Shown: positions 1-64,000 of the stretch, piece after piece
How positions within the stretch are numbered: position 1 is the first letter of the stretch
How the letters are laid out: every line of letters begins with the position of its first letter
DNA from: an uncultured bacterium
Lineage (GTDB): Bacteria > Bacillota > Clostridia > Oscillospirales > Oscillospiraceae
Reading direction: 5' to 3'
Assembly: GCA_949840775.1 (NCBI GenBank)
Contig: CATKXO010000001.1
Coordinates: forward strand, 124,001-188,000
Length of the DNA stretch: 64,000 nt
Translations under genes and position numbers: made by a program
Notes under the pieces: model-generated
Seen by the model: only the letters and a program-made list of their open reading frames with translations
Told to the model about the DNA's origin: nothing
The model's database searches: none

Positions 1-1307
1 CGGTCACGGGACTGGTCGGTGCGGTAGAAGCGGTCAAAGATGTGGGAGATACCCTCGGGAGGGATGCCCATGCCCTCGTCCTGAACGGTGAGACGGACGT
101 AGTTCCCCGCCTGAGTCACCCGCAGATAGACCCGGCCCTCCTCGGGGCTGTATTTCAGGCTGTTGTCCATGAGGATACGCAGCAGCTGTTTCATCAGGCC
201 GGGGTCAGCATATATGCTGACGGGGTCCTCCCCCCAGCGGGGGAGGAAGGTGCGCTCAGGATGGAGCATCTCCTCCTCCCGGAGCACCTCGCCGGCCAGA
301 TCGGTCAGGTCGATGGGCTCCGGCTTTACCGGCTGGGAGTCATTGTCCCCACGGGCCAGGAAGAGCAGCTGCTCCACCAGCCGCTCCATGGAGGCGGCCT
401 CCCCCCGAATGGCGTCGATGGACTCCTGGAGGGCCTCCGGGTCGGCCTTGCCCCATCGGTCCAGCAGGGCGGCGTAGCCCTGGATGACGGCGATGGGGGT
501 GCGCAGCTCGTGGCTGGCGTCGGAGACAAAGCGCATCTGGGCGCTGTAGGCCTGATTCACCCGGTCCATCATCTCATTGATGGACTGGGCCAGGGAGCGC
601 AGCTCCTTTTGGGTGGGGGGCAGGTCGATGCGGCTGTCCAGATGGGCGGCGTCGATCTTGTCCAGCTCCCCGGCCAGGGATTCAATCTCCCGTTTGGACA
701 TGTGGGTCATGGAGTTGAGCCGGGCCGCCGTGGCGGCCAGGTCCTGAATGGGCCGCAGTACCTTGCGGATGGACCGGTCACTGCGGAACAGGTTGGCAAT
801 CAGAGACAGCCCCTGGCACACCAGAATGACCACCCCCGCCCAGTACAGGCCGGTGAAGATACCGGAGGTGTCTACCGTGATGGCGTAAGGCCGGCCGTTG
901 TTGGGCAACTCAATGGTGTAATACTCGCTGAGGTTCCAGGAGCGCCATCCTCCCTGGGTCTCCTGGCGTTTGGGTCCCAGCAGGATGGAGCCGACGGTAG
1001 TATCACCATCGGGCTCCCGGTCCAGAGGGGTGATGGTGTAGTCGCTGGCCTCCATCCAGACCAGGGCCTCCTGGGAGGGCACGCCCCGTTCGTTCACCAG
1101 CGCGGCCACGTCGGCGCACCGGTTCTCCGCGTAGGAAAAGATGCCGGCAGCGGCCAGGGCCAGCAGGAGCAGGTCCATTACCAGAAAAATGCCCAGCTGT
1201 CGCAGAAAGAACCCGATGTTCAGCCGCAGGGCCAGGGAGGAGTCCCGGGCGGCGGCGATGGGGTCCGCCGGGGGCGGGGTCTGAAATTTGTGGTGCTTGC
1301 GGGCCAT
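1..1307 (-). CDS. Sensor histidine kinase (3' end beyond window)
   Basis: Membrane-bound sensor kinase of a two-component system. It should autophosphorylate and pass phosphate to the OmpR-type regulator encoded just upstream in the same operon. The N terminus has a membrane segment at about residues 30-52, an extracytoplasmic loop, a second membrane segment near 155-175 and a HAMP-like linker. The H-box SDASHELRTP follows, with the phosphoacceptor at about His266, and then the start of the ATPase domain. The ATG at 1307 is preceded by GGAGGCGGT. The reading frame is open to base 1, so the end of the ATPase domain lies outside the window. An 80-base gap holding a palindromic repeat separates it from the flavodoxin gene. 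The family is certain; the signal sensed is unknown. Confidence 0.93.
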   Translation of the reverse strand, partial: MARKHHKFQTPPPADPIAAARDSSLALRLNIGFFLRQLGIFLVMDLLLLALAAAGIFSYAENRCADVAALVNERGVPSQEALVWMEASDYTITPLDREPDGDTTVGSILLGPKRQETQGGWRSWNLSEYYTIELPNNGRPYAITVDTSGIFTGLYWAGVVILVCQGLSLIANLFRSDRSIRKVLRPIQDLAATAARLNSMTHMSKREIESLAGELDKIDAAHLDSRIDLPPTQKELRSLAQSINEMMDRVNQAYSAQMRFVSDASHELRTPIAVIQGYAALLDRWGKADPEALQESIDAIRGEAASMERLVEQLLFLARGDNDSQPVKPEPIDLTDLAGEVLREEEMLHPERTFLPRWGEDPVSIYADPGLMKQLLRILMDNSLKYSPEEGRVYLRVTQAGNYVRLTVQDEGMGIPPEGISHIFDRFYRTDQSRD

Positions 1308-1326
1308 GGGGACCGCCTCCTAACGG

Positions 1327-1390
1327 GTAGGGCGCGACGACCTCGGCGCGCCGTTTTGAATAGATGGCGTGCCCGGTGGTCACGCCCTAC
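1327..1390. repeat. Palindromic intergenic element, family A copy 1
   Basis: GC-rich element running from GTAGGGCG to CGCCCTAC, so its two ends are inverted repeats. It fills the gap between the flavodoxin and kinase genes. The stop codon of the flavodoxin gene (TAG on the minus strand) is formed by the element's own CTGTAGGG end. Related elements lie at 7243-7320, 12485-12562 and 27665-27737. Confidence 0.6.
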
Positions 1391-1890
1391 AGGCTTTTTA
1401 TCCACTCCCGAATGGATTCCAGGTTCTCAAAGGCCACAAAGCTGCCGCCGTGGAGGAGAAAATCCAGATACCTGTCCTCCTCTGGGGAGCGGCTGCTGCC
1501 CTTGTCCCGGAGGGACTCCCGCATGGATTTGGTGGCCATGCCCACCATCCGCCGCTTGAGCCAGCCCACCTTCTTGGGAGCCCAGCCCCCCTGGAGGTAG
1601 AAGATCGGGGCGCCGTTGGTATAGTTGGCCTTGGCAAGCGTCTCCAGCACCTGCTGGGAGGCGGGAGACATGCCCACGCCGCACGCCCCCTTCACAGAGA
1701 ACTTCTTCACAGCCTGGTCGATGCCCGAGATGTGCCCCGCCATCAAGGGGCCCATGTAGAAGACGGGCTCCCCGGCGGGGACATTGTGCTCAGCCCCGGA
1801 GAGGGGAAACACCTTCATTTTTTCCGTCTTGCCCAGCATTTCGGCGTACTGCCGGGTAAAGCCGGTGTTGGAGCGGTAGACGATGACCAT
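1387..1890 (-). CDS. Flavodoxin-domain protein
   Basis: Protein of 167 residues that begins with a flavodoxin-type FMN phosphate-binding stretch, MVIVYRSNTGFTRQYAEML. A sequence resembling the flavodoxin_5/HemG-like group follows, with PVFYMGPLMAG in the middle. It has no membrane segment or signal peptide. It lies 2 bases after the response regulator gene and 80 bases before the kinase gene, so it is probably co-transcribed with both. A flavodoxin between the regulator and kinase of a two-component system hints at redox-linked sensing or output, but that is inference. Its stop codon is supplied by the palindromic element that follows. Confidence 0.75.
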   Translation of the reverse strand: MVIVYRSNTGFTRQYAEMLGKTEKMKVFPLSGAEHNVPAGEPVFYMGPLMAGHISGIDQAVKKFSVKGACGVGMSPASQQVLETLAKANYTNGAPIFYLQGGWAPKKVGWLKRRMVGMATKSMRESLRDKGSSRSPEEDRYLDFLLHGGSFVAFENLESIREWIKSL

Positions 1891-1892
1891 AA

Positions 1893-2573
1893 TTATTCCT
1901 CCTTAATGACATATCCCACGCCCCGGACGGTGTGGATGAGCTTGAGCCCGAAGGCGTCATCCAGCTTGGAGCGGAGAAAGCGGATATACACGTCTACCGA
2001 ATTGGTTTCGCCCACAAAGTCGAAGCCCCAGACGGCGTCCAGCAGGGTCTCACGGGTGAGCACCCGGCCCTTGTTTTCCAGCAGGCAGCGGAGCAGGTCG
2101 AACTCCTTTTTGGTCAGCTCCACGTTCTGCCCCCGGACGGTGACCTGGTGCTTCTCCACGTCCAGAACCAGCGGCCCCGCCGCCAGAGGGACATTCTGGG
2201 CGGCCTGACCGCCCTTACCCCGCAGGGCGGCCCGGATGCGGGCTAGCAGCTCCTCGATGGCGAAGGGCTTGGTGATGTAGTCGTCCGCCCCGGAGTCCAG
2301 ACCGGCCACCTTATCCACCACACTGTCCCGGGCGGTTAACATAATCACAGGGACCTGGCTCTCCCGCCGCAGGCGGCGCAGCACCTCCATGCCGGACAGC
2401 TGGGGCAGCATGATATCCAGCAGCACCAGGTCGAAGGAGCCGCCCAGGGCCAGCTCTAGCCCCCGGCGGCCGTCCAGGGCCTTTTCCACCTGGTAGCCCT
2501 CGTATTTCAGCTCCATCTCCACCATCCGGGCCAGCTTTTCCTCGTCCTCCACCAGAAGGATGCATTCCGCCAT
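1893..2573 (-). CDS. OmpR/PhoB-family response regulator
   Basis: Response regulator of 226 residues: an N-terminal receiver domain (acidic pair Glu9/Asp10, phosphoacceptor at about Asp53 in LLDIMLP, Lys near 102 in ITKPF), then a C-terminal winged helix (RVLTRETLLDAVWG ... RFLRSKLDD ... VRGVGYVI). An in-frame GTG lies three codons upstream, but the ATG at 2573 has GAGG at the right distance and gives the usual receiver start, MAECILLVEDEE. It is cotranscribed with DUF4342 upstream and with the flavodoxin and kinase genes downstream. The likely cognate kinase is the one at 1-1307. A candidate OmpR-type box lies upstream of the operon at 3253-3270. Confidence 0.95.
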   Translation of the reverse strand: MAECILLVEDEEKLARMVEMELKYEGYQVEKALDGRRGLELALGGSFDLVLLDIMLPQLSGMEVLRRLRRESQVPVIMLTARDSVVDKVAGLDSGADDYITKPFAIEELLARIRAALRGKGGQAAQNVPLAAGPLVLDVEKHQVTVRGQNVELTKKEFDLLRCLLENKGRVLTRETLLDAVWGFDFVGETNSVDVYIRFLRSKLDDAFGLKLIHTVRGVGYVIKEE

Positions 2574-2594
2574 TTCCTTCACCTCGTTCTTGCT

Positions 2595-3170
2595 TTATTT
2601 TTCGTCAGAGTGCCAGTCGTGTTTCAGCTCCTCCATGACCTTGTGCCCCAGGTCGGCGGCGGTATCGGCCATAGAACCCATCATATTGTTCAGATTCTCC
2701 CGGTCCAGGTCTGGGCCGGAAAAGCGGTAGCGAAAGCCCAGAAAGAGCCCCACCAGCAGCAGTGGGATGGCCACCCAGAAGGCGCAGCACAGCAGCAGGA
2801 GCAGAATCAGCACCGGCAGGGCGGTGATGGGCTGGTCGTGCCGCCAGATCTCCAGCTCATTGTCCACAAGCCAGCGGCGCAGGGCGTTGAAGAACCTCCG
2901 CACTCCGTTTTTTCCACCCCGGGGCGGCTTGGCGGATTTCTTTTTTTCCTCAAAGGTCAGCGAGACGGGCAGCGGCTCAGCCTGGGGCGGCGCCTCGCTC
3001 TTGGTGGAGTAGTAGGCGCTCTCCGTCCGGGGGATGGCGCCCTTCTCCTCCAGGTAAATCAGCGCGTCCAGCAGATTGCCTCCGCTGTACTCCAGCGCCT
3101 CCTTGGCCTGGGCGTAGCTGACATCGGCTTTTTCCTTCAGGCGCTCTACCATTTCCAGTGTAATCTCCAT
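2595..3170 (-). CDS. DUF4342 membrane protein
   Basis: First gene of the minus-strand two-component operon, 191 residues. Residues 1-45 form a UBA-like three-helix region (VERLKEKADVSYAQAKEAL ... GGNLLDALIYLEEKG) typical of DUF4342. A charged linker rich in Lys/Pro follows, then a long hydrophobic stretch at about residues 115-150 that could cross the membrane twice, and a short acidic tail. The function of DUF4342 proteins is not known. The UBA-like start suggests protein-protein contact, and the membrane segment places it at the cell envelope. The ATG at 3170 is preceded by AGGAG. Confidence 0.8.
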   Translation of the reverse strand: MEITLEMVERLKEKADVSYAQAKEALEYSGGNLLDALIYLEEKGAIPRTESAYYSTKSEAPPQAEPLPVSLTFEEKKKSAKPPRGGKNGVRRFFNALRRWLVDNELEIWRHDQPITALPVLILLLLLCCAFWVAIPLLLVGLFLGFRYRFSGPDLDRENLNNMMGSMADTAADLGHKVMEELKHDWHSDEK

Positions 3171-3252
3171 ATAGACGGCTCCTTTCTGTGGGCCATGTTC
3201 CCTTTTTCGCTGTTATCATAACACGGGCGGCTTGAAGGACCGTTTAGCTTTC

Positions 3253-3270
3253 ATTAAGATTTTCTTAAAA
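3253..3270. promoter_or_regulatory. Candidate OmpR-type regulator box
   Basis: The sequence ATTAAG-N5-CTTAAA places two TTAA half-sites 11 bases apart, the spacing that OmpR/PmrA-type regulators bind. It lies in the divergent region between the two-component operon and the secreted protein at 3412. Binding by the regulator at 1893-2573 is an inference. Confidence 0.4.
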
Positions 3271-3347
3271 TTGTTCCCAGAAGGGAGCTCCGGTGTATCC
3301 CTGCCCCGCAGGGGACGGGAACAGAAAAATAGGAGAGAACGCGGCGC

Positions 3348-3376
3348 TTGCCCAAACGATTATACTATGATATAAT
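3348..3376 (+). promoter_or_regulatory. Sigma-A type promoter
   Basis: TTGCCC and TATAAT are separated by 17 bases, 35 bases before the start of the deacetylase-like gene. Confidence 0.7.
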
Positions 3377-3411
3377 CAGAAACGCAACCATGAAGAGAGA
3401 GGGGGAGGCCC

Positions 3412-4566
3412 ATGAAAAAAAGACGTATTGTTCCGCTGCTGCTGGCTGCGGCGCTGTTTTTGGGACTGGCCCGCCCTCTGCCCGTATCGGCGGCGGCCCT
3501 TTACTTTACCAGCATCAACGACAGTGTGACCCCGCTGACCTCCGACACCATGCCCTGCTGGTCCGGAGGGGCGCTCTATGTGCCTTACACCGTCTTCAAC
3601 GCCAACCAGAACGGGATTGGCGTCAGTCTGGGACTGGACACCACGTATAACCGGAGCAACAACACCGTGACCATATTCAACCTGCGGCAGATGCTGACCT
3701 TCGACCTGAACAGCGGCACCTGCCGGGACGATGTGTCGGGGACCTCCTACTCCGCCCGGGCCATCATGCGCAACGGAAAGCCCTATGTGGCCCTGGGTAT
3801 GGTGTGCTCCTTCTTTGGGATGGAGTACAGCTATAACCAGCTGCCCTACATCCAGCAGGGCTATCTGGTGCGCATCAAGAGCGCCGATGCGGTGCTGGAT
3901 GACGCCACCTTTATCGACGCGGCCCAGCGACAGATTAACAACCGCCTGCGGGACTACACCCAGAGCCTCAGCCCCGCCGAGACGGCCAACCCCGTGTCGC
4001 CGGTGGTCCCCTCCAATCCTCTGGGGCCCACTGAGGTGGACGGGAACAAGGCGGCGGTCTATCTGGCTTTCCGGTGCGAGAGCGCAGAGGGACTCTCCAC
4101 CGTCCTGAGTGTGCTGGACGGGACTGGCCAGTATGCCGTCTTTTTTCTGGCCCCCCAGGTCATCCGGGAGGAGGGGGACCTGGTCCGCCGCATCCTGGGC
4201 ACCGGGCACAGTGTGGGTATTCTGTCCCGCACCGGAGAGGCGGCTGTGCTGGAGGAGGGCCGTCTGGCTCTGGAGGAGCTGGTCCACACCCGCACCACTT
4301 TGGCCTATGTGCCGGAGGAGGCCCGGGAGGGGCTGGAGGAGCGGGGCTGGGTGTGCTGGACAGAGACCCTGCTTCTGGAGCCCGGCGATACCGTGGGTGG
4401 AACGGGCTTTGCCCATACCGCCCTGAACCGCCTGGGGACCCGCCGCCGCACCGTTTACCTCACCCTGGAGGGCGGGAACAACGCGGCCCGGGTGCTGCCC
4501 GCCCTGCTGCGGCAGTTGGACAGCGGCAGCTATACTGTGGCCATCCCCCTGGAGACCAAGCTGTAG
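3412..4566 (+). CDS. Secreted deacetylase-fold protein lacking the catalytic motif
   Basis: Exported protein of 384 residues. A clear signal peptide covers residues 1-28 (Lys/Arg start, hydrophobic core, PVSAAA). Residues 30-170 resemble a copper-amine-oxidase N-terminal-like or stalk module (repeated ALYVPYTVF and PYVALGMV elements). Residues 210-384 have the layout of a polysaccharide deacetylase (NodB) domain (AVYLAFRCES, AVFFLAPQVIREEGDLVRRI, TGHSVGILS). The usual TFDDG metal-binding motif is replaced by LAFRCES, so it is probably not an active deacetylase and may bind glycan instead. It has its own promoter and is closed by a strong terminator, so it is monocistronic. Confidence 0.7.
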   Translation: MKKRRIVPLLLAAALFLGLARPLPVSAAALYFTSINDSVTPLTSDTMPCWSGGALYVPYTVFNANQNGIGVSLGLDTTYNRSNNTVTIFNLRQMLTFDLNSGTCRDDVSGTSYSARAIMRNGKPYVALGMVCSFFGMEYSYNQLPYIQQGYLVRIKSADAVLDDATFIDAAQRQINNRLRDYTQSLSPAETANPVSPVVPSNPLGPTEVDGNKAAVYLAFRCESAEGLSTVLSVLDGTGQYAVFFLAPQVIREEGDLVRRILGTGHSVGILSRTGEAAVLEEGRLALEELVHTRTTLAYVPEEAREGLEERGWVCWTETLLLEPGDTVGGTGFAHTALNRLGTRRRTVYLTLEGGNNAARVLPALLRQLDSGSYTVAIPLETKL

Positions 4567-4568
4567 AA

Positions 4569-4595
4569 AAAACCGCCGGCAGGGCCGGCGGTTTT
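4569..4595 (+). terminator. Rho-independent terminator
   Basis: A perfect 12-base stem (AAAACCGCCGGC / GCCGGCGGTTTT) with loop AGG. The 3' arm ends in a T run. It directly follows the stop codon at 4566. Confidence 0.88.
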
Positions 4596-4636
4596 GATTT
4601 GGCGCGCCGGGGAGTTCTTTTGTTTTGGAAATTGCC

Positions 4637-4665
4637 TTGTCTTTTTCTTGACAAACTGGTATAAT
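4637..4665 (+). promoter_or_regulatory. Promoter of the scpA operon
   Basis: TTGTCT, a 17-base spacer, then TATAAT. A perfect TTGACA at 4648 lies only 6 bases from the -10 and cannot serve as its -35. Confidence 0.75.
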
Positions 4666-4702
4666 AACGGAAACGATGAACCTAAAATGGGGAGGTGGGC
4701 CC

Positions 4703-5497
4703 TTGGAGGCACCCATTTACCACCTGGAAGGGGTGGTGAAAGCGAAGGAGGAGAGCATGGAGGACTTTGTGGGTCCGCTGGACCTGATCCTCCACCTGCT
4801 GAGTAAGAACAAACTGGAAATCAAGGATATTCCCATCGCCCTGATTTTGGACCAGTATATGGAGTGGATGAACAAACGGAAGCAGCTGGACCTGGAGGTT
4901 GCCAGCGACTTTGTAACGATGGCCTCCCATCTGGTGTACATCAAAACCAGAATGCTGCTGTCCATCAACGACGAGGAGGCCATGAGCGAGATGGAACAGC
5001 TCATCGCCACCCTGGAGGCCCATCAGCGCAATGAGAACTACCTGAAAATCAAGGCGGTGGTGCCTGCCCTGGACAGCCGCTATCAGATCGGTCGGGACTA
5101 CCTGACCAAGGTGCCCGAGGCGGTCCGGCCGGATAAGCAGTACCGCTATGTCCATGACAGGGCCGACCTGCTCCACGCCATGAATGCGGTGCTGGGCCGG
5201 CTGGACAACAAGCTGCCCCCGCCGGTGTCCGCGTTCCAGGGCATTGTGGGCCGGGAGCCCTACCCGGTGGCCGACAAGGCGGGGGAGATCATCCGCAAGC
5301 TGGTCCGGTTCGGGGTGACCCGGTTCCGGGCACTGTTCAAGGGCAGCCGCAGCCGGTCGGAGGTGGTGGCCACCTTTCTGGCGGTGCTGGAGCTGTGCAA
5401 GGCCCGCCGCCTGCTGCTGGCCGGAACGGAGACCGACTGCACCGTCACCTGCACCCAGGAGGAGGGCGCGGTGGAGTTCACATCAGAGAATTATTGA
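4703..5497 (+). CDS. scpA: Segregation and condensation protein A
   Basis: Kleisin subunit of the bacterial SMC condensin complex. It bridges the SMC heads together with ScpB and is needed for chromosome compaction and segregation. The signature FVGPLDLILHLLSKNKLEI lies near the N terminus, and a winged-helix-like C terminus contains RFRALFKGSRSRSEVVATFLAVLELCK. I chose the TTG at 4703 because GGAGGTGG at 4691-4698 precedes it. The in-frame ATG at 4676 has no ribosome binding site and would lie at the predicted transcript start. That gives 264 residues, a normal length. scpB follows 17 bases later. Confidence 0.95.
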   Translation: MEAPIYHLEGVVKAKEESMEDFVGPLDLILHLLSKNKLEIKDIPIALILDQYMEWMNKRKQLDLEVASDFVTMASHLVYIKTRMLLSINDEEAMSEMEQLIATLEAHQRNENYLKIKAVVPALDSRYQIGRDYLTKVPEAVRPDKQYRYVHDRADLLHAMNAVLGRLDNKLPPPVSAFQGIVGREPYPVADKAGEIIRKLVRFGVTRFRALFKGSRSRSEVVATFLAVLELCKARRLLLAGTETDCTVTCTQEEGAVEFTSENY

Positions 5498-5514
5498 CGA
5501 GAGGGGGCGCCCCT

Positions 5515-6144
5515 GTGGAAGTTAAGGAATTGGAATCCGCTCTGGAGGGGGTGCTGTTCGCCGCCGGGGAGCCGGTGGCGGTGGAGCGGCTGTGCCTGGG
5601 TTTGGAGGTGGACAGACCCACCCTGGACGCGGTGGCCCAGCGGCTGATGGACCGGTATAAATATGACCGCCGGGGCATCCGCCTGGTGAGGCTGGATACC
5701 AGCTATCAGCTGTGTTCCGCCCCGGAGTTTGCCGGGTACATCCGAAAAACTCTGGAGAGCCGCAAGCCCGCCCGGCTGTCCCAGCCGGCCCTGGAGGTAC
5801 TGGCCATCATCGCCTATTACCAGCCCGTCACACGGGCCTATGTGGACCAGGTGCGGGGAGTGGACAGCTCCTACACCATGGGCCTGCTGCTGGAGCGGGA
5901 GCTGATCGAGGAGGCGGGACGGCTGGCCGTTCCCGGCCGCCCCATGCAGTTCAAAACCACGAAAAACTTTCTGCGTTCCTTCGGCCTGTCCAATCTGGAA
6001 GAGCTGCCTGAGCTGCCCAACCAGTCCCAGGAGGGCAGTCAGCTCACCCTGGAGCTGGAGGCCAGCCTTCAGCGCCTCCGGGAGGCGGAGACGGTGGAAG
6101 AGAGCGGAGCTGAGGCGCCGGAGCCCCCGGCGGAAGGGCTGTGA
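5515..6144 (+). CDS. scpB: Segregation and condensation protein B
   Basis: Partner of ScpA in the SMC complex, 209 residues with two winged-helix domains. Typical motifs are ALEGVLFAAGEPV at the start and ALEVLAIIAYYQPVTRAYVDQVRGVDS in the middle, followed by GRPMQFKTTKNFLRSFGL. The GTG at 5515 has GAGAGGGGG upstream and begins at the conserved VKELESALEGVLF. A longer reading frame back to 5395 would overlap scpA and adds only low-complexity residues. The stop TGA overlaps the GTG of the next gene, so the two are translationally coupled. Confidence 0.95.
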   Translation: MEVKELESALEGVLFAAGEPVAVERLCLGLEVDRPTLDAVAQRLMDRYKYDRRGIRLVRLDTSYQLCSAPEFAGYIRKTLESRKPARLSQPALEVLAIIAYYQPVTRAYVDQVRGVDSSYTMGLLLERELIEEAGRLAVPGRPMQFKTTKNFLRSFGLSNLEELPELPNQSQEGSQLTLELEASLQRLREAETVEESGAEAPEPPAEGL

Positions 6145-6782
6145 GGGCCCTGCATATCCTGGCCGTCATTGTTCTGGTCCTGCTCCTCATCGGACAGGTC
6201 CGGGTGGGCGGCCGGGCGGAGTTCAATGCGGACGGCTTTTTCCTGTGGGTGCGATTGGGGAAGCTCCGAATCAAGATTCTTCCCATGAAGCCCAAGGAGG
6301 AGAAGCCCCAAAAGCCGAAAAAGCCCAAGAAGAAAAAGAAGCCTAAGGAGCCAAAAAAGGAGAAGGAGCCCGTCCCGTTCCCGGAGAAGGTGGGCGGGGC
6401 GCTGGAGTACGCCAAGGCCCTGCTTCCCGTGGCCCTGGAGGCGGCCGGCGGTATGCTGCGGGGCCTGCGGGTGGACAACCTGGAGCTGGAGCTGACCGCC
6501 GGGTCCTCCGACCCTGCGGATGCGGCTATGCTCTACGGCCGGGCCTGCGCCGCCCTGGGGGCGCTGTGGGAGCCCCTGACCGGGGCGTTCAAGGTGAAGG
6601 ACGGCTCCGCCCGGGTGAAGCTGGATTTTGACGCCCCGGGGATGACAGTGTACGGCGCGGCAGCCCTGTCCATCAAGACCGGCACCGTGGCGTGGATTGG
6701 CCTGCGGGCGGGCTGGAAGGCGCTGCTTGGAGCACTTGCCGCAAAAAAGCGGCTGAAAACAAAACAGAGAAAGGCGGCATGA
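6141..6782 (+). CDS. DUF2953 domain protein
   Basis: Protein of 213 residues, coupled to scpB through a GTGA overlap. It has an N-terminal membrane helix at about residues 5-20, then a region with the DUF2953 pattern. Residues 50-75 form a remarkable Lys/Pro/Glu block of repeated KPKK and PKEK units, and a C-terminal part follows with RVDNLELELTAGSSDPADAAMLYG and a basic tail. In spore formers DUF2953 genes often sit next to ytfJ, as here, which suggests a sporulation role; the biochemical function is unknown. Confidence 0.75.
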   Translation: MRALHILAVIVLVLLLIGQVRVGGRAEFNADGFFLWVRLGKLRIKILPMKPKEEKPQKPKKPKKKKKPKEPKKEKEPVPFPEKVGGALEYAKALLPVALEAAGGMLRGLRVDNLELELTAGSSDPADAAMLYGRACAALGALWEPLTGAFKVKDGSARVKLDFDAPGMTVYGAAALSIKTGTVAWIGLRAGWKALLGALAAKKRLKTKQRKAA

Positions 6783-6785
6783 CCG

Positions 6786-7214
6786 ATGGAACAGGAGAAG
6801 AAAAATTCCCTCAGTGAGCTGATGAAGACCACGATGGACCACGTCAAGACCATGGCGGACGCCAACACCATCATCGGCACCCCCATCCACGCGGAGGGGG
6901 TTACCCTCATCCCCGTATCCAAGATGTCTTTTGGCGTGGGGGGCGGCGGCACAGAGTTTACCACAAAAGCCGGCGCACCTACAGCCAGTTTCGGCGGCGG
7001 CTCCGCCGCCAGCGCCAAGCTGGAGCCGGTGGCCTTCCTGGTGGTCCGGGAGGACGGCAGCGTGAAGCTGCTGCCGGTGGCCCCGCCTCCTGCCACTACC
7101 GTGGACCGGGTGATTGAGACAGTGCCCGAGGTGGTGGACAAGGTGACCGGTTTTATCGAGAAGCAGCAGGAGAAGAAGGCCCAGAAGGAAGCCGAAGGGG
7201 ATTTTGTGGAATAA
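6786..7214 (+). CDS. ytfJ: GerW/YtfJ family sporulation protein
   Basis: Protein of 142 residues in the YtfJ/GerW family, which in Bacillus is made in the forespore and is needed for germination. Diagnostic stretches are ANTIIGTPIHAEGVTLIPVSK, then a Gly-rich turn (FGVGGGG) and AFLVVREDGSVKLLPV. The C-terminal third is predicted helical and Lys/Glu/Gln-rich. It starts 4 bases after the DUF2953 gene. Its presence supports a spore-forming host. Confidence 0.92.
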   Translation: MEQEKKNSLSELMKTTMDHVKTMADANTIIGTPIHAEGVTLIPVSKMSFGVGGGGTEFTTKAGAPTASFGGGSAASAKLEPVAFLVVREDGSVKLLPVAPPPATTVDRVIETVPEVVDKVTGFIEKQQEKKAQKEAEGDFVE

Positions 7215-7242
7215 TGGCTTTTGATTGACCTGAAAAAAGGAT

Positions 7243-7320
7243 GGCAGGGGCGGATATCATCCGCCCGTGACGCCCGGGGTCCTCTTGGCTGCGGGCGGCG
7301 GATAGCCGCCCCTACAGGCA
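7243..7320. repeat. Palindromic intergenic element, family A copy 2
   Basis: Begins CAGGGGCGGAT and ends AGCCGCCCCTACAG, with an inner GGCGGAT/ATCCGCC palindrome. It lies between ytfJ and dacF. There is no T run, so it is not an ordinary terminator. Confidence 0.6.
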
Positions 7321-7400
7321 TAACAACATAAAATTTCCTGGAAAGAAAGGTAAAAAGCCGCTCCATACTATTGTTATCTGCAATAAAGAGGTGGCATGTG

Positions 7401-8510
7401 TTGAAGCGACTTTTTTCCGTACTCCTGACTGGAGCGCTGCTGTTGTGTCCGGTGCCCGGTGCACAGGCGGCACAGGCGGCCCCGAACATTTCCGCCGCCA
7501 GTGCTGTGCTGATGGACGGGGACACCGGCCGGGTGCTCTATGAGCGGGACGGCCATGCCCGCCGGCTCATTGCCAGCACCACCAAACTGATGACCGCCCT
7601 GACGGCCCTGGAGTCGGGACACAGCCTGGGGGAGATTGTCACCGTGAAGCCGGAGTGGGCGGGGGTGGAGGGCTCCTCCATCTACCTGGTCCCGGGGGAG
7701 AAGCTCACCCTGGAGGCCCTGCTCTACGGGCTGCTGCTCCGGTCGGGCAACGATGCCGCCCTGGCTATTGCCGGCCACTGCGGGGGGACGGTGGAGGAGT
7801 TTGTCGGGCAGATGAACCGCAAGGCCCGGGAACTGGGGATGACAGACACCGGCTTTGCCAACCCCAACGGCCTGGACGCCGAGGGGCACTACTCCTCCGC
7901 CTATGATATGGCCCTCCTGGCCCGGACCTGTCTGGAGCATGAGGAGCTGGCCAAGATTGTCTCTACCAGGTCCATTACCCTGGGCACCCGCACCTTTACC
8001 AACCACAACAAGCTGCTGTGGCGGTATGAGGGCTGCGTGGGCATGAAGACGGGCTACACCGAAAAGGCGGGGCGCACCCTGGTGTCCGCCGCCCGGCGGG
8101 ACGGCATGACGCTGATTTGCGTTACGCTCAACGCCCCCAGCGACTGGGCGGACCACACCGCCCTCTTCGACTGGGGCTTTGCCAATTATGAGGCCCGCAC
8201 CCTGGCCCGGACAGGGGAGAAGGCGGGACGGCTGCCCGTCTCCGGGGGGCTGACGCCCCTCTGTTCTGTGGAGCTGGCGGAGGACCTGACCGCCGCGCTG
8301 TCCCCCGGTGAGCGGGTGGAGGCGGTCTGTGAGCTGTGGGAGGCCGCCCTTACCGCACCTGTATCCGCCGGAACTCAGGTGGGGGAGAAAATATATTATG
8401 TAAACTCGAAGGAGCTGGCCAGAGTGCCTCTGGCGGCGGGACAGAGCGTCCCGGACATCCTTGCGCCCAGGGGAGGGTTCAATCTGTGGAGGAACGTCTT
8501 CAAAAGCTGA
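7401..8510 (+). CDS. dacF: D-alanyl-D-alanine carboxypeptidase, DacF type
   Basis: Penicillin-binding protein that removes the terminal D-Ala from peptidoglycan stem peptides outside the membrane. It has a signal peptide at residues 1-24. The three active-site motifs of the S11 family are present: ASTTK (nucleophile Ser and Lys), SGND and KTG in MKTGYTEKAG. A C-terminal beta-rich region follows (residues 265-369). Length is 369 residues from the TTG at 7401; a GTG one codon earlier is an equally placed alternative with the same GAGGTGG site. In spore formers DacF paralogues act on the spore cortex, which fits ytfJ upstream. Its end overlaps rluB by 25 bases. Confidence 0.92.
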   Translation: MKRLFSVLLTGALLLCPVPGAQAAQAAPNISAASAVLMDGDTGRVLYERDGHARRLIASTTKLMTALTALESGHSLGEIVTVKPEWAGVEGSSIYLVPGEKLTLEALLYGLLLRSGNDAALAIAGHCGGTVEEFVGQMNRKARELGMTDTGFANPNGLDAEGHYSSAYDMALLARTCLEHEELAKIVSTRSITLGTRTFTNHNKLLWRYEGCVGMKTGYTEKAGRTLVSAARRDGMTLICVTLNAPSDWADHTALFDWGFANYEARTLARTGEKAGRLPVSGGLTPLCSVELAEDLTAALSPGERVEAVCELWEAALTAPVSAGTQVGEKIYYVNSKELARVPLAAGQSVPDILAPRGGFNLWRNVFKS

Positions 8511-9208
8511 TCTCCGCCTGCGGGCTGGCCTCCCGGCGGGCGGCGGAGGGGTGGATTATCGCGGGACGGGTGACCGTCAACGGGGAAAAGGCCCGCCTGG
8601 GGGACCGGGCGGACCTGGACCGGGACACGGTCCTGGTGGACGGCAGGCCCTTGAAGCCGGGAGGCGGGCGGACCTATTTGATGCTGAACAAGCCCCGTGG
8701 GTATGTGACCACCCTGTCCGACGAGAAGGGCCGCAGGACGGTGGCCGGTCTGGTCTCCGGCTGCGGGGCGCGGGTGTGGCCGGTGGGGCGGCTGGATATG
8801 GATTCGGAGGGGCTGCTCATCCTCACCGACGACGGCGCCCTCACCCACCAGCTCCTCCACCCCAGCCACCAGGTGGAGAAGGAGTACCTTGTGTGGGTGA
8901 CGGGCAACATGAATAAGGCCCTGCCCATTTTGTCCGCCCCCATGGCGCTGGACGGGGAGGAGCTTGCCCCCGCCCGGATACGCAGGGGGCGGGACAGCGG
9001 CGGGGTCCACCAGCTGTCCGTTACCATCTGCCAGGGGAAGAACCGCCAGGTGCGGCGGATGTGCGCCCAGGCCGGGCTGGAGGTGCTTCGGCTGAAACGC
9101 ATCCGGGAGGGCTCGCTCTCTCTGGACCAGGGACTGAAAGCGGGGCAGTGGCGGCATCTGACCGATGAGGAGCTGCTGGCCCTTACAGGGCCGTTAAGCG
9201 ACGCCTGA
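8486..9208 (+). CDS. rluB: Ribosomal large-subunit pseudouridine synthase, RluB/RsuA family
   Basis: Converts a uridine of 23S rRNA to pseudouridine. The N-terminal S4 RNA-binding domain reads RLQKLISACGLASRRAAEGWI, followed by the catalytic domain with GRLDMDSEGLLILTDDG (catalytic Asp) and the RsuA-type end GKNRQVRRM. The GTG at 8486 follows GGGAGGG and opens directly into the S4 domain, giving 240 residues. Longer frames would run deep into dacF. It overlaps dacF by 25 bases, so the two are probably cotranscribed, as in many Clostridia. Confidence 0.94.
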   Translation: MEERLQKLISACGLASRRAAEGWIIAGRVTVNGEKARLGDRADLDRDTVLVDGRPLKPGGGRTYLMLNKPRGYVTTLSDEKGRRTVAGLVSGCGARVWPVGRLDMDSEGLLILTDDGALTHQLLHPSHQVEKEYLVWVTGNMNKALPILSAPMALDGEELAPARIRRGRDSGGVHQLSVTICQGKNRQVRRMCAQAGLEVLRLKRIREGSLSLDQGLKAGQWRHLTDEELLALTGPLSDA

Positions 9209-9211
9209 GGG

Positions 9212-9248
9212 ATTTTTGCAGGGGAAACAGCGGCATTCCTGCAAAAAT
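9212..9248 (+). terminator. Hairpin after rluB
   Basis: An 11-base stem ATTTTTGCAGG / CCTGCAAAAAT with a 15-base loop ends in a short T run. It lies immediately before the promoter of the MurR-type regulator, so it may also act as an operator. Confidence 0.5.
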
Positions 9249-9251
9249 TTC

Positions 9252-9280
9252 TTGCATTTCTGCCGGAAAGAGAGTATGAT
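9252..9280 (+). promoter_or_regulatory. Promoter of the MurR/RpiR regulator gene
   Basis: TTGCAT and TATGAT with an exact 17-base spacer, 35 bases before the start codon. Confidence 0.75.
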
Positions 9281-9314
9281 GAAAGGCGTTATTTGACCGG
9301 AAGGGTGAGGGGCC

Positions 9315-10178
9315 ATGAACCGAGATATTTTGACCGCCATACAGGAGAATATGCATACCTTTTCCAAGGGGCAGCGGAAGATCGCCAGCTTTATTCTGGA
9401 GTCCTACGACAAGGCCGCCTTTATGACGGCCAGCCGCCTGGGAAAACGGGTGGGGGTGAGCGAGTCCACCGTGGTCCGCTTTGCCTTTGAGCTGGGCTAC
9501 GACGGCTACCCGGATATGCAGCGGTCCCTCCAGAAGATGATCCGCAACCGGCTGACCAGCGTCCAGCGCATTGAGGTGACCAACGACCGCCTGGGGGACC
9601 AGGACCTGCTGTCCATGGTGCTCCAGTCGGACATTGAGAAGATCAGGCAGACCCTGGAGGAGCTGGACCGGGACAGCTTTGAACAGACGGTGGACGCGAT
9701 TGTGTCCGCCCGGAAAATTTACATCATCGGCGTGCGCTCCTCCGCGTCCATCGCCTCCTTCCTGCATTTTTACTTCAACCTGATTTTTGAGAATGTGGTG
9801 CTGGTATCTGCCAACACCGCCAGCGAGACCTTTGAGAGCCTGCTCCGGGTGGGGGAGGGGGATGTGGTCATCGGCATCAGCTTTCCCCGGTACTCCAGCC
9901 GCACCGTCCAGGCCATGAGCTTTGCCCGGGACCGGGGGGCGGCCACCGTGGCCATCACCGACAGCGAGAGCTCCCCCCTGATTCCCATCTCCCGCTATGC
10001 CCTGATGGCCCGCAGCGACATGGCCTCCTTTGTGGACTCCCTGGTGGCGCCGCTGTCCCTGGTCAACGCCCTGCTGGTGGCGGTGAGCCAGCGGAAGAAC
10101 GAGGACCTGGCCAATACCTTCCACACGCTGGAGAAAATCTGGGACGAGTACGGCGTCTATGAAAAGGTGCAGGAATGA
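9315..10178 (+). CDS. MurR/RpiR family transcriptional regulator
   Basis: Regulator of 287 residues. The N-terminal HTH_6 domain (residues 1-75) contains SKGQRKIASFILE and TASRLGKRVGVSESTVVRFA. The C-terminal sugar-isomerase (SIS) domain (125-260) contains IYIIGVRSSASIASFL and DVVIGISFPRYS, and normally senses a phosphorylated sugar or amino sugar. Such regulators control carbohydrate or cell-wall recycling genes, but no such operon is adjacent, so its target is not evident. It has its own promoter, and its end overlaps the next gene by 4 bases (ATGA). Confidence 0.92.
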   Translation: MNRDILTAIQENMHTFSKGQRKIASFILESYDKAAFMTASRLGKRVGVSESTVVRFAFELGYDGYPDMQRSLQKMIRNRLTSVQRIEVTNDRLGDQDLLSMVLQSDIEKIRQTLEELDRDSFEQTVDAIVSARKIYIIGVRSSASIASFLHFYFNLIFENVVLVSANTASETFESLLRVGEGDVVIGISFPRYSSRTVQAMSFARDRGAATVAITDSESSPLIPISRYALMARSDMASFVDSLVAPLSLVNALLVAVSQRKNEDLANTFHTLEKIWDEYGVYEKVQE

Positions 10179-11452
10179 ACCGGCCTGATATTGTTGTGGT
10201 GGGGGGCGGGGCCGCCGGCATGATGGCGGCCGTCTGCGCCGCCCGGCAGGGGGCGGCCGTCACCCTGATTGAGCGTAATCGGAAGGTGGGCAGGAAGCTG
10301 TATATCACTGGCAAGGGCCGGTGTAACGTGACCAACCACTGCTCCCCCGAGGAGGTCCGGGCCAATATCCCCCGGAATGCCAGGTTTCTGTACAGCGCCC
10401 TGGAGCACACGCCTCCGGCCTGGGTGGAGGAATTTTTTGAGTCGCTGGGCGTAAAACTGAAAGTGGAGCGGGGAAACCGGGTGTTTCCCGCCTCCGACAA
10501 GTCCGCCGACATCATCGACGCCCTGTTTTTCGAGCTGAAACGGCTGCGGGTGACGATTGTAAACGGCCGGACGTCAAGCATCTGCCTCCGGGACGGCGGG
10601 GTGTGCGGCGTGGAGATGGGAGAGGGAACGGGCCTTACTGGTTTCCCCTGCAAGGCGGCCGTCTTGGCCACCGGGGGGCTGTCCTACCCCGCCACCGGCT
10701 CCACCGGCGACGGCCACCGGCTGGCAGCGGAGCTGGGCCACACCGTGGTGGACTCCAGGCCCTCCCTGGTGCCCCTGGAGTCCCCGGACCCCTTCTGCGC
10801 CCGGATGCAGGGGCTGGCCCTGAAAAATGTGGTGCTGACGGTGAAAAACGGCAAAAAAAAGACGGTCTTTCAGGAGCAGGGGGAGCTGCTGTTTACCCAC
10901 TTTGGCCTGTCCGGACCGCTGGTGCTGAGTGCCAGTGCCCACATGGGGGACTTTGAGAAGGAATCCTACACCTGCGCCATTGACTTAAAGCCTGCCCTGG
11001 ACGAGGCCGCCCTGGACGCCCGCCTGGTGCGGGAGCTGTCCGCCGGGGCCAACCGGGATATGGACAATGTGATGGGGACGCTGGCCCCCCGGCTGCTGGT
11101 GCCCGTTCTGCTGGAGCGGGTGGGTATCCCGGGAAATAAAAAGGCCCACGACCTGACAAAGCAGGAGCGCCGGCGGCTGCTGGAGCTGTTCAAGTGTTTC
11201 CCCGTGGCGGTGTCCGGTCCCCGGCCCATTGAGGAGGCCATTATCACCTCCGGGGGCGTGAAGGTCTCTGAGGTGGACCCCAAAACCATGCAGTCCAAAA
11301 GGGTGCCCGGCCTGTTCTTCGCCGGGGAGCTGCTGGACGTGGACGCCTACACCGGAGGCTTCAACCTCCAGATTGCCTGGGCCACCGGCCGGGCGGCGGG
11401 AGAGGGAGCCGCGGCATATTTAGGAGAAAATGATGGATCAAAGCAATTCTGA
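10175..11452 (+). CDS. FAD-dependent oxidoreductase, HI0933/YhiN family
   Basis: Soluble flavoprotein of 425 residues. The N-terminal Rossmann motif for FAD is IVVVGGGAAGMMAAVCAARQG, and the family motif GRKLYITGKGRCNVTNHC follows. The C-terminal FAD contact is PGLFFAGELLDVDAYTGGFN. This family is often annotated as NAD(P)/FAD-dependent oxidoreductase or aminoacetone oxidase; the true substrate is not established. It is translationally coupled to the regulator upstream and overlaps kptA by 20 bases. Confidence 0.92.
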   Translation: MNRPDIVVVGGGAAGMMAAVCAARQGAAVTLIERNRKVGRKLYITGKGRCNVTNHCSPEEVRANIPRNARFLYSALEHTPPAWVEEFFESLGVKLKVERGNRVFPASDKSADIIDALFFELKRLRVTIVNGRTSSICLRDGGVCGVEMGEGTGLTGFPCKAAVLATGGLSYPATGSTGDGHRLAAELGHTVVDSRPSLVPLESPDPFCARMQGLALKNVVLTVKNGKKKTVFQEQGELLFTHFGLSGPLVLSASAHMGDFEKESYTCAIDLKPALDEAALDARLVRELSAGANRDMDNVMGTLAPRLLVPVLLERVGIPGNKKAHDLTKQERRRLLELFKCFPVAVSGPRPIEEAIITSGGVKVSEVDPKTMQSKRVPGLFFAGELLDVDAYTGGFNLQIAWATGRAAGEGAAAYLGENDGSKQF

Positions 11453-11978
11453 TGTAAAATTAGGCCGGTTTTTAAGCCTGGTCCTGCGCCACAACCCCGG
11501 CGCGGCGGGGATTACGCTGGACGAACACGGCTGGGCGGATGTGAACGAGCTGCTGGCCGGGGTGAACCGCGCCGGGCGGAAGATCGACATGGACACCCTG
11601 GAGCGCATCGTCCGGGAGAACAACAAGCGGCGGTATTCCTTCAACGGGGACCACACCAGAATCCGGGCCAACCAGGGCCACTCCATTTCGGTGGACGTGG
11701 AGCTGAAAGAGGCGGAGCCGCCCAGGTATCTGTACCACGGGACAGCCAGCCGGTTTCTTCCCGCCATTCAGCGGGAGGGAATCCGGAGGATGAGCCGGCA
11801 GTATGTCCACCTGTCCGGGGAGTTTGAGACGGCTGTGGCGGTGGGGAGGCGCCACGGGAACCCTGTGGTCATCACCATCGACGCGGCTGCGATGAGGCGG
11901 GACGGCATCACCTTCTACTGCTCGGAGAACGGCGTGTGGCTGTGTGAGCATGTGGAGCCCAAGTATTTTGTCTCCTGA
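11433..11978 (+). CDS. kptA: RNA 2'-phosphotransferase, Tpt1/KptA family
   Basis: Transfers a 2'-phosphate from RNA to NAD+, giving ADP-ribose cyclic phosphate. In bacteria the natural RNA target is unclear. Family motifs are in order: LSLVLRHNPGAAGI, RYSFNGDHTRIRANQGHS with catalytic Arg/His, LYHGTASRFLPAI, and HVEPKYF at the end. The length of 181 residues is typical. I chose the second ATG (11433) because AGGAG lies 6 bases upstream, while the first ATG is too close. Its end overlaps by 64 bases an opposite-strand small gene. Confidence 0.93.
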   Translation: MDQSNSDVKLGRFLSLVLRHNPGAAGITLDEHGWADVNELLAGVNRAGRKIDMDTLERIVRENNKRRYSFNGDHTRIRANQGHSISVDVELKEAEPPRYLYHGTASRFLPAIQREGIRRMSRQYVHLSGEFETAVAVGRRHGNPVVITIDAAAMRRDGITFYCSENGVWLCEHVEPKYFVS

Positions 11979-12193
11979 CTCAGCTCGGACTGGAGCGCGG
12001 CCCCGGTGCGTACCCCCAGCCGGAAGCCCTGGACAGAGTAGAACGCCAGAACGGCCTGGAGCGTTTTTTGGAGATTTGCGTCCAGTTCATTGTTGAGCAG
12101 GTCAAGCTGCATGGCCTCGCCGAAATCTTTCGGTTGGCTTTCGATTTGAGGTCTGATATAATGTTCGTACATCCAGCGCATCAGATCGGTCAT
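11915..12193 (-). CDS. Small protein of DUF6809 type
   Basis: Protein of 92 residues that fits the pattern of DUF6809-like Clostridial proteins: start MTDLMRWMYEHYIRPQ, a helical middle and the block YSVQGFRLGVRTGA. Function unknown. The ATG at 12193 follows GGAGGAAAT. A textbook promoter (minus strand) lies at 12227-12255. It is transcribed divergently from an XRE regulator that may control it. The last 64 bases lie antisense to the end of kptA. Base composition is lower in GC than the flanks near its start. Confidence 0.7.
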   Translation of the reverse strand: MTDLMRWMYEHYIRPQIESQPKDFGEAMQLDLLNNELDANLQKTLQAVLAFYSVQGFRLGVRTGAALQSELSQETKYLGSTCSHSHTPFSEQ

Positions 12194-12207
12194 AAGTATT
12201 TCCTCCA

Positions 12208-12255
12208 ACACGACTTATTTATATGTATTATACACGACTAAATTATATGTGTCAA
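12208..12255. promoter_or_regulatory. Divergent promoter with two direct-repeat operators
   Basis: On the minus strand TTGACA (12255-12250) and TATAAT (12232-12227) are 17 bases apart. Two 19-base direct repeats, ACACGACTTATTTATATGT (12208-12226) and ACACGACTAAATTATATGT (12232-12250), are 24 bases apart and overlay the promoter. They match at 17 of 19 positions. They are probably operators of the XRE regulator. Confidence 0.75.
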
Positions 12256-12272
12256 TAGGTTTGGGTGATATT

Positions 12273-12488
12273 ATGGAAGAAAATTTGTTGAAGGAGTTTG
12301 GAAAACGTTTAAAAGCCTTGCGCAAAGAAAAAGGACTTAAACAAGTAGATATGGCTAACATTATGGAAATGACGGATCGTCAGTATCAGCGGTATGAGTA
12401 TGGGATGGTAAATGTCCCGGCTACGACATTGAACTTCTTTGCCGATTTTTTCGGCGTGACCACCGATTACCTCCTGGGGAGAGAGTAG
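12273..12488 (+). CDS. XRE-family helix-turn-helix regulator
   Basis: DNA-binding protein of 71 residues, essentially a single HTH_3 domain: FGKRLKALRKEKGLKQVDMA, then the recognition helix region MTDRQYQRYEYG, ending FFGVTTDYLLG. The gene is AT-rich compared with its neighbours. The paired direct repeats upstream suggest that it represses itself and the divergent small gene. The stop codon TAG is part of the GTAGGGGCC end of the palindromic element that follows. Confidence 0.88.
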   Translation: MEENLLKEFGKRLKALRKEKGLKQVDMANIMEMTDRQYQRYEYGMVNVPATTLNFFADFFGVTTDYLLGRE

Positions 12489-12562
12489 GGGCCGCCGCCC
12501 TCGGCGGCCCGTTGCTCGGGCTTTTGCAGGAGGGCGGGACGCCCAGGGGGGCGTCCCCTACA
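12485..12562. repeat. Palindromic intergenic element, family A copy 3
   Basis: Runs from GTAGGGGCCGCC to GGCGTCCCCTAC. It holds two inner hairpins (GGGCCGCC..GGCGGCCC and GGGACGCCC..GGGCGTCCC). It provides the stop codon of the XRE gene and ends 22 bases before the cmk start. Confidence 0.65.
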
Positions 12563-12584
12563 AACTATGAACGGAGCGATCAAC

Positions 12585-13262
12585 ATGAGCTATAGAAGCA
12601 TCGCCATCGACGGCCCGGCGGGGGCGGGGAAGAGTACCCTGGCCCGAAAGCTGGCGGAGAAGCTGGGTTTTCTCTATGTGGACACCGGGGCCATTTACCG
12701 CACAGTGGCCCTGGCGGTTCTGCGGGCGGGGACGGACCCGTCTGACCAGGCGGGGGTGGCCCCTCTGCTGGAGGAACTGGACATGAAAATGGCCTACGGA
12801 GCGGACGGCGTACAGCGGATGTACCTGGCCGGGGAGGACGTGTCGGAGGCCATCCGGGAGCACCGGGTGTCGGGGGCGGCCTCTAAGGTCTCCGCCATCC
12901 CGGAGGTGCGGGCCTTTTTGCTGGACTTCCAGCGGAAGCTGGCCGGGGAGCACGATGTGGTCATGGACGGCCGGGACATCGGGACCGTGGTGCTGCCCCA
13001 GGCGGATGTGAAGATTTTCCTCACCGCCGCCCCGGAGGCCAGGGCCCGCCGCCGTCTGCTGGAACTGGAGCAGCGGGGGCAGGAGGCCGGCTTCGACGCC
13101 GTTCTCAGGGACATCAGGGAGCGGGACTGGCAGGACGAGCACCGGCCCATCGCCCCCTTGAAACGGGCGGACGGCGCCGCCCTGCTGGACACCACCCAGC
13201 TGAATCTGGAGCAGAGCCTGGAGGGGCTGCTGTCCCTGGTAAAGGAGAAGATCGCCCTGTGA
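12585..13262 (+). CDS. cmk: Cytidylate kinase
   Basis: Phosphorylates CMP and dCMP with ATP in the cytoplasm. The P-loop is IDGPAGAGKSTLARKLA. Further family marks are YVDTGAIYRTVAL, VMDGRDIGTVVLP and the lid RDIRERDWQDEHRPIAPL. The ATG at 12585 has GGAG 8 bases upstream and gives 225 residues; an ATG 18 bases earlier lacks a good site. It heads a coupled set with plsC and ispH/rpsA (overlaps of 4 bases each), an order common in Clostridia. Confidence 0.96.
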   Translation: MSYRSIAIDGPAGAGKSTLARKLAEKLGFLYVDTGAIYRTVALAVLRAGTDPSDQAGVAPLLEELDMKMAYGADGVQRMYLAGEDVSEAIREHRVSGAASKVSAIPEVRAFLLDFQRKLAGEHDVVMDGRDIGTVVLPQADVKIFLTAAPEARARRRLLELEQRGQEAGFDAVLRDIRERDWQDEHRPIAPLKRADGAALLDTTQLNLEQSLEGLLSLVKEKIAL

Positions 13263-13921
13263 GTGAAGAAATTGCCGTCAAAGCGGAAAAGAAAGTGAAG
13301 GAGTCACCGGAGCAGCGGAAGAGGCGGATGGACTGGTTCTTTCATCTGCTGTACATCGTCGTCTGGCCCTACTTCCGCCTGATTCACCCCGTCCATGCCG
13401 TCGGTAGGGAGAACATCCCCGAGGGCCCGGCGGTGATCTGCCCCAACCACACCACCGCCGGCGACCCGTTCTATGCGGTTTTTGCGTTCGGCTACAGGTG
13501 GCCCATGCGGGCCATGGCCAAGGTGCAGATCATGCGCGTCCCCTTCATCGGCTGGATTCTGGGAAAGGCGGGGGTGTTCGGCGTGGACCGGGACACCACC
13601 GACGTGCGGGCGGTGCGCACCGCCATGAAGTTCCTCAAGGAGGGCGACAAGCTGCTCATGTTCCCCGAGGGCACAAGGGTCCACGAGGGGGAGGATGTCC
13701 AGGCCAAGGTGGGGGCGGCGCTGTTCGCCACCCGGACGGGCGTGCCCCTGCTGCCGGTGTACATACAGCGGAAAAAGAAGCGGTTCCGGCGTAATACGGT
13801 GGTAATCGGGGAACCCTATTATCCGGAGTATGAGGGGCGCAAGCCCACCTCCGACGAGCTCCAGGTGATGGCCCAGGACCTGATGGACCGGGTGCAGGCC
13901 CTGGGGGAGGGCGTGGGATGA
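13259..13921 (+). CDS. plsC: 1-acyl-sn-glycerol-3-phosphate acyltransferase
   Basis: Adds the second acyl chain in phosphatidic acid synthesis at the inner face of the membrane. The HX4D motif is NHTTAGD, and the substrate-binding motif is MFPEGTRV. One hydrophobic segment (FFHLLYIVVWPYF, about residues 26-38) anchors it. The length is 220 residues. It starts with a GTG overlapping the cmk stop and ends overlapping the ATG of ispH/rpsA. The first 20 residues are Lys/Glu-rich, which is unremarkable for the family. Confidence 0.94.
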   Translation: MSEEIAVKAEKKVKESPEQRKRRMDWFFHLLYIVVWPYFRLIHPVHAVGRENIPEGPAVICPNHTTAGDPFYAVFAFGYRWPMRAMAKVQIMRVPFIGWILGKAGVFGVDRDTTDVRAVRTAMKFLKEGDKLLMFPEGTRVHEGEDVQAKVGAALFATRTGVPLLPVYIQRKKKRFRRNTVVIGEPYYPEYEGRKPTSDELQVMAQDLMDRVQALGEGVG

Positions 13922-15885
13922 GGAAAATCGTGCTGGCCAAGTCCGCCGGCTTTTGCTACGGCGTCCGCCGGGCGGTGGAGCTGGCCGAGGAGAAGGCCGC
14001 CCAGGGCATTCCCTGCGTCATGCTGGGCCCCATCATCCACAACAGGGATGTGATCGACCGTCTGGCCGCCCAGGGGCTGCGGGTGGTGGACCGTCCGGAG
14101 CAGGTTCCCGACGGCTCCGCCGTCATTATCCGCTCCCACGGGGAGAGCCGGGCCGTCCACGAGCATTTCGCATGGCGGTGGATCGAGGTCTTCGACGCCA
14201 CCTGTCCCAACGTCACCCACATCCATCAGATTGTGGAGGAGGCGGAACTCCGGGGCCGTCAGCCTGTGATCGTGGGCACGCCGGACCATCCGGAAGTACT
14301 TGCCATCGCCGGATGGTGTAAGGCTCCAGTGGTTGTTTCCGGGGAAAAAGATTTGGAAGAATGGCTTGAAAGTGGGAAAAACCGCAACAATTTGCCCCTC
14401 ACGTTTGTTTCTCAAACTACCTCCACTCAGAAAATTTGGGAAAATTGCGTGAAAAAAGCAAAAAAACTATGTACAAACGCGGAATTTTTTGATACAATAT
14501 GCGGAGCGACGTCCAAACGCCAGGAGGAGGCCCGCCAGCTGGCCGCGCAATGCGGCCTGATGGTAGTGGTGGGCGACAGGCAGAGCTCCAACACCAAACG
14601 GCTCGGGGAGATCTGCCGGGAGTCCTGTTCCCACGTCCTGCTCGTCGAGCGGGCGGAGGACATCGATCTCAACCGGCTGCCTCAAGCGGATATGGTCGGC
14701 ATCACGGCGGGCGCATCGACGCCCGCGTGGATAATAAAGGAGGTCATTGACAAAATGAGCGAAGAAATTTTAGAGATGGACAAATCTTTCCAGGAGATGC
14801 TGGAGGAGTCGTTCAAAATTTTGAATAATGGAGATAAGGTTACCGGCACCGTTGTGGCCATCACGCCCACCGAAGTCCAGGTCGAGCTGGGCATCAAGTA
14901 CCCCGGCTACATCGCCCTGACCGAGCTGAGCGACGACCCCACGGTAAAGGTTGAGGACATCGTGAAGGTGGGCGACGAGATCGAGTCCATCGTCATGCAG
15001 GTCAGCGACCGCGACTGCCTGGTGAAGCTGTCCAAGCGCCGCCTGGACATCAACAAGGGCTGGGAGGAGATCGAGGCCGCCCGGGAGAACGAGACTGTAG
15101 TCGAGGGCTTTGTCACCGAGGACAACAAGGGCGGCGTGGTGGTTTCCGTCAAGGGCGTGCGGGTGTTCGTCCCCGCTTCCCAGACCGGCCTGCCCCGGGA
15201 GACTCCCATGAGCGAGCTGCTCAAGCAGAAGGTCCGCCTGGTCATCACCGAGGTCAACCGGGCCCGCCGCCGCGTGGTGGGCTCCATCAGCCGCGTCACC
15301 CGCGCCGAGCGGGCTGCCGCCGCCGAGAAGGTCTGGGCCGAGATTGAGGACGGCAAGCGCTATACCGGCACCGTCAAGTCCCTCACCTCTTACGGCGCTT
15401 TCGTGGACATCGGCGGCGTGGACGGCATGGTTCACATCTCCGAGCTGTCCTGGAGCCGCATCAAGCACCCCTCCGAGGTGGTGAAGGTGGGCGACACCGT
15501 GGACGTGTACGTCATTTCCGCCGACAAGGAGAAGAAGAAAATCTCCCTGGGGATGAAGGACCACAGCCAGGACCCCTGGACCGTGTTCACCAGCACCTAT
15601 CAGGTGGGCGACACCGCCAACGTGCGCATCGTCAAGCTGATGACCTTCGGCGCCTTTGCCGAGGTGGTCCCTGGTGTGGACGGCCTGATCCACATCTCCC
15701 AGCTGGCCGATCACCGGGTGGAGAAGCCCGGCGACGTGGTGGCCGAGGGCGACAAGGTGGACGTGAAGATCACCGACGTGGACATGGAGAACAAGAAAAT
15801 TTCCCTGTCCATCCGTGCCCTGCTGGAGCCCTCCTATGAGGAGGAGCCCGCTGAGGACGAGGAGGCCCCCGCTGAGGGTGAGTAA
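13918..15885 (+). CDS. ispH: IspH-ribosomal protein S1 fusion (HMBPP reductase / S1)
   Basis: Two proteins in one frame of 655 residues. Residues 1-279 are IspH, the [4Fe-4S] enzyme that makes IPP and DMAPP in the last step of the MEP pathway. The three cluster cysteines are about Cys13 (SAGFCYGVRRAV), Cys96 (ATCPNV) and Cys195 (TICGATSKRQ). Residues 280-655 carry four S1 RNA-binding repeats (for example TVKSLTSYGAFVDIGGVDGMV) and an acidic tail. This fusion is known in Clostridia. Codons for residues about 125-200 are far more AT-rich than the rest. An internal AAAGGAGGT before Met280 may allow separate synthesis of S1. A terminator closes the operon. Confidence 0.96.
   Translation: MRKIVLAKSAGFCYGVRRAVELAEEKAAQGIPCVMLGPIIHNRDVIDRLAAQGLRVVDRPEQVPDGSAVIIRSHGESRAVHEHFAWRWIEVFDATCPNVTHIHQIVEEAELRGRQPVIVGTPDHPEVLAIAGWCKAPVVVSGEKDLEEWLESGKNRNNLPLTFVSQTTSTQKIWENCVKKAKKLCTNAEFFDTICGATSKRQEEARQLAAQCGLMVVVGDRQSSNTKRLGEICRESCSHVLLVERAEDIDLNRLPQADMVGITAGASTPAWIIKEVIDKMSEEILEMDKSFQEMLEESFKILNNGDKVTGTVVAITPTEVQVELGIKYPGYIALTELSDDPTVKVEDIVKVGDEIESIVMQVSDRDCLVKLSKRRLDINKGWEEIEAARENETVVEGFVTEDNKGGVVVSVKGVRVFVPASQTGLPRETPMSELLKQKVRLVITEVNRARRRVVGSISRVTRAERAAAAEKVWAEIEDGKRYTGTVKSLTSYGAFVDIGGVDGMVHISELSWSRIKHPSEVVKVGDTVDVYVISADKEKKKISLGMKDHSQDPWTVFTSTYQVGDTANVRIVKLMTFGAFAEVVPGVDGLIHISQLADHRVEKPGDVVAEGDKVDVKITDVDMENKKISLSIRALLEPSYEEEPAEDEEAPAEGE
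14736..14757 (+). promoter_or_regulatory. Possible internal ribosome binding site and start of S1
   Basis: AAAGGAGGT at 14736-14744 lies 10 bases before an in-frame ATG at 14755, exactly at the IspH/S1 junction. It includes the rare codon ATA. Initiation here would give a 376-residue S1 without IspH. The same bases encode the conserved IKEV stretch, so coincidence is possible. Confidence 0.4.
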
Positions 15886-15900
15886 TGATTACAGCATGAG

Positions 15901-15932
15901 CCCGGCCGCAACGCGGCCGGGCCCGTTTTTTC
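15901..15932 (+). terminator. Rho-independent terminator of the cmk operon
   Basis: A perfect 9-base stem CCCGGCCGC / GCGGCCGGG with a 3-base loop, followed by CCCGTTTTTTC. Confidence 0.9.
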
Positions 15933-15993
15933 GTTCAGAGGATGAAAATCTGGAAATTGTGGTCAAAAATTTTGGGAAATTTTTGTTTTTCTC

Positions 15994-16022
15994 TTGCAAA
16001 AATAGGATAAAATTGTTATAAT
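15994..16022 (+). promoter_or_regulatory. Promoter of carD
   Basis: TTGCAA and TATAAT separated by 17 bases in an AT-rich stretch. The leader is about 60 bases. Confidence 0.8.
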
Positions 16023-16088
16023 ACAGGTAGTTTAAAACGGGTAGGAATGGAAAAGGCCGAAGTCGGACAAGAGAAAGTGAGGTAACAG

Positions 16089-16565
16089 GTGTTCCAGATC
16101 GGGGATAAGGTGGTCCACCCCATGTATGGGGGAGGCGTGGTGGAGAGCATCGTCCAGAAGACGGTGGACGGCGTGGTGCGGGATTACTATATCCTCCAGC
16201 TGCCCAACCGCTCCATGGTGGTGATGGTCCCCACGGAGAACTGTGAGGAGATCGGCGTGCGCCCGGTGGTGGACGAGGCGCAGGCCGACCGTGTGCTGGC
16301 CGCCATCCCGGAGATTCAGGTGGAAATGACTGCCAACTGGAACCACCGCTATCGGGAAAACATGGAGCGGATGAAAAGCGGTGACCTGTTCGAGGTGGCC
16401 CGGGTCATCAAGGGACTGACCATCCGGGACCAGAAGCGGGGCCTGTCCACCGGGGAGCGGAAGATGCTCCACTCCGCCAAGCAGATTCTGATCTCTGAAA
16501 TCGTGCTGTCCAAGAGCGTCAGCTACGAGTCGGTGGAGGAGGAGCTGAACACCGCGCTGGCATGA
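16089..16565 (+). CDS. carD: CarD-family transcription regulator
   Basis: Protein of 158 residues that binds RNA polymerase beta near the promoter and affects open-complex stability, including rRNA promoters in other bacteria. The N-terminal Tudor-like RNAP-interaction domain is FQIGDKVVHPMYGGGVVESI, and the C-terminal helical domain follows (LSTGERKMLHSAKQILISEI). The GTG start at 16089 has GAGGT upstream. In Clostridia carD typically stands just ahead of ispD-ispF, as here, although a terminator and a separate promoter lie between. Confidence 0.94.
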   Translation: MFQIGDKVVHPMYGGGVVESIVQKTVDGVVRDYYILQLPNRSMVVMVPTENCEEIGVRPVVDEAQADRVLAAIPEIQVEMTANWNHRYRENMERMKSGDLFEVARVIKGLTIRDQKRGLSTGERKMLHSAKQILISEIVLSKSVSYESVEEELNTALA

Positions 16566-16583
16566 ACATGACTGAGAACGCAG

Positions 16584-16630
16584 GGCGGCTTTTTTGTTCC
16601 GAATGGGAATGAAAAGGCCGCCATTTTTTG
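16584..16630 (+). terminator. Terminator after carD
   Basis: GGCGGC and GCCGCC pair around an inner TTTTGTTCC/GGAATGAAAA arm. ATTTTTTG follows. Confidence 0.75.
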
Positions 16631-16653
16631 TGCTTTTCCAAGTTGGGGATTTG

Positions 16654-16662
16654 TGCTATAAT
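16654..16662 (+). promoter_or_regulatory. Extended -10 promoter of ispD
   Basis: TGC-TATAAT is an extended -10 element. No good -35 is visible (TTTTCC at 17 bases). Confidence 0.6.
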
Positions 16663-16708
16663 CAGAGATAGAGCGATGGAACAACATGACGGATAAGGAG
16701 CGAGGATA

Positions 16709-17458
16709 ATGGGCCTGTTTTCTCTGTTCAAAAAGAAAAAGCCCGAGGAGCCCAAGTGCTCGGCGGTAATTGTGTCCGCGGGGCTGGCCCGGCGGATGGG
16801 GGGCATCGACAAGGTGCTGGCCCCTCTGGGGGAGCTGCCGGTGCTGGTTCACACCCTCTACGCCTTTCAGGACTGCCCGGTCATTGACGAGATTATCGTG
16901 GTGGCCCGGGAGGACCTGGTGGTGGAGGTGGGCCGCCTGTGCCGGGAGTTCAATTTGGACAAGGTGCGCAAGGTGATCGTGGGGGGCCAGGAGCGGATTC
17001 ACTCCGTCCAGGCCGGCCTGGGGGAGACAGACCCCGAGGCCGACCTGATCGCCATCCACGACGGGGCCCGCCCCCTGGTGCCCCAGGAGGTCATCCGGGA
17101 CGCGGTGGCCCGGGCGGCCCTCACCGGGGCTGCCGCCCCGGCGGTCCCGCTCACCGACACCATCAAGCGTACCGAGGACGGCCTGGTGGCGGAGACGGTG
17201 GACCGGTCTCAGCTGTGGGCGGTGCAGACCCCCCAGGTCTTTGAGGCGGGGCTTATCAAGGCCGCCACCCAGAAGGCCATCGACGACGGCGAGCTGCTCA
17301 CCGACGACTGCGGCGCGGTGGAGCGGATGGGGATGAAGGTCACCCTCACCAGCGGCAGCCAGGAGAATATCAAGATTACCACCCCCCTGGACCTGATCCT
17401 GGGGGAGGCCATCCTCCAGGCCAGGGTGGAGGAGGGAATGTGGCGATGCAAGCAGTGA
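16709..17458 (+). CDS. ispD: 2-C-methyl-D-erythritol 4-phosphate cytidylyltransferase
   Basis: MEP-pathway enzyme that joins CTP and MEP to give CDP-ME. The nucleotide-binding start is [22 protein letters not shown] (Arg and Lys contact CTP); further marks are [20 protein letters not shown] and [16 protein letters not shown]. It has a 16-residue N-terminal extension with a Lys-rich patch ([10 protein letters not shown]) before the catalytic core; total 249 residues. It overlaps ispF by 13 bases, so the two MEP genes form an operon, while ispH lies in the preceding one. Confidence 0.95.
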
Positions 17459-17928
17459 GAATCGGCCACGGCTACGATGTCCACCGGCTGGCGGAGGGAC
17501 GGAAGCTGATCCTGGGGGGCGTGGATATCCCCTGGGAGTGGGGTCTGCTGGGGCACTCTGACGCCGACGTGCTCACCCACGCCGTTATGGACGCCCTGCT
17601 GGGGGCGGCGGGCCTGGGGGACATCGGAAAGCACTTCCCGGACACCGACGCCGCCTATGCCGGGGCAGACAGCCTGAAGCTGCTGGCCCATGTGGTGGAA
17701 CTGCTGAGGGAGCAGGGGTACGCCGTGGGCAACGTGGACGCCACCGTCCTGGCCCAGCGGCCCAAGCTGGTGCCCCACATCCCCGCTATGCGGGACAACC
17801 TGGCCCAAGTGATGGGTGTTTCTCCCGACCGGGTCAATGTGAAGGCCACTACCGAGGAGGGGCTGGGCTTTACCGGCTCCGGGGAGGGCATGGCCGCCCA
17901 TGCGGTGGCGCTGATTGAAAAGACATAG
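17446..17928 (+). CDS. ispF: 2-C-methyl-D-erythritol 2,4-cyclodiphosphate synthase
   Basis: Homotrimeric zinc enzyme that closes the ring of MEcPP. Metal ligands are in [10 protein letters not shown] (Asp, His) and [18 protein letters not shown] (His). The end motif is [19 protein letters not shown]. Length 160 residues from the ATG at 17446, which has GGAGG 10 bases upstream; a GTG 6 bases earlier is too close to that site. It is the last gene before a strong terminator shared with the convergent HEPN gene. Confidence 0.95.
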
Positions 17929-17933
17929 AAGAA

Positions 17934-17959
17934 GCCCGGCGCGTATGCGCCGGGCGTTT
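17934..17959. terminator. Terminator between convergent ispF and HEPN genes
   Basis: Perfect 9-base stem GCCCGGCGC / GCGCCGGGC with loop GTAT, followed by GTTTG; weak T run. Confidence 0.75.
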
Positions 17960-17965
17960 GTATAT

Positions 17966-18322
17966 TCAGGTGTTTTCTTCCTGAGATAAGGTGTGCTGTT
18001 CTACAAAGGCGCGGATGATGCGGCACTCCTGAAGGGCGCGCTCCGCGTCTTCCTCTGTCAACTCCAGATCAGATGGGTAGCGGACCTGTACGCCGTATGG
18101 CGTCAATTCAACGCAGGCGTCTGCCAGCTGCTCAAATTCCGGATCAGTTTGACAGCACAGTTTGCACAGCTGGACCAGGTCGTGGGAGCGGGGCGGTTCA
18201 AGGCCGAAGGATGCCAAAGTGCCCTTTAGGTATTTTTCCGCCGCCTGGGCACAGTGGTAGCAGATAATCTCAATAGGCAGAGGGTGCATTCCGAGCAAAT
18301 ATTCCGCTGAGGCCAGGTCCAT
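17966..18322 (-). CDS. HEPN-domain protein (toxin-type partner)
   Basis: Protein of 118 residues of the HEPN family that partners with minimal nucleotidyltransferases (MNT). Key stretch: ICYHCAQAAEKYLKGTLASF, then PPRSHDLVQL. In characterised type VII HEPN/MNT pairs the HEPN protein is an RNase toxin that the MNT partner silences by AMPylation. The reading frame continues upstream of the first ATG as EWFDIAS, which matches the usual HEPN start, but no standard start codon is present there, so the N terminus may be truncated or may start unconventionally. It lies 10 bases after the MNT gene. Confidence 0.85.
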   Translation of the reverse strand: MDLASAEYLLGMHPLPIEIICYHCAQAAEKYLKGTLASFGLEPPRSHDLVQLCKLCCQTDPEFEQLADACVELTPYGVQVRYPSDLELTEEDAERALQECRIIRAFVEQHTLSQEENT

Positions 18323-18332
18323 GCTGGCAATA

Positions 18333-18677
18333 TCAAACCACTCTCTGCTCTGGTTCTGGTCGTTTATAGAGCAAAACCCCCTCCTGTGCTATTTTGCGCT
18401 CCAATGGGGCGGAGCTTCGGCGTTGGTGAAAGCTGCTTTCCCGGTATACAAGGATATCGAGAGGGGTATCCTGCACCGGGAACAGGGCCCGCCTGATTTT
18501 TTTCAGCGCGTCAACGGGGCGCAGTGTGCCGTCCGGGATCACAACGCACAGATCGTAATCACTGTCTGCGGTGGGGACGCCATAGGCGTAGGAGCCAAAC
18601 AGATAGATACGCTCCGCCGTCACCGTCTGGCAGATAATTTGACATATCGTTGTCAGTTCCGCCATATTTGCGTTCAT
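18333..18677 (-). CDS. MNT-type nucleotidyltransferase (antitoxin-type partner)
   Basis: Protein of 114 residues with the polymerase-beta nucleotidyltransferase signature YLFGSYAYGVPTADSDYDL, which includes the GS and paired-Asp metal-binding motif. The third acidic residue lies in PLDILVY. It is paired with the HEPN gene downstream in the MNT-HEPN order of known toxin/antitoxin loci. A good promoter lies at 18701-18729 (minus strand). The start follows a GGGGGGA site. It is divergent from the RHH cassette, whose promoter is back to back with this one. Confidence 0.9.
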   Translation of the reverse strand: MNANMAELTTICQIICQTVTAERIYLFGSYAYGVPTADSDYDLCVVIPDGTLRPVDALKKIRRALFPVQDTPLDILVYRESSFHQRRSSAPLERKIAQEGVLLYKRPEPEQRVV

Positions 18678-18700
18678 AGCGAATCCCCCCTTATAAAATT

Positions 18701-18729
18701 ATTATACCCGGGCTTGCGAATAAAGGCAA
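18701..18729 (-). promoter_or_regulatory. Promoter of the MNT/HEPN pair
   Basis: On the minus strand TTGCCT and TATAAT are separated by 17 bases, 24 bases before the MNT start. Confidence 0.75.
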
Positions 18730-18748
18730 TCATTTTTGCAAAAAACTG

Positions 18749-18777
18749 TTGACAAGTGCATAATATGTACTTATAAT
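18749..18777 (+). promoter_or_regulatory. Promoter and likely operator of RHH cassette 1
   Basis: TTGACA, 17 bases, TATAAT: a consensus promoter. The spacer and the bases after it hold two imperfect direct repeats (TAATATGTACTTA and TAATGTGCTTA), typical of ribbon-helix-helix operators. Confidence 0.8.
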
Positions 18778-18798
18778 GTGCTTATGGAGGTGAGAGGT

Positions 18799-18951
18799 TT
18801 GTCCCCAAGAGCAAAGGCCAATACAGAACGGGTCAGCACGTTCCTGTCGATACAGCATTTGGAAGCATTAAAACAGGAAGCTGAGCGCAAAGGAACCAAT
18901 GTCAGCGCACTGATCCGCATGATTATTCTGGAGCACTTGGCCGAAAAATAA
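18799..18951 (+). CDS. Ribbon-helix-helix regulator, cassette 1
   Basis: Small protein of 50 residues with the CopG/Arc pattern: a short beta strand (RVSTFLSI), then two helices (HLEALKQEAERKG and NVSALIRMIILEHLAEK). I chose the TTG at 18799 because GGAGGTGAG lies just upstream; an in-frame ATG at 18784 lies at the predicted transcript start and lacks a site. The resulting start, MSPRAK, matches the start MSPRTG of the RHH protein at 60260. It probably represses its own promoter. A hairpin and a conserved leader separate it from the small gene at 19060. Confidence 0.8.
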   Translation: MSPRAKANTERVSTFLSIQHLEALKQEAERKGTNVSALIRMIILEHLAEK

Positions 18952-19045
18952 GAGTTTCGGGCACCCTTTCACAAACGCACCGAAACTCTTTATACCACAC
19001 CCGGAGGAATGGCAAATCTGATTATGCCACAACTCCTGGTGAAAA
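18950..19045 (+). promoter_or_regulatory. Structured leader between RHH and small gene, cassette 1
   Basis: First hairpin: AAGAGTTTCGG (18950-18960) pairs with CCGAAACTCTT (18980-18990) and begins within the RHH stop codon. Second hairpin: TGGCA / TGCCA (19010-19029) with a 10-base loop, extended by GGAG / CTCC. It resembles the leader at 60444-60530, including the shared AAAAGCAAGGAGGAAAAT that ends it. Confidence 0.6.
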
Positions 19046-19059
19046 GCAAGGAGGAAAAT

Positions 19060-19272
19060 ATGGGACAGCAAAATCTTTTGATGGACCTGGAGGAGGTATT
19101 CGTCAGGCTTTCCGACGGACTGAACGCGGTGAAGCTGATTGCGCTGGGGCTGGAGAGCATCCAGGACCCGAACGCGGGCGGGCTGTACGCGGTCTGGCGG
19201 TATCTGGACGAAGCGAGGGATGAGGCGGAGCGGCTGCTGACGGCGGTGTCAGTTCCCCGGATAAGTGCATAA
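19060..19272 (+). CDS. Small helical protein, cassette 1 (unknown function)
   Basis: Protein of 70 residues. It begins MGQQNLLMDLEEVFVRLSDG and contains NAVKLIALGLES, DPNAGGLYAVWRYLDEA and a Glu/Arg-rich end; the prediction is two or three helices. It aligns over about 55 residues with the protein at 60550-60747 at roughly 40 percent identity (shared LM-LE, NA, GL, DP, VW-YL, EA). The start follows AAGGAGGAAAAT. I do not recognise the family. The repeated pairing with an RHH gene suggests a regulator/effector or toxin/antitoxin-like unit, which is a guess. Confidence 0.75.
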   Translation: MGQQNLLMDLEEVFVRLSDGLNAVKLIALGLESIQDPNAGGLYAVWRYLDEARDEAERLLTAVSVPRISA

Positions 19273-19357
19273 GCTGGTTACGAGAGGGGAACGCAGGTTC
19301 CCCTCCCGGCTATTTCTGCGGGACGGAGGTATCCTGTCCCAGGAAAGGAACCATGCC

Positions 19358-19612
19358 ATGCTCTATTATCTCATCGTATGCCGTTCATTGACCTACGCCC
19401 AGCGGACTGCTGCGGCCCTGGAGCGGGCGGGCATCACCGCCCGGGTGCTGCGCTCCCCCAAGAGCATCTCCGGCGAGGGGTGCAGCCACTCGGTGAAAAT
19501 ATCCCAGAGAAACCTCCCCGACGCGCTGCGCATTCTCCAGCGGGCGGGCCTGACCCCCAAGCGGGTCTATATCACCGCCGGGGACGGCAGCTACCAGGAG
19601 GTGGCCCTGTGA
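19358..19612 (+). CDS. DUF3343 protein (putative Se/S carrier)
   Basis: Protein of 84 residues with the DUF3343 pattern: a MLYYLIVCRSLTYAQRTAAA start with a Cys near residue 8, then SPKSISGEGCSHSVKI with a second Cys, and PDALRILQRAGL. This family has been proposed to carry sulfur or selenium. Here it overlaps the start of a cysteine desulfurase gene by 4 bases (GTGA), so a sulfur or selenium relay between the two is likely. The ATG at 19358 follows AGGAAAGG; the upstream frame from 19265 has no convincing site. Confidence 0.82.
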   Translation: MLYYLIVCRSLTYAQRTAAALERAGITARVLRSPKSISGEGCSHSVKISQRNLPDALRILQRAGLTPKRVYITAGDGSYQEVAL

Positions 19613-20730
19613 TCTATCTGGACAGTGCCGCCACCACCCTGCAAAAGCCCGCCGCCGTGGCAGCGGCCACGGCCTGGGCAATCAACCACTTGGCAAGTCC
19701 CGGCCGGGGGGGACACCGCCCGGCTATGGCGGCGGCGGAGAAAGCCTTTGCCTGCCGGGAGACGGCGGCCCGGCTGTTTCATGTGGAGGACCCGGAGCGG
19801 GTGGTCTTCACCTTCAACGCCACCCACGGGCTGAATATCGCCATCAAGACCCTGGCCCGGCCGGGCAGCCGGGTGGTGGTCTCCGGCTATGAGCACAACG
19901 CCGTCACCCGGCCCCTCCACGCCCTGGAGGCGGACCTGCGGGTGGCCCGGAGCCCCCTGTTCGACCGGGGGGGCGCTCTGAACGCGTTCCGCCGGGAGCT
20001 GGACCGGGGTGTGGACCTGGCGGTGTGTACCCACGTCTCCAACGTCTTCGGCTTTATTCTGCCCATTGAGGAGATTGCCGCCCTGTGCCGGGAGCGGGAG
20101 GTCCCCCTCATCATTGATGCCTCCCAGTCCGCCGGCTGTATTCCCCTGGACTTTCAGGCTTTGGGGGCGGCCTTTATCGCCATGCCGGGGCACAAGGGGC
20201 TGTACGGTCCCCAGGGCACCGGCCTGCTGCTGTGCGGGACAGACCCGGTTCCCTTGCTGGAGGGGGGCACCGGCAGCGAGTCCAGGCGGCAGTCCATGCC
20301 GGATTTCCTCCCCGACCGGCTGGAGGCGGGCACCCACAACATCGCCGGCATCGCCGGTCTGCTGGAGGGCCTGCGCTTTGTGGAGCGCCGGGGGGTGGCG
20401 GACATCGCCGCCCAGGAGACGGACCTCATCCGCCGTATGGGGGAGGGGCTGGAGGCCATCTCCGGAGTGGAGGCGTTCCTGGCCGCCGGTCCGGAGGCTC
20501 AGGCGGGGGTGCTCTCCTTCCGCGTGGCGGGCCGGGACTGCGAGGAGCTGGGCGATGTTCTGGGCAGCCGGGGCATTGCCCTCCGGGCCGGCCTGCACTG
20601 TGCACCCCTGGCCCATGAGACGGCGGGCACGCTGGAGACGGGCACCCTGCGGGCCAGCGTGTCTGCTTTCAGCACCGGGCGGGAGGCCGACAAGTTCCTC
20701 CAGACGGTCCGGGAGCTGAAAAACGTCTGA
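19609..20730 (+). CDS. Cysteine desulfurase / selenocysteine lyase family protein
   Basis: PLP enzyme of class V aminotransferase type, 373 residues. It should remove sulfur (or selenium) from cysteine. The start is VIYLDSAATTLQKP. The PLP lysine lies in IAMPGHKGLYGPQGTG, the Asp/Gln contact in LIIDASQSAG, and the sulfur-accepting Cys in AGLHCAPLAHETAGT. The GTG start overlaps the stop of the DUF3343 gene. No iron-sulfur scaffold gene is adjacent, so it is more likely a special-purpose desulfurase than the housekeeping IscS. Confidence 0.92.
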   Translation: MIYLDSAATTLQKPAAVAAATAWAINHLASPGRGGHRPAMAAAEKAFACRETAARLFHVEDPERVVFTFNATHGLNIAIKTLARPGSRVVVSGYEHNAVTRPLHALEADLRVARSPLFDRGGALNAFRRELDRGVDLAVCTHVSNVFGFILPIEEIAALCREREVPLIIDASQSAGCIPLDFQALGAAFIAMPGHKGLYGPQGTGLLLCGTDPVPLLEGGTGSESRRQSMPDFLPDRLEAGTHNIAGIAGLLEGLRFVERRGVADIAAQETDLIRRMGEGLEAISGVEAFLAAGPEAQAGVLSFRVAGRDCEELGDVLGSRGIALRAGLHCAPLAHETAGTLETGTLRASVSAFSTGREADKFLQTVRELKNV

Positions 20731-20779
20731 TTTTTGCCGGAGGTCCCCCTAATCGGGCAGCCTGCCATAAGGAAGCCTG

Positions 20780-20815
20780 ACACCCGTTGAAAAGAAGTTG
20801 CTTTTCAGCGGGTGT
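20780..20815 (+). terminator. Hairpin after the desulfurase gene
   Basis: A 15-base stem ACACCCGTTGAAAAG / CTTTTCAGCGGGTGT with a 6-base loop. There is only a weak T run, and the 3' arm overlaps the -35 of the next promoter. Confidence 0.6.
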
Positions 20816-20826
20816 TCCATTATAAT
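20798..20826 (+). promoter_or_regulatory. Promoter of the CPBP gene
   Basis: TTGCTT and TATAAT separated by 17 bases, 45 bases before the start codon. Confidence 0.6.
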
Positions 20827-20870
20827 GATTTCACCGGAAAACTGGAATTGATGGTCAAGGGAGCAAGGAC

Positions 20871-21539
20871 ATGAACCATTCGGCAAAGACAGATAAGAGC
20901 ACAGTGCTCACGATCATTGGCCTGATTACAATGGTCCTGCTGACAATAACAAAGGTGGTGCCATCGTCGCAAATAGCGGGATATTCTGTATTTGCTGGTA
21001 TTGCATTTTTCTTTATCGTGGAAGCGGCTGCAAAGACGCGGAACTCTGAATCGGGACTGCGTTTCAGCACAGTTGTTGCGGACATTAGGAAACCGGACGT
21101 GCTTCTCTGGATGCTGTTGCCGGTTGTGAGCACTGTTGTGACCTTTGCCATAGGAACCCTGGTTTTTAACGAAGCATTTGTCTCACATGTGATGGGGCGG
21201 ACGGGCTCCCTGTTGGACTTCGACAAAATACCGCTTCTCATTGGTCAGGTGATGATTGCAGCCTTGGGCGAAGAAATTGCGTTTCGCGGTTTTTTTGTGG
21301 GAAAAGGCATGAAAATAGCTCCGTTCTGGGTTTGCGCCGCAGTTTCGTCCGTTGTTTTTGCGGCGGGACACATTGCTTTGGGAGACGTTGGCCTTGTGAC
21401 GTATGATGTTGCCACAATATTCATCGACAGCATGATCTTTGCGATTCTTTACCGCAAATCGGATAACTGCCTGATTTGTGCGGTTTCTCATGCTTTATGC
21501 AATGCCGCCGGTATTGCCGTTGCCCTTACGCTCTTTTAG
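20871..21539 (+). CDS. CPBP-family intramembrane metalloprotease
   Basis: Membrane protein of 222 residues with about six hydrophobic segments. The three motifs of the CPBP (Abi/CaaX protease) family are present: GEEIAFRGFF (EExxxR), VVFAAGH (FxxxH) and SHALCNAAG (HxxxN). Such proteins can act in bacteriocin immunity or in processing of membrane proteins; the target here is unknown. Its GC content is clearly lower than that of its neighbours and it has its own promoter, so it may be acquired. Confidence 0.9.
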   Translation: MNHSAKTDKSTVLTIIGLITMVLLTITKVVPSSQIAGYSVFAGIAFFFIVEAAAKTRNSESGLRFSTVVADIRKPDVLLWMLLPVVSTVVTFAIGTLVFNEAFVSHVMGRTGSLLDFDKIPLLIGQVMIAALGEEIAFRGFFVGKGMKIAPFWVCAAVSSVVFAAGHIALGDVGLVTYDVATIFIDSMIFAILYRKSDNCLICAVSHALCNAAGIAVALTLF

Positions 21540-21865
21540 GACTCAATTCTGCGGCAGCTTGCGGGGTTCAACATGGTTGAGGTAAGAACGATCTCGTTCA
21601 GCTTACCGCTCTTTTCCGCAGGCGCTTTCCATGAACGTGTCATAGCAGGTTATACGGTATAAAGAGGACGAGGCAAACCGTTACGGTCTGTCTTGTCCTT
21701 AACTTCTTTATGGAACCTTACCCTGGAGGGGACCTCGTTTTTAAGAGAAGTTCATAAAATTTTCATCCGGGAATTTGTCTTTACGGTTGCCAAACCGCTG
21801 GAAATATCGTATAATACCATGATGAAGTATTTTGCGCTCCATACGCAGAGATGAGGTGAGGTTCT
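21540..21865 (+). other. Gap with structured sequence and cdaA promoter region
   Basis: No gene seen. A long hairpin is formed by GGACGAGGCAAACCG (21666-21680) and CGGTCTGTCTTGTCC (21684-21698), with a TTA loop and a few G-U pairs, extended by flanking AAAGA/TCTTT. An AT-rich stretch follows from 21740. The hairpin matches no RNA family that I recognise. Confidence 0.5.
21787..21815 (+). promoter_or_regulatory. Promoter of cdaA
   Basis: TTGCCA and TATAAT separated by 17 bases, about 50 bases before the GTG start. Confidence 0.75.
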
Positions 21866-22762
21866 GTGACAGAAATGATTCACGATTTTCAACTGTTTTT
21901 GCAGTCTACGTTTCCTCTGCTCCAGATCCAGCTGACGGATATTTTAGACATTGCGATTTTGTCCTTTGTTATCTACAAGCTGCTGTGGATGCTGCGCAAG
22001 ACCAGTTCGGGCAGGCTGATGTGGGGCGTGCTCATTCTTATGATGGCCATGTTTTTCTCCTCCGAGGTGCTGTCCCTGACGGCCACCAGCTGGCTGCTGG
22101 ACAAGGTGGTCCAGTGGGGCCTTTTGGTGCTGGTGGTGCTGTTCCAGCCGGAAATCCGCCGTTTCCTGGAGCGCATGGGCAGCGGACGGCTGGGGTTTGT
22201 ATTTACCTCCAGTAAAGAGGCGGGGGAGGAGATGGAGACCGCCATCCTCCAGACCACCGAGGCTTACGCCGACCTGTCCCGGGATAAGGTGGGGGCGCTG
22301 ATGGTCTTTGAGCGCCAGAACCTGCTGGACGACGTGATTAAGACGGGCACCGCCCTGGACTGCCGGGTGTCCAGTGAGCTTTTGAAGAACATATTTTGGA
22401 ACAAGGCCCCCCTGCACGACGGGGCGGTCATCGTCCGGGACGGCCGCATTGTGGGGGCAGGCTGTATGCTCCCCTTGTCAGGCAACGTGAACCTGAGCCG
22501 CGACCTGGGGATGCGCCACCGGGCGGGCATTGGCATGAGCGAACACTCCGACGCGGTGGTGGTTATCGTCTCGGAGGAGACAGGCTCTATCTCTGCCGCC
22601 GTGGGCGGTATGCTCAAGCGGCATCTGGCCCCTGAGACCCTGGAGCGGCTGCTGCGCAATGAGTTGCTTAACGACAAGCAGGAGGAGAAAAAGAGCGCTT
22701 CAATCCCCCTGGTGGGCCTGCTTTTGGGGCAGGGCAAGCGGGAGGAGGATGAGGAGGTATGA
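21866..22762 (+). CDS. cdaA: Diadenylate cyclase CdaA
   Basis: Membrane enzyme that makes cyclic di-AMP from two ATP, controlling potassium and osmotic balance and cell-wall homeostasis. It has three N-terminal membrane helices (about residues 15-95) and then the DAC domain, with the DGA motif in APLHDGAVIV and the RHR motif in LGMRHRAGIG. The length is 298 residues from the GTG at 21866; the extra C-terminal 30 residues are Lys/Glu-rich. It overlaps cdaR by 4 bases, giving the usual cdaA-cdaR pair. glmM, often third, is not in the window. Confidence 0.95.
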   Translation: MTEMIHDFQLFLQSTFPLLQIQLTDILDIAILSFVIYKLLWMLRKTSSGRLMWGVLILMMAMFFSSEVLSLTATSWLLDKVVQWGLLVLVVLFQPEIRRFLERMGSGRLGFVFTSSKEAGEEMETAILQTTEAYADLSRDKVGALMVFERQNLLDDVIKTGTALDCRVSSELLKNIFWNKAPLHDGAVIVRDGRIVGAGCMLPLSGNVNLSRDLGMRHRAGIGMSEHSDAVVVIVSEETGSISAAVGGMLKRHLAPETLERLLRNELLNDKQEEKKSASIPLVGLLLGQGKREEDEEV

Positions 22763-23982
22763 TGTCACGGCTGAGAGAGAGCCGGTGGGTCTATGTCCTG
22801 CTGTCTATCCTGCTGGCAATCATCTTTTGGGTCTACGTGCGGGCGGCGGTGGACCCAAACGGGACCATCAGCATCCACAATGTCCGGGTGGAGACCACCG
22901 GCAACAGCGTTCTGACCAGCCAGGGCCTGGCTGTTTCGGAGATATCCCCCCAGGTGGTGGAACTGCGGGTGGAGGGGCCCAACAGCGCCCGGGCCGATCT
23001 GCTCCGCAACCGGAGCGGTCTGTATGTGCGTGTAGACGTTTCCAGCTGCGTAGAGGGGGAGAACACCCTGCGCTGGCGGGAGGTGTGGCCGGAGAATATC
23101 AATCCCGACGACCTGACTGCCCAGAGGTCCACCGTTACCGTAAAAGTGGAAAAGCTGTATACCAAAACATTCGACGTTCAGTTCCAGATGGACGGCAAGG
23201 TGGCAACGGGCTACCAGATGGGAGTTCCGGCCATTGAGCCGGAGAAGGTGATTGTCAGCGGGCCGGTGGATCAGGTGAACCAGGTGGCCAGTGTGGCGGC
23301 TGTTTTGAAGAGCGGGGAGCTCAGTGAGCGCTTCGCCGGTGACCTGCCCCTTACCCCCCTGGACAAGCAGGGCAATCCCCTCACCGGCCTGGAGCTCACC
23401 CTCAGCGCTGAAACGGCTTATGTGGTCGTTCCGGTGGTGATGACCAAGGAGGTCCCCCTCACTGTGGATGTCAAGCCTGGAGGGGGCGCAGTGGAAGAGG
23501 ATGCCAAAATCAGCATTGACCACCCCAAAATTGTGGTCTCCGGTGCGGAGGAAGATTTGGAGGGCCTGGAGGAGATATCCCTGGGCAGCGTTGACCTGTC
23601 CGATGTGGTAGGTACCAAGAACTATCCCTTTGCCATCGCGCTGGACCCCAGATTTACCAATGAGAGCGGCCTGACCACGGCCACCGTCACCGTGACGGTG
23701 GAGGGCTTGGACACCGAGGTCTTCGCCGTATCCAATATCCGCACCACAATTCCGCCCGACGGCTATGCCGCCGAGGTGGTGACCCAGAGTGTGCTGGTAA
23801 CGGTCCGGGGTCCGGCGGAGGAGCTGGCTAAAATTGACTCCAGCCAGATTCTGGTGGTGGCCGACTTGTCCAACGTGACCAACGAAGGGGCCCAGCTGGT
23901 GCCCGCCAAGGTCTATCTCAACGGCAGCAGCGCGGTGGGGGTCATAGGTGACTACACCATCTCGGTCAATATAAGCAGATAG
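22759..23982 (+). CDS. cdaR: CdaA regulator, YbbR-domain protein
   Basis: Membrane-anchored regulator of CdaA, 407 residues. One N-terminal membrane helix (WVYVLLSILLAIIFWVYV) is followed by about four YbbR repeats outside the membrane; repeated elements include PEKVIVSGP, HPKIVVSGAEEDLEGLEEI and SVLVTVRGPAEELAKIDSSQ. In other Firmicutes CdaR binds CdaA and modulates c-di-AMP output. It is translationally coupled to cdaA. Confidence 0.93.
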   Translation: MMSRLRESRWVYVLLSILLAIIFWVYVRAAVDPNGTISIHNVRVETTGNSVLTSQGLAVSEISPQVVELRVEGPNSARADLLRNRSGLYVRVDVSSCVEGENTLRWREVWPENINPDDLTAQRSTVTVKVEKLYTKTFDVQFQMDGKVATGYQMGVPAIEPEKVIVSGPVDQVNQVASVAAVLKSGELSERFAGDLPLTPLDKQGNPLTGLELTLSAETAYVVVPVVMTKEVPLTVDVKPGGGAVEEDAKISIDHPKIVVSGAEEDLEGLEEISLGSVDLSDVVGTKNYPFAIALDPRFTNESGLTTATVTVTVEGLDTEVFAVSNIRTTIPPDGYAAEVVTQSVLVTVRGPAEELAKIDSSQILVVADLSNVTNEGAQLVPAKVYLNGSSAVGVIGDYTISVNISR

Positions 23983-23994
23983 CGAGGAAGAACC

Positions 23995-24417
23995 ATGGTT
24001 CAAAACGCGATTGTCAAAAAAATTGTGGGGGAAGGGGTGGCGCAGGTCTCCCTCCTGCGGCAGATGGAGTGCGGCCTGCACTGCGACGGGGCCTGCGCCG
24101 GCTGCACCGCCAAGCCTCCCCAGGAGATATTGGCCCTGGCCGCCAACGGCATCGGGGCCCAGCCTGGGGACTTTGTAGAGGTGGAGCCCGCCTCGGTGGG
24201 CAACATCAGCATCTCGGCGGCAGTCTTTCTGCTGCCCTGCCTGACTTTGGGCCTGGGCTACGGCCTGGGGGTAAGCCTGCTCCATTTGAGCGAAATGGCC
24301 GCCCTGCTCACCGCTGCGGTGGGGCTGGCTGTGGGGTTTGTTCCCGCTTACCTCATGGACCGGGCCATCCGGAAGCGGCAGGCCCCGGAGTTCAACATTT
24401 TAAAGCAGCTGCGCTGA
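23995..24417 (+). CDS. SoxR-reducing system RseC-like protein
   Basis: Protein of 140 residues with an N-terminal cysteine cluster (CGLHCDGACAGC), four Cys in the RseC pattern, then two membrane helices (about 68-90 and 95-120). RseC proteins work with Rnf/Rsx electron-transfer complexes in other bacteria. No rnf genes are adjacent, so its partner here is unclear. The stop overlaps the start of the DUF5685 gene. Confidence 0.87.
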   Translation: MVQNAIVKKIVGEGVAQVSLLRQMECGLHCDGACAGCTAKPPQEILALAANGIGAQPGDFVEVEPASVGNISISAAVFLLPCLTLGLGYGLGVSLLHLSEMAALLTAAVGLAVGFVPAYLMDRAIRKRQAPEFNILKQLR

Positions 24418-25283
24418 TGTTCGGCTATGTGCGCCCCTGTTGCCCGGAGCTGAAATGCAGGGACTTCGACCTCTACCGGGCTACCTACTGCGGCCTGTGC
24501 CGCTGTCTGCGGCGGCAATACGGCTTTGTCGCGTCCATGTTCCTCAACTTCGACTTTACCTTTCTGGCCCTGCTGCTGTGGGAGCCGGAGGACAGGTTTG
24601 TTCCCTGTCCGGGCCGCTGCCATGTCAACCCCCTGCGCAGGCTGCCCATGTGTCCCGACAGCGGGGCGCTGGAGCTGGCCGCCGGCGAGAGCCTCATCCT
24701 GGTCTGGTGGAAGCTGCGGGACTCAGTCCATGACGAGGGGTTCTGGAAGGGCCTGGCCGCCCGAGTGCTGTCCTGGCTGCTGAAGCCCGCCTATAAAAAG
24801 GCGGTCCGCCGCTGTCCCCGGTTTGACGGGACGGTGCGGGACTGCCTGGAGGAGCTGGCTGCGCTGGAGAAGGAGAACTGCTCCTCACTGGACCGGACGG
24901 CGGACACCTTTGCCCGGCTGCTCCAGTCTGCCGCTCCCCAGGAGGGAAACCGGGGGAGGGTGCTGTCTCAGCTGCTGTACCACCTGGGCCGGTGGATCTA
25001 TCTGGCCGACGCCAGGGACGACCTGGAGGAGGACAAGCTGGCCGGCCGGTACAACCCGGTGGCCGCCCGGTACGGTCCCGGCGGGGACGACGGGGCCCTG
25101 AGGATGACCATGAACCTGTCCCTGGAGCAGATGGGGGCCGCCCTCCAGCTGGGGGATTTTGGATGCCGCCGTCCGCTACTGGAGAATATTGTCTACCTGG
25201 GGCTGCCCCTGGTGGAACAGGCTGTCTTTGACGGCAGCTGGAGAGAACTAAAAAAACAAAAGATATGGAGAAACATCACATGA
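24417..25283 (+). CDS. DUF5685 family protein
   Basis: Protein of 288 residues, cysteine-rich at the start: Cys pairs in [27 protein letters not shown] and MCPDSG could hold a metal or cluster. The rest is helical and includes [25 protein letters not shown], an Asp-rich stretch that resembles the second aspartate motif of isoprenoid-synthase folds. Function unknown. The start ATG overlaps the stop of the RseC-like gene, and a DnaJ-like gene overlaps its end, so the three are coupled. A longer in-frame start would run through the rseC-like gene and is not needed. Confidence 0.85.
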
Positions 25284-25855
25284 GAGACCCCTACAGTGTG
25301 CTGGGCGTGAGCCAGAATGCCAGCGACGACGAGGTGAAGAAAGCCTATCGTGAGCTGGCCCGGAAGTACCATCCGGACAACTATCAGAACAACCCCCTGG
25401 CTGACCTGGCCGAGGAGAAGATGAAGGAGATCAATGAGGCCTACGACACCATCACCAAGCAGCGTGCCGGGGGCTATTCGGGCAGCTATCAGCAGAGCTA
25501 CTCCTCCGCCTCCGCCAAGCCTGTCTATGCCCGTGTGCGCAACCTCATCAACGCCGGTGACCTGGGCCAGGCGGAGCAGCTGCTCTACGGGGTGGGGCAG
25601 AAGGACGGGGAGTGGTACTTCCTGTCGGGGAGCATCGCCTACCGGAAGGGCTGGATGGATGCGGCCATGCAGAACTATGCCCAGGCTGTTCAGATGGAGC
25701 CCAACAATATGGAATTTCGTCAGGCCCTGAGCCTGATGCAGCAGAGGTCCATGGGCGGCTACCGCCCTGCGGGCTACCACTCCGTGGGCTGTGACCCCTG
25801 TACTACTTATCTCTGCTGCAGCCTCTGTACCCCCTGGGGCGGACCATGCTGCTGA
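25280..25855 (+). CDS. J-domain protein with Cys-rich tail
   Basis: Protein of 191 residues. Residues 1-65 are a J domain ([20 protein letters not shown], then the essential HPD in KYHPDN), which stimulates an Hsp70 ATPase. A linker rich in Ser/Gly/Tyr follows, then a TPR-like helical part ([19 protein letters not shown] type), and finally a tail with eight cysteines (CDPC, CCSLC, CC). It lacks the zinc fingers and client-binding domain of true DnaJ, so it is a specialised J protein. I chose the ATG at 25280 (GGAG upstream). It is coupled to the DUF5685 gene, which may be its client. Confidence 0.85.
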
Positions 25856-25903
25856 CGCTGCCGGAGGGAAAGTCCCTGACTACAACAAGGAGTGTGACCG
25901 ACT

Positions 25904-26782
25904 TTGGTTAAAAGCATGACCGGGTACGGCCGGGCTGAGGATACCTTCAACGGCTGTACCATCACTGTGGAGCTTCGCTCTGTGAACAACCGCTATTTAG
26001 ACTGCAACGTCCGGATTCCCCGGCTGTACCTCTTCGCCGAGGAGGCCATTAAAAGCCGGGTGCAGGGGACAATCTCACGGGGAAAAGTGGATGTGTTCGT
26101 CACCCTGGACAGCACCGGAGCCGACAAGGTGCAGGTGTCCGTCAACAAGCCGGTGGCGGACGGCTACTTTGCCGCCTTGAAGCAGCTGTCGGAGGACTAC
26201 GGGCTGTCGGGGGAGATTTCCGTCTCCCTGCTGTCCCGGTTCCCGGAGGTGCTGCTGGCTGAGAAAGCGGAGGAGGACGTGGAGCAGATGGCCAGGGATA
26301 TCTGTTCCGTGTTGGACCGGGCCCTGGTGGATTTTGATCAGATGCGCGCCCGGGAGGGCCAGCGGCTGAAAGCGGATATCCTGTCCAGGGCGGCCGCCAT
26401 TGAGGAGAAGGTGGCCGTTGTGGAGAAGCGGTCCCCTCAGACGGTGGCGGAGTATCGTGCCAAGCTGGAGGCCAGGATGGAGGAGGTGCTGTCCAACACC
26501 CAGCTGGACCCCGCCCGTATCCTCACCGAGGCGGCCCTCTTTGCCGACAAGGTGGCGGTGGACGAGGAGACCGTCCGCCTGCGCAGCCATATCAGTCAGC
26601 TGCGGGGGATGCTGGACAAGGGGGGCGCCACCGGCCGGAAGCTGGATTTCCTGATCCAGGAGTTCAACCGGGAGGCCAACACCATCGGCTCCAAATGCAG
26701 CGACATTGAGATATCCGGCCAGGTGGTGGATATCAAGGCGGAGATTGAGAAGATAAGGGAGCAGGTACAGAATATTGAGTAA
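25904..26782 (+). CDS. yicC: YicC family protein (endoribonuclease-type)
   Basis: Protein of 292 residues of the YicC family. Start SMTGYGRAEDTF; end motif LDFLIQEFNREANTIGSKCSD. YicC proteins have been linked to RNA cleavage or decay; substrate specificity in this lineage is unknown. The TTG start at 25904 lies 11 bases after AAGGAG. It stands first in the typical Clostridial order yicC-remA-gmk-rpoZ-priA-def-fmt, followed by rsmB and rlmN. Confidence 0.92.
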   Translation: MVKSMTGYGRAEDTFNGCTITVELRSVNNRYLDCNVRIPRLYLFAEEAIKSRVQGTISRGKVDVFVTLDSTGADKVQVSVNKPVADGYFAALKQLSEDYGLSGEISVSLLSRFPEVLLAEKAEEDVEQMARDICSVLDRALVDFDQMRAREGQRLKADILSRAAAIEEKVAVVEKRSPQTVAEYRAKLEARMEEVLSNTQLDPARILTEAALFADKVAVDEETVRLRSHISQLRGMLDKGGATGRKLDFLIQEFNREANTIGSKCSDIEISGQVVDIKAEIEKIREQVQNIE

Positions 26783-26794
26783 GGGGGGACCCCA

Positions 26795-27055
26795 TTGAAG
26801 CTCATCAATATCGGCTTTGGCAGCCTGGTGTCCGCTGGAAGGCTGGTGGCGGTGGTCAGCCCCGATTCTGCTCCCGTCAAGCGCATGGTCCAGGAGGCCA
26901 GGGACCGGGGTATCCTCATCGACGCCACCTATGGCAGAAAGACCTGTGCAGTGCTGATTATGGACAACGACCATCTGGTACTGTCCGCCCTCACCCCGGA
27001 GGCCATTGCCGGCCGTCTGGAGGAGAAAGGGGACGGCAGGGAGGAGGAGCCATGA
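26795..27055 (+). CDS. remA: DUF370 / RemA family regulator
   Basis: Small DNA-binding protein of 86 residues. Start [20 protein letters not shown], then [12 protein letters not shown] and [18 protein letters not shown]. In Bacillus RemA activates extracellular-matrix and osmoprotection genes and forms DNA-wrapping rings. The TTG start at 26795 is conserved in position with the family start. It overlaps gmk by 4 bases. Confidence 0.94.
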
Positions 27056-27657
27056 AAAAAGAGAAGGGTCAGCTGATTGTGCTGTCCGGGCCGTCAGGCG
27101 TGGGCAAGAGCACCGTCATCGCTGAGCTGTTTGGCCAGCGGAGCAATATCTACTTCTCCGTGTCCTACACCACCCGGCAGCCCCGGGTAGGGGAGCAGGA
27201 CGGGGTAAACTACAACTTTGTGGACCGGGCGGAGTTTGAGCGGATGATTGCCGATGGTGAGCTGCTGGAGTACGCCGAGTATGTGAATAACTACTACGGC
27301 ACCTCCCTGAAGGCCATCCGGGACAAGCTGGACGCCGGGGTGGACGTGCTGCTGGACATCGAGGTCCAGGGGGCGGCCAAGGTCCGGGCCCGGTGTCCCG
27401 ACGCCCTGTTCATCTTTATCATCCCCCCCTCCTTTGAGGAGCTGTCCCGCCGCCTCCACCGCCGGAACACCGACAGCGAGGACGTAATTGCGGGCCGGCT
27501 GGAAAAGGCCCGGGTGGAGTTCCGGGAGATTCCCAATTACGACTACCTGGTCATCAACGACAAGGTGTCAGGGGCTGTGGCGGAGATTGAGGCCATTCTT
27601 ACCGCCGCTGAGTGCCGGGTGGAGAATCGGAAGTCTATTCTTGGGCAGTTTGCGTAA
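27052..27657 (+). CDS. gmk: Guanylate kinase
   Basis: Phosphorylates GMP to GDP. The P-loop is [17 protein letters not shown]. The GMP-binding region is [19 protein letters not shown] with the following Glu, and the lid holds [18 protein letters not shown]. The length is 201 residues, typical. Co-transcribed with remA upstream; rpoZ follows after a palindromic repeat element. Confidence 0.96.
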
Positions 27658-27664
27658 TAATGTC

Positions 27665-27737
27665 CTGTAGGGGCGGCCTCTGGCCGCCCGCCCGCCGTCT
27701 GCCTCTCACAGCGGGCGGCCAAAGGCCGCCCCTACAG
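27665..27737. repeat. Palindromic intergenic element, family A copy 4
   Basis: The clearest copy: CTGTAGGGGCGGCC at the left and GGCCGCCCCTACAG at the right are exact inverted repeats of 14 bases, each with an inner short palindrome (GGCGGCC..GGCCGCC). It lies between gmk and rpoZ. There is no T run. Confidence 0.8.
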
Positions 27738-27769
27738 AGCGATGATGAAACAAGTAAGGAGTTTTTGTT

Positions 27770-27985
27770 ATGATGCTGTATCCTGCAATGAAGGACCTTT
27801 TGGAGAAAGTGCCCAGCCGCTATGAGCTGGTGAACGTAGTGGCCTGCCAGGCCCGGCGAATTGCCCGGGAGGCGGAGATGGCCGGCGAGCCCCTGGCGGA
27901 GAAGCCGGTGAGCATCGCGATTCAGGCAGTGGCCGATGGCAAACTGACGGCCAAGACCGAGGAGCCGGAGCAGGCGGAGACTTGA
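27770..27985 (+). CDS. rpoZ: RNA polymerase omega subunit
   Basis: Subunit that assists assembly of RNA polymerase, 71 residues. Marks are SRYELVNVVACQARRI and KPVSIAIQAVADGKL. The start follows AAGGAG at a somewhat long distance. A strong terminator follows, so priA is likely transcribed separately or by read-through. Confidence 0.92.
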   Translation: MMLYPAMKDLLEKVPSRYELVNVVACQARRIAREAEMAGEPLAEKPVSIAIQAVADGKLTAKTEEPEQAET

Positions 27986-27988
27986 TGG

Positions 27989-28015
27989 GCAGGGGGCGGC
28001 GCCCCCTGCGTTTTT
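27989..28015 (+). terminator. Rho-independent terminator after rpoZ
   Basis: Perfect 9-base stem GCAGGGGGC / GCCCCCTGC with a 3-base loop, followed by GTTTTT. Confidence 0.85.
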
Positions 28016-28030
28016 CAAGGTGAGGTGGTG

Positions 28031-30505
28031 ATGGCCATGGCAAGAAAAATAGCAAAGGTGGCCGTTGCCAAGGCGGTCTACGCCATTGACAAGCCCTACG
28101 ACTATCTGGTGCCTGCCGGCCTGGAGGAGCGCCTGGTCCCCGGAATGCGGGTCCTGGTCCCCTTTGGGACGGGCAACCGGGGCTCAGACGGGTTGGTGCT
28201 GTCGGTCTATGAGGCGCCCTCCGCGGGGGAGCCTCTGAAGTCCATCCAGTCTGTGCTGGACGAGGAGCCGGTGCTGGACGAAAAGGCCGTTCAGCTGGCC
28301 CTGTGGATGCGGGAGCGCTGCTTCTGCACCGTCTACGACTGCGTCAAGGCCATGCTGCCGGCAGGGCTGTACTTTTCCCTGCGGGACTGCGTGGCGGTGA
28401 AGCAGGGGGTGGACCGTGAGAGGGCCTATGCCGCCGCCGGGGATGCGCCCACGGCCGTTCAGCTGCTGGACCTGCTGTGGAGCTGGGGCGGCAGGGGGGA
28501 CATGGAACAGATCCGCCTTGCCTTCGGGACCAGAGACCCCAACCCCGCCATCCGCCGGCTGACCGAGGCCGGTGTGGCCGTTTTGGAGACCGCCGCCCAG
28601 CGGGCGGTGGGGGACAAAAAGGAGAAACTGGCAGTGCTGGCCATCCCGGCGGAGGACGCTATGGCTATGGCGGCAGCCCGGCGGAAAACCGCCCCCCTGC
28701 GCTACGCCGTGACCGAGCTGCTGTGTGCCCTGGGCGCTGCCTCGGCCAAGGACCTGTGTTATTTTACCGGAGCCTCTATGGCCACCTTGAAGTCGCTGGA
28801 GAAGAGCGGCATCCTCACCCTGGAGCAGCAGGAGGTGCTGCGCCGGGTGAAGCTGGAGGACGTACCCCCGGAGGAGGAACCGGTGCTCAATGAGGAGCAG
28901 CAGGCGGCCTTTGAGGGGCTGGACGGGCTGGCCCGGCAGGAGGGCCCTCACGCCGCCCTGCTGTACGGCGTGACGGGCAGCGGCAAGACCCAGGTGTACA
29001 TCCGCCTGATCCGGGAGACCCTGGACCGGGGCCGGACTGCCCTGGTGCTGGTGCCGGAGATTGTGCTCACCCCCCAGCTGCTGCGCATCTTCGCCGCCCA
29101 TTTTGGAAAGCAGGTGGCGGTGCTCCACAGCTCCCTCCGGGCGGGGGAGCGGTATGACGAGTGGAAGCGGGCCCGCCGGGGAGAGGCTCAGGTGGTCATC
29201 GGCACCCGTTCGGCGGTCTTTGCCCCCCTGGATCATCTGGGACTTATCATTCTGGACGAGGAGCAGGAGGCCAGCTACAAGTCGGAAAACGTCCCCCGGT
29301 ACCACGCCCGGGATATTGCCAAATACCGCTGCGTCCAGAACAACGCCCTGCTGGTGCTGGGGTCGGCCACCCCTTCGATAGAGACCATGTATCAGGCCCG
29401 GACGGGCCAGATCGGGCTGTTCCGGTTGGAGCGGCGGTATAACCAGAGGGCGCTGCCCCAGGTGATGATCGTGGATTTGAAAGAGGAGCTGCGCCAGGGA
29501 AACGCCGGGTCTGTCAGCTCCCTTCTGAGCCGGGAGCTGGAGGAGAATTTTAAGCGGGGGGAACAGGCCATCCTGTTCCTGAACCGCCGGGGGGCCAGCC
29601 GCATGGTGTCCTGCGGGGAGTGCGGCGAAGTCCCTGAATGTCCCCGGTGTTCGGTGAAACTGACCTACCACTCGGCCAACAACCGGCTGATGTGCCACCA
29701 CTGCGGCTTTTCCCAGCCCCTGCCCCCGGCCTGTCCCTCCTGCGGGGGACTGCTGAACTTTATTGGCACCGGGACCCAGCAGGTGGAGACAGAGCTCCGG
29801 GACCTGTTCCCCTGGGCGGAGGTGCTGCGGATGGATACGGATACCGTCTCCGCCGCTCACCCCCATGAGGAGCTGCTGGAGCGGTTCCGCAAAGAGCGAA
29901 TCCCCGTTTTGGTGGGCACCCAGATGGTGGCCAAGGGGCTGGATTTTGAGAACGTCACCCTGGTGGGGGTGATTGCCCCCGACCTGTCTCTCTATGTGGA
30001 CGATTTCCGGGCGGGGGAGCGGACCTTTTCCCTGCTTACCCAGGTGGCGGGCCGGGCAGGCCGCGGAGAGAAGCAGGGCCGGGCGGTAATCCAGACCTTT
30101 ACGCCCAAGAACGACGTAATCCAATGCGCGGCCCGGCAGGACTACGACAGCTTTTATGAGCAGGAGATCGAACTGCGCCGCCTGCGCAGTGACCCGCCCT
30201 TTGCCCAGCATGTAGTGATTACCGCCTCCAGTGTGGACGAGGGGGCCGTCCTGCGGTGCTGTTACCGCCTGCGCCGGGCGCTGGAGGCGGAGCTGCCCAA
30301 GCTTCCCGCGCCCTGGCAGCTCCTGGGTCCAGCCCCCGCCACTGTGGCCAGGGTGAACAACCGCTATCGGTATCGGATTACCCTCACCGGCCAGCCGGAT
30401 AAGGCGTTTCGGAGCCTGCTGGCCCACCTCCTGCGGGCGGCCCATAAGGATAAGGAAAACAAGGGTGTGTCCGTCTATGCGGACGCGGACCCCTATCACA
30501 GCTGA
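28031..30505 (+). CDS. priA: Primosomal replication-restart helicase PriA
   Basis: Helicase that reloads the replisome at stalled forks, 824 residues. The N-terminal DNA-binding part begins IAKVAVAKAVYAIDKPYDYL. The helicase has P-loop LYGVTGSGKTQVY and a Walker B box LIILDEEQEASYK (Gln where most PriA have His). Two zinc-binding Cys clusters follow: CGECGEVPECPRC and CHHCGF...CPSCGG. The helicase C-terminal part holds GTQMVAKGLDF and QVAGRAGRG. Several starts are close together; ATG 28031 is preferred by spacing to GAGGTGG. Confidence 0.95.
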   Translation: MAMARKIAKVAVAKAVYAIDKPYDYLVPAGLEERLVPGMRVLVPFGTGNRGSDGLVLSVYEAPSAGEPLKSIQSVLDEEPVLDEKAVQLALWMRERCFCTVYDCVKAMLPAGLYFSLRDCVAVKQGVDRERAYAAAGDAPTAVQLLDLLWSWGGRGDMEQIRLAFGTRDPNPAIRRLTEAGVAVLETAAQRAVGDKKEKLAVLAIPAEDAMAMAAARRKTAPLRYAVTELLCALGAASAKDLCYFTGASMATLKSLEKSGILTLEQQEVLRRVKLEDVPPEEEPVLNEEQQAAFEGLDGLARQEGPHAALLYGVTGSGKTQVYIRLIRETLDRGRTALVLVPEIVLTPQLLRIFAAHFGKQVAVLHSSLRAGERYDEWKRARRGEAQVVIGTRSAVFAPLDHLGLIILDEEQEASYKSENVPRYHARDIAKYRCVQNNALLVLGSATPSIETMYQARTGQIGLFRLERRYNQRALPQVMIVDLKEELRQGNAGSVSSLLSRELEENFKRGEQAILFLNRRGASRMVSCGECGEVPECPRCSVKLTYHSANNRLMCHHCGFSQPLPPACPSCGGLLNFIGTGTQQVETELRDLFPWAEVLRMDTDTVSAAHPHEELLERFRKERIPVLVGTQMVAKGLDFENVTLVGVIAPDLSLYVDDFRAGERTFSLLTQVAGRAGRGEKQGRAVIQTFTPKNDVIQCAARQDYDSFYEQEIELRRLRSDPPFAQHVVITASSVDEGAVLRCCYRLRRALEAELPKLPAPWQLLGPAPATVARVNNRYRYRITLTGQPDKAFRSLLAHLLRAAHKDKENKGVSVYADADPYHS

Positions 30506-30528
30506 GAGAAAACGGAGGAGTAGGAACT

Positions 30529-31062
30529 ATGGCGATCAGGACGATTTTGACCCAGGATGACCCGGCACTGAGCAAGGTGTGCCACCAGGTGACCAAGTTT
30601 GACGACAGGCTGGCCGATCTGCTGGACGACCTGAAGGAGACGCTGGCTGAGGCCAACGGCGTTGGCCTTGCGGCGCCCCAGGTGGGTATCCTCCGCCGGG
30701 CAGTTATTGTGGTGCCCGACCCGGAGAGCGATGAGATGATTGAGCTGGTCAACCCTGAGATACTGGGTCAGGAGGGGGAGCAGGACGGCTGGGAGGGCTG
30801 CCTGTCCCTGCCGGGCATGTGGGGCAAGGTGAAGCGCCCCAACTGGGTCAAGGTGCGGGCCCAGGACCGGTTTGGTAATTGGTTTGAGGTGGAGGGGACC
30901 GAGATGGCCGCCCGCTGCTACTGCCATGAGCTGGAGCACCTGGAGGGCCATATGTATGACGAGCACACCGACCGGCTCTATACCGCTGAGGAGCTGGACG
31001 AGATCATGACCCAGGAGGAGAAGGAGGAGAACGCAAGGCGGAGAAGGAGGCGGAGGAGATGA
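30529..31062 (+). CDS. def: Peptide deformylase
   Basis: Removes the formyl group from nascent proteins; metal enzyme. Three motifs: GVGLAAPQVG, EGCLSLPG (Cys ligand) and HELEHLEGHMY (two His ligands and catalytic Glu). The length is 177 residues; the C terminus ends in a run of arginines (NARRRRRRRR) after an acidic helix, an unusual basic tail that could contact the ribosome. It overlaps fmt by 4 bases; the def-fmt pairing is standard. Confidence 0.95.
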   Translation: MAIRTILTQDDPALSKVCHQVTKFDDRLADLLDDLKETLAEANGVGLAAPQVGILRRAVIVVPDPESDEMIELVNPEILGQEGEQDGWEGCLSLPGMWGKVKRPNWVKVRAQDRFGNWFEVEGTEMAARCYCHELEHLEGHMYDEHTDRLYTAEELDEIMTQEEKEENARRRRRRRR

Positions 31063-31985
31063 GGATTGTCTTTATGGGCACCCCCGCCTTTGCCGTCCCC
31101 TCCCTGGAGGCGCTGGTCAGGGGGGGACACCAGGTCGTGGGAGCGTTCAGCCAGCCGGATAAGCCGGTGGGCCGGCACCAGAATAAGCTCCAGCCTACCC
31201 CGGTAAAGGTGTGCGCCCAGTCCCACAATATTCCGGTCTTCCAGCCGGAAAAGCTGCGGGACGGGACAGCCCTGGCCATCCTCCGGGAGCTGGCCCCGGA
31301 GCTGATCGTGGTGGCGGCCTACGGGCGCATCTTGCCCGACGACATCCTGGCCCTGCCCTCCAAGGGGTGCATCAATGTCCACTCCTCCCTGCTGCCCAAG
31401 TATCGGGGCTCCGCCCCCATCAACTGGGCAATCCTGAACGGGGAAGCGGAAAGCGGCGTCACCATCATGCACATGGCCCACGACCTGGACGCGGGGGACA
31501 TTATCCTCCAGCGGTCCACTCCCATCGGGGAGACGGAGGACGCCGCCGCCCTCTACGACCGGCTGGCGGATATGGGCGGGGAGCTGCTAGTGGAGGCCGC
31601 GGCCTTGATTGAGGCCGGTACTGCTCCCCGCATCCCCCAGGACCATGAGAAGGCCACCCTGGCCCCCATGCTGTCCAAGGCCCTGTCCCCAGTGGACTGG
31701 ACCCGGAGCGCCCGGGAGATTTATAACCAGATTCGGGGGCTGTACCCCTGGCCGGGGGCGTCCACCGATATCCTCACCGGCGAGCCGGTGAAGCTGTGGG
31801 GGGCTCAGGTGGTGGAGAAGCACACCGACGCCGGTCCCGGTGCCGTGATTGCCGCCGGGAAACAGGGCATCGACGTGGCCTGCGGCGAGTTCGGCCATGT
31901 CCTGCGCATTCTGGAGCTCCAGGCTCCGGGCAAAAAAAGAATGTCTGCCGCCGCCTACCTGGCGGGGCATCCGATTCAGGTCTAA
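31059..31985 (+). CDS. fmt: Methionyl-tRNA formyltransferase
   Basis: Formylates initiator Met-tRNA using 10-formyl-THF. Start MRIVFMGTPAFAVPSLEAL. Active-site region INVHSSLLPKYRGSAPINWA with Asn/His, and HMAHDLDAGDI with catalytic Asp. The length of 308 residues is normal. It is coupled to def. A family B palindromic element lies between it and rsmB. Confidence 0.96.
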   Translation: MRIVFMGTPAFAVPSLEALVRGGHQVVGAFSQPDKPVGRHQNKLQPTPVKVCAQSHNIPVFQPEKLRDGTALAILRELAPELIVVAAYGRILPDDILALPSKGCINVHSSLLPKYRGSAPINWAILNGEAESGVTIMHMAHDLDAGDIILQRSTPIGETEDAAALYDRLADMGGELLVEAAALIEAGTAPRIPQDHEKATLAPMLSKALSPVDWTRSAREIYNQIRGLYPWPGASTDILTGEPVKLWGAQVVEKHTDAGPGAVIAAGKQGIDVACGEFGHVLRILELQAPGKKRMSAAAYLAGHPIQV

Positions 31986-31993
31986 ACAGAGCT

Positions 31994-32071
31994 TGTGGGG
32001 CCCGCCGCCCTCGGCGGGCCAGCCGGTAAGGAATCAGGAAAAATGACCCGCCCAGAGGGGAGGGTCCCACA
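31994..32071. repeat. Palindromic intergenic element, family B copy 1
   Basis: Two GC-rich hairpins, X (TGTGGGGCCCGCC..GGCGGGCC) then Y (GACCCGCCC..AGGGTCCCACA), separated by about 28 AT-richer bases. Outer ends TGTGGG / CCCACA are inverted repeats. It lies between fmt and rsmB. There is no T run. Confidence 0.7.
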
Positions 32072-32098
32072 TGGGGTGCGGGAAGGAGGGACAAGTCT

Positions 32099-33427
32099 AT
32101 GGATGCCCGGGAAGCAGCGTTATTGGCTTTGAACGACTGCCAGCGGCAGGGGGGATGGTCGGACGCCATCCTGAAAAAGCGGCTGGCCGCCGCCAATCTG
32201 GACAGCCGGGACGGGGCCCTGGCTACCCAGCTGTGCTTCGGTGTGCTGCAAAACCGGATTTTGCTGGACTTCTACCTGTCCCACTTCTCCAACCTGCCCC
32301 TGAAGCGGATGGAGGGCCGGGTGGTGGAGGCCCTGCGGCTGGGGTGTTACCAGATGCTGTTTCTGGACAAGATTCCCCACAGCGCGGCGGTCAACGCCTC
32401 GGTGGAGCTGACCCGCAAGCACTGTAAGAACCCTCGGGCGACGGGGATGGTTAACGGCATTCTGCGCAACCTGGAACGTAACTTGGAACGTCTGCCCACC
32501 ATTCCCCAGACAAGCCCGGTGAGTTACCTGTCCACCCTATACTCCCACCCGGAGTGGCTGGTGGCGGAATTTTTGACCGTTTTGGGCAGCGATGAGACGG
32601 CCCGGCTTCTGGCCGCCAACAACAGTCAGGCCCCTGTTACAGCTATGGTGAACACAACGAGAACGACGGCGGAGGGGCTGGCCTCCGCGCTGGAGGAGGA
32701 GGGCGTCCAGGTCCGGTGCCACCCTTGGCTGGCCAACTGCCTGCTTCTGTCCAGAACCGGCAGCCTGGACCGGCTGTCCGCCTTTCAGCAGGGGCTGTTC
32801 TATATCCAGGACCCGGCCAGCAAGCTGGCCGCCCTGGCCCTGGACCCCCAGCCTGACATGAAGGTGCTGGACTGCTGCGCCGCTCCGGGCGGCAAGAGCT
32901 TTGCCTGCGCCATTCAGATGGAGGGGAGGGGCGAGGTAATCTCCTGCGACCTCCACCCCCACAAGAAGAAGCTGATTCGGGCCGGGGCCGGCCGGCTGGG
33001 GCTGGACAACGTCACCCCCATGACCGCAGACGGCAAGGTGTTCCGCTCCGACTGGGAGAACGCCTTTAACCGGGTGCTGGTGGACGCCCCCTGTTCCGGT
33101 CTGGGGGTTATCCGAAAGAAGCCGGACATCCGGTATAAGGACCCGGAACCGCTGAAAGACCTGCCCCAGGTCCAGCGGGCCATTCTGGACAACGCCGCCC
33201 GGTATGTCAGCCCTGGCGGAGTGCTGGTTTACTCCACCTGCACCCTTCTGCGCCGGGAAAACGAGGACGTGGTCCGGGGCTTTTTGGCGGAGCACAGTGG
33301 GTTCAGGCTGGAGGGGTTCCGTCTGCCCGAGTACGTGGGGGACGCAAAGAGTGGAATGCTTACCCTCTGGCCCCACCGTCAGGGGACGGACGGGTTTTTC
33401 ATCAGTAAGCTGCGCAAAGAGGAGTGA
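32099..33427 (+). CDS. rsmB: 16S rRNA (cytosine-967 C5)-methyltransferase
   Basis: SAM-dependent RNA methyltransferase, 442 residues. The N-terminal NusB-like domain (1-140) contains KIPHSAAVNASVELTRKHC. The SAM motif is VLDCCAAPGGKSFACAI. The two catalytic cysteines are in DAPCSGLGVIRKKPDIR and STCTL. The length is normal. It lies 3 bases before the preferred start of rlmN, so it is cotranscribed with it. Confidence 0.95.
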   Translation: MDAREAALLALNDCQRQGGWSDAILKKRLAAANLDSRDGALATQLCFGVLQNRILLDFYLSHFSNLPLKRMEGRVVEALRLGCYQMLFLDKIPHSAAVNASVELTRKHCKNPRATGMVNGILRNLERNLERLPTIPQTSPVSYLSTLYSHPEWLVAEFLTVLGSDETARLLAANNSQAPVTAMVNTTRTTAEGLASALEEEGVQVRCHPWLANCLLLSRTGSLDRLSAFQQGLFYIQDPASKLAALALDPQPDMKVLDCCAAPGGKSFACAIQMEGRGEVISCDLHPHKKKLIRAGAGRLGLDNVTPMTADGKVFRSDWENAFNRVLVDAPCSGLGVIRKKPDIRYKDPEPLKDLPQVQRAILDNAARYVSPGGVLVYSTCTLLRRENEDVVRGFLAEHSGFRLEGFRLPEYVGDAKSGMLTLWPHRQGTDGFFISKLRKEE

Positions 33428-33432
33428 GCTCT

Positions 33433-34458
33433 TTGGTTGACATAAAATCTATAACCCCCGAGGAGCTGGCCGGTTGGTTCAAGGAGCTGGGGGAACCCGC
33501 ATTTCGGGCCAAGCAGGTGTTTCAGTGGCTCTACCGGGGTGTGGCCTCCTTTGAGGAGATGACCAACCTCCCCAAATCCCTGCGGCAGAAATTGACAGAG
33601 ATCGCCCTTCTGACGCCCCCGGCAGTGGCCCGGAAGCAGGTGTCCCAGGAGGACGGCACCATCAAGTACCTGTGGCGTCTCAGTGACGGCAACTGTGTGG
33701 AGTCGGTGCTCATGCGCTACCGGCATGGCAATACGGTGTGTATCTCCTGTCAGGTGGGGTGCCGCATGGGGTGTGCCTTTTGCGCCTCCACCATTGCGGG
33801 GAAGGTCCGGGACCTGAGTCCCGCAGAAATGTTGGATCAGGTGCTTTTTACCCAAATTGACAGCGGGACGGCCGTTTCCAACATTGTTTTGATGGGAATT
33901 GGGGAGCCGCTGGACAATTTTGACACGGTTTTGCGCTTTCTGACCCTGGTAAACCATCCGGACGGGCTGAATATCGGGATGCGGCACATCTCCCTGTCCA
34001 CCTGCGGTTTAGTGGAGCAAATTGACAAACTGGCCCAACATGGGTTACAATTAACATTATCGGTTTCTCTCCACGCCCCTGACGACGAAACCCGGAGCAA
34101 AATCATGCCGGTAAACCGCAGCGTGGGTGTGGAGAAGCTGCTGGAGACCTGCCGCCGGTATTTTGAAAAGACCGGGCGGCGGATATCCTATGAATATGCC
34201 ATGATTGACGGGGTGAACGACGCCGGCTGGCAGGCCGATCTGCTGGCCAGGCGGTTGCGGGGCGCCCCGGCCCATGTGAACCTCATCCCCCTCAACGAGG
34301 TGGAGGAGAGCCCCCTGAAGCCCAGCCGCCGGGTGGCGGATTTTCAGAAGCGGCTGGAGGGGCAGGGCGTAACAGTGACCGTCCGGCGGAAGCTGGGCGG
34401 CGACATTGATGCCTCCTGCGGACAGCTGCGCCGCAAGGCGATGAGAGAAGAGACATAA
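33433..34458 (+). CDS. rlmN: Dual-specificity RNA methyltransferase RlmN
   Basis: Radical-SAM enzyme that methylates C2 of adenine in 23S rRNA and some tRNAs. The cluster motif is CQVGCRMGCAFC, and the second conserved Cys lies in DIDASCGQLR near the end. Other marks are MGIGEPLDNFD and SLHAPDDETRSKIMPVNR. I prefer the TTG at 33433 (341 residues) because AAAGAGGAG lies 8 bases upstream; the GTG at 33424 would overlap that site. It is co-transcribed with rsmB and prpC. Confidence 0.95.
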   Translation: MVDIKSITPEELAGWFKELGEPAFRAKQVFQWLYRGVASFEEMTNLPKSLRQKLTEIALLTPPAVARKQVSQEDGTIKYLWRLSDGNCVESVLMRYRHGNTVCISCQVGCRMGCAFCASTIAGKVRDLSPAEMLDQVLFTQIDSGTAVSNIVLMGIGEPLDNFDTVLRFLTLVNHPDGLNIGMRHISLSTCGLVEQIDKLAQHGLQLTLSVSLHAPDDETRSKIMPVNRSVGVEKLLETCRRYFEKTGRRISYEYAMIDGVNDAGWQADLLARRLRGAPAHVNLIPLNEVEESPLKPSRRVADFQKRLEGQGVTVTVRRKLGGDIDASCGQLRRKAMREET

Positions 34459-34491
34459 GCCGGCTTTTCGGCGGAAACGAGGTTGAACGCT

Positions 34492-35211
34492 ATGCAGGTA
34501 TGGGGGATCACCGACCGCGGTGCGGTACGCCAACAGAATCAGGATGCCTATGCAGTGAAGGTGCTGGAGGACGGCAGGGTGATTGCCTTGGTATGCGACG
34601 GCATGGGCGGCGCCCGGGCGGGCAACGTGGCCAGTACCATGGCGGTGGAGCTGTTTATGGAGGAGTTCCTCAAGGCGGATCAGGACAGTCCCGTTGAGGA
34701 GCGGATGGGCCATGCCGCTTCGGTGGCCAACCAGGCGGTATTCCGCCGCTCCGCCTCTGACGCAGACTGCGCCGGTATGGGTACCACGATGGTGGCGGTG
34801 CTGGCCGGTGCGGGAGAAGCAGTAATCCTCAACGAGGGGGACAGCCGCTGCTACCACATCAACTCCGAAGGGATCATCCTGGTTACCAGGGACCACTCCC
34901 TGGTGGAGGACCTGGTGGAGCGGGGGGAACTGACCCGGGAACAGGCCCGCACCCATCCCCACAGGAACCTGATCACACGGGCCCTGGGAGCGGAGCCCAT
35001 GCTGATGGCCGACTGCTTCCACCAGCCCCTGGCGGAGGGGGACTACCTTCTGCTGTGCAGCGACGGGCTGAGCAACGTGGTCAACGAGCAGGAGATGCTC
35101 TACGAGGTGATTCACGGCGGGGAGGCCAGCCAGTGCTGCCAGCACCTGCTGGACATCGCCCTCAGCCGGGGCGCACCGGACAACGTGACGGCAGTGCTGG
35201 TGAAGCGCTGA
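34492..35211 (+). CDS. prpC: PP2C-type Ser/Thr phosphatase
   Basis: Manganese-dependent phosphatase that opposes PrkC, 239 residues. Motifs of the PPM family: GAVRQQNQDAY, ALVCDGMGGARAG (metal Asp and Gly), GTTMVAVL, NEGDSRCYHI, TRDHSL, LLLCSDGLSN and GAPDNVTAVLV. The ATG at 34492 follows GAGG by 9 bases and aligns with the family start. It lies 52 bases upstream of prkC, the usual prpC-prkC-rsgA order. Confidence 0.95.
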   Translation: MQVWGITDRGAVRQQNQDAYAVKVLEDGRVIALVCDGMGGARAGNVASTMAVELFMEEFLKADQDSPVEERMGHAASVANQAVFRRSASDADCAGMGTTMVAVLAGAGEAVILNEGDSRCYHINSEGIILVTRDHSLVEDLVERGELTREQARTHPHRNLITRALGAEPMLMADCFHQPLAEGDYLLLCSDGLSNVVNEQEMLYEVIHGGEASQCCQHLLDIALSRGAPDNVTAVLVKR

Positions 35212-35263
35212 CCTCCGGTCCCCGCTGTGGGGGATATCCTGAATAATAAGGGGGATATTTACC

Positions 35264-37321
35264 ATGGATCCTTACATCGGTAAATTACTCGATAACAGAT
35301 ATGAAATACTGGAGCTGGTGGGCACCGGCGGCATGGCCAAGGTGTATAAGGCCCGGGACCACAGGCTGAACCGGCTGGTAGCCATTAAAATCCTGCGGGA
35401 GGAGCTGGCCCAGGACGCCGAGTTCCGCCGCCGCTTCCACGACGAGTCCCAGGCCGTTGCCATGCTGTCCCATCCCAACATTGTGGCCGTGTATGACGTG
35501 AGCCGCTCCTCCGAGCTGGAGTATATCGTCATGGAGCTGATTGACGGCATCACCCTGAAGCAGTACATGCAGAAGAAAGGCAAGCTGAACTGGCGGGAGG
35601 CCCTCCACTTCATCATCCAGATCACCAAGGCCCTGGGCCACGCCCACAGCCGGGGGATCATCCACCGGGACATCAAGCCCCACAACATTATGGTCCTGCG
35701 GGACGGCAGCGTGAAGGTGGCTGACTTCGGAATTGCCAGGGTGGCCTCCGGAGGCCACAGCACCCTGACCCAGGAGGCCCTGGGTTCGGTCCACTATATC
35801 TCCCCCGAACAGGCCAGAGGCAGCCACATTGACAGCCGCTCCGACCTCTACTCCGCCGGCGTGGTGCTCTACGAGATGATTACCAACCGCCTCCCCTTCG
35901 AGGGGGATACCCCCGTGTCGGTGGCCATTCAGCACATCAACTCCATTCCCCTGTCCCCCCGAGAGCTGGACCCCGCCATTCCCGAGGCCCTGGAAGCCAT
36001 CACCATGAAGGCCATGGCCCCCAACCCGGACGACCGGTATCTCTCTGCCAACGAAATGCTGGCCGACCTGGAGGAGTTCCGAAAGAACCCCAACATCAAC
36101 TTTGATTACAACTCCGCCGAGTTTGCCCCGGAGGAGGTCCCGGAGGAGGAGTATACGCAAATCCGTACCGTCCACACGCCGGGACGGTCTGCCCCCGAAC
36201 GCCGGTATGAGGACGGCGAGGATTACCCCTCTCAGCGCCGCCGTGACCGCCGCCGGTATGAGGATGAGGAGGAGGATTATCCCCCCCAGCGCCGCCGCCG
36301 GTACGAGGACGAGGAGGATTACCGTCCTCAGCGCCGCCAGAGAGCCGTGTGGCCCGTGTTCCTGGCAGTGGCCGCTGTGCTGCTCTTTGTGGGGCTGGTC
36401 TTCTACTTCCTGTGGAACACCATCTTTGCCGGCCTGCTGGCCCCCCCGGAGACCCACGAGGTGCCCGACCTGATTGGCAAGGTCTATGAGGAGATCAAGG
36501 ACGACACCGAGCTGCTGGCTGGCTTTACCCTCATTGAGGGGGACACCGTGGCGGATGACGCCGCCCCCGGCACCATCATCGACCAGGAGCCCAAGGGCAA
36601 GAGAGAGGTGGGGGAGACCGTCACCCAGATCAAGGTGACCATCAGCGGCGGACCGGACGTGGTGGCCATGATCCGCCTGGACGATATGGACTATCAGATG
36701 GCCTCTATCGCCCTGAAGAATGTCGGGCTGAAGGCCGGCGTGCCCACCTACCAGAACAGCGAGACCGTTGAGCAGGGCATGATTATCTCCTACACCCCCA
36801 TGGAGGGGGTGGAAGTGCCCCCGGGCACCGTGGTTCAGATGGTGGTGAGCAAGGGCCCCGAGGATAAGCCCTTCCCCATGCCCGAGCTGGTGGGGATGAC
36901 CAAGTCCAGGGCCCTGACTGAGATCAGCAACTGCAACCTGATAGAGGGCAATGTTGATCAGGAGGAGTATGACGACGAGGTGGAGGAGGGCAAGGTCATC
37001 AGCCAGTATCCTCTGGCTGACACAGATGTCACCGAGGGCACCGAGGTCAATCTGGTCATCAGCAAGGGACCTGATCCCGCCACCCAGCAGCCCAACCAGC
37101 CCACCACCGGGACCAAGAACGTCACCGTCCCCCTGGACCGCTTTGAGGGCATGGTCACTGTGCAGCTGTTCATGGACGGCGGCGAGGTGGGCAAGGAGAC
37201 TGTGGACGCCACCCTGGATGACGGCGTGACCTTCTCCGTCAGCGGAACGGGCATGAAGACCCTGACCTATTATGTCAACGGCGTGGCAGAGGGCACCATC
37301 CCCGTCAACTTCGACGAATGA
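35264..37321 (+). CDS. prkC: PASTA-domain Ser/Thr protein kinase
   Basis: Membrane kinase that senses muropeptides or lipid II, 685 residues. Kinase domain at residues 10-270: VGTGGMAKVYKARD, catalytic IHRDIKPHNIM, DFGIAR and GSVHYISPEQARG. A juxtamembrane linker (about 305-360) repeats units like RRYEDEEEDYPPQR, unusually rich in Arg, Asp and Tyr. The membrane helix is about 363-390, then three PASTA repeats (about 394-605) and a C-terminal beta-rich domain (620-685). In Bacillus PrkC triggers spore germination and wall control. It overlaps rsgA by 4 bases. Confidence 0.96.
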   Translation: MDPYIGKLLDNRYEILELVGTGGMAKVYKARDHRLNRLVAIKILREELAQDAEFRRRFHDESQAVAMLSHPNIVAVYDVSRSSELEYIVMELIDGITLKQYMQKKGKLNWREALHFIIQITKALGHAHSRGIIHRDIKPHNIMVLRDGSVKVADFGIARVASGGHSTLTQEALGSVHYISPEQARGSHIDSRSDLYSAGVVLYEMITNRLPFEGDTPVSVAIQHINSIPLSPRELDPAIPEALEAITMKAMAPNPDDRYLSANEMLADLEEFRKNPNINFDYNSAEFAPEEVPEEEYTQIRTVHTPGRSAPERRYEDGEDYPSQRRRDRRRYEDEEEDYPPQRRRRYEDEEDYRPQRRQRAVWPVFLAVAAVLLFVGLVFYFLWNTIFAGLLAPPETHEVPDLIGKVYEEIKDDTELLAGFTLIEGDTVADDAAPGTIIDQEPKGKREVGETVTQIKVTISGGPDVVAMIRLDDMDYQMASIALKNVGLKAGVPTYQNSETVEQGMIISYTPMEGVEVPPGTVVQMVVSKGPEDKPFPMPELVGMTKSRALTEISNCNLIEGNVDQEEYDDEVEEGKVISQYPLADTDVTEGTEVNLVISKGPDPATQQPNQPTTGTKNVTVPLDRFEGMVTVQLFMDGGEVGKETVDATLDDGVTFSVSGTGMKTLTYYVNGVAEGTIPVNFDE

Positions 37322-38205
37322 GCGAGGGAATCATCCGAAAAGCCCTCAGCGGCTTCTACTATGTGGATGACGGCCAGGCTGTCACTGCCTGCCGGGCCAG
37401 GGGAAAGCACCGGCACGCCAAAATCACCCCCCTGGTGGGGGACCGGGTGCGGTTTACCCTCCTGGAGGACGGCTCCGGCGCCCTGGATGAGATTTTGCCC
37501 CGAAAGAACGAGTTTTACCGCCCCGCGGTGGCCAACATCGACCTGCTGGTGGTGGTGGCCTCTCAGGCGGTGCCCGTTACAGACCCCTTTCTCATCGACC
37601 GGGTGGCAGCGATTGCCCAGAGCCGGGGGTGCGAGACTCTGGTGTGCGTCAACAAGTGCGACCTGGAGCCGGGGGAGGATCTGGCCCGCATCTATGAGCA
37701 GGCGGGTTTTCCCACCCTGCGGGTGAGCGCTGAGACGGGTGAGGGGATTGATGCCCTGGGTCAGGCCATCGCCGGCAAGGTATGTGCCTTTACCGGCAAC
37801 TCCGGGGTGGGGAAATCCAGCATTTTAAACGCCCTGGAGCGGGATTTTAACCTGGCTACCGGCGAGGTCAGTGATAAGCTGGGCCGGGGGAGGCACACCA
37901 CCCGCCATGTGGAGCTCTTCCGCCTGTCCTGCGGGGCACTGGCGGCGGATACGCCGGGCTTCTCCTCCTTCGACGTGGACAAAATGGAGCTGGCCCGGAA
38001 GGAGGAGCTGCAATACGCCTTTCGGGAGTTTGCCCCCTGTCTGGGCAAGTGCCAGTTTCAGGACTGCGCCCACGTGAAGGAGAAGGGGTGCGCCGTACTG
38101 GAGGCGGTGAGAGCTGGGACGATTCCCAGGACCCGCCACCAGAGCTATGTCCGCCTGTATGAGCAGGCCAAGGCGATTCCGGATTGGCAGAGGAAAGAAA
38201 TATAA
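37318..38205 (+). CDS. rsgA: Ribosome small-subunit GTPase RsgA
   Basis: Circularly permuted GTPase for late maturation of the 30S subunit, 295 residues. N-terminal OB fold (1-65). GTPase motifs appear in permuted order: VNKCD (G4) first, then TGNSGVGKSSILNAL (G1) and DTPGFSSF (G3). The C-terminal zinc site is CLGKCQFQDCAHVKEKGCAV. Coupled to prkC. A family B palindromic element follows. Confidence 0.96.
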   Translation: MSEGIIRKALSGFYYVDDGQAVTACRARGKHRHAKITPLVGDRVRFTLLEDGSGALDEILPRKNEFYRPAVANIDLLVVVASQAVPVTDPFLIDRVAAIAQSRGCETLVCVNKCDLEPGEDLARIYEQAGFPTLRVSAETGEGIDALGQAIAGKVCAFTGNSGVGKSSILNALERDFNLATGEVSDKLGRGRHTTRHVELFRLSCGALAADTPGFSSFDVDKMELARKEELQYAFREFAPCLGKCQFQDCAHVKEKGCAVLEAVRAGTIPRTRHQSYVRLYEQAKAIPDWQRKEI

Positions 38206-38209
38206 TCCC

Positions 38210-38275
38210 TGTGGGGCCCGCCCCCCTGGGCGGGCCATCCTTGAAAATGACCCGGCCAGGGGGCCGGGTCCCACA
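38210..38275. repeat. Palindromic intergenic element, family B copy 2
   Basis: Same X-then-Y layout as the copy at 31994: TGTGGGGCCCGCC..GGGCGGGCCA, a short spacer, then AAATGACCCGGCC..GGCCGGGTCCCACA. Outer ends TGTGGG / CCCACA. It lies between rsgA and thiI. Confidence 0.7.
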
Positions 38276-38296
38276 TTGAAAGAAGGAATATGATTG

Positions 38297-39463
38297 ATGA
38301 ACGAAATGATCCTCCTCAAGCTGGGGGAGATGGTGCTGAAGGGCCTGAACCGCCGCAGCTTTGAGGACAAGCTCCAGGCCAACATCTACCGCCGCCTGAA
38401 CAACCTGGGCCAGTTCCGGGTGTATACCCGCCAGTCCACCACCTACGTGGAGCCCATGAACGGCCAGTGTGATATGGATGGGGCCTGGGAGGCGCTGACC
38501 AAGGTTTTCGGTGTGGTGGGCCTGTCTCGGGCCAGGGCCTGTGAGAAAGACAAGGACGCCATCCTCTCCGCCGCCCGGGAGTATCTGGACGGCAGGCTGT
38601 CTGCCGCCAAAACTTTTAAGGTAGAGACCAAACGGGCGGACAAGACCTTCCCTATGACCTCCATCCAGCTCAGCCAGTATGTGGGGGGAGAGCTGGATGA
38701 GCTCTACCCCGACTTGAAGGTGGATGTCCACAATCCGGAGCTCACTGTCCACATTGAGGTCCGGGACTACGCCGCATTTGTCCACGCTGACCCGGAGCCG
38801 GGGGCGGGCGGTTTGCCGGTGGGGATTAACGGCCGGGCGGTGTCTCTGCTGTCCGGGGGCATCGACTCCCCGGTGGCCTCCTGGATGATCGCCAAGCGGG
38901 GGGTGGCCCTGGAGATGCTCCACTTCTTCTCTTACCCCTACACCTCCAACGAGGCCAAGGAGAAGGTCCTTGAGCTGGCCCGGCTGCTCACCCCCTGGTG
39001 CGGGCGACTCACCGTCCACGTAGTCCCCTTCACCGCGATCCAGGAGGAGCTGCGCCGGTCCGTTCCTCAGGAGCTGTTTACCCTGGTGATGCGCCGGTTT
39101 ATGATGCGTATTTCCCAGCGGGTGGCCCAGCGGTGCGGGGCCAAGGCCCTTGTCACCGGCGAGTGCCTGGGCCAGGTGGCCAGTCAGACCATGGAGGCCA
39201 TGGCAGTTACCGGGGCGGTGGTTGATTTGCCCATCCTTCGCCCGGTGGTGGGGATGGACAAGGAGGATATTGTGAGGATTTCCCGAAAAATCGGTACCTA
39301 CGATACATCTATCCTCCCCTACGAGGACTGCTGCACTGTTTTCACTCCACGGCACCCCCGTCTGCGCCCCACGCCGGGGGAGCTGGAGTATGCCGAGCAG
39401 GACCTGGACATTGAAAGTATGGTCCAGGCTGCCGTGGACGGCATTGAGCGGATTCAGGTATGA
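38297..39463 (+). CDS. thiI: tRNA 4-thiouridine / thiamine sulfurtransferase ThiI
   Basis: Adenylates U8 of tRNA and inserts sulfur; 388 residues. N-terminal ferredoxin-like and THUMP domains (1-165) and a PP-loop ATPase with LLSGGIDSPVASWMI. It lacks the C-terminal rhodanese domain, like other Firmicute ThiI, so it must receive sulfur from a desulfurase; the enzyme at 19609 could be a donor but is far away. The ATG at 38297 follows AGAAGGA. A bidirectional terminator closes the gene. Confidence 0.95.
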   Translation: MNEMILLKLGEMVLKGLNRRSFEDKLQANIYRRLNNLGQFRVYTRQSTTYVEPMNGQCDMDGAWEALTKVFGVVGLSRARACEKDKDAILSAAREYLDGRLSAAKTFKVETKRADKTFPMTSIQLSQYVGGELDELYPDLKVDVHNPELTVHIEVRDYAAFVHADPEPGAGGLPVGINGRAVSLLSGGIDSPVASWMIAKRGVALEMLHFFSYPYTSNEAKEKVLELARLLTPWCGRLTVHVVPFTAIQEELRRSVPQELFTLVMRRFMMRISQRVAQRCGAKALVTGECLGQVASQTMEAMAVTGAVVDLPILRPVVGMDKEDIVRISRKIGTYDTSILPYEDCCTVFTPRHPRLRPTPGELEYAEQDLDIESMVQAAVDGIERIQV

Positions 39464-39470
39464 AAAAGGA

Positions 39471-39507
39471 ACCCTCTCACCCGAACAGGTGAGAGGGTCC
39501 GTTTTTT
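39471..39507. terminator. Bidirectional terminator between thiI and TPM genes
   Basis: Perfect 11-base stem ACCCTCTCACC / GGTGAGAGGGT with loop CGAACA. It is followed by CCGTTTTTTC on the plus strand and by TTCCTTTTTC on the minus strand. Confidence 0.9.
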
Positions 39508-39511
39508 CATC

Positions 39512-40576
39512 TCAGCGGCGTCCGCCGAAGCCGCCCCTGCGGGAACCTCCGCCGAAGCTCCCACCGCGGGAACTGCCGCCAAAGCCTCCGCTGCGGGAGC
39601 CTCCAAAGGAGCTGCCGCCCCGGCTGCTGCCGAAGCTGCCCCCAAAGCCCCCTGACCGTCCGCCTCCGGAGGGGCGCCCGCCAAAGGTGCCGCCTCCTCT
39701 GGGGCCCCGGTTGCCTGCGCCGCCAAAGCCGCTGGAGCTGCCGCCCCCGAAGCCGGAACCGCCGCCGGGACCTCTGGGAGGCCGGGGCGGGGGAGGGGGC
39801 GGAGGCTGTCTCCAGTGCCTCCGGTACCACCAGGAGCCGGGAGCGTGCCAGAAGAGGATGGGCCGGAATATGACCGGGGGATTGACCACGCCATAATACT
39901 GCCGCCGGTAGGTATTGTAGCGGCTGCGGTCAATGGCGTTGATGACCAGTACAATGGCGATGAGGATGAAGACCAGCATAATCACGCCTGCCAGGGGGTC
40001 TCCGCTGTGACCGTATCCATAAGAGCCGCCGGCCTCCGCATTGCCCAGACCGAAATTGTCCATATAGACTTCGTTGAGGGCCTGATAAAACTTTAATACT
40101 GTCTGGTCGCTCAGGTCACCGGACAGGATATCCTCCAGCTCAGAGACCACGCGGTTGGTGAGGATGGTGGAGAAGTCGTCGCCGGGGGCAACAAACCAGT
40201 CCTCGTCCCGGGCAGAGATGGCCAGGATGGCGTCACCTTCCCCCAGGCCCATGTCAACACCCTGGAGCCAGGCGAACTCCTCCAAATCACCGGCGGAATC
40301 AGTTGTTACAACGGCCACCACACTGTTGTAGCGAAAATTCCAGTTGGCGTTGTAGAGGGCAATCTGCCGCTCGGTGGAGGCGGACAGGATGCCTGCGTCG
40401 TCCCAGAAAAATTTTTGTACGCTTTGGGTGGACAGACTGTCGTCCAGCGCCGCGCTGCCGGAGGGCAGCGGTTCGGGCTCCCGCCGTCCTCCCTTGGCCT
40501 GTCCTATGCCCACTGCGGCCACGATCATGACGGCGGTGAGCAGCCAGGCCACCCAGGTTTTTTGCAGAAACTTCAT
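39512..40576 (-). CDS. TPM-domain membrane protein with Gly-rich tail
   Basis: Protein of 354 residues. Signal-type helix at 8-28, then a TPM domain (about 55-175; DDAGILSASTERQIALYN, YNSVVAVVT, DAILAISARDEDW). A membrane helix follows (about 193-213), then a basic/aromatic stretch, a proline run and a 95-residue tail of Gly/Ser/Arg/Phe repeats (GGFGGS-like). TPM domains occur in proteins linked to photosystem repair and to phosphatase activity elsewhere; the role here is unknown. Last gene of the xpaC-telA operon, 3 bases after telA. Confidence 0.88.
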   Translation of the reverse strand: MKFLQKTWVAWLLTAVMIVAAVGIGQAKGGRREPEPLPSGSAALDDSLSTQSVQKFFWDDAGILSASTERQIALYNANWNFRYNSVVAVVTTDSAGDLEEFAWLQGVDMGLGEGDAILAISARDEDWFVAPGDDFSTILTNRVVSELEDILSGDLSDQTVLKFYQALNEVYMDNFGLGNAEAGGSYGYGHSGDPLAGVIMLVFILIAIVLVINAIDRSRYNTYRRQYYGVVNPPVIFRPILFWHAPGSWWYRRHWRQPPPPPPPRPPRGPGGGSGFGGGSSSGFGGAGNRGPRGGGTFGGRPSGGGRSGGFGGSFGSSRGGSSFGGSRSGGFGGSSRGGSFGGGSRRGGFGGRR

Positions 40577-40579
40577 GGA

Positions 40580-41770
40580 TTATCCTCTCAGCTCCAACAG
40601 CTTTTGCTTCAGCTCGCCCTCGATGCGGCCCAGCTCCTTCTCGGCCTCTTTCCGCTTCTGAGCGCCCTCGGTCTGAATCTTCATTACCTCGTCCAGGGTG
40701 GAAATCAGCTGCTGGTTGGTGTGCTGGAGGGTCTCGATGGAGACTACGCTCCGCTCGGCCTCACGGGCGGTTTCGATGGTGCCCATTCTCAGCATGTCGG
40801 CGTTCTTTTGCAGCAGCTGGTTGGTCATGTCGGTGACGGCGGCCTGGGCGGCAGTGGCCTGCCGGCCGTGTTCCAGCCCCAGAGCCAGCACCATCTGGCT
40901 CTTCCACAGGGGGATGGTGTTCACCAGAGAGGACTGGATCTTCTCCAGCATCTGGGTATCGTTGTTTTGAAGCAGCCGGGTCTGGGGCCCCATCTGGATA
41001 GAGATCATCCGGGTGAGCTCCAGGTCGTGGAGCTTCTTTTCAAACCGGTTGCACAGATTGGCGAAGTCGTTGTAGGCCTGGGCGTCCTCCTGGGCGCCGG
41101 TGGCCTCCGCCTTCTTTTTCAGGTCGGCCAGGTCGTGGGTGCGCAGGTACTCCAGCCGCTTTTTGCCGGCCAGGATATACATGGTGAGCTCCTTGTAGTA
41201 CTTGGTGTTCAGCTCATACATCTGGTCGAACATGGCCACGTCCTTCATCAGGGTAACCTGGTGGTCCTGCAAGACCTTGACGATCTTGTCCACATTGGTC
41301 TCCGCCTTGGAGTAGCTGGCCTTCATAGCCTCCAGCTCGTTTTTCTTCTTTTGGAAGAAACCGCCGATTCCCTTTTTCTCCGGCTGGCCGAAGGTCTTCA
41401 GCTCTACCACCAGGGAGGACAGGGCCTCGCCAACTTCGCCCAGGTCCTTGGTTTTCACGTTGTTCAGGGCGCTCTCAGAGAAAGCGGCCACGTTCTTCTG
41501 GGCGGCGGCGCCGTAGTTGAGCACCAGATTGGAGTCGGTGATGTCGATCTTCTGGGCGAAGTCGTCCACCATCTTCTTCTCCGCCTCACTGAGCATGGAC
41601 TCGTCCAGGTTGACGGCGTTGGCGTCCCGGGCGGCCTGGCTTGCCTGAGCAGCCTCGGGGGCGGCCGGGGCGGAGGCCCCTAGGGTCAGGGAGGGAGTGG
41701 CCACAGATTGGGCCGCCGCAGGGTCAAAGGTCAGCTCGGGGGTGGTGTTCAGGTTCAGTTCGTCACTCAT
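40580..41770 (-). CDS. telA: TelA/KlaA-like toxic-anion resistance protein
   Basis: Soluble, strongly helical protein of 396 residues of the TelA (PF05816) family, first tied to tellurite resistance but found with envelope-stress functions. Marks are MVDDFAQKIDITDSNLVLNYG, TLMKDVAMFDQMYELN and IPLWKSQMVLALGLEHGRQA. The ATG at 41770 has AGGAGG 9 bases upstream; a longer frame lacks a site. It overlaps the four-helix membrane protein gene by 8 bases. The xpaC plus telA pairing is common in Firmicutes. Confidence 0.92.
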   Translation of the reverse strand: MSDELNLNTTPELTFDPAAAQSVATPSLTLGASAPAAPEAAQASQAARDANAVNLDESMLSEAEKKMVDDFAQKIDITDSNLVLNYGAAAQKNVAAFSESALNNVKTKDLGEVGEALSSLVVELKTFGQPEKKGIGGFFQKKKNELEAMKASYSKAETNVDKIVKVLQDHQVTLMKDVAMFDQMYELNTKYYKELTMYILAGKKRLEYLRTHDLADLKKKAEATGAQEDAQAYNDFANLCNRFEKKLHDLELTRMISIQMGPQTRLLQNNDTQMLEKIQSSLVNTIPLWKSQMVLALGLEHGRQATAAQAAVTDMTNQLLQKNADMLRMGTIETAREAERSVVSIETLQHTNQQLISTLDEVMKIQTEGAQKRKEAEKELGRIEGELKQKLLELRG

Positions 41771-42200
41771 AGTATTCTTCCTCCTGATGTTTGTTTTCAA
41801 AAAATTTATATAGGACATATATGATTGCAACGCATAGCCCGACCAAATCTAAAACCCATACGGTATTGGACTGAGGCAGGGGCATGACCCGGGGCAGAAG
41901 GATTAAGGCGGTCAGCGCGGCAAAAAGTGAAACCGTCCCCAACAGATTGAGCTGTTTTTTGTGGTCTTCTCCCCAATAAAAGTGTGCAAATTGAAAGAGA
42001 AAAACGAAGAACAGCAGGATGCCGTTCACCATACTGTAATTCTGCTGGGCGACAATCTCTGCCCACCTCTCCGGGCTGAACATCCCCATGGCATAATACT
42101 TTTCCATTTGCCGGAAATCTGCCCAGACACTGAAGGGCCCCAAGATGCCTACCACAAGGTATAACAGCCCAAACCACTGAGGGAGTTTCTTTTTCTTCAT
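41763..42200 (-). CDS. Four-helix membrane protein of unknown function
   Basis: Protein of 145 residues with four likely membrane segments (about 9-26, 58-75, 83-101, 112-130), a Lys-rich start (MKKKKLPQW) and an acidic end (HQEEEYYE). I do not recognise the family. It lies 10 bases after xpaC and overlaps telA by 8 bases, so it is made together with both and probably belongs to the same membrane system. GC content is lower than that of the neighbours. Confidence 0.8.
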   Translation of the reverse strand: MKKKKLPQWFGLLYLVVGILGPFSVWADFRQMEKYYAMGMFSPERWAEIVAQQNYSMVNGILLFFVFLFQFAHFYWGEDHKKQLNLLGTVSLFAALTALILLPRVMPLPQSNTVWVLDLVGLCVAIIYVLYKFFENKHQEEEYYE

Positions 42201-42210
42201 GGGTTTTTCT

Positions 42211-42909
42211 TCACAGATTCAGGGTGGGGCCGTCCATCCCGCCGGTGGGCCTGGTCCCGCCGGGCAGCCCTTCCTGGGAAAGCAGGTTTTCCATTACGGT
42301 GATGTCGGTGGAGATGTCCAGGGCCTCCTCCCCAAAGAGGGCGTCCAGCTGTTTATCGAAGGCGGCGCACAGGGTATCCAGCATAGTTTCTACCTTGGCC
42401 TTGGTAGCGTCAATGTTGCTGCCTGAGATGCCGGTGGAGTCCATCCGGTCATAGGCGTTGAGCAGCTTGATGGTGGTGGGCAGGAAGTAGTCCAAAAACC
42501 GGGATATCTGAGGCTGTTTGTCCGGATTTGCCATGACGTGGTCTATGATTTTTCCCGTGACCTCCTCCAGGTGGTCGATCTGGTCGGAAATCCTGGGGTC
42601 GGGGATGGCGTCGTTCAGCCGGCGCAGCTCAGAGATGGCCCGGTCCCTCTCCGTTCGGAGAGCGGCAATTTTTGTATCTGCTTCCTTCTTCTCGGGTTCG
42701 GGCTTTTTGTGCTCCTCCTTGGGAGCCTGGCCGGTCTGGAAGACCTTGTCGGGGAAAATGGCCTTGCCTGCCACGAAGACGGCCAGAGACAGCCCGGCAC
42801 AGAGCAGGTAGTCGCTGACCCGATGAAGGGGGAACAGAAGGGCGTAGCCCAGCCACACAATGCCCACCAGATAGATAGGCAGGACGGATATTTTTTTGCG
42901 GGTGGTCAT
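42211..42909 (-). CDS. xpaC: XpaC-like protein (5-bromo-4-chloroindolyl phosphate hydrolysis family)
   Basis: Protein of 232 residues. Two membrane helices near the start (about 9-27, 32-50), a charged linker, then the XpaC-type helical domain (LRTERDRAISELRRLNDAIPD, then HLEEVTGKIIDHVMANPDKQPQI and PTTIKLLNAYDRMDSTGISGSNI). Typical partner of TelA. First gene of the operon. The family name comes from an early phenotype in Bacillus and does not prove a phosphatase. Confidence 0.9.
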   Translation of the reverse strand: MTTRKKISVLPIYLVGIVWLGYALLFPLHRVSDYLLCAGLSLAVFVAGKAIFPDKVFQTGQAPKEEHKKPEPEKKEADTKIAALRTERDRAISELRRLNDAIPDPRISDQIDHLEEVTGKIIDHVMANPDKQPQISRFLDYFLPTTIKLLNAYDRMDSTGISGSNIDATKAKVETMLDTLCAAFDKQLDALFGEEALDISTDITVMENLLSQEGLPGGTRPTGGMDGPTLNL

Positions 42910-42984
42910 AGCGTACCTCCAGGGAATGAAGTCATTTCTATTTTACCCCCAATAGCGGGGGAGTGTCAAGAAAATTGGAACAGT

Positions 42985-43013
42985 TTGCAAAATCCCCGGA
43001 AGAGGGGTATAAT
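42985..43013 (+). promoter_or_regulatory. Promoter of the patatin gene
   Basis: TTGCAA and TATAAT separated by 17 bases, 38 bases before the start codon. Confidence 0.75.
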
Positions 43014-43051
43014 ATGGAAAAGCGCCCGGACATGGGCGCAGGAGGTTTCTT

Positions 43052-43900
43052 ATGAAGACAGGACTGGTACTGGAGGGCGGAGCCCTCCGGGCGATTTTTT
43101 CCAGCGGCGTGTGCGACGGCCTGCTGGACGGCGGAATTATGACGGACTATGTCGTCGGCGTGTCGGCGGGCATTGCCTACGGGGTGAGCTATGTGTCGAA
43201 GCAGCCCAGGCGAAACCTGGAGGTGGTCACCCGTTTTGCCCCTGACAGGCGGTACATGGGCTTGCGGAACCTGACCGATAGGGACAACCGCAGCTATTTT
43301 GGCCTGGAATTTGGATTTAGCACCATCCCCAATGAGCTGGTGCCCTTCGACTACGACACTTTTGCCGCTTTCCCCGGTGAGGTGGAGGCGGTGGTCACCA
43401 ACCTGAACACCGGCAGGGCGGACTATCTGCCCGTCCCCCGGAGGGACAGGGAGTCTGTGGTCCTCCAGGCCAGCTGTGCTATGCCGCTGCTGTTCCCCAT
43501 CTTTGAGATCGACGGCCAGCCCTATCTGGACGGCGGCATTGGAGATGCCATCCCCTGGCAGCGGGCGCTGGACAAGTGCGGCAGGGTGGTTGTGGTTCTC
43601 ACCCGTCCCCGGCACTACCGCCGTAAGCCGGACAAGGCGATGAAGCTGGTGCGGCGGAGATATAAGGATTATCCCGCCTTTGTGGAGGTTATGGAGCGCC
43701 GGGCGGAGGTGTACAACCGGGACCGGGAGGAGCTGTTCCAGGCGGAGCGGGAGGGGAAGCTGCTGGTGATTGCCCCTGAGTCCACCCTGGGGGTGGCCCG
43801 GACAGAGCGGGACACAGAGAAGCTCCGTCTGCTCTGGGCGGAGGGCTATCAGGCGGCCATCGACCGTTTGGAGGAGATCAGAGGCTATCTGCAAGGCTGA
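43052..43900 (+). CDS. Patatin-like phospholipase
   Basis: Probable acyl hydrolase of 282 residues with the Ser-Asp dyad of patatins. The oxyanion region is LVLEGGALR, the nucleophile elbow GVSAG and the catalytic Asp DGGIGD. A C-terminal helical part (210-282) is rich in Arg and Glu. No signal peptide, so it acts in the cytoplasm or at the inner membrane. Monocistronic by its own promoter; a small opposite-strand gene overlaps its end by 23 bases. Confidence 0.93.
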   Translation: MKTGLVLEGGALRAIFSSGVCDGLLDGGIMTDYVVGVSAGIAYGVSYVSKQPRRNLEVVTRFAPDRRYMGLRNLTDRDNRSYFGLEFGFSTIPNELVPFDYDTFAAFPGEVEAVVTNLNTGRADYLPVPRRDRESVVLQASCAMPLLFPIFEIDGQPYLDGGIGDAIPWQRALDKCGRVVVVLTRPRHYRRKPDKAMKLVRRRYKDYPAFVEVMERRAEVYNRDREELFQAEREGKLLVIAPESTLGVARTERDTEKLRLLWAEGYQAAIDRLEEIRGYLQG

Positions 43901-44087
43901 GGGCCGTCCCGGTGCGGTCCACTTGGCTGGGCTGGAGGGCATACAGGTTCAGGGTGTCCCCCACGATGGTGAAAAAGGCCCCCAGTTTGGCCAGCTGGGC
44001 CTGGCTCTGCCCCTGTGCCAACACGGCGGAAAGCGCCACTGCCATGGTGAGCAGTTCTCCGCTGTTGGCGTTATAGATGGAAGACAA
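43878..44087 (-). CDS. Small helical protein (DUF6774-like)
   Basis: Predicted protein of 69 residues: NSGELLTMAVALSAVLAQGQ followed by LAKLGAFFTIVGDTLNLYA. This pattern resembles short Clostridial proteins grouped as DUF6774. The TTG at 44087 lies 8 bases after AGGGG; a GTG at 44096 is in frame. It runs convergent to the patatin gene and overlaps it by 23 bases. Function unknown. Moderate confidence that it is a real gene, based on the family-like pattern. Confidence 0.55.
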   Translation of the reverse strand: MSSIYNANSGELLTMAVALSAVLAQGQSQAQLAKLGAFFTIVGDTLNLYALQPSQVDRTGTALSLADSL

Positions 44088-44153
44088 AATGACCACCCCT
44101 GGGCTATTCTATGCGGGATTGGCCCAGGGAGGTGCGGAAAAGGAGCGTTGCGT

Positions 44154-44576
44154 GTGAAAATCGTTGTCATCGACGGTCAGGGCGGACGGTTGGGCTGCCT
44201 GCTGGTGGAGGAGGTCAAAAAACGACTGCCCCAGGCCCAAATCTACGGGGTGGGCACCAATACTGTGGCCACCGCCGCCATGCTGAAGGCGGGGGCGGAC
44301 TTTGGGGCGACTGGAGAGAATCCGGTGGTCCGGAACGTGATGGATGCCGACGGGGTGCTGGGGCCGATCGGGGTGGTAGTGGCCAACGCCATCCTGGGGG
44401 AGGTCACCCCCGCCATGGCGGAAGCCGTGGGCAGCTGCCGGGCCAGAAAGTTCCTGGTGCCCATGAACAGCTGCGGCGTCCTGGTGGCCGGAGTGGCGGA
44501 GCTGTCCATGACCGCCTACGCGGCCCGGGCGGCAGAGCTGCTTGTAGCGGAGTTGAACCAGCCGGACGGTTTTTAA
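44154..44576 (+). CDS. DUF3842 family protein
   Basis: Protein of 140 residues with a Rossmann-like start (KIVVIDGQGGRLGCLLVEEV) and the conserved block GTNTVATAAMLKAGA ... GENPVVRNV ... GPIGVVVANAILGE. Function unknown; the Gly-rich start suggests nucleotide binding. The GTG at 44154 follows AGGAG by 8 bases. It stands alone, before the tRNA-Gln gene. Confidence 0.88.
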   Translation: MKIVVIDGQGGRLGCLLVEEVKKRLPQAQIYGVGTNTVATAAMLKAGADFGATGENPVVRNVMDADGVLGPIGVVVANAILGEVTPAMAEAVGSCRARKFLVPMNSCGVLVAGVAELSMTAYAARAAELLVAELNQPDGF

Positions 44577-44614
44577 GGGCGGTCCTGATTTCAGAAAAAA
44601 CTTGAAAATACCTC

Positions 44615-44642
44615 TTGACATTTTCTGAGCTTTTGCTATAAT
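44615..44642 (+). promoter_or_regulatory. Promoter of tRNA-Gln
   Basis: TTGACA, 16 bases, TGC-TATAAT: near-consensus with an extended -10, as expected for a stable RNA. Confidence 0.85.
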
Positions 44643-44672
44643 AACACTCGTCCCCGCGAGAGCGGGGCAGAT

Positions 44673-44746
44673 AGCCGGATTGTGTAAGGGTAGCACGACA
44701 GACTCTGACTCTGTTTGTGAGGGTTCGAATCCTTCTCCGGCTGCCA
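44673..44746 (+). tRNA. tRNA-Gln (anticodon CUG)
   Basis: Complete 74-base cloverleaf. The acceptor AGCCGGA pairs with TCCGGCT; the D arm is GTG/CAC; the anticodon arm is ACAGA-CTCTGAC-TCTGT with CTG at positions 34-36, U33 and A37. The T arm is GAGGG-TTCGAAT-CCTTC, and the CCA end is encoded. An integrase remnant faces it from the right, so this gene was probably used as an integration site. Confidence 0.95.
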
Positions 44747-44750
44747 GAAG

Positions 44751-44786
44751 GATTCCCTGGAATTGTGAAGGTTCCAGGGAATTTTC
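44751..44786 (+). terminator. Terminator of tRNA-Gln
   Basis: ATTCCCTGGAA pairs perfectly with TTCCAGGGAAT around a 9-base loop, followed by TTTCTCG. Confidence 0.85.
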
Positions 44787-44863
44787 TCGTTTATAGCGAA
44801 AAATTGCGTCTAAAAATTGTGGTACTAATTTATGCACCGGAGCCTGACCCTTTATTTGACCCT

Positions 44864-45040
44864 TTACAGGTTTGAAATGTACTTTTCCATGCGCTGGGCG
44901 CTGTCCTCTTTCATCTTCTCACTGACATGTCCATAAATATCCAGGGTAAAAGCTGCGGTGGCGTGGCCCAAGTTTCCCTGAACGGTCTTCACACTGTCAC
45001 CATTTTGGAGAGACAAAACGGCAAAAGTATGCCCATATAG
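44864..45040 (-). pseudogene. C-terminal remnant of a tyrosine-recombinase integrase
   Basis: On the minus strand the last ~58 codons of a phage/ICE integrase remain: HTFAVLSLQNGDSVKTVQ, then LGHATAAFTLDIYGHVSEK and QRMEKYISNL before TAA. The LGHA..YGH block carries the catalytic His and Tyr. The Arg that normally precedes HTFA is replaced by Gly, and all upstream parts are missing, so it cannot act. It points at the 3' end of tRNA-Gln, the usual position of an island integrase. Confidence 0.88.
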
Positions 45041-45043
45041 TAT

Positions 45044-45106
45044 AATAAGGACAAAGACGGAAACCCTTGTGGCTCAAGGGGATTCGGATTTGTCCTTATT
45101 CTTTTT
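45044..45106 (+). terminator. Long hairpin, probable terminator of the element
   Basis: AATAAGGACAAA (45044-45055) pairs with TTTGTCCTTATT (45089-45100), extended by inner CCCTTG/CAAGGG. CTTTTT follows. It abuts the integrase remnant and probably belonged to the mobile element. Confidence 0.75.
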
Positions 45107-45206
45107 CCACCTATTTTTCTTCAAAAAAGCACAGTTTTGAGTGTGGACAGAAGGGAGGTGTTAAATTAAGGACAAAGCAAATTTTACCACATAAGGAGGA
45201 ATCACA

Positions 45207-45639
45207 ATGAGAAGTTTAACATTGCCAGAGGCTTTTGAGCGAACGATGGCAATCCGCAGCACAATCTCCAAACTGCTCGAAAGCGTTGAGTATAACGAAT
45301 TCGGGGAGCAAGAATGCTGCGTGCATGTGGATAACAGTGACCCTGGTCAGACGATTTTGAAGAGGGTGTTGCGTGCTTCAGCGCAGAGATAACGGCAGAG
45401 GGCAATTACCAGCTGGTCAATATGACATATACCCTTTACTCAGTCTATATGGCCCTCATGGAAGAGGATGTCCCCGCACCGTTTACCGTCTTTACGGCGA
45501 TGTTGTCGGGTATGGATGGAACGGTGAGCCCCTGGTCAAGGTCGAGAAAGTCGAGCGGCTCACTGGCGAAGACCTCGGTTCGCTGGAAACCGCCAGAGAG
45601 GCGGCAGTCAAGGATATGATTGTCAAATTCCTAATGTAA
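45207..45639 (+). pseudogene. Frameshifted gene of the decayed element
   Basis: Start with a perfect site (AAGGAGGAATCACA, then ATG) and MRSLTLPEAFERTMAI. The coding signal then jumps to a second frame (FEEGVACFSAEITAEGNYQ) and near 45480 to a third (LYGDVVGYGWNGEPLVKVEK), ending TAA at 45639. Joined, the three pieces would give one protein of about 140 residues. I do not recognise the family. Two frameshifts mark it as decayed. Confidence 0.6.
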
Positions 45640-45674
45640 GCCGCCCCTACGATGCCAGCTCAGCTGGCTGGCAA

Positions 45675-45953
45675 TCAATCTGCTGCGGACGGTGCCATTT
45701 CCGACTGGTATGCCTCTGGGTGTTGAGCAACATACATCTTCAGTTTTTCCGGATCGATCTTTCGGAAACTCCTGTGCAGCTCTTTCTTGTCCAAATCCCC
45801 CGTTTCTTTCAACTGCTTTTCCCATTTTTGTATTGTCGATTTGGATACCTTGAAGACTTGATGTGTCGCTTCCAAGCTGTACCCCGCCTGTCTGTATTCA
45901 ATTGTCCGTTTCCTGTAGTCCTTTGAATAGCTTATGTCTTTATTATACTCGTG
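45675..45953 (-). pseudogene. IS630-type transposase N-terminal fragment
   Basis: About 90 codons of the helix-turn-helix domain of an IS630-family transposase: YSKDYRKRTIEYRQAGYS, then VFKVSKSTIQKWEKQLKETG and LHRSFRKIDPEKLKMYV. The sequence stops at HPEAYQSEMA where the catalytic part should follow, and no start codon lies near the expected N terminus. No terminal inverted repeats are visible. Confidence 0.75.
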
Positions 45954-46064
45954 ATTGTCCCCCTTTTCATCTGTTTTTACTATAAACCGCTTTTTCGCAT
46001 CTGCCCGGACACTGTGCAGGCCCAATTTTGACAAAATTTTCTTAAAATATTTCCAAAAAAATAT

Positions 46065-46086
46065 TTTAGATATATAAATATCTAAA
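46065..46086. promoter_or_regulatory. Palindromic operator candidate
   Basis: TTTAGATAT and ATATCTAAA, 9-base perfect arms with a 4-base centre, 63 bases before the XRE gene at 46150. A second inverted pair (TATCACC/GGTGATA) lies closer to that gene. Both may bind its product. Confidence 0.5.
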
Positions 46087-46149
46087 GGCTGTTCAACTAT
46101 TCCGTCAAATTGGTAAAATATCACCAAAAAAGGTAATGGCGGTGATATA

Positions 46150-46497
46150 ATGCCTAAAAGGAACAATCCTCTGGCGGCACAGATAGGGAGACGCATCTAC
46201 AAAAAGCGCAAGGACCTGGGTTTGACACAGGAGGAGCTGGCAGATCGTTCGGGTTTATCCCAGTCGTTCCTTACCTGTATAGAGCGGGGAGAAAAAGGTC
46301 CCGGCTTTGACAGTATTATCCGCATTAGTCGTGCGCTTGAAACCAGTACAGATTATTTGCTGATGGGTGTCATGCCGCAGGAGGAGTCGAATAATATTCT
46401 CTCACTTTTTGAACCTATGGACGAAACCCAAAGAAAGCTGGCTATAGAAATTTTAAAAGGAATCCTACTTATTGGCGGACACACTCCGCCGGGATAA
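46150..46497 (+). CDS. XRE-family helix-turn-helix regulator
   Basis: Regulator of 115 residues. HTH_3 domain: AAQIGRRIYKKRKDLGLTQEELADRSGLSQ at 8-37 is followed by SFLTCIERGEKGP and ISRALETSTDYLLMG. The tail (75-115) is helical. It lies in the AT-richer decayed element, 40 bases before a sigma-factor gene, and could control that cluster. Palindromes upstream suggest autoregulation. Confidence 0.9.
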   Translation: MPKRNNPLAAQIGRRIYKKRKDLGLTQEELADRSGLSQSFLTCIERGEKGPGFDSIIRISRALETSTDYLLMGVMPQEESNNILSLFEPMDETQRKLAIEILKGILLIGGHTPPG

Positions 46498-46536
46498 TAA
46501 TTGGGTACACTCTGAAGAAAAAGGTGGCAGGAAGGA

Positions 46537-47052
46537 ATGGGAATTTGGACAGGTACAGATCGGGAAGCGGAAGAGATAATCCAAAAAATTTATGAGGAAG
46601 AGTATGAAAAACTGGTCCGGTGTGCAATCTCATATCTAAAGGCAAAAAGCGACAGCGCGCATATACTCAGCAGAGCAGAAGATGTGGTACAGGAGCTGTT
46701 TGCTCTGGCCTGGAAACGCAGAAAGGACGTTCTGTCCAGCGAAAAGCCGGTGGGATGGCTGTACAAAGCCCTTCAGTACAAGGTATGGGAGCTGCTGAAG
46801 GAAGAAAACAGATGGACAGAGCTGCTGCTTCGGTACGAACAGTTCTATATCCAGCCCGACGAGGCGGATATCGACTTGAAATTGGATCTGGAGGGTCTTA
46901 TTTCCAAAGAAGATTTTTATTTGTTGTACAAACTTTATGTTGTGGGATATACATATCAGGAATTATGCAAAGAGACGGGCCTCACAAAATCGGCGTTGGG
47001 AGTTCGAATTCATAGGGTCAAACAGAAGGTTCGGGAAAAGCTGAACGAATAA
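46537..47052 (+). CDS. ECF-type RNA polymerase sigma factor
   Basis: Sigma-70 family protein of 171 residues. Region 2 spans about 10-85 (EEYEKLVRCAISYLKAK, then EDVVQELFALAWKRRKDVL and VGWLYKALQYKVWELLKEE). Region 4 spans about 120-170 (FYLLYKLYVVGYTYQELC, then LTKSALGVRIHRVKQKVREKL). The next gene encodes a one-helix membrane protein that fits an anti-sigma factor. The target promoter is not evident. Confidence 0.88.
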   Translation: MGIWTGTDREAEEIIQKIYEEEYEKLVRCAISYLKAKSDSAHILSRAEDVVQELFALAWKRRKDVLSSEKPVGWLYKALQYKVWELLKEENRWTELLLRYEQFYIQPDEADIDLKLDLEGLISKEDFYLLYKLYVVGYTYQELCKETGLTKSALGVRIHRVKQKVREKLNE

Positions 47053-47118
47053 TTTTTTTTGAATTGTGTAAACTTTTGACGCCGAATGTACATTACATTA
47101 TTAAAGGAGGCTTAACGT

Positions 47119-48006
47119 ATGACAGGCAAAGATGACAAGCATCTGCCTTACGATCTGGAAAATCTGAGTGTTCCAGAATTGGAGGCGCTGCTCCAGCAGG
47201 ATTTCCTTGCGTCGGACGGCAGTTCTCCTGATGTTGATTATATTATGGCAATTGTGGAGGTGATGCACAAAAAAGAGCAGGCTCAGCCGGATTATCAGCC
47301 TCTGGATACCGCGAAGGCGTGGGAGGAGCTTAAATCCTTCTACATCGCAGAGGAAGCAAATTCCATTGATTGCTCCGATGAAGGGCCCAAAGAAAAAGTG
47401 GTTGAACCCAAAACGGTACAACAGGTGCCAAAGCATAAAAAATTTAAAATATTCCGCAGATGCTTACTGATGGCCGCGTGCCTTTGCCTGCTAGTTGCCC
47501 TGACCTGCGTCCCAGTGTTCGGCTTTCACAGCTTTTTTCAAATGCTGGCCAGCTGGACCGCGGAACAGTTTGGATTCTATATGCCGTCGGAGACGCGTTC
47601 CGACCCTGAACAGATACCGGAAGAGTTTGCAGAGCTCCAGGACATCATGGAGAAGCTTGGCGTCGAGCTGATTGTGCCAAAATTTCCGGAGGGATATGAA
47701 GCAAGAAATGCTAAGCTGTCTTACATTCCCGATGACGGCATATTAAAATTTTCTATCGTGTATCAGCAAGAGGATGACTATTACATGTTTGTTGTCTATA
47801 GGAGCGGACACCAAACTGCCCATTTACATGAAAAAATCGAGTCTCTTGTAGAAACAAAAGCATATAATGGTATTGAACACTATTATCTAGAAAACGTTGA
47901 TAATAATACTGTCGCATGGTATATTGGTTCGACTGAGTACTATATTGTGACAAACAGGGAAACCTCTGATCTTAAAGAAATAATAGAATCAACATATAAT
48001 ACATGA
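47119..48006 (+). CDS. DUF4367-type membrane protein, probable anti-sigma factor
   Basis: Protein of 295 residues. A cytosolic part (1-108, LSVPELEALLQQDF, AKAWEELKSF), one membrane helix (about 112-134, CLLMAACLCLLVALTCVPVF) and an extracytoplasmic part with the DUF4367 pattern (LGVELIVPKFPEGYEA ... LKFSIVYQQEDDYYMFVVY). This layout fits an anti-sigma factor for the gene upstream, as in other Clostridial sigma/DUF4367 pairs. The start follows AAAGGAGG. Confidence 0.82.
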   Translation: MTGKDDKHLPYDLENLSVPELEALLQQDFLASDGSSPDVDYIMAIVEVMHKKEQAQPDYQPLDTAKAWEELKSFYIAEEANSIDCSDEGPKEKVVEPKTVQQVPKHKKFKIFRRCLLMAACLCLLVALTCVPVFGFHSFFQMLASWTAEQFGFYMPSETRSDPEQIPEEFAELQDIMEKLGVELIVPKFPEGYEARNAKLSYIPDDGILKFSIVYQQEDDYYMFVVYRSGHQTAHLHEKIESLVETKAYNGIEHYYLENVDNNTVAWYIGSTEYYIVTNRETSDLKEIIESTYNT

Positions 48007-48020
48007 GGTGTAGTTATAGT

Positions 48021-48446
48021 ATGAAAATAAAAAAATTTCTTTCCACCGTTCTATCCGTAATTTGTGTAGTAGCCTTATGTGTTCCGGTAAAAGCTATTGA
48101 ATCCAGAGCAAGTGCACAAATTGCTGCATACGCTATGCAAGTTAATCCACATTCTGGATATTTCTCTGTCTTTTTCTCAGTAACAGCTGCAGGAGAAGCG
48201 GATAAACTTGGCTGTGAGAGCATCTATGTTTATAAAATGGTAGATTTTGATTGGGAGCTTGTAAAAAAGGAAACCAAACGGGAAAATGACCCTGGCATGA
48301 GCATCAAAAATGATTATGACTACGCAAATAGCATCCACTGCAACAGCGAAGCGGGAGAAGCCTATAAGATAGAGGTCACTATTTTCGCTGAAAACTCAAA
48401 GGGCCGGGATACCAGGTCTCAGGTTTTCTATAATATTGGTGAATAG
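48021..48446 (+). CDS. Secreted protein of unknown function
   Basis: Protein of 141 residues with a clear signal peptide (MKIKKFLSTVLSVICVVALC, cleavage after VKA) and a beta-rich body (SGYFSVFFSVTAAGEADKLG, YKIEVTIFAENSKG). AT-rich. It lies 14 bases after the DUF4367 gene, so it is probably the output or ligand of the sigma/anti-sigma pair. Not recognised. Confidence 0.75.
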   Translation: MKIKKFLSTVLSVICVVALCVPVKAIESRASAQIAAYAMQVNPHSGYFSVFFSVTAAGEADKLGCESIYVYKMVDFDWELVKKETKRENDPGMSIKNDYDYANSIHCNSEAGEAYKIEVTIFAENSKGRDTRSQVFYNIGE

Positions 48447-48473
48447 CCCAAAGCATATTGTGGTTAAATGTAG

Positions 48474-48568
48474 TGCCGCATGACAGAAGTTCTATTCTGA
48501 CATGCGGCATTTCCCTACCATAGCTTTTTAAGACTGCACGCTCCAATGCTAAGCATTGGAGCTTTTTT
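48474..48568 (+). terminator. Tandem hairpins closing the sigma cluster
   Basis: First hairpin TGCCGCATG / CATGCGGCA (48474-48509) with a partly paired loop and TTT after it. Second hairpin GCTCCAATGCT / AGCATTGGAGC (48540-48562) with a single-base loop and a run of six T, a strong terminator. The stretch 48570-48749 holds no gene that I can see. Confidence 0.85.
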
Positions 48569-48749
48569 GATGCACCGCTGCAGCTTTCTGGAGGCAGGCG
48601 ATTCTATACACAGACAGCAGTTTACCTGATCACAGCAAAAAAAGTCAAAAAAAGGCGAAGAAATTGGAAATACCAGGAAGAAACAGGATTATCGTTCCTG
48701 TTCGAAACCAGGAAAAAACTGTACGATAAATACGTCGGAGGGGAGGACG

Positions 48750-48962
48750 GTGCTGAGGATAGTATTCGGGATGAACTTGAAATATTATAGGACGCGCCAA
48801 GGCCTGACCCAGGAGGAAGCAGCGGCAAAATGTGACATAAGCAGTGAGTATTGGGGGAAGATGGAGCGCGGAGTACAATCTGCAACATTGGATACCGTGG
48901 AAAAAGTAAGTATTGGCTTAAATATAAATGCCAGGGACTTGTTGAACGAAAGTCATTTGTGA
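48750..48962 (+). CDS. Small XRE-family helix-turn-helix protein
   Basis: Protein of 70 residues, a single HTH_3 domain: MNLKYYRTRQGLTQEEAAAK, then EYWGKMERGVQSATLDTVEK and LNINARDLLNE. The start is uncertain: the GTG at 48750 is only 3 bases from GGAGG, and an ATG at 48771 gives 63 residues. It lies 21 bases before the Spo0A-domain gene and is probably cotranscribed with it. Confidence 0.8.
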   Translation: MLRIVFGMNLKYYRTRQGLTQEEAAAKCDISSEYWGKMERGVQSATLDTVEKVSIGLNINARDLLNESHL

Positions 48963-48983
48963 ACATCCATATGGAGGAACATG

Positions 48984-49397
48984 ATGTATACCGAAATTTA
49001 TGATTTGTTGTATCAACTTGGTGTGACCGCAAATTACACCGGCTTTTTCCATACTGCTTACGCGGTTTCCCTATGTGCAGAACAACCTGACCGTCTGCTT
49101 CTGGTCACAAAGTGGTTATACCCGGAGGTGGCAAAGCAATACCATACAAACTGGAAAGCAGTGGAGCGAAATATCCGAACCGTAAGCGATATCATCTGGC
49201 GGGAAAACCGACCCTTATTGGAGCGGCTGGCCCGCAGGACTCTGTCAAAAAGACCCCGTACGACGCAACTTTTGGCCATTCTGGCTTCATCGTTGAGTTC
49301 CGGATGCCCGACGGTTCATGAGAATAAAATTACGACCCGATCCAGCGCCGCTGAACACCTCGCTTTTATTACCTCCGCATCTGGTGATAAGTCCTGA
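48984..49397 (+). CDS. Stand-alone Spo0A C-terminal DNA-binding domain protein
   Basis: The first 100 of 137 residues match the DNA-binding effector domain of Spo0A: LLYQLGVTANYTGFFHTAYA, then VTKWLYPEVAKQYHTNWKAV and ERNIRTVSDIIW. There is no receiver domain, so its DNA binding would not depend on phosphorylation. The last ~35 residues run into a recombinase remnant in another frame and are probably not original. The ATG at 48984 follows GGAGG by 6 bases. It may modulate sporulation or the element's own genes; that is inference. Confidence 0.8.
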   Translation: MYTEIYDLLYQLGVTANYTGFFHTAYAVSLCAEQPDRLLLVTKWLYPEVAKQYHTNWKAVERNIRTVSDIIWRENRPLLERLARRTLSKRPRTTQLLAILASSLSSGCPTVHENKITTRSSAAEHLAFITSASGDKS

Positions 49398-49755
49398 CGA
49401 AGCCAAGGTAGTGAATTGGATATTTGAGCGGTATCTTGCTGGGGACAGTTTTGGGAAAATTGCTGCCGGGTTGGAGCGGTAAGGAATTCTCTCCCCCATG
49501 GGCAGACAAAAATGGAACCGGGAAGCAATAGACAAGCTACTTTCGAATGAAAAATACACAGGGCGAGTACTACTCCAGAAAACAGTCAGCACTGGCGCAG
49601 ACCAAATTGAAAATAATGGCCTCATAGAGCAGTATCTTTACACTGATACCCATGAGGCCATCATTTCTAATGAGATATTCACAGCAGTGCAGCAGGAGAG
49701 ACTTGAGCGCACTAAGGAACCGAAAAGCCGCGTTGCCATGATGCTTACATTATGA
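49384..49755 (+). pseudogene. Serine-recombinase fragment with nonsense codon
   Basis: Part of the recombinase domain of a large serine recombinase: SPDEAKVVNWIFERYLAGDS, then LSPMGRQKWNREAIDKLLSN and YTGRVLLQKTV. A TAA at 49480 interrupts the frame where a Gln or Glu codon is expected (GLER-stop-GI). The catalytic N-terminal domain is missing. It is a non-functional remnant. Confidence 0.8.
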
Positions 49756-49968
49756 TACATCTCCTTGTATTATAGAGTAGTAGTTATTAGAGCCCCTCTC
49801 CAAGGGCTGTGCTACACTGTAAGGGATGCTGTGGATTGGTTTGCACTTCCTACCACACGGATGGTTCAAGAAAGGTTCCAACCACAGCCCTTTGCAGTTT
49901 TGTTGATCAGTTAAATACCGCCAGACGGTTTATGTGGAACAAGGTTACAAAAGCAAAGTGTCCTGTGG
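49756..49968 (+). other. Decayed stretch without an intact gene
   Basis: AT-rich sequence between the recombinase and kinase fragments. No complete gene, start with ribosome binding site, or clear hairpin is seen. Confidence 0.4.
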
Positions 49969-50232
49969 ATGCAGCATCACATAAAGGGTTCATTAAACGA
50001 TCCAGATTTAGTAAATGTTGGATTTGGGAATTATGAAGTACGTCATGAAACCTTTGCACTTACCAGGCTTTGCTACTTTATCCTTACCGGAAGAACTAAT
50101 ATTGAAAGGCAAAAGGATGGAAAAATAAAACAATTCTGGAATAAGGGGACAAGTACAAATAAAAGGGATAGATTTTCAACAGCTGATGAAATATGGGAAA
50201 CAGTAAAAGTTATTACAGATGAGAACAAATAA
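49969..50232 (+). pseudogene. C-terminal fragment resembling a protein kinase
   Basis: About 75 residues resemble the last part of a Ser/Thr kinase domain: YEVRHETFALTRLCYFILTG followed by NKGTSTNKRDRFSTADEIWE, the usual place of the conserved RF and adjoining helix. The ATP-binding and catalytic parts are absent and no ribosome binding site precedes it. AT-rich. Tentative. Confidence 0.45.
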
Positions 50233-50510
50233 GTTGTTTAGAGATTACAGAATCCGTTGTGGCACAACGGATACGAGTCTGCATCTTTTCTGGCACCACA
50301 GTCCATTTGGAAAACCCGGTGTTTACAAGGCTTTTTAGGCCGTGAACACTGGGTTTTCTTTATTTGTGGGATTGGGTTGGAGCGCAAGAGGCAAGACACG
50401 GACGGGCCTTCTCAGCGGAGTTGAATTTACACAAATTTACAGATTGGAGCCTCGGGAAGATGAACGAAAGAAAATAAAATAATCGCTCTGCCGCCGCTTA
50501 ATATTTTCTA
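50233..50510. other. Right flank of the decayed element with hairpins
   Basis: No gene seen. TCCGTTGT / ACAACGGA (50253-50271) is a perfect 8-base hairpin. AAAACCCGGTGTT / AACACTGGGTTTT (50311-50357) with an inner GGC/GCC is followed by CTTTATTTG and looks like a terminator. No second copy of the tRNA-Gln 3' end is visible to mark an attachment site. Confidence 0.55.
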
Positions 50511-50540
50511 TTGAAATACCGATATTAAGTATGGTATAAT
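50511..50540 (+). promoter_or_regulatory. Promoter of the O-antigen-ligase-like gene
   Basis: TTGAAA and TATAAT separated by 18 bases, 50 bases before the start. Confidence 0.7.
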
Positions 50541-50590
50541 AAGGTCAAGGGAGTATCATTATTACATATTTTGGAAAGGAAGGTGGACAT

Positions 50591-51949
50591 GTGGGCGGCA
50601 GTCTTGCCAAACGAATAGACAGCATTTCAGACCACTATGTCCTGCTTCTCCTTGCCCTGGCCCTGATGGGGCTGACGATTGTAGGGGTTGGAGATACCCC
50701 TACGGTCTCTATGCTGGGGATTGTGCTCTGCGTGGCGGGCATTTTTCAGATGCCTGGACGGATTGATACCCGGATACTGTTCCCTATGCTGCTCTACCTT
50801 GTGGTCGGCGCGGCCTCGTCCTACGGCGCGATTGGAAACGTGACCCATACTTATACAGCCACCCACGCCATTTATCCCGTACTCTACTTCCTGATGGCCA
50901 GCCTGAAAAAGGAGGAACTGCGGTGGCTGCGGTGGTTCACTGCTGTGTGGGCGGGCTACGTGGCGGCAAACGGCATTGTCCAGTTTCTCATGAAGGCCAT
51001 GAACGGCACCGCCGGGCGGCTGGGCGGTATGATGAGCAACGCCAACTCCATGGGCATCTTCCTGGTGGTGGGCTGGTTCGGCCTGATGGCCTGGGCGCCC
51101 GGCCCGGAGGAGAAGGGGCTGATCCCGGCCCTGCTGCGCCGTCTGGAGCCCCTGCTGCTGACTGCTCTGGCCCTGACCCTGTCCATGGGCAGTTTTCTGG
51201 CCCTGGCTGTGGGCATGGCTGTCCGGGCGGCGGGCTGGGTGAAGGAGTCCGGTTGGCGTGAGGCGGCGTGGCGGAGCGCCCGGATGCTGGCCAAGGCCGC
51301 GCTGTGCGTGGGCGCGGGTATCCTGATGTACTTCACTGGGCGGCATACCAGCGCCCCTCTGCTGTGCGTGGGACTGGTCCTGTGGCTGGTGGCGCTGATG
51401 TTCCTCTGGGAGCAGTTCGACCGCTTTCTGCTGGCCTACCGGTGGTTTCCCTGGATGATGTGCGCCGGGGGCTTTGCGGTGGCTCTGGCAGCTGTAGCCG
51501 TCCGTCCCAGCGCCGCCGCCACCTTTTTGGAGCGGCTGGAGATGATGCGCAACGGAGTGGGCTACCTGACGGCTGATCCCCTGCTGGGGGTGGGCCCCTA
51601 CCAGTGGCGGGAGCTGAACCTGGCGGATGCCGATACTTACTTCAACACCTGGCACATTCACAACGTCCCCCTGCACATCGGCGTAGAGCTGGGACTGCTG
51701 GCCCTGGCGGCGGTTGTGCTGATTATTCTGCGGACCCTGCTCAAAAAGGGCCGGAACGTGGCCGGATTTGCCGCGTTTCTCCTGCACAACCTGATGGACA
51801 CCAGTTTCTTCTACATGGGCACCACCACGTCGGTGCTGTTCACGGTGGGAGAACCGGAGAAGGGCGGCAAACAGCCCAACCGGATTCTGGTCCGGGCGTT
51901 CTTTGCGGCGTTTGCCCTTGTGTTTGTCTATTTCTATTGCGTCCACTGA
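50591..51949 (+). CDS. O-antigen ligase-like membrane protein
   Basis: Membrane protein of 452 residues with about 10-12 hydrophobic segments. The Wzy_C/WaaL-type pattern is LLGVGPYQW followed by WHIHNVPLHIGVELGLLAL near residues 330-375, with Arg clusters between helices. Members of this family ligate or polymerise surface glycans. No sugar-transferase genes are adjacent, so the polymer is unknown. It lies 17 bases before the amidase gene. Confidence 0.85.
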   Translation: MGGSLAKRIDSISDHYVLLLLALALMGLTIVGVGDTPTVSMLGIVLCVAGIFQMPGRIDTRILFPMLLYLVVGAASSYGAIGNVTHTYTATHAIYPVLYFLMASLKKEELRWLRWFTAVWAGYVAANGIVQFLMKAMNGTAGRLGGMMSNANSMGIFLVVGWFGLMAWAPGPEEKGLIPALLRRLEPLLLTALALTLSMGSFLALAVGMAVRAAGWVKESGWREAAWRSARMLAKAALCVGAGILMYFTGRHTSAPLLCVGLVLWLVALMFLWEQFDRFLLAYRWFPWMMCAGGFAVALAAVAVRPSAAATFLERLEMMRNGVGYLTADPLLGVGPYQWRELNLADADTYFNTWHIHNVPLHIGVELGLLALAAVVLIILRTLLKKGRNVAGFAAFLLHNLMDTSFFYMGTTTSVLFTVGEPEKGGKQPNRILVRAFFAAFALVFVYFYCVH

Positions 51950-51966
51950 GAGGGGGAGTATGGGCT

Positions 51967-52671
51967 ATGCGCCCTAAAGAGCGGGAATTTTTAAGCATAT
52001 GGCTGCTCCTGCTGGCGCTGGGCCTGTTTGGAGTTTCGGCACTGGCGGTACGCCGGATGGACGTGCGGGGCCTGCCCGAGAACGTGAGCCGTGAGCTGAC
52101 GGCCCAGGAGCAGGCGGAGATCATCGCCCGGAACAGCCCTCTGACGGAGTACGTCCGTCTCAGCCCCAATGTGACCTTTCCCCGGGAGGATGCGGTAAAG
52201 AAGATAACCGTCCACCACATGGCGGACGACATCAGCCTGGAACGGTTGGGCGAGGTGTTCGCGGAGGAGGACAGGCGGGCCTCGGCCAACTATGCGATCG
52301 ACATAGAAGGGAGGGTGGCGCTCTATGCGGAGGAGTGTAACCGGGCCTGGACCTCCAGCAGCCCGGAAAACGACCATCAGGCGGTGACCATTGAGGTGGC
52401 CAACGACGAGATCGGCGGCGACTGGCATGTCGGTGACGCTTCCTATGCCACGCTGGTGGAGCTGTGCACAGACATCTGCCAACGCAACGGGATCGAGCAG
52501 TTGGTCTATACCGGCGACGAGCTGGGGAATTTGACCATCCACAAGATGTTCAACGAGGAGACAGAGTGCCCCGGACCATATCTGGAGGGGAAAATGCCTG
52601 AGCTCGCCCGCGAGGTGAATCAAAGGCTCGCCGAAATGGCCGGAAATAAAGGAGGTGGTGGAGGAGGATAA
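51967..52671 (+). CDS. N-acetylmuramoyl-L-alanine amidase (Amidase_2 type)
   Basis: Probable zinc amidase of 234 residues, anchored by one N-terminal helix (FLSIWLLLLALGLFGVSALA). The domain begins KITVHHMADDISLERLGEVF with the first zinc His, then ANYAIDIEGRVALY, DHQAVTIEVAND and LTIHKMFNEETECPG with the last His and Cys. It ends in a run of glycines. It cleaves the glycan-peptide bond of peptidoglycan. It lies ahead of the c-di-GMP riboswitches, with about 130 GC-rich bases between that hold several small hairpins and no clear promoter. Confidence 0.88.
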   Translation: MRPKEREFLSIWLLLLALGLFGVSALAVRRMDVRGLPENVSRELTAQEQAEIIARNSPLTEYVRLSPNVTFPREDAVKKITVHHMADDISLERLGEVFAEEDRRASANYAIDIEGRVALYAEECNRAWTSSSPENDHQAVTIEVANDEIGGDWHVGDASYATLVELCTDICQRNGIEQLVYTGDELGNLTIHKMFNEETECPGPYLEGKMPELAREVNQRLAEMAGNKGGGGGG

Positions 52672-52802
52672 TACGGCAAACACCGGCTCCCGGCGGGGGC
52701 CGCCCGCAGGGCGGACCGCGGCTGTGGCGGCTGCCGGCAGAAAAGCAGGCTGCCGGCCCGGCACAGGATAAGGGGGCGCCTGGCATTGCCGGGATTCCTG
52801 AA

Positions 52803-52894
52803 TTGAAAACACTTGGCAAACCATCGGAAACGGTGGGACGCAAAGCCAGGAGGCTACTGTGCCCGCTTGCGGGTGCTACGCACGTCCGGTTGCA
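52803..52894 (+). promoter_or_regulatory. Cyclic di-GMP-I riboswitch (GEMM-I), aptamer 1
   Basis: The core GGCAAACC at 52815-52822 is followed by an ATCG-GAAA-CGGT hairpin with a GNRA tetraloop, then GGGACGCAAAGCC, GGCTA and, after a second hairpin (CCCGC/GCGGG), GGTTGC. These are the invariant parts of the GEMM-I class, which binds c-di-GMP. The closing helix P1 is poorly defined in this copy. Confidence 0.9.
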
Positions 52895-52978
52895 TCAGGC
52901 AAACCATCGGAAACGATGGGACGCAAAGCCAGAGGCTACAGGGCGACCTGCCGCCCCACGCTCGTTCGGTTACCGGAT
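52886..52978 (+). promoter_or_regulatory. Cyclic di-GMP-I riboswitch (GEMM-I), aptamer 2
   Basis: Second copy with GGCAAACC, a perfect CCATCG-GAAA-CGATGG hairpin, GGGACGCAAAGCC, GGCTA, a GGGCG/CGCCC hairpin and the canonical GGTTACCG end. P1 pairs CCGGT (52886-52890) with ACCGG (52972-52976), so its 5' strand lies within the 3' end of aptamer 1. A TTTGCG/CGCAAA hairpin and the ribosome binding site AAAGGTGG follow before the adhesin start at 53031. Confidence 0.95.
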
Positions 52979-53030
52979 TTATCTTTGCGTCCGCGCAAAC
53001 ACAAGCTGCAAAGAAAGGTGGATATCTATT

Positions 53031-54752
53031 ATGAAAGCACTAAAACGCATGAAAAAGACCTTCCGAAGCTTTTTGGTCTTCGCGATGGCGTTCCTGGTCG
53101 CCACATCTTCCCTCGCCACGGCTTTTGCCTCGTATGGCAGTCTTTTTGCTGAACCCCCCGAGCAGCAGACAGTGACGGTTGAGCACATCTGGGTGGACAA
53201 CGGTAATCAGAACAACACCCGCCCGGATGATGTCCAGGCGGACGTTACTGCGTCAACGGTTAAGCCCGGTACCTCTGATAAGTCTGAAACAACCAACGTG
53301 GTTCAGGTTGATAAAGACGGGAATGAAACTGGTACCACAAAGCCTATCGTGGTCGATAGGACAGAGAATATCAACTTCTCAGAAGTGGGCACCGACGAGA
53401 AAGCTCAACCCAGCGATACCATCAACGACAAAGGCTATGATAAGGGCGAAGCCGACAAAGACGAAGCCGGCAAAGACGATGTCGATGAAGACGAAGCCGG
53501 CAAAGACGATGTCGGCAAAGACGATGTCGACAAAGACGAAGCCGGCAAAGACGAAGCCGGCAAAGACGATGTCGACAAAGACGAAGCCGGCAAAGACGAT
53601 GTCGACAAAGACGAAGCCGGCAAAGACGATGTCGACAAAGACGAAGCCGGCAAAGACGATGTCGATGAAGGCGAAGCCGACAAAGACGATGTCAACAACG
53701 ACAATACCGAGGAGCCTAAAAGCGATTGGTCCATCTCTCTTGATGAGATAGAGGACCAGGATGTCAAGGATGCCATCGAGACTGTTCTTGGGACTGGGTC
53801 AAATGGTACCGATCCGATCGTGAAGGACCTTTCCGGGGACGATGTTGACAAGATCACTGGCGAGCTCTTGGATAAGCCAGCCACTAAGGATGAGAACGGA
53901 AACGTAACAGAGCCTGCCGTGAAGGACCAGGGCAACGTCTGGACCGTGTCCAAGGACTATACGGCTGAAACTGGCGAAAATGAGCATGTCACCTATCAGG
54001 TGAAGCTCCCTGAGGATACCCAGTCTGCGCTGCAAAATTCCGGTTACGATTCCGTTCAGCTGAAGGTCACCTACGAGACCGTCTTTGCTGTTAAGGACGA
54101 CACTGGAGCAGTGTATATTGATCCTTATACCGGAGAGATGCTGGATAGAGATAACAGGGTGTTAGCCATATGTCAGCATGTGTCCTATGACGGCGGTAAG
54201 ACTTGGCAGTCGGCAGGTGAGCCCAGATTCGAGCGCGCGGATGGTACCCCTTACAAGTATACTGACAAGGAGACCAATCAACAGACAGAGATGACTTGGG
54301 ATGAGTATTATGATAAGTTGGCGAAAGCGACCTACGACAGCGATACAGGCAAAGTCACGCTTGGTACAAGTAAATCAGAGGCAGAAAAAGAGCAGGTAGC
54401 CGCTACGCTGAACTATGATCCCACACGGGACTATGTCAGTGAGACCACCTATACTTTCCTGCACGTACAGAGAGACCCCGTGACGCCTCCTGATGATCCC
54501 AAGGACCCCCCGAAGGATCCCCCCAAGGATCCCCCGAAGGACCCCCCGAAGGAGGGCGAGGAAATTCCCGATCCGGAAGTGCCCCTGTCTCCCCCCGAGG
54601 AGCCCGAGGAGGTCATTGACCCCGCGGTGCCTCTGGCCAACGTGCCTGAGACCGGCGACAACTCCCATGTGTGGACCATGCTGGCCATGCTGTCCGTCAC
54701 CGGACTGCTGGGCGTAACCCTGCTTGAGCGCAAGAAGGCCAAAAACAGCTAA
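53031..54752 (+). CDS. Sortase-anchored repeat-rich surface protein (adhesin-like)
   Basis: Exported wall-linked protein of 573 residues under the tandem c-di-GMP riboswitches. The signal peptide is MKALKRMKKTFRSFLVFAMA with cleavage near AFAS. A Thr/Val-rich part is followed (residues about 140-222) by acidic 5-residue units KDEAG/KDDVD in tandem. A folded region follows (240-475; YTAETGENEHVTYQVKLPED, VQLKVTYETVF). A Pro-rich wall-spanning stretch repeats PPKD. The sorting signal is VPETG, a hydrophobic stretch and ERKKAKNS at 538-573. The adjacent class B sortase is the likely anchor enzyme. Adhesion is inferred. Confidence 0.92.
   Translation: MKALKRMKKTFRSFLVFAMAFLVATSSLATAFASYGSLFAEPPEQQTVTVEHIWVDNGNQNNTRPDDVQADVTASTVKPGTSDKSETTNVVQVDKDGNETGTTKPIVVDRTENINFSEVGTDEKAQPSDTINDKGYDKGEADKDEAGKDDVDEDEAGKDDVGKDDVDKDEAGKDEAGKDDVDKDEAGKDDVDKDEAGKDDVDKDEAGKDDVDEGEADKDDVNNDNTEEPKSDWSISLDEIEDQDVKDAIETVLGTGSNGTDPIVKDLSGDDVDKITGELLDKPATKDENGNVTEPAVKDQGNVWTVSKDYTAETGENEHVTYQVKLPEDTQSALQNSGYDSVQLKVTYETVFAVKDDTGAVYIDPYTGEMLDRDNRVLAICQHVSYDGGKTWQSAGEPRFERADGTPYKYTDKETNQQTEMTWDEYYDKLAKATYDSDTGKVTLGTSKSEAEKEQVAATLNYDPTRDYVSETTYTFLHVQRDPVTPPDDPKDPPKDPPKDPPKDPPKEGEEIPDPEVPLSPPEEPEEVIDPAVPLANVPETGDNSHVWTMLAMLSVTGLLGVTLLERKKAKNS
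53454..53695 (+). repeat. In-frame 15-base tandem repeats of the adhesin gene
   Basis: About 16 copies of a 15-base unit alternate between GACAAAGACGAAGCC and GGCAAAGACGATGTC, giving KDEAG KDDVD. Several 30-base blocks are identical, so the copy number is likely to vary by slippage or recombination. Confidence 0.92.
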
Positions 54753-54764
54753 TCAAAGTGCGGA

Positions 54765-54793
54765 CCGGGGCCTCTTATGAGGCCCCGGCTTTT
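54765..54793 (+). terminator. Hairpin between adhesin and sortase genes
   Basis: Perfect 10-base stem CCGGGGCCTC / GAGGCCCCGG with loop TTAT, followed by CTTTTG. The short T run suggests partial termination, so less sortase than adhesin would be made. Confidence 0.75.
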
Positions 54794-54818
54794 GTTCAAC
54801 CGCAAGAAGGAGGCGGCT

Positions 54819-55658
54819 ATGAAGAGAATTGTTCCCATTGCCAAGGGGTGTCTGGCCCTGCTTTTGGTGGTCAGCCTGGCGCTGGCTGCCCAGGCCAAGC
54901 GGAACCGTCTGCTGGCCCTGGAGGCCTATGAGCAGGCCAAGACGGTGGCCCGCCTGGAGGAGGAGAGCCGTCCCGCCGCCTCCCAGGGGGAGACCCCCTC
55001 CGCGCCGGCCCCGGAGGTCCCGGACGAGCCCCCGGAGGTCCCGGCGGAGCCCCTGACCACCTGGGAACGGCTGGCGCAGATCGACCTGGCCGCCCTCCAG
55101 GAGATCAACCCCGACGTGATAGGCTGGATCGAGATTCCCGGCACCACCCTCTCCTACCCCCTGGTCCAGGGCCGGGACAACCAGTATTACCTGAACCGCA
55201 CCTGGGAGGCCAAGCGCAACCCCGCCGGGTCTATCTTCGTGGACTATACGTGCAGTCCGGAGCTGGACGGCTTCCACACCATCATCTACGGCCACCGCAT
55301 GAACAACGACACCATGTTCGGCGTTTTGCAGAGCTACCGGAACCCGGATTTCTGGACGGACCACCCCAGCGTCTATATCGCCATAGAGGATGGCGTGTAC
55401 CGCTATGACCTCTTTTCCGCCCAGGAGGCCGAGGTGAAGGGGGTCGTTTACCGCCTGGACATCGTGAAAAGCGGCCTGGAGGAGGAGTTTTTCCGGTACT
55501 GCCTGGACAATGCCGTGATCAATACCCTGCTGACCCCCACGGCGGAGGACCGCATCCTCACGCTCTCCACCTGTACCGGCCGCGGCCACGCCACCCGTTG
55601 GGTGGTCCATGCCGTCCTGGCCCAGACCTATCCTGCGGGCCAGCCGGAGGACCGGTAA
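54819..55658 (+). CDS. srtB: Class B sortase
   Basis: Membrane-bound transpeptidase of 279 residues that joins a surface protein to the wall. N-terminal helix (about 6-22), a Pro/Glu-rich linker (45-75), then the sortase fold: INPDVIGWIEIPGTTLSYPL, IFVDYTCSPELDGFHTIIYG with catalytic His in YGHRMN, and LTLSTCTGRGHATRWVVHAV with catalytic Cys and Arg. The ATG at 54819 follows AAGGAGG. It lies directly after the adhesin, so the VPETG protein is its likely substrate, and it may share the c-di-GMP control. Confidence 0.93.
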   Translation: MKRIVPIAKGCLALLLVVSLALAAQAKRNRLLALEAYEQAKTVARLEEESRPAASQGETPSAPAPEVPDEPPEVPAEPLTTWERLAQIDLAALQEINPDVIGWIEIPGTTLSYPLVQGRDNQYYLNRTWEAKRNPAGSIFVDYTCSPELDGFHTIIYGHRMNNDTMFGVLQSYRNPDFWTDHPSVYIAIEDGVYRYDLFSAQEAEVKGVVYRLDIVKSGLEEEFFRYCLDNAVINTLLTPTAEDRILTLSTCTGRGHATRWVVHAVLAQTYPAGQPEDR

Positions 55659-55684
55659 ATTTCCGCCGGCCAAACAAATTTGAC

Positions 55685-55713
55685 TTTACAACCGCCCGGT
55701 TTTCCATTATAAT
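55685..55713 (+). promoter_or_regulatory. Promoter of dapL
   Basis: TTTACA and TATAAT separated by 17 bases. The leader is about 105 bases. Confidence 0.7.
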
Positions 55714-55765
55714 ACTGGCAAAGAAGGGCTGTACCTCCGGTTTTTCTTTTGCCGGCGCAGTCCAG

Positions 55766-55797
55766 GAAGACACGCCCCAGGGCGTGCCTTCTCTTTT
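55766..55797 (+). promoter_or_regulatory. Terminator-like hairpin in the dapL leader
   Basis: GAAGACACGCCC pairs with GGGCGTGCCTTC (one mismatch), followed by TCTTTT. It lies between the promoter and the start codon, where an attenuator would be expected. No known lysine-riboswitch core is present. Confidence 0.4.
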
Positions 55798-55824
55798 AAT
55801 TCATTCCAAGGGAGCTGATCCTCC

Positions 55825-57045
55825 ATGGTCAAGGTAAACGAAAACTATCAGAAGCTGCCCGGCAGCTACCTCTTCTCCGAGGTGGCCCGGCGCATCAGCG
55901 CCTACACCGCCGCCCACCCGGAGGCCAAAATCATCAAACTGTCCATCGGTGACGTGACCCGTCCCCTGGTCCCCGAAGTCATCAAGGCCATGCACGCCGC
56001 GGTGGACGAGATGGGCACCGCCGAGGGCTTCCACGGCTACGGCCCGGAGCAGGGCTATGAGTTCCTGCGTCAGGCCATCGCCCAGGGCGACTACGCCGTC
56101 CGGGGGGTGGATGTCAAACCGGAGGAGATTTTCGTCTCCGACGGCGCCAAGAGCGACTGCGGCAACATCGGCGATATCTTCGGCGTGGACAATGTGGTGG
56201 CGGTGTGCGATCCGGTGTATCCCGTCTATGTGGACACCAACGCCATGGCCGGCCGGGCCGGGGAATACCAGGAGGAGCTGGGCCGGTGGAACCGGCTGAT
56301 CTACATGCCCTGTGTGGAGGAAAACGGCTTTTCCCCCCAGCCCCCCAAGGAGATTCCCGATATCATTTACCTCTGCTCCCCCAACAACCCCACCGGCGCG
56401 GTGCTGACCCGCGACCAGCTGAAGGTCTGGGTGGATTACGCCAACGCCCACGGCGCGGTGATTCTCTACGACTCCGCCTATGAGGCTTTCATCACCAGTG
56501 ACAACGTGCCCCACACCATCTTCGAGATCGAGGGGGCCCGTACCTGCGCCATCGAGTTCCGGTCCTACTCCAAGACCGCCGGCTTTACCGGCAACCGCTG
56601 CGCCTATACCGTGGTGCCCCTGGAGCTGGAGCGGGGGGGCGTGAAGCTGAACGGCATGTGGAACCGCCGCCAGTGCACCAAGTTCAACGGCGTGCCCTAT
56701 GTGGTCCAGCGGGGGGCCGCCGCCATCTACACCCCCGAGGGCCGGAAGCAGATTATGGCCAATATCGACTACTACCGGGCCAACGCCAAGGTCATCCGGG
56801 AGGGCCTCACCGCCGCCGGGCTGACCTGCTTCGGCGGGGTGGACGCCCCCTATATCTGGCTGAAAACCCCCGGCGGCGTGGGCTCCTGGGAGTTCTTCGA
56901 CCAGGTGCTGGACCGGGCCAACGTGGCCACTACCCCCGGTGCAGGCTTCGGCCCCAGCGGGGAGGGCTACGTCCGCCTCACCGCCTTTGGCGACGCCGAC
57001 GCCACCAAAACCGCCGTGGAGCGGGTTTGCAAGATGTTCAAATAA
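55825..57045 (+). CDS. dapL: LL-diaminopimelate aminotransferase
   Basis: PLP enzyme that makes LL-diaminopimelate in one step from tetrahydrodipicolinate, in the DapL route to lysine and wall peptides. Marks of the family are the start NYQKLPGSYLFSEVARRI, KLSIGDVTRPLVPEVI, YLCSPNNPTGAVL, and the PLP-lysine motif SYSKTAGFTGNRCAY. The length of 406 residues is typical. It has its own promoter and a strong terminator, so it is monocistronic. Confidence 0.96.
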   Translation: MVKVNENYQKLPGSYLFSEVARRISAYTAAHPEAKIIKLSIGDVTRPLVPEVIKAMHAAVDEMGTAEGFHGYGPEQGYEFLRQAIAQGDYAVRGVDVKPEEIFVSDGAKSDCGNIGDIFGVDNVVAVCDPVYPVYVDTNAMAGRAGEYQEELGRWNRLIYMPCVEENGFSPQPPKEIPDIIYLCSPNNPTGAVLTRDQLKVWVDYANAHGAVILYDSAYEAFITSDNVPHTIFEIEGARTCAIEFRSYSKTAGFTGNRCAYTVVPLELERGGVKLNGMWNRRQCTKFNGVPYVVQRGAAAIYTPEGRKQIMANIDYYRANAKVIREGLTAAGLTCFGGVDAPYIWLKTPGGVGSWEFFDQVLDRANVATTPGAGFGPSGEGYVRLTAFGDADATKTAVERVCKMFK

Positions 57046-57048
57046 GCC

Positions 57049-57116
57049 AAACGGCCGCCCACCGGGCGGCCGTTTCCATATAAAAAACCCCTCGTGCCTG
57101 GCACGAGGGGTTTTTT
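57049..57116. terminator. Double terminator between dapL and rpmB
   Basis: Hairpin 1: AAACGGCCGCCC / GGGCGGCCGTTT (57049-57075). Hairpin 2: AAAAAACCCCTCGTGCC / GGCACGAGGGGTTTTTT (57082-57116), 17-base perfect stem, bidirectional, serving both convergent genes. Confidence 0.92.
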
Positions 57117-57131
57117 ACGAGCCATATTCCA

Positions 57132-57320
57132 TTACACAGCGCGGGTGACCTTACCGGAACGGAGGCATCTGGTGCAGACGTAGACGTGAGTGGGGGTGCC
57201 ATTCACGATCGCCTTGACCCGCTTCACGTTGGGCTTCCAGGCGCGGTTGGAGCGGCGGTGGGAGTGGGAAACCTTGATGCCAAAGGTCACGCCCTTGTCG
57301 CAGAATTCGCATTTGGCCAT
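57132..57320 (-). CDS. rpmB: 50S ribosomal protein L28
   Basis: Ribosomal protein of 62 residues with the zinc-type Cys pairs (CEFCDKG near the start, CTRCLRSGKV near the end). Further marks are VSHSHRRSNRAWKPN and RVKAIVNGTPTHVYVC. Such C+ forms bind zinc and contrast with C- paralogues induced by zinc starvation. The start follows GAGGAGG. A TTGACG lies at a plausible -35 on the minus strand, but the -10 is unclear. Confidence 0.96.
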   Translation of the reverse strand: MAKCEFCDKGVTFGIKVSHSHRRSNRAWKPNVKRVKAIVNGTPTHVYVCTRCLRSGKVTRAV

Positions 57321-57439
57321 GTTGCTAACCTCCTCGCTATGAGAATATATGAAACCTCGGAAAAATTACCGTCAAAAAAGCTTCGACTGATATCATAACA
57401 GATATTCCCCGGAAATGCAAGACTTATTTTTCATCTGCT

Positions 57440-57994
57440 TCAAGAAAATTTTTGAGGGAATGACTGCCTATATTTTGAATAGATTGCGAAACCAACCGGT
57501 TTTATGCCATCTTTTTCAACAGCTTTATTATATTCAAATACTGCGCCTATACACGCAGCTTCCAAGAGGTTTATAAAATGGTCTGCAATTACAAAGCTTT
57601 TAAGTTGGGCATCAAAGCTGGTGGTTTCTGGAATTAGATCAGCATATGCGATGATTCCTACAGTACCTTTTGTACTTTCTAATTCCGGTTTTAATAATGA
57701 TTTAAATCTAGGTGACACATTGAGTAGCTCCCAACGTCCCAATAATTCCTCTATGGTATAGTCATCTATTGGCAACATTTTGCATAGCTCCAATAGTTCT
57801 TCTGTATGCTGTTCAGTCTTTGAAGTTGAATAGTGATATATATTACTTTTTGTTAACAGTGAAAAACCATTACCTACCCATAAATCGCCCTTCTCAGAAT
57901 CGCTAAGACCTGCCGCCGGGATAATAACCTGACAGTCCTTCATGATTTTGTTTACCTTTGACGCCAGCTTAAAGTGAGTTTTTTTGTCTAACAT
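57440..57994 (-). CDS. Protein of unknown function, low GC
   Basis: Protein of 184 residues, not recognised. It starts MLDKKTHFKLASKVNKIM and contains DYTIEELLGRWELLNVSPRF and ADHFINLLEAACIGAVFEYN. No signal peptide or membrane segment. Its GC content is much lower than that of its neighbours and it has its own promoter, which suggests recent gain. Between it and rpmB lie about 120 bases with no gene. Confidence 0.7.
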   Translation of the reverse strand: MLDKKTHFKLASKVNKIMKDCQVIIPAAGLSDSEKGDLWVGNGFSLLTKSNIYHYSTSKTEQHTEELLELCKMLPIDDYTIEELLGRWELLNVSPRFKSLLKPELESTKGTVGIIAYADLIPETTSFDAQLKSFVIADHFINLLEAACIGAVFEYNKAVEKDGIKPVGFAIYSKYRQSFPQKFS

Positions 57995-58029
57995 AAGAAG
58001 GCCCTCTTTCAGGAAGAATGATACAATTT

Positions 58030-58058
58030 ACTATATAGTACTGACGCGTCTCTGTCAA
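58030..58058 (-). promoter_or_regulatory. Promoter of the low-GC gene
   Basis: On the minus strand TTGACA and TATAGT are separated by 17 bases, 36 bases before the start. Confidence 0.75.
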
Positions 58059-58123
58059 CATGGAATCAGCTTTAATCCGGGGTGGTTTTTTAAAAGTAAC
58101 CTGCCGGAATCTTGGATAAGCGA

Positions 58124-58152
58124 TTGACAGGAAACCCCTCTTTGATTATACT
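58124..58152 (+). promoter_or_regulatory. Promoter of hprK
   Basis: TTGACA and TATACT separated by 17 bases, 72 bases before the start. Confidence 0.8.
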
Positions 58153-58223
58153 AAAAAGGAAAATACCGGGACTTCAGGCCCCGGATGACTGGCGAAATAC
58201 ACAAGTAGAGAGGAGCGCGATTC

Positions 58224-59177
58224 ATGGCGGAACAGCAAAAGAGCGTGAAACTTGGGGACATCATCCGGGAGTTCAATCTGGAGATTCTGCGGACGGCCCC
58301 CGACTATGAGAACGTCCCCCTGCGGGCCCTGGACATCAACCGTCCTGGCCTGCCCCTGACCGGCTTTTTTGAGCACTTCGACACCGAGCGTCTGCTGCTC
58401 ATCGGCCTGACGGAGCACACCTACCTCAGCGGCCTGACCCCGGAGCGGCGGCGGGAGTGTTTCGACAAGCTGATGTCCTATCCGGTGCCCGCCTTGATCC
58501 TCACCCGGGGGCTGGGCCTGCCCCCGGAGTGCATGGAGATGGCGGAGAAGCACGACCGGACGGTGCTGCGCTCCACTCAGGAGACGGCCATGTTCATGAG
58601 CGCCCTCATCGGCAGCCTCTTCAACCACCTGGCCCCCCAGATCACCCGCTCCGGGGTGATGCTGGAGGTCTACGGCGAGGGCGTGCTCATCCAGGGGGAG
58701 TCGGGCGTGGGCAAGAGCGAGGTGGCCATTGAGCTGTTAAAGCGGGGCCACCGCCTGGTGGCCGACGACGCGGTGGAAATCAAGGAGACCAGCCGCCACA
58801 CCCTGCTGGCTACTTCCCCGGAGCTGATCCGGGGCTACATGGAGCTGCGGGGCATCGGCGTGATTGACATCAGCCGGCTGCTGGGCATGGGCGCCATCAA
58901 GCCCTTTCAGGAGATCGACCTGGTCATCAATCTGGAGCCCTGGGATGACAAGGCGGTGTATGACCGCTTCGGGCTGGAGTCCCACTTTACCCAGATTATG
59001 AGCGTAAAGGTCCCCTGCACCACGATTCCGGTAAAGCCGGGCAGGAATCTGGCCGCCATTGTAGAGGTGGCCGCCATGAACAACCGCAACCGGAAGATGG
59101 GCCACAACGCGGCCCAGGAGCTGACGGAACGGATGGATAAGCTGTTTCAGGAACAATTAGAAGGAGGAGGAAACTGA
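58224..59177 (+). CDS. hprK: HPr kinase/phosphorylase
   Basis: Phosphorylates Ser46 of HPr (and reverses it), the switch of carbon catabolite control; 317 residues. The N-terminal domain (1-130) is of MurF-like fold. The P-loop is GESGVGKSEVAIELLKRGH, then RLVADDAVEI, and the signature GIGVIDISRLLGMGAIKPF. It overlaps the glucokinase gene by 1 base. In Clostridia hprK is often followed, as here, by a ROK kinase and murB-rapZ-yvcK-whiA. Confidence 0.96.
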   Translation: MAEQQKSVKLGDIIREFNLEILRTAPDYENVPLRALDINRPGLPLTGFFEHFDTERLLLIGLTEHTYLSGLTPERRRECFDKLMSYPVPALILTRGLGLPPECMEMAEKHDRTVLRSTQETAMFMSALIGSLFNHLAPQITRSGVMLEVYGEGVLIQGESGVGKSEVAIELLKRGHRLVADDAVEIKETSRHTLLATSPELIRGYMELRGIGVIDISRLLGMGAIKPFQEIDLVINLEPWDDKAVYDRFGLESHFTQIMSVKVPCTTIPVKPGRNLAAIVEVAAMNNRNRKMGHNAAQELTERMDKLFQEQLEGGGN

Positions 59178-60133
59178 TGTATTATATCGGGATTGACGTA
59201 GGCGGCACCAATCTGGTGGCCGGGCTGGTAAACGAGCTGGGACACATCTTCAACAAAGTGACCACCCCGGTGGCCAAGGATATGACGGCGGAGCAGTTCG
59301 GTGCCGAGCTGGTGCGCATGTCCCGCCGGCTGTGCGAGGTGGGGGAGATTGACCCCGCCAAGATCGAATCGGTGGGCATCGGCCTGCCCGGCGCGGTGGA
59401 CAACAAGGCCGGCCTGTTTGTCCAGAACCCCAATATGCCCTTCCGGGACAAGAACGTCCCCCTGCGGGAGATGTTCCGGAAGGAGTGGGATATCCCCGTC
59501 TTCCTGGGCAACGACGCCAACTGCGCCGCCGTGGGCGAATACTGGGCGGGGGCGGCCAAGGGCTGTGACCCGGTGGTGATGGTCACTCTGGGCACCGGAA
59601 TCGGCGGCGGCCTGATTATCGGCGGCAAGCTGTTTACCGGCTTTGCCAACGCCGGCATGGAGGTCGGCCACATGATTATCCAGCCCAACGGCATCCTGTG
59701 CGGCTGCGGCGGCCGGGGGTGCTGGGAGCGCTACGGCTCTGCCACCGCCTTAATCCAGCTGGCCCGGCTGGAGATGGAGCGGGACCGGAGCAGTGAGATG
59801 TGGACCATCGTGGACGGCGACAGCTTTAAGGTCAGCGGCCGCACCCCCTTCCAGGCCGCCCGACTGGGGGACGCCGCCGCCAAGCGGGTGCTGCACAACT
59901 ACCTCCAGGGACTGTCTGTGGGCATGATTAACCTGGTGAACATCCTCCAGCCTGAGATTATCTGCCTGGGCGGCGGGGTGAGCAACGCCGAGGACGACCT
60001 GTTGCTGGACCCCCTGCGTGAGCTGGTCTGGCGGGGCTGCTTCGATAAGGAGAACAAGGTCCGTATCGAGAAGGCTTCCCTGGGCAACAACGCCGGCGTG
60101 GTGGGCGCGGCATTGCTGTGTAATCTGGTGTAA
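59177..60133 (+). CDS. glcK: ROK-family glucokinase
   Basis: Sugar kinase of 318 residues, probably phosphorylating glucose with ATP. The phosphate loop is YIGIDVGGTNLVAGLV; the catalytic Asp lies in FLGNDANCAAVGEYW; the ROK zinc motif is CGCGGRGCWERYGS. The C terminus contains VNILQPEIICLGGGVSN. Coupled to hprK, which links sugar phosphorylation with catabolite control. A terminator follows. Confidence 0.93.
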   Translation: MYYIGIDVGGTNLVAGLVNELGHIFNKVTTPVAKDMTAEQFGAELVRMSRRLCEVGEIDPAKIESVGIGLPGAVDNKAGLFVQNPNMPFRDKNVPLREMFRKEWDIPVFLGNDANCAAVGEYWAGAAKGCDPVVMVTLGTGIGGGLIIGGKLFTGFANAGMEVGHMIIQPNGILCGCGGRGCWERYGSATALIQLARLEMERDRSSEMWTIVDGDSFKVSGRTPFQAARLGDAAAKRVLHNYLQGLSVGMINLVNILQPEIICLGGGVSNAEDDLLLDPLRELVWRGCFDKENKVRIEKASLGNNAGVVGAALLCNLV

Positions 60134-60142
60134 TGAACGAAA

Positions 60143-60164
60143 GGCCCGGGCTTTTGCCCGGGCC
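60143..60164 (+). terminator. Terminator after glcK
   Basis: Perfect 9-base stem GGCCCGGGC / GCCCGGGCC with loop TTTT; only a weak T run after it. Confidence 0.7.
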
Positions 60165-60199
60165 TGTGCATTTCTTTACCGCATTTGACCAAAAGGCCC

Positions 60200-60237
60200 T
60201 TGACATTTGGACATACATAATTTAATATATATGTATG
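60200..60237 (+). promoter_or_regulatory. Promoter and palindromic operator of RHH cassette 2
   Basis: TTGACA, 17 bases, TAATAT. The inverted repeat CATACATA (60212-60219) / TATGTATG (60230-60237) covers the -10, a fit for autorepression by the ribbon-helix-helix protein. Confidence 0.8.
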
Positions 60238-60259
60238 CCCAGAAGTGAGGTGATTGTGG

Positions 60260-60442
60260 GTGTCCCCGAGGACCGGAAGGCCCCCTAAAGGCGAAGAGTC
60301 CCGTACGGAGAAAATAAATCTTCGCATTTCTAAAAGCGAGGTACAGAAAATACAGGATTGTGCCAAGCGATTAGGAGTATCCAGAACGGATGCTATCATG
60401 CGAGGGATTGATTTGCTGAAAGAGGAGCTGACAAAAAAATAG
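60260..60442 (+). CDS. Ribbon-helix-helix regulator, cassette 2
   Basis: Protein of 60 residues. A Gly/Pro/Lys arm (MSPRTGRPPKGEESR) is followed by the RHH fold: strand EKINLRIS, helix SEVQKIQDCAKRLG, turn and helix SRTDAIMRGIDLLKEEL. The GTG at 60260 follows GAGGTGA and matches the start of the cassette 1 regulator (SPR). The TTG at 60254 is an alternative. The palindromic operator over its promoter suggests autorepression. Confidence 0.85.
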   Translation: MSPRTGRPPKGEESRTEKINLRISKSEVQKIQDCAKRLGVSRTDAIMRGIDLLKEELTKK

Positions 60443-60443
60443 A

Positions 60444-60530
60444 GTGTTGGCCGCCCTGACAAGCAGTACCAACACCCTATTGTACCATGCCAAAAGGAAT
60501 GGTAAATTTCACTATACCATTCCTTTTGGC
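60444..60530 (+). promoter_or_regulatory. Structured leader between RHH and small gene, cassette 2
   Basis: Hairpin GTGTTGG / CCAACAC (60444-60475) just after the RHH stop. Then a perfect 16-base stem GCCAAAAGGAATGGTA / TACCATTCCTTTTGGC (60489-60530) with a 10-base loop, 4 bases before AAGCAAGGAGG. It lacks a T run, so it is not a plain terminator, and it is similar to the leader of cassette 1. Confidence 0.7.
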
Positions 60531-60549
60531 AAAAAGCAAGGAGGAAAAT

Positions 60550-60747
60550 GTGAGTACGAAAGAATTTTTAATGAACCTGGAGGACCCGCTAAGGCGCATT
60601 TCCTGTGGTATCAACGCGATAGAGCTGATGATGTACGGGCTGGGGCGGACGAAGGACCCCTACGCGGACGGTTTTTTCGTCGTCTGGAATTATCTGCGGG
60701 AGGCCGAAGCGGACCTTCAAAAGGCGGTGCAGGCCGCCGGAGAATAG
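60550..60747 (+). CDS. Small helical protein, cassette 2 (unknown function)
   Basis: Protein of 65 residues: MSTKEFLMNLEDPLRRISCG, then INAIELMMYGLGRTKDPYAD and VVWNYLREAEADLQKAV. It is a paralogue of the protein at 19060-19272, with the same spacing of NA, GL, DP and VW-YL. Predicted helical, no signal or membrane segment. The GTG at 60550 follows AAGGAGGAAAAT, the same site as in cassette 1. I do not recognise the family. Confidence 0.78.
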   Translation: MSTKEFLMNLEDPLRRISCGINAIELMMYGLGRTKDPYADGFFVVWNYLREAEADLQKAVQAAGE

Positions 60748-60754
60748 AGGAAAG

Positions 60755-60784
60755 CTGCTGTGGCGAACCCACGGCAGTTTTTTT
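60755..60784 (+). terminator. Terminator of cassette 2
   Basis: CTGCTGTGG pairs with CCACGGCAG (one G-U) around a 5-base loop, followed by seven T. Confidence 0.9.
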
Positions 60785-60814
60785 GTTTCCCCTATTCTAT
60801 TTTGCGGGAAAATC

Positions 60815-60823
60815 TGCTATAAT
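60815..60823 (+). promoter_or_regulatory. Extended -10 promoter of murB
   Basis: TGC-TATAAT, 35 bases before the start codon; the -35 is weak. Confidence 0.6.
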
Positions 60824-60857
60824 CAACTAATACACAATTTTCGATTTTGGAGGGCCT

Positions 60858-61802
60858 ATGGAGCGGTTGGAGGAACTGAAAAAACGGCTGGCGGAGCGCT
60901 GTCCCGCCATGGAGCTGCGGACGGACGAACCCATGTCCAGGCACACCACCTTCCGCATCGGCGGGCCGGCGGCGCTGATGGCCCTGCCCGGGACGGTGGA
61001 GGAGGCCCAAGCTGTCCTCCGGGCGGCGGCGGAGCTGGGCGTGGAGCCCTTCTTCCTGGGCAACGGCTCCAATCTGCTGGTGGCGGATGGGGGCTATCCC
61101 GGTTTTATTGTCAAACTGGCAGGAGAGCTGGATGAAATACGGGTGCTCCCCCCCGAGAAGCCGGGGGCAAATGCCAGGCTGGAGGCGGGCGGGGCGGTTC
61201 TGCTGTCACGGCTGTCCAAAGCGGCGTTGGAACATGGCCTCACCGGGCTGGAGTTTGCCGGCGGCATCCCCGGCAGCGTGGGCGGGGCGGTCACCATGAA
61301 CGCCGGGGCCTACGGCGGGGAGATATCCCAGGTGCTGCTCCGGGTGCTTGTTCTGGAGCGGGATGGGACGGAAAGACTGTTTTCTGGGGCGAATTGTGAC
61401 CTGCGCTACCGCCACAGCCGATTTTCAGACGGAAGTGCGCTGATTAGCCAGGCGGTGTTTGCCCTGACGCCGGGGGACCCGGCGGCCATCAGGGCCCGCA
61501 TGGACGAGCTGACCGCTAAGCGGAAGGAGAAACAGCCGTTGGAGTACCCCAGCGCCGGGTCCATGTTCAAGCGCCCGCCGGGACACTTCGCCGCCGCCCT
61601 CATCGACCAGTGCGGGCTCAAGGGGCTCGCCGTAGGCGGGGCCCAGGTGTCAGAGAAGCACGCCGGGTTTGTCATCAACCGGGGAGGTGCCACCTGTGCT
61701 GACGTGCTGGAGCTGGTGCGGCAGGTGAAGGAGCGGGTGCTCCAACAGACCGGCGTGGAACTGGAGATGGAGGTTAAGGTGCTGGGAGGCCCACAAATAT
61801 GA
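60858..61802 (+). CDS. murB: UDP-N-acetylenolpyruvoylglucosamine reductase
   Basis: FAD enzyme that makes UDP-MurNAc for peptidoglycan, 314 residues. FAD-binding marks: HTTFRIGGPAALMALPGTVE, EPFFLGNGSNLLVADGG and EFAGGIPGSVGGAVTMNAGAYG. The proton-donor Ser lies in YPSAGSMFKRP, a type II/III-like form. The stop TGA overlaps the start of a family B palindromic element. First gene of murB-rapZ-yvcK-whiA. Confidence 0.96.
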   Translation: MERLEELKKRLAERCPAMELRTDEPMSRHTTFRIGGPAALMALPGTVEEAQAVLRAAAELGVEPFFLGNGSNLLVADGGYPGFIVKLAGELDEIRVLPPEKPGANARLEAGGAVLLSRLSKAALEHGLTGLEFAGGIPGSVGGAVTMNAGAYGGEISQVLLRVLVLERDGTERLFSGANCDLRYRHSRFSDGSALISQAVFALTPGDPAAIRARMDELTAKRKEKQPLEYPSAGSMFKRPPGHFAAALIDQCGLKGLAVGGAQVSEKHAGFVINRGGATCADVLELVRQVKERVLQQTGVELEMEVKVLGGPQI

Positions 61803-61870
61803 CCCGCCCAAGGGGGCGGGTCCCACACGGTTGCATATTTTCTGTGGGGCCCGCCGCCCTCGGCGGGCCA
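61801..61870. repeat. Palindromic intergenic element, family B copy 3 (modules swapped)
   Basis: Here module Y (GACCCGCCC..GGGCGGGTCCCACA) comes first and module X (TGTGGGGCCCGCC..GGCGGGCC) second, the reverse of the copies at 31994 and 38210. The CCCACA and TGTGGG ends face each other across a 15-base AT-rich spacer. The element begins in the murB stop codon. Confidence 0.7.
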
Positions 61871-61905
61871 TCCCGATTAAAATAATAACCAAAGAGAGTG
61901 ATACC

Positions 61906-62769
61906 ATGGAATTTGTGATTATTTCCGGCCTGTCCGGAGCGGGAAAGAGCAAGGCGGCCTCCTTCATGGAGGATATGGACTACTTCTGCGTGGACAATCT
62001 GCCCTCTCCTCTGATCCCCAAGTTTGCCGAGCTGGGCATGGCGGGGGCGGGGGAGTACGACCGGGTGGCCCTGGTTACAGATGTCCGGGCTGGCACCAAC
62101 TTTGAAGGACTTTTCCACGCCCTGGACGCCCTGGAGGCCATGAAATGCGCCTACCGCATCCTCTTTATGGATGCCTCGGACGAGACTATCATCAAGCGGT
62201 ACAAGGAGACCCGCCGGGCCCACCCCCTGGCAGAGGACGCCGACAGCCTGGAGGAGGCCATAGCCCTGGAGCGGGGAATGCTGGCCCCCCTGCGGGAGCG
62301 GGCGGACAAGATTGTGGATACCACCAACCTGTCCACCGCCAAGCTCAAGGGGGTTTTGCGGCAGATGTTCGGTCGGGAGGGGACCTCAGAGGGCCGGATG
62401 GAGGTCCGGGTGACCTCCTTCGGGTTCAAACACGGGGTGCCCATGGAGGCCGACCTGGTCTTCGACGCCCGCTTTCTTCCCAATCCCTACTACGTGGCCG
62501 AGCTGCGCACCCTCACCGGCCTGGACGCCGGGGTGCGGGACTACGCCTTCCAGGGCGGGCAGGGGGAGGAGTTCCTCAAACGCCTGTGGGAGCTGGTGGG
62601 CTGGCTGCTGCCCCGGTATGAGGAGGAGGGCAAGACCTCCCTGGTCATCGCCGTGGGCTGCACCGGCGGCCACCACCGGTCGGTGGCGGTGGCCCACGCG
62701 CTGGCAGAGCGGGTCAGAGCCCAGGGCTGGCCGGTGGCGGAGAGCCACCGGGACCTGGGGCGGAATTAG
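61906..62769 (+). CDS. rapZ: RNase adaptor / nucleotide-binding protein RapZ
   Basis: P-loop protein of 287 residues. Walker A is IISGLSGAGKSKAASFMED, then FCVDNLPSPLIPKF and DVRAG. The C-terminal domain includes SFGFKHGVPMEADLVFDARF and IAVGCTGGHHRSVAVAHALA. In Gammaproteobacteria it guides RNase E on GlmZ; its job in Firmicutes (YvcJ) is less clear. The ATG at 61906 aligns with the family start. It lies 11 bases before yvcK. Confidence 0.94.
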   Translation: MEFVIISGLSGAGKSKAASFMEDMDYFCVDNLPSPLIPKFAELGMAGAGEYDRVALVTDVRAGTNFEGLFHALDALEAMKCAYRILFMDASDETIIKRYKETRRAHPLAEDADSLEEAIALERGMLAPLRERADKIVDTTNLSTAKLKGVLRQMFGREGTSEGRMEVRVTSFGFKHGVPMEADLVFDARFLPNPYYVAELRTLTGLDAGVRDYAFQGGQGEEFLKRLWELVGWLLPRYEEEGKTSLVIAVGCTGGHHRSVAVAHALAERVRAQGWPVAESHRDLGRN

Positions 62770-62780
62770 GAGGAATTTCT

Positions 62781-63818
62781 ATGTCTGAATATCCCACCCT
62801 CCAGCAGTGGGAGCGGGGGCCCAAGATTGTCGCCGTGGGCGGCGGGACCGGGCTGTCCACCATGCTGCGGGGGCTGAAAAAATATACCCGGAACCTCACC
62901 GCCATCGTCACGGTGGCGGACAACGGCGGCGGCTCCGGGGCGCTGCGCAACGACCTGGGGATGCCCCCGCCGGGGGACATCCGCCACTGTATGGAGGCCC
63001 TGGCCAACACCGAGCCCATCATGGAAACGCTGCTCACCTACCGCTTCCCCGAGGGGGTGCTGGCCGGGCAGTCCTTCGGTAACCTGATTCTGGCCGCCCT
63101 CAACGGCATCACCGGCTCCTTTGAGGAGGCGGTGACGGAGATGAGCCACGTGCTGGCCATCACAGGCCGGGTGATTCCGGTGACCAGCGCCGATGTGCAG
63201 CTGGAGGCCGTCTTTGAAAATGACGCCCGGGTGGTGGGGGAGTCCCAGATTGCCGCTTTCAAGCGGGAGCAGGACTGCCGCATCCACCACGTGCACCTGA
63301 TTCCCCGGAATCCCAAGGCCACCCCCGCGGCCCTGGAGGCCATCGGGGAGGCGGACCTGATTCTGCTGGGGCCGGGAAGCCTGTACACCAGCGTCATCCC
63401 CAATCTGCTGGTGGAGGGGGTGGCCCAGGCCATCGCCCGGGCGGAGGCCCCCAAAATTTACATCTGCAACATCATGACCCAGGACGGGGAGACGGAGGGC
63501 TACACCGCCGCCGACCACCTGGAAGCCCTGCTGGCCCACGGGGAGCCGGGGCTGCTGGACCTGTGCCTGGCCAACACCGCCCCGGTGCGGCCCGGCCTGC
63601 AGGAGAAGTACCGGGAGGAGGACGCTGTCCCCCTGACGGTGGACCGGGGGCGGATTGCCGCCCTGGGACTGGAGCTGGTGGAGCGGCCGGTGGCCTCGGA
63701 GCAGGGGGACTACGCCCGCCACGACCCGGATAAGCTGGCCCAGGCGGTGCTGGATATCTACCACAGCCGGGCGGTGCGCATCTTCCGGGGGGCGCGGCGG
63801 TACATATTGGAGGAATGA
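62781..63818 (+). CDS. yvcK: Gluconeogenesis factor YvcK
   Basis: UDP-sugar-binding protein of 345 residues, needed for normal wall synthesis on gluconeogenic carbon sources, and a PrkC substrate in Bacillus. Marks: IVAVGGGTGLSTMLRGLKKY, VTVADNGGGSGALRNDLGM, PPGDIRHCMEALA and LGPGSLYTSVIPNLLV. The start follows AGGAGG. Order rapZ-yvcK-whiA is as in most Firmicutes. With PrkC also in this window, the control link may be conserved. Confidence 0.95.
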   Translation: MSEYPTLQQWERGPKIVAVGGGTGLSTMLRGLKKYTRNLTAIVTVADNGGGSGALRNDLGMPPPGDIRHCMEALANTEPIMETLLTYRFPEGVLAGQSFGNLILAALNGITGSFEEAVTEMSHVLAITGRVIPVTSADVQLEAVFENDARVVGESQIAAFKREQDCRIHHVHLIPRNPKATPAALEAIGEADLILLGPGSLYTSVIPNLLVEGVAQAIARAEAPKIYICNIMTQDGETEGYTAADHLEALLAHGEPGLLDLCLANTAPVRPGLQEKYREEDAVPLTVDRGRIAALGLELVERPVASEQGDYARHDPDKLAQAVLDIYHSRAVRIFRGARRYILEE

Positions 63819-63820
63819 CC

Positions 63821-64000
63821 ATGTCCTTTGCGGCCGAAGTGAAAACCGAGCTGTGCCGCGCCCCCCTGAGCCGAAAGTGCTGCGCCCAGGCGGAGGCCTA
63901 CGGCGTCCTGCTCTACTGCAACACCTTCAGCCCCCGGGAGGCCCGGATTGTCACAGAAAACGAGGCCTTTGCCCAGCGGCTGTCCGCCCTGTTCAAAAAG
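63821..64000 (+). CDS. whiA: WhiA-family regulator, 5' part (cut by window edge)
   Basis: The first 60 codons only: MSFAAEVKTELCRAPLSRKC, then AEAYGVLLYCNTFSP, matching the start of the WhiA LAGLIDADG-like domain. WhiA acts in division and chromosome segregation in Firmicutes. The ATG at 63821 follows TTGGAGG. The rest lies beyond base 64000. Confidence 0.92.
   Translation, partial: MSFAAEVKTELCRAPLSRKCCAQAEAYGVLLYCNTFSPREARIVTENEAFAQRLSALFKK

What the first reader, a model, noticed from the sequence alone, without database searches (positions are those of the whole stretch)
52803..55658. Tandem c-di-GMP-I riboswitches control a sortase-anchored repeat adhesin and its class B sortase
Two complete GEMM-I aptamer cores lie in series directly before an exported protein with acidic tandem repeats and a VPETG wall-sorting signal, followed by a class B sortase. 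Known Clostridial parallels use c-di-GMP riboswitches for adhesins; this pairing of tandem class I aptamers, acidic KDEAG/KDDVD repeats and a dedicated sortase may be a distinct attachment switch in gut Oscillospiraceae. The aptamers and motifs are seen; attachment is inferred.
Basis: partly seen in the sequence, partly recalled or inferred. Interest (0 to 1): 0.88.

Follow-up and report, generated by a model that had tools for sequence, protein, structure and literature searches.

The report
Stacked c-di-GMP sensors sharing one switch
Two c-di-GMP-sensing RNA elements sit head to tail before the gene of a surface protein in a Clostridia bacterium and appear to share one on/off device next to the ribosome site; relatives stack up to five such sensors on the same device.

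Summary
Both c-di-GMP-I (GEMM-I) aptamers pass the Rfam cut-off (59.4 and 61.8 bits), overlap by 10 nt and precede an exported acidic-repeat protein with a VPETG motif, then a class B sortase. These parts are known kinds, and c-di-GMP riboswitches before wall-anchored proteins are known in Clostridioides and Bacillus. The less expected part is the architecture: the aptamer bodies are 4 nt apart, too close for two expression platforms. One conserved platform follows the last aptamer: CGGAN, CUUUGC, NUCCG, then GCAAAG fused to the Shine-Dalgarno sequence. It was found in 55 assemblies, in 44 of them after two or more abutting aptamers, up to five. CUUUGC can pair with the aptamer core or with the Shine-Dalgarno flank; CGGAN/NUCCG covaries, which suggests an H-type pseudoknot. 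In arrays the first aptamer is nearly always G20; the last is often A20 or C20. For the window I favour an AND-like translational OFF switch, at moderate confidence; the sign is not resolved across the set. The implied 'attachment ON' direction, the adhesin function and control of the sortase are not shown. A terminator-like stem separates the two genes.

The parts
52805..52897 (+). GEMM-I (c-di-GMP-I) aptamer 1; position 20 = G
   Evidence: RF01051 59.4 bits, E 1.4e-11 on 201 nt; 59.4 bits in the genome
52888..52977 (+). GEMM-I aptamer 2; position 20 = G; overlaps aptamer 1 by 10 nt in Rfam coordinates
   Evidence: RF01051 61.8 bits
52836..52845 (+). core GGACGCAAAG of aptamer 1, reverse complement of the anti-core
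   Evidence: exact match, 10 Watson-Crick pairs
52919..52928 (+). core GGACGCAAAG of aptamer 2, reverse complement of the anti-core
   Evidence: exact match
52974..52978 (+). platform helix S1, 5' strand CGGAU, directly after C92 of aptamer 2
   Evidence: coordinates; CGGA follows C92 in 65 of 67 distinct platforms where it was not imposed
52983..52992 (+). anti-core CUUUGCGUCC; CUUUGC (52983-52988) is the S2 5' strand, GUCCG (52989-52993) the S1 3' strand
53008..53013 (+). S2 3' strand GCAAAG fused to the Shine-Dalgarno sequence
53014..53021 (+). Shine-Dalgarno-like AAAGGTGG, 9 nt before ATG 53031
   Evidence: sequence; the local fold of 52971-53035 pairs part of it, -10.5 kcal/mol
53031..54752 (+). 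exported acidic repeat surface protein, 573 aa (putative adhesin)
53453..53702 (+). 30-nt tandem repeat encoding KDEAGKDDVD
   Evidence: Tandem Repeats Finder, 8.3 copies
54642..54656 (+). VPETG sorting motif, followed by a hydrophobic stretch and a basic tail
   Evidence: sequence; NF033073 45.5 bits, just under its cut-off of 48
54765..54788 (+). terminator-like stem between the surface protein gene and the sortase gene
   Evidence: 10-pair stem then CTTTTGTTCA; the scan found 12 such sites against 4.2 in shuffles, this one with the longest stem
54819..55658 (+). class B sortase, 279 aa; H in TIIYGHRM, C in LSTCTG, R in ATRWVV (catalytic roles recalled)
   Evidence: TIGR03064 160.2 bits; PF04203; solved SrtB chains; motif positions

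Best explanation
The leader is one translational riboswitch with two abutting c-di-GMP-I aptamers and a single shared platform. Shown by sequence: an anti-core segment (52983-52992) is a perfect 10-nt complement of the ligand-binding core of both aptamers, and its CUUUGC part also complements GCAAAG next to the Shine-Dalgarno sequence. Inferred: while either aptamer is empty, its core captures the anti-core and the ribosome site stays open. When both are bound, both cores are locked and the anti-core folds back on the Shine-Dalgarno flank, as a hairpin or an H-type pseudoknot beside C92, so translation of the surface protein falls. This is an AND-like, steep OFF switch. The protein is then exported and probably anchored through VPETG, perhaps by the adjacent SrtB. 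The same platform serves arrays of one to five aptamers in relatives.
For: Both aptamers pass Rfam. The anti-core is an exact complement of both cores; isolated duplex energy -15.6 kcal/mol. 64 of 83 platform matches follow 2-5 aptamers spaced at most 40 nt apart. Within such chains 116 of 127 linkers are 11 nt or shorter. Among chains in loci fetched by aptamer, 27 of 35 multi-aptamer chains carry the platform within 90 nt against 2 of 38 single ones. CGGA follows C92 in 65 of 67 platforms; the fifth S1 pair forms in 58 of 67 (UA 37, UG 13, CG 7, GC 1) against 77.6% after shuffling, p 0.0014; L1 is 1 nt in 53 of 67. Position 93 is C in 84 of 88 last aptamers but 1 of 88 first ones. In the window model the anti-core sits on a core in the empty state (0.66) and with one aptamer locked (0.46, 0.72). 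With both locked it goes to the Shine-Dalgarno flank (0.88) and accessibility falls from 0.42 to 0.21. Class I switches are mostly OFF in C. difficile (PMC6200980, passages). The genome has three full GGDEF domains.
Against: Across 63 related leaders the nested model barely changes Shine-Dalgarno accessibility (0.66 to 0.63), so the sign is not general. The locked state excludes the cores by construction. The window numbers depend on set-up: a slightly different stretch and definition gave core 0.40, flank 0.25, accessibility 0.34 in the empty state. S2 has no covariation support: it was imposed, and one array (L140) has UUUUGC and no GCAAAG. The seventh pair of the simple hairpin has no support (p 0.08). 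Shuffles ignore relatedness. The window's platform is atypical: L1 4 nt, L3 14 nt, and a competing hairpin in 52984-52999 (-4.8 kcal/mol). A 7-pair helix, 52884-52890 with 52972-52978, can close aptamer 2 and would use the S1 strand. Single-aptamer relatives carry another platform that I read as ON. No binding or expression data exist.
Confidence: 0.48

Rival explanations
1. Same one-platform architecture but an ON switch: c-di-GMP binding stabilises helix S1 beside C92, which holds CUUUGC in its loop and frees GCAAAG and the Shine-Dalgarno sequence; without ligand CUUUGC pairs with GCAAAG and hinders the ribosome.
For: S1 covaries. With aptamers locked S1 rises from 0.04 to 0.41 over 63 leaders. 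Some anchored adhesins are induced by c-di-GMP: Bt cap (passages of PMC4933901), C. difficile CD2831 and CD3246 through class II switches (passages of PMC6200980).
Against: The loop CUUUGC in S1 could still pair with GCAAAG as a pseudoknot. In the window S1 stays at 0.07 while the Shine-Dalgarno-flank hairpin reaches 0.88 in the locked state.
Confidence: 0.3
2. Two complete, independent riboswitches in series (pseudo-cooperative), as described for tandem c-di-GMP-I in Bacillus.
For: Tandem c-di-GMP-I are classed as having multiple expression platforms (passages of PMC9481103; PMC4759541).
Against: There are 4 nt between aptamer bodies in the window, so no platform fits after aptamer 1. The terminator scan shows one weak site at 52964-52978, in the end of aptamer 2, and none between the aptamers.
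Confidence: 0.08
3. The second copy is a recent duplication with little added function.
For: The two window aptamers are 0.81 identical.
Against: Adjacent aptamers elsewhere are about as different as first aptamers of other arrays (0.682 against 0.666). The position-20 order and position 93 are kept across arrays. Both window aptamers score well over the cut-off.
Confidence: 0.12

Closest known systems
Bacillus thuringiensis triple-tandem c-di-GMP-I riboswitch (Bc3-5) before cspABCDE
   Same: tandem class I aptamers before genes of surface proteins, four of five predicted to be wall-anchored (passages of PMC4759541)
   Different: there each aptamer has its own terminator platform and the switch is described as ON; here the aptamers abut and share one ribosome-site platform
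Bacillus thuringiensis Bc2 RNA before collagen adhesion protein cap
   Same: c-di-GMP-I before an LPXTG-anchored adhesin (passages of PMC4933901)
   Different: transcription terminator platform, ON
Clostridioides difficile c-di-GMP riboswitches with sortase-dependent CD2831/CD3246
   Same: c-di-GMP riboswitches control surface proteins that are sortase-dependent (passages of PMC6200980)
   Different: those two are class II ON switches; class I there are mostly OFF, one of them before a putative adhesin
Tandem glycine riboswitch (adjacent aptamers, one platform)
   Same: several like aptamers feeding one platform (passages of PMC9481103)
   Different: different ligand and fold; commonly two aptamers per platform
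preQ1 and SAM-II pseudoknot riboswitches
   Same: a pseudoknot tied to the Shine-Dalgarno sequence as a translational device (preQ1 abstracts in the listing; SAM-II recalled)
   Different: here the proposed pseudoknot is a platform after a separate aptamer, not the aptamer itself

Membership tests
c-di-GMP-I (GEMM-I) riboswitch aptamer, RF01051 | covariance-model score over the Rfam gathering cut-off (35 bits) | tested here: met
   59.4 and 61.8 bits
c-di-GMP-I (GEMM-I) riboswitch aptamer, RF01051 | ligand contacts G20, A47, C92 (numbering recalled) | tested here: met
   G20 in both; core GCAAAG in both; the last aligned base, C92, is C in both
c-di-GMP-I (GEMM-I) riboswitch aptamer, RF01051 | binds c-di-GMP | not testable with these tools
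   needs in-line probing or calorimetry
Tandem riboswitches with multiple expression platforms | a complete platform after each aptamer | tested here: not met
   4 nt between window aptamer bodies; no terminator-like site between them
[quoted passage not shown]
   anatomy only; functional coupling not tested
Sortase-anchored surface protein | signal peptide, xPxTG motif, hydrophobic stretch, basic tail | tested here: inconclusive
   seen in the sequence but both anchor models fall just under their cut-offs
Class B sortase (TIGR03064) | score over the equivalog cut-off 153.75 | tested here: met
   160.2 bits
Adhesin | a known adhesive domain | tested here: not met
   no Pfam match at E <= 0.1; middle region matches only its own genome among 400
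Adhesin | measured binding to a surface | not testable with these tools
   needs an experiment

The most novel reading that the evidence does not exclude
Oscillospiraceae, Lachnospiraceae and related Clostridia use an undescribed riboswitch architecture: one to five abutting c-di-GMP-I aptamers feed a single H-type pseudoknot platform fused to the Shine-Dalgarno sequence. All aptamers must be occupied to release the anti-core, an N-input AND gate. The last aptamer's A20/C20 variant sets the threshold or reads a second cyclic dinucleotide.
Probability: 0.3. Interest if true: 0.82.

Novelty: new variant of a known kind. Interest (0 to 1): 0.6.

Why it matters
Tandem c-di-GMP-I riboswitches are usually read as independent switches in series. 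A recurrent design with up to five aptamers on one ribosome-site platform, with an ordered base change at a ligand-contact position, makes an RNA AND gate testable with short transcripts and reporters. It also gives a simple DNA signature for c-di-GMP-controlled exported proteins in Clostridia that are probably gut dwellers (habitat recalled); the held papers gave one hit each for c-di-GMP riboswitch with Oscillospiraceae or Lachnospiraceae.

Tried and rejected
P1 of the last aptamer as the general switching strand: its near flanks are no more complementary than re-dealt pairs, and a wider closing helix averages 5.16 pairs against 5.14 re-dealt over 64 arrays; the window itself can form a 7-pair closing helix. 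Pairing between the 5' flank of the first aptamer and the platform: 7.77 against 7.75 re-dealt over 64 arrays. Covariation for S2: a scaffold search that left CUUUGC free gave 73 rows; the 17 with CUUUGC all have GCAAAG, the other 56 have no CUUUGC. Those 56 exceed the reversed-pattern control (7), and I did not test whether any lies beside an aptamer. Viral origin: 0 pattern matches in the viral collection. cGAMP as the window's ligand: both aptamers are G20 and the three full GGDEF domains read GHxxGD, so I do not favour it; the link of that motif to specificity is recalled. First aptamer counts with a regex missed 29 of 121 aptamers, and full-length model R1 lost overlapping copies; I replaced both with trimmed model R2. 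The Bacillota 16S tail pattern was not found in this assembly, so the anti-Shine-Dalgarno sequence is recalled. The eight multi-aptamer chains without the platform within 90 nt were counted as misses; with a looser pattern one is found within 90 nt and five more within 300 nt, and two are not found, one of them the front part of a longer array. My first S1 count used 86 platforms (84 with CGGA), but for those added from aptamer-fetched loci the script had required CGG; the recount without them is 67. Platform rows with no aptamer (9 of 83) were left out of the order counts; two of the nine lie in records titled Acidobacteriaceae and Bacteroidetes. Loci L127-L129, fetched for their sortases, were left out of the aptamer counts.
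Full report
Check. Both aptamers are real: 61.8 bits at 52888-52977 and 59.4 bits at 52805-52897 when searched alone. They are the only two RF01051 matches at E <= 0.001 in the 2.6-Mb assembly. They overlap by 10 nt in Rfam coordinates; the aptamer bodies are 4 nt apart. The protein and sortase read as described, with the reservations given under the observation check.

Surroundings. Upstream lie an amidase-like gene (51967-52671) and a weak O-antigen-ligase match (50591-51949; under its cut-off). Downstream of the sortase is an LL-diaminopimelate aminotransferase. No forward promoter-like site was listed between 52500 and 53031. The genome has three full GGDEF domains and two weaker matches, no EAL match and four sortase matches.

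Relatives. RF01051 matches occur in 85 of 300 genomes of the family and 21 of 64 of the genus. Many leaders hold several aptamers that overlap by up to 13 nt in Rfam coordinates; one genome has five in a row. The text after the last aptamer is conserved: CGGAN, 1-4 nt, CUUUGC, NUCCG, a short loop, GCAAAG fused to AAAGG, then the start codon. By accession prefix these are 55 assemblies, 44 of which have the platform after two or more aptamers. Titles of the 80 loci are mostly Oscillospiraceae, Lachnospiraceae or other Clostridia; 7 say only 'uncultured bacterium', 2 only Bacillota, and 2 are off-taxon and have no aptamer. That these are gut bacteria is recalled, not shown.

Counting. I built a trimmed covariance model so that abutting aptamers are not lost to overlap, and searched both locus sets. 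Chains were defined by gaps of at most 40 nt. Of 83 platform matches, 64 follow two or more aptamers: 40 pairs, 17 triplets, 6 quadruplets, 1 quintuplet; 10 follow one and 9 none. In loci fetched by aptamer, 27 of 35 multi-aptamer chains have the platform within 90 nt and 2 of 38 single chains do, Fisher p 1.8e-10. In that set all leaders listed for the genus were fetched, while the regions from other genera were my choice for having several aptamers. Rows share genomes and ancestry, so p values are guides.

Order of aptamers. Over 88 distinct multi-aptamer chains the first aptamer has G at position 20 in 85 and A in 3; the last has A in 43, G in 31, C in 13 and T in 1. G to non-G occurs in 55 chains and the reverse in 1; by assembly, among the 44, 31 against 1 with 12 showing no difference. 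In the 24 chains found without the pattern, first is G in 24 and last in 7. The 46 single aptamers are G in 36, A in 6, C in 4. Position 20 contacts the ligand (recalled); A at the corresponding contact is linked to c-AMP-GMP (passages of PMC9481103; G20A in passages of PMC6274999). The window's pair is G,G, so it does not show this order.

Platform. In the 67 distinct platforms where it was not imposed, CGGA follows C92 in 65; the fifth S1 pair is UA 37, UG 13, CG 7, GC 1 and unpaired in 9; 58 of 67 pair against 77.6% after shuffling, p 0.0014; L1 is 1 nt in 53, 2 in 12, 4 in 2 (the earlier count of 86 gave p 0.0008). With CUUUGC in the S1 loop and GCAAAG downstream this fits an H-type pseudoknot (geometry rule recalled). 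S2 has no covariation support, and one array, L140, has UUUUGC and no GCAAAG. The same CUUUGC is complementary to the aptamer core, giving a choice between core and Shine-Dalgarno flank.

Folding. ViennaRNA without pseudoknots gave, over 63 leaders, core pairing 0.41 and flank pairing 0.32 in the empty state, and flank pairing 0.39 with S1 0.41 in the locked state. Shine-Dalgarno accessibility hardly changed (0.66 to 0.63). For the window alone accessibility fell from 0.42 to 0.21, and either free aptamer kept the anti-core (0.46, 0.72). A related set-up gave core 0.40 and accessibility 0.34 for the empty window leader. So the AND-like OFF reading rests on the window's model, not on the set.

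Genes. Of 71 aptamer-linked platform ORFs, 66 have a hydrophobic N-terminal segment by a crude score; of 40 complete ORFs of 300 aa or more, 15 end in an xPxTG anchor. A SrtB-like ORF follows in 14 of 58 leader rows fetched by aptamer, the window's own included. The window protein matches 16 other genus genomes, in all listed rows through its C-terminal part (query 443-572), and its middle region none of 399 others.

Known work. The tandem-riboswitch survey lists 347 doublets and 12 triplets of c-di-GMP-I and classes them under multiple platforms (passages of PMC9481103). A later survey finds c-di-GMP enriched among tandemly arranged riboswitches and glycine among adjacent aptamers (passages of PMC12452182). 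I saw no description of one-platform c-di-GMP-I arrays, of more than three c-di-GMP-I aptamers in a row or of the position-20 order in the listings of searches and the passages read. I read no paper whole, and most subscription papers are not held. In this check my odds for the best explanation went from 0.50 to 0.48, because L140 and the second window set-up weigh slightly against it.

Noticed in passing
54765-54788: Terminator-like stem between the surface protein and sortase genes, which may uncouple the sortase from the riboswitch.
   Followed up: no
L092, L094, L098, L111, L113, L117: Single-aptamer leaders of the same genus carry a different platform, AUUUCG...GGAG...CGAAAU, which would hide the Shine-Dalgarno sequence and looks to me like an ON switch.
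   Followed up: partly
L091, L093, L095, L112: Other single GEMM-I leaders of the genus end in terminator-like hairpins with U runs, judged by eye.
   Followed up: no
L145: Platform with CGGAG-CUCUUUGC-CUCCG, a compensated S1 helix.
   Followed up: partly
L140: Two-aptamer leader whose platform has UUUUGC and no GCAAAG, an exception to the rule.
   Followed up: partly
5' flanks of first aptamers in L151-L230: Recurrent GGCGC and GGCGGG before the first aptamer, seen by eye and unexplained.
   Followed up: no
33340: A third exact GGACGCAAAG in the window, away from any listed Rfam match.
   Followed up: no
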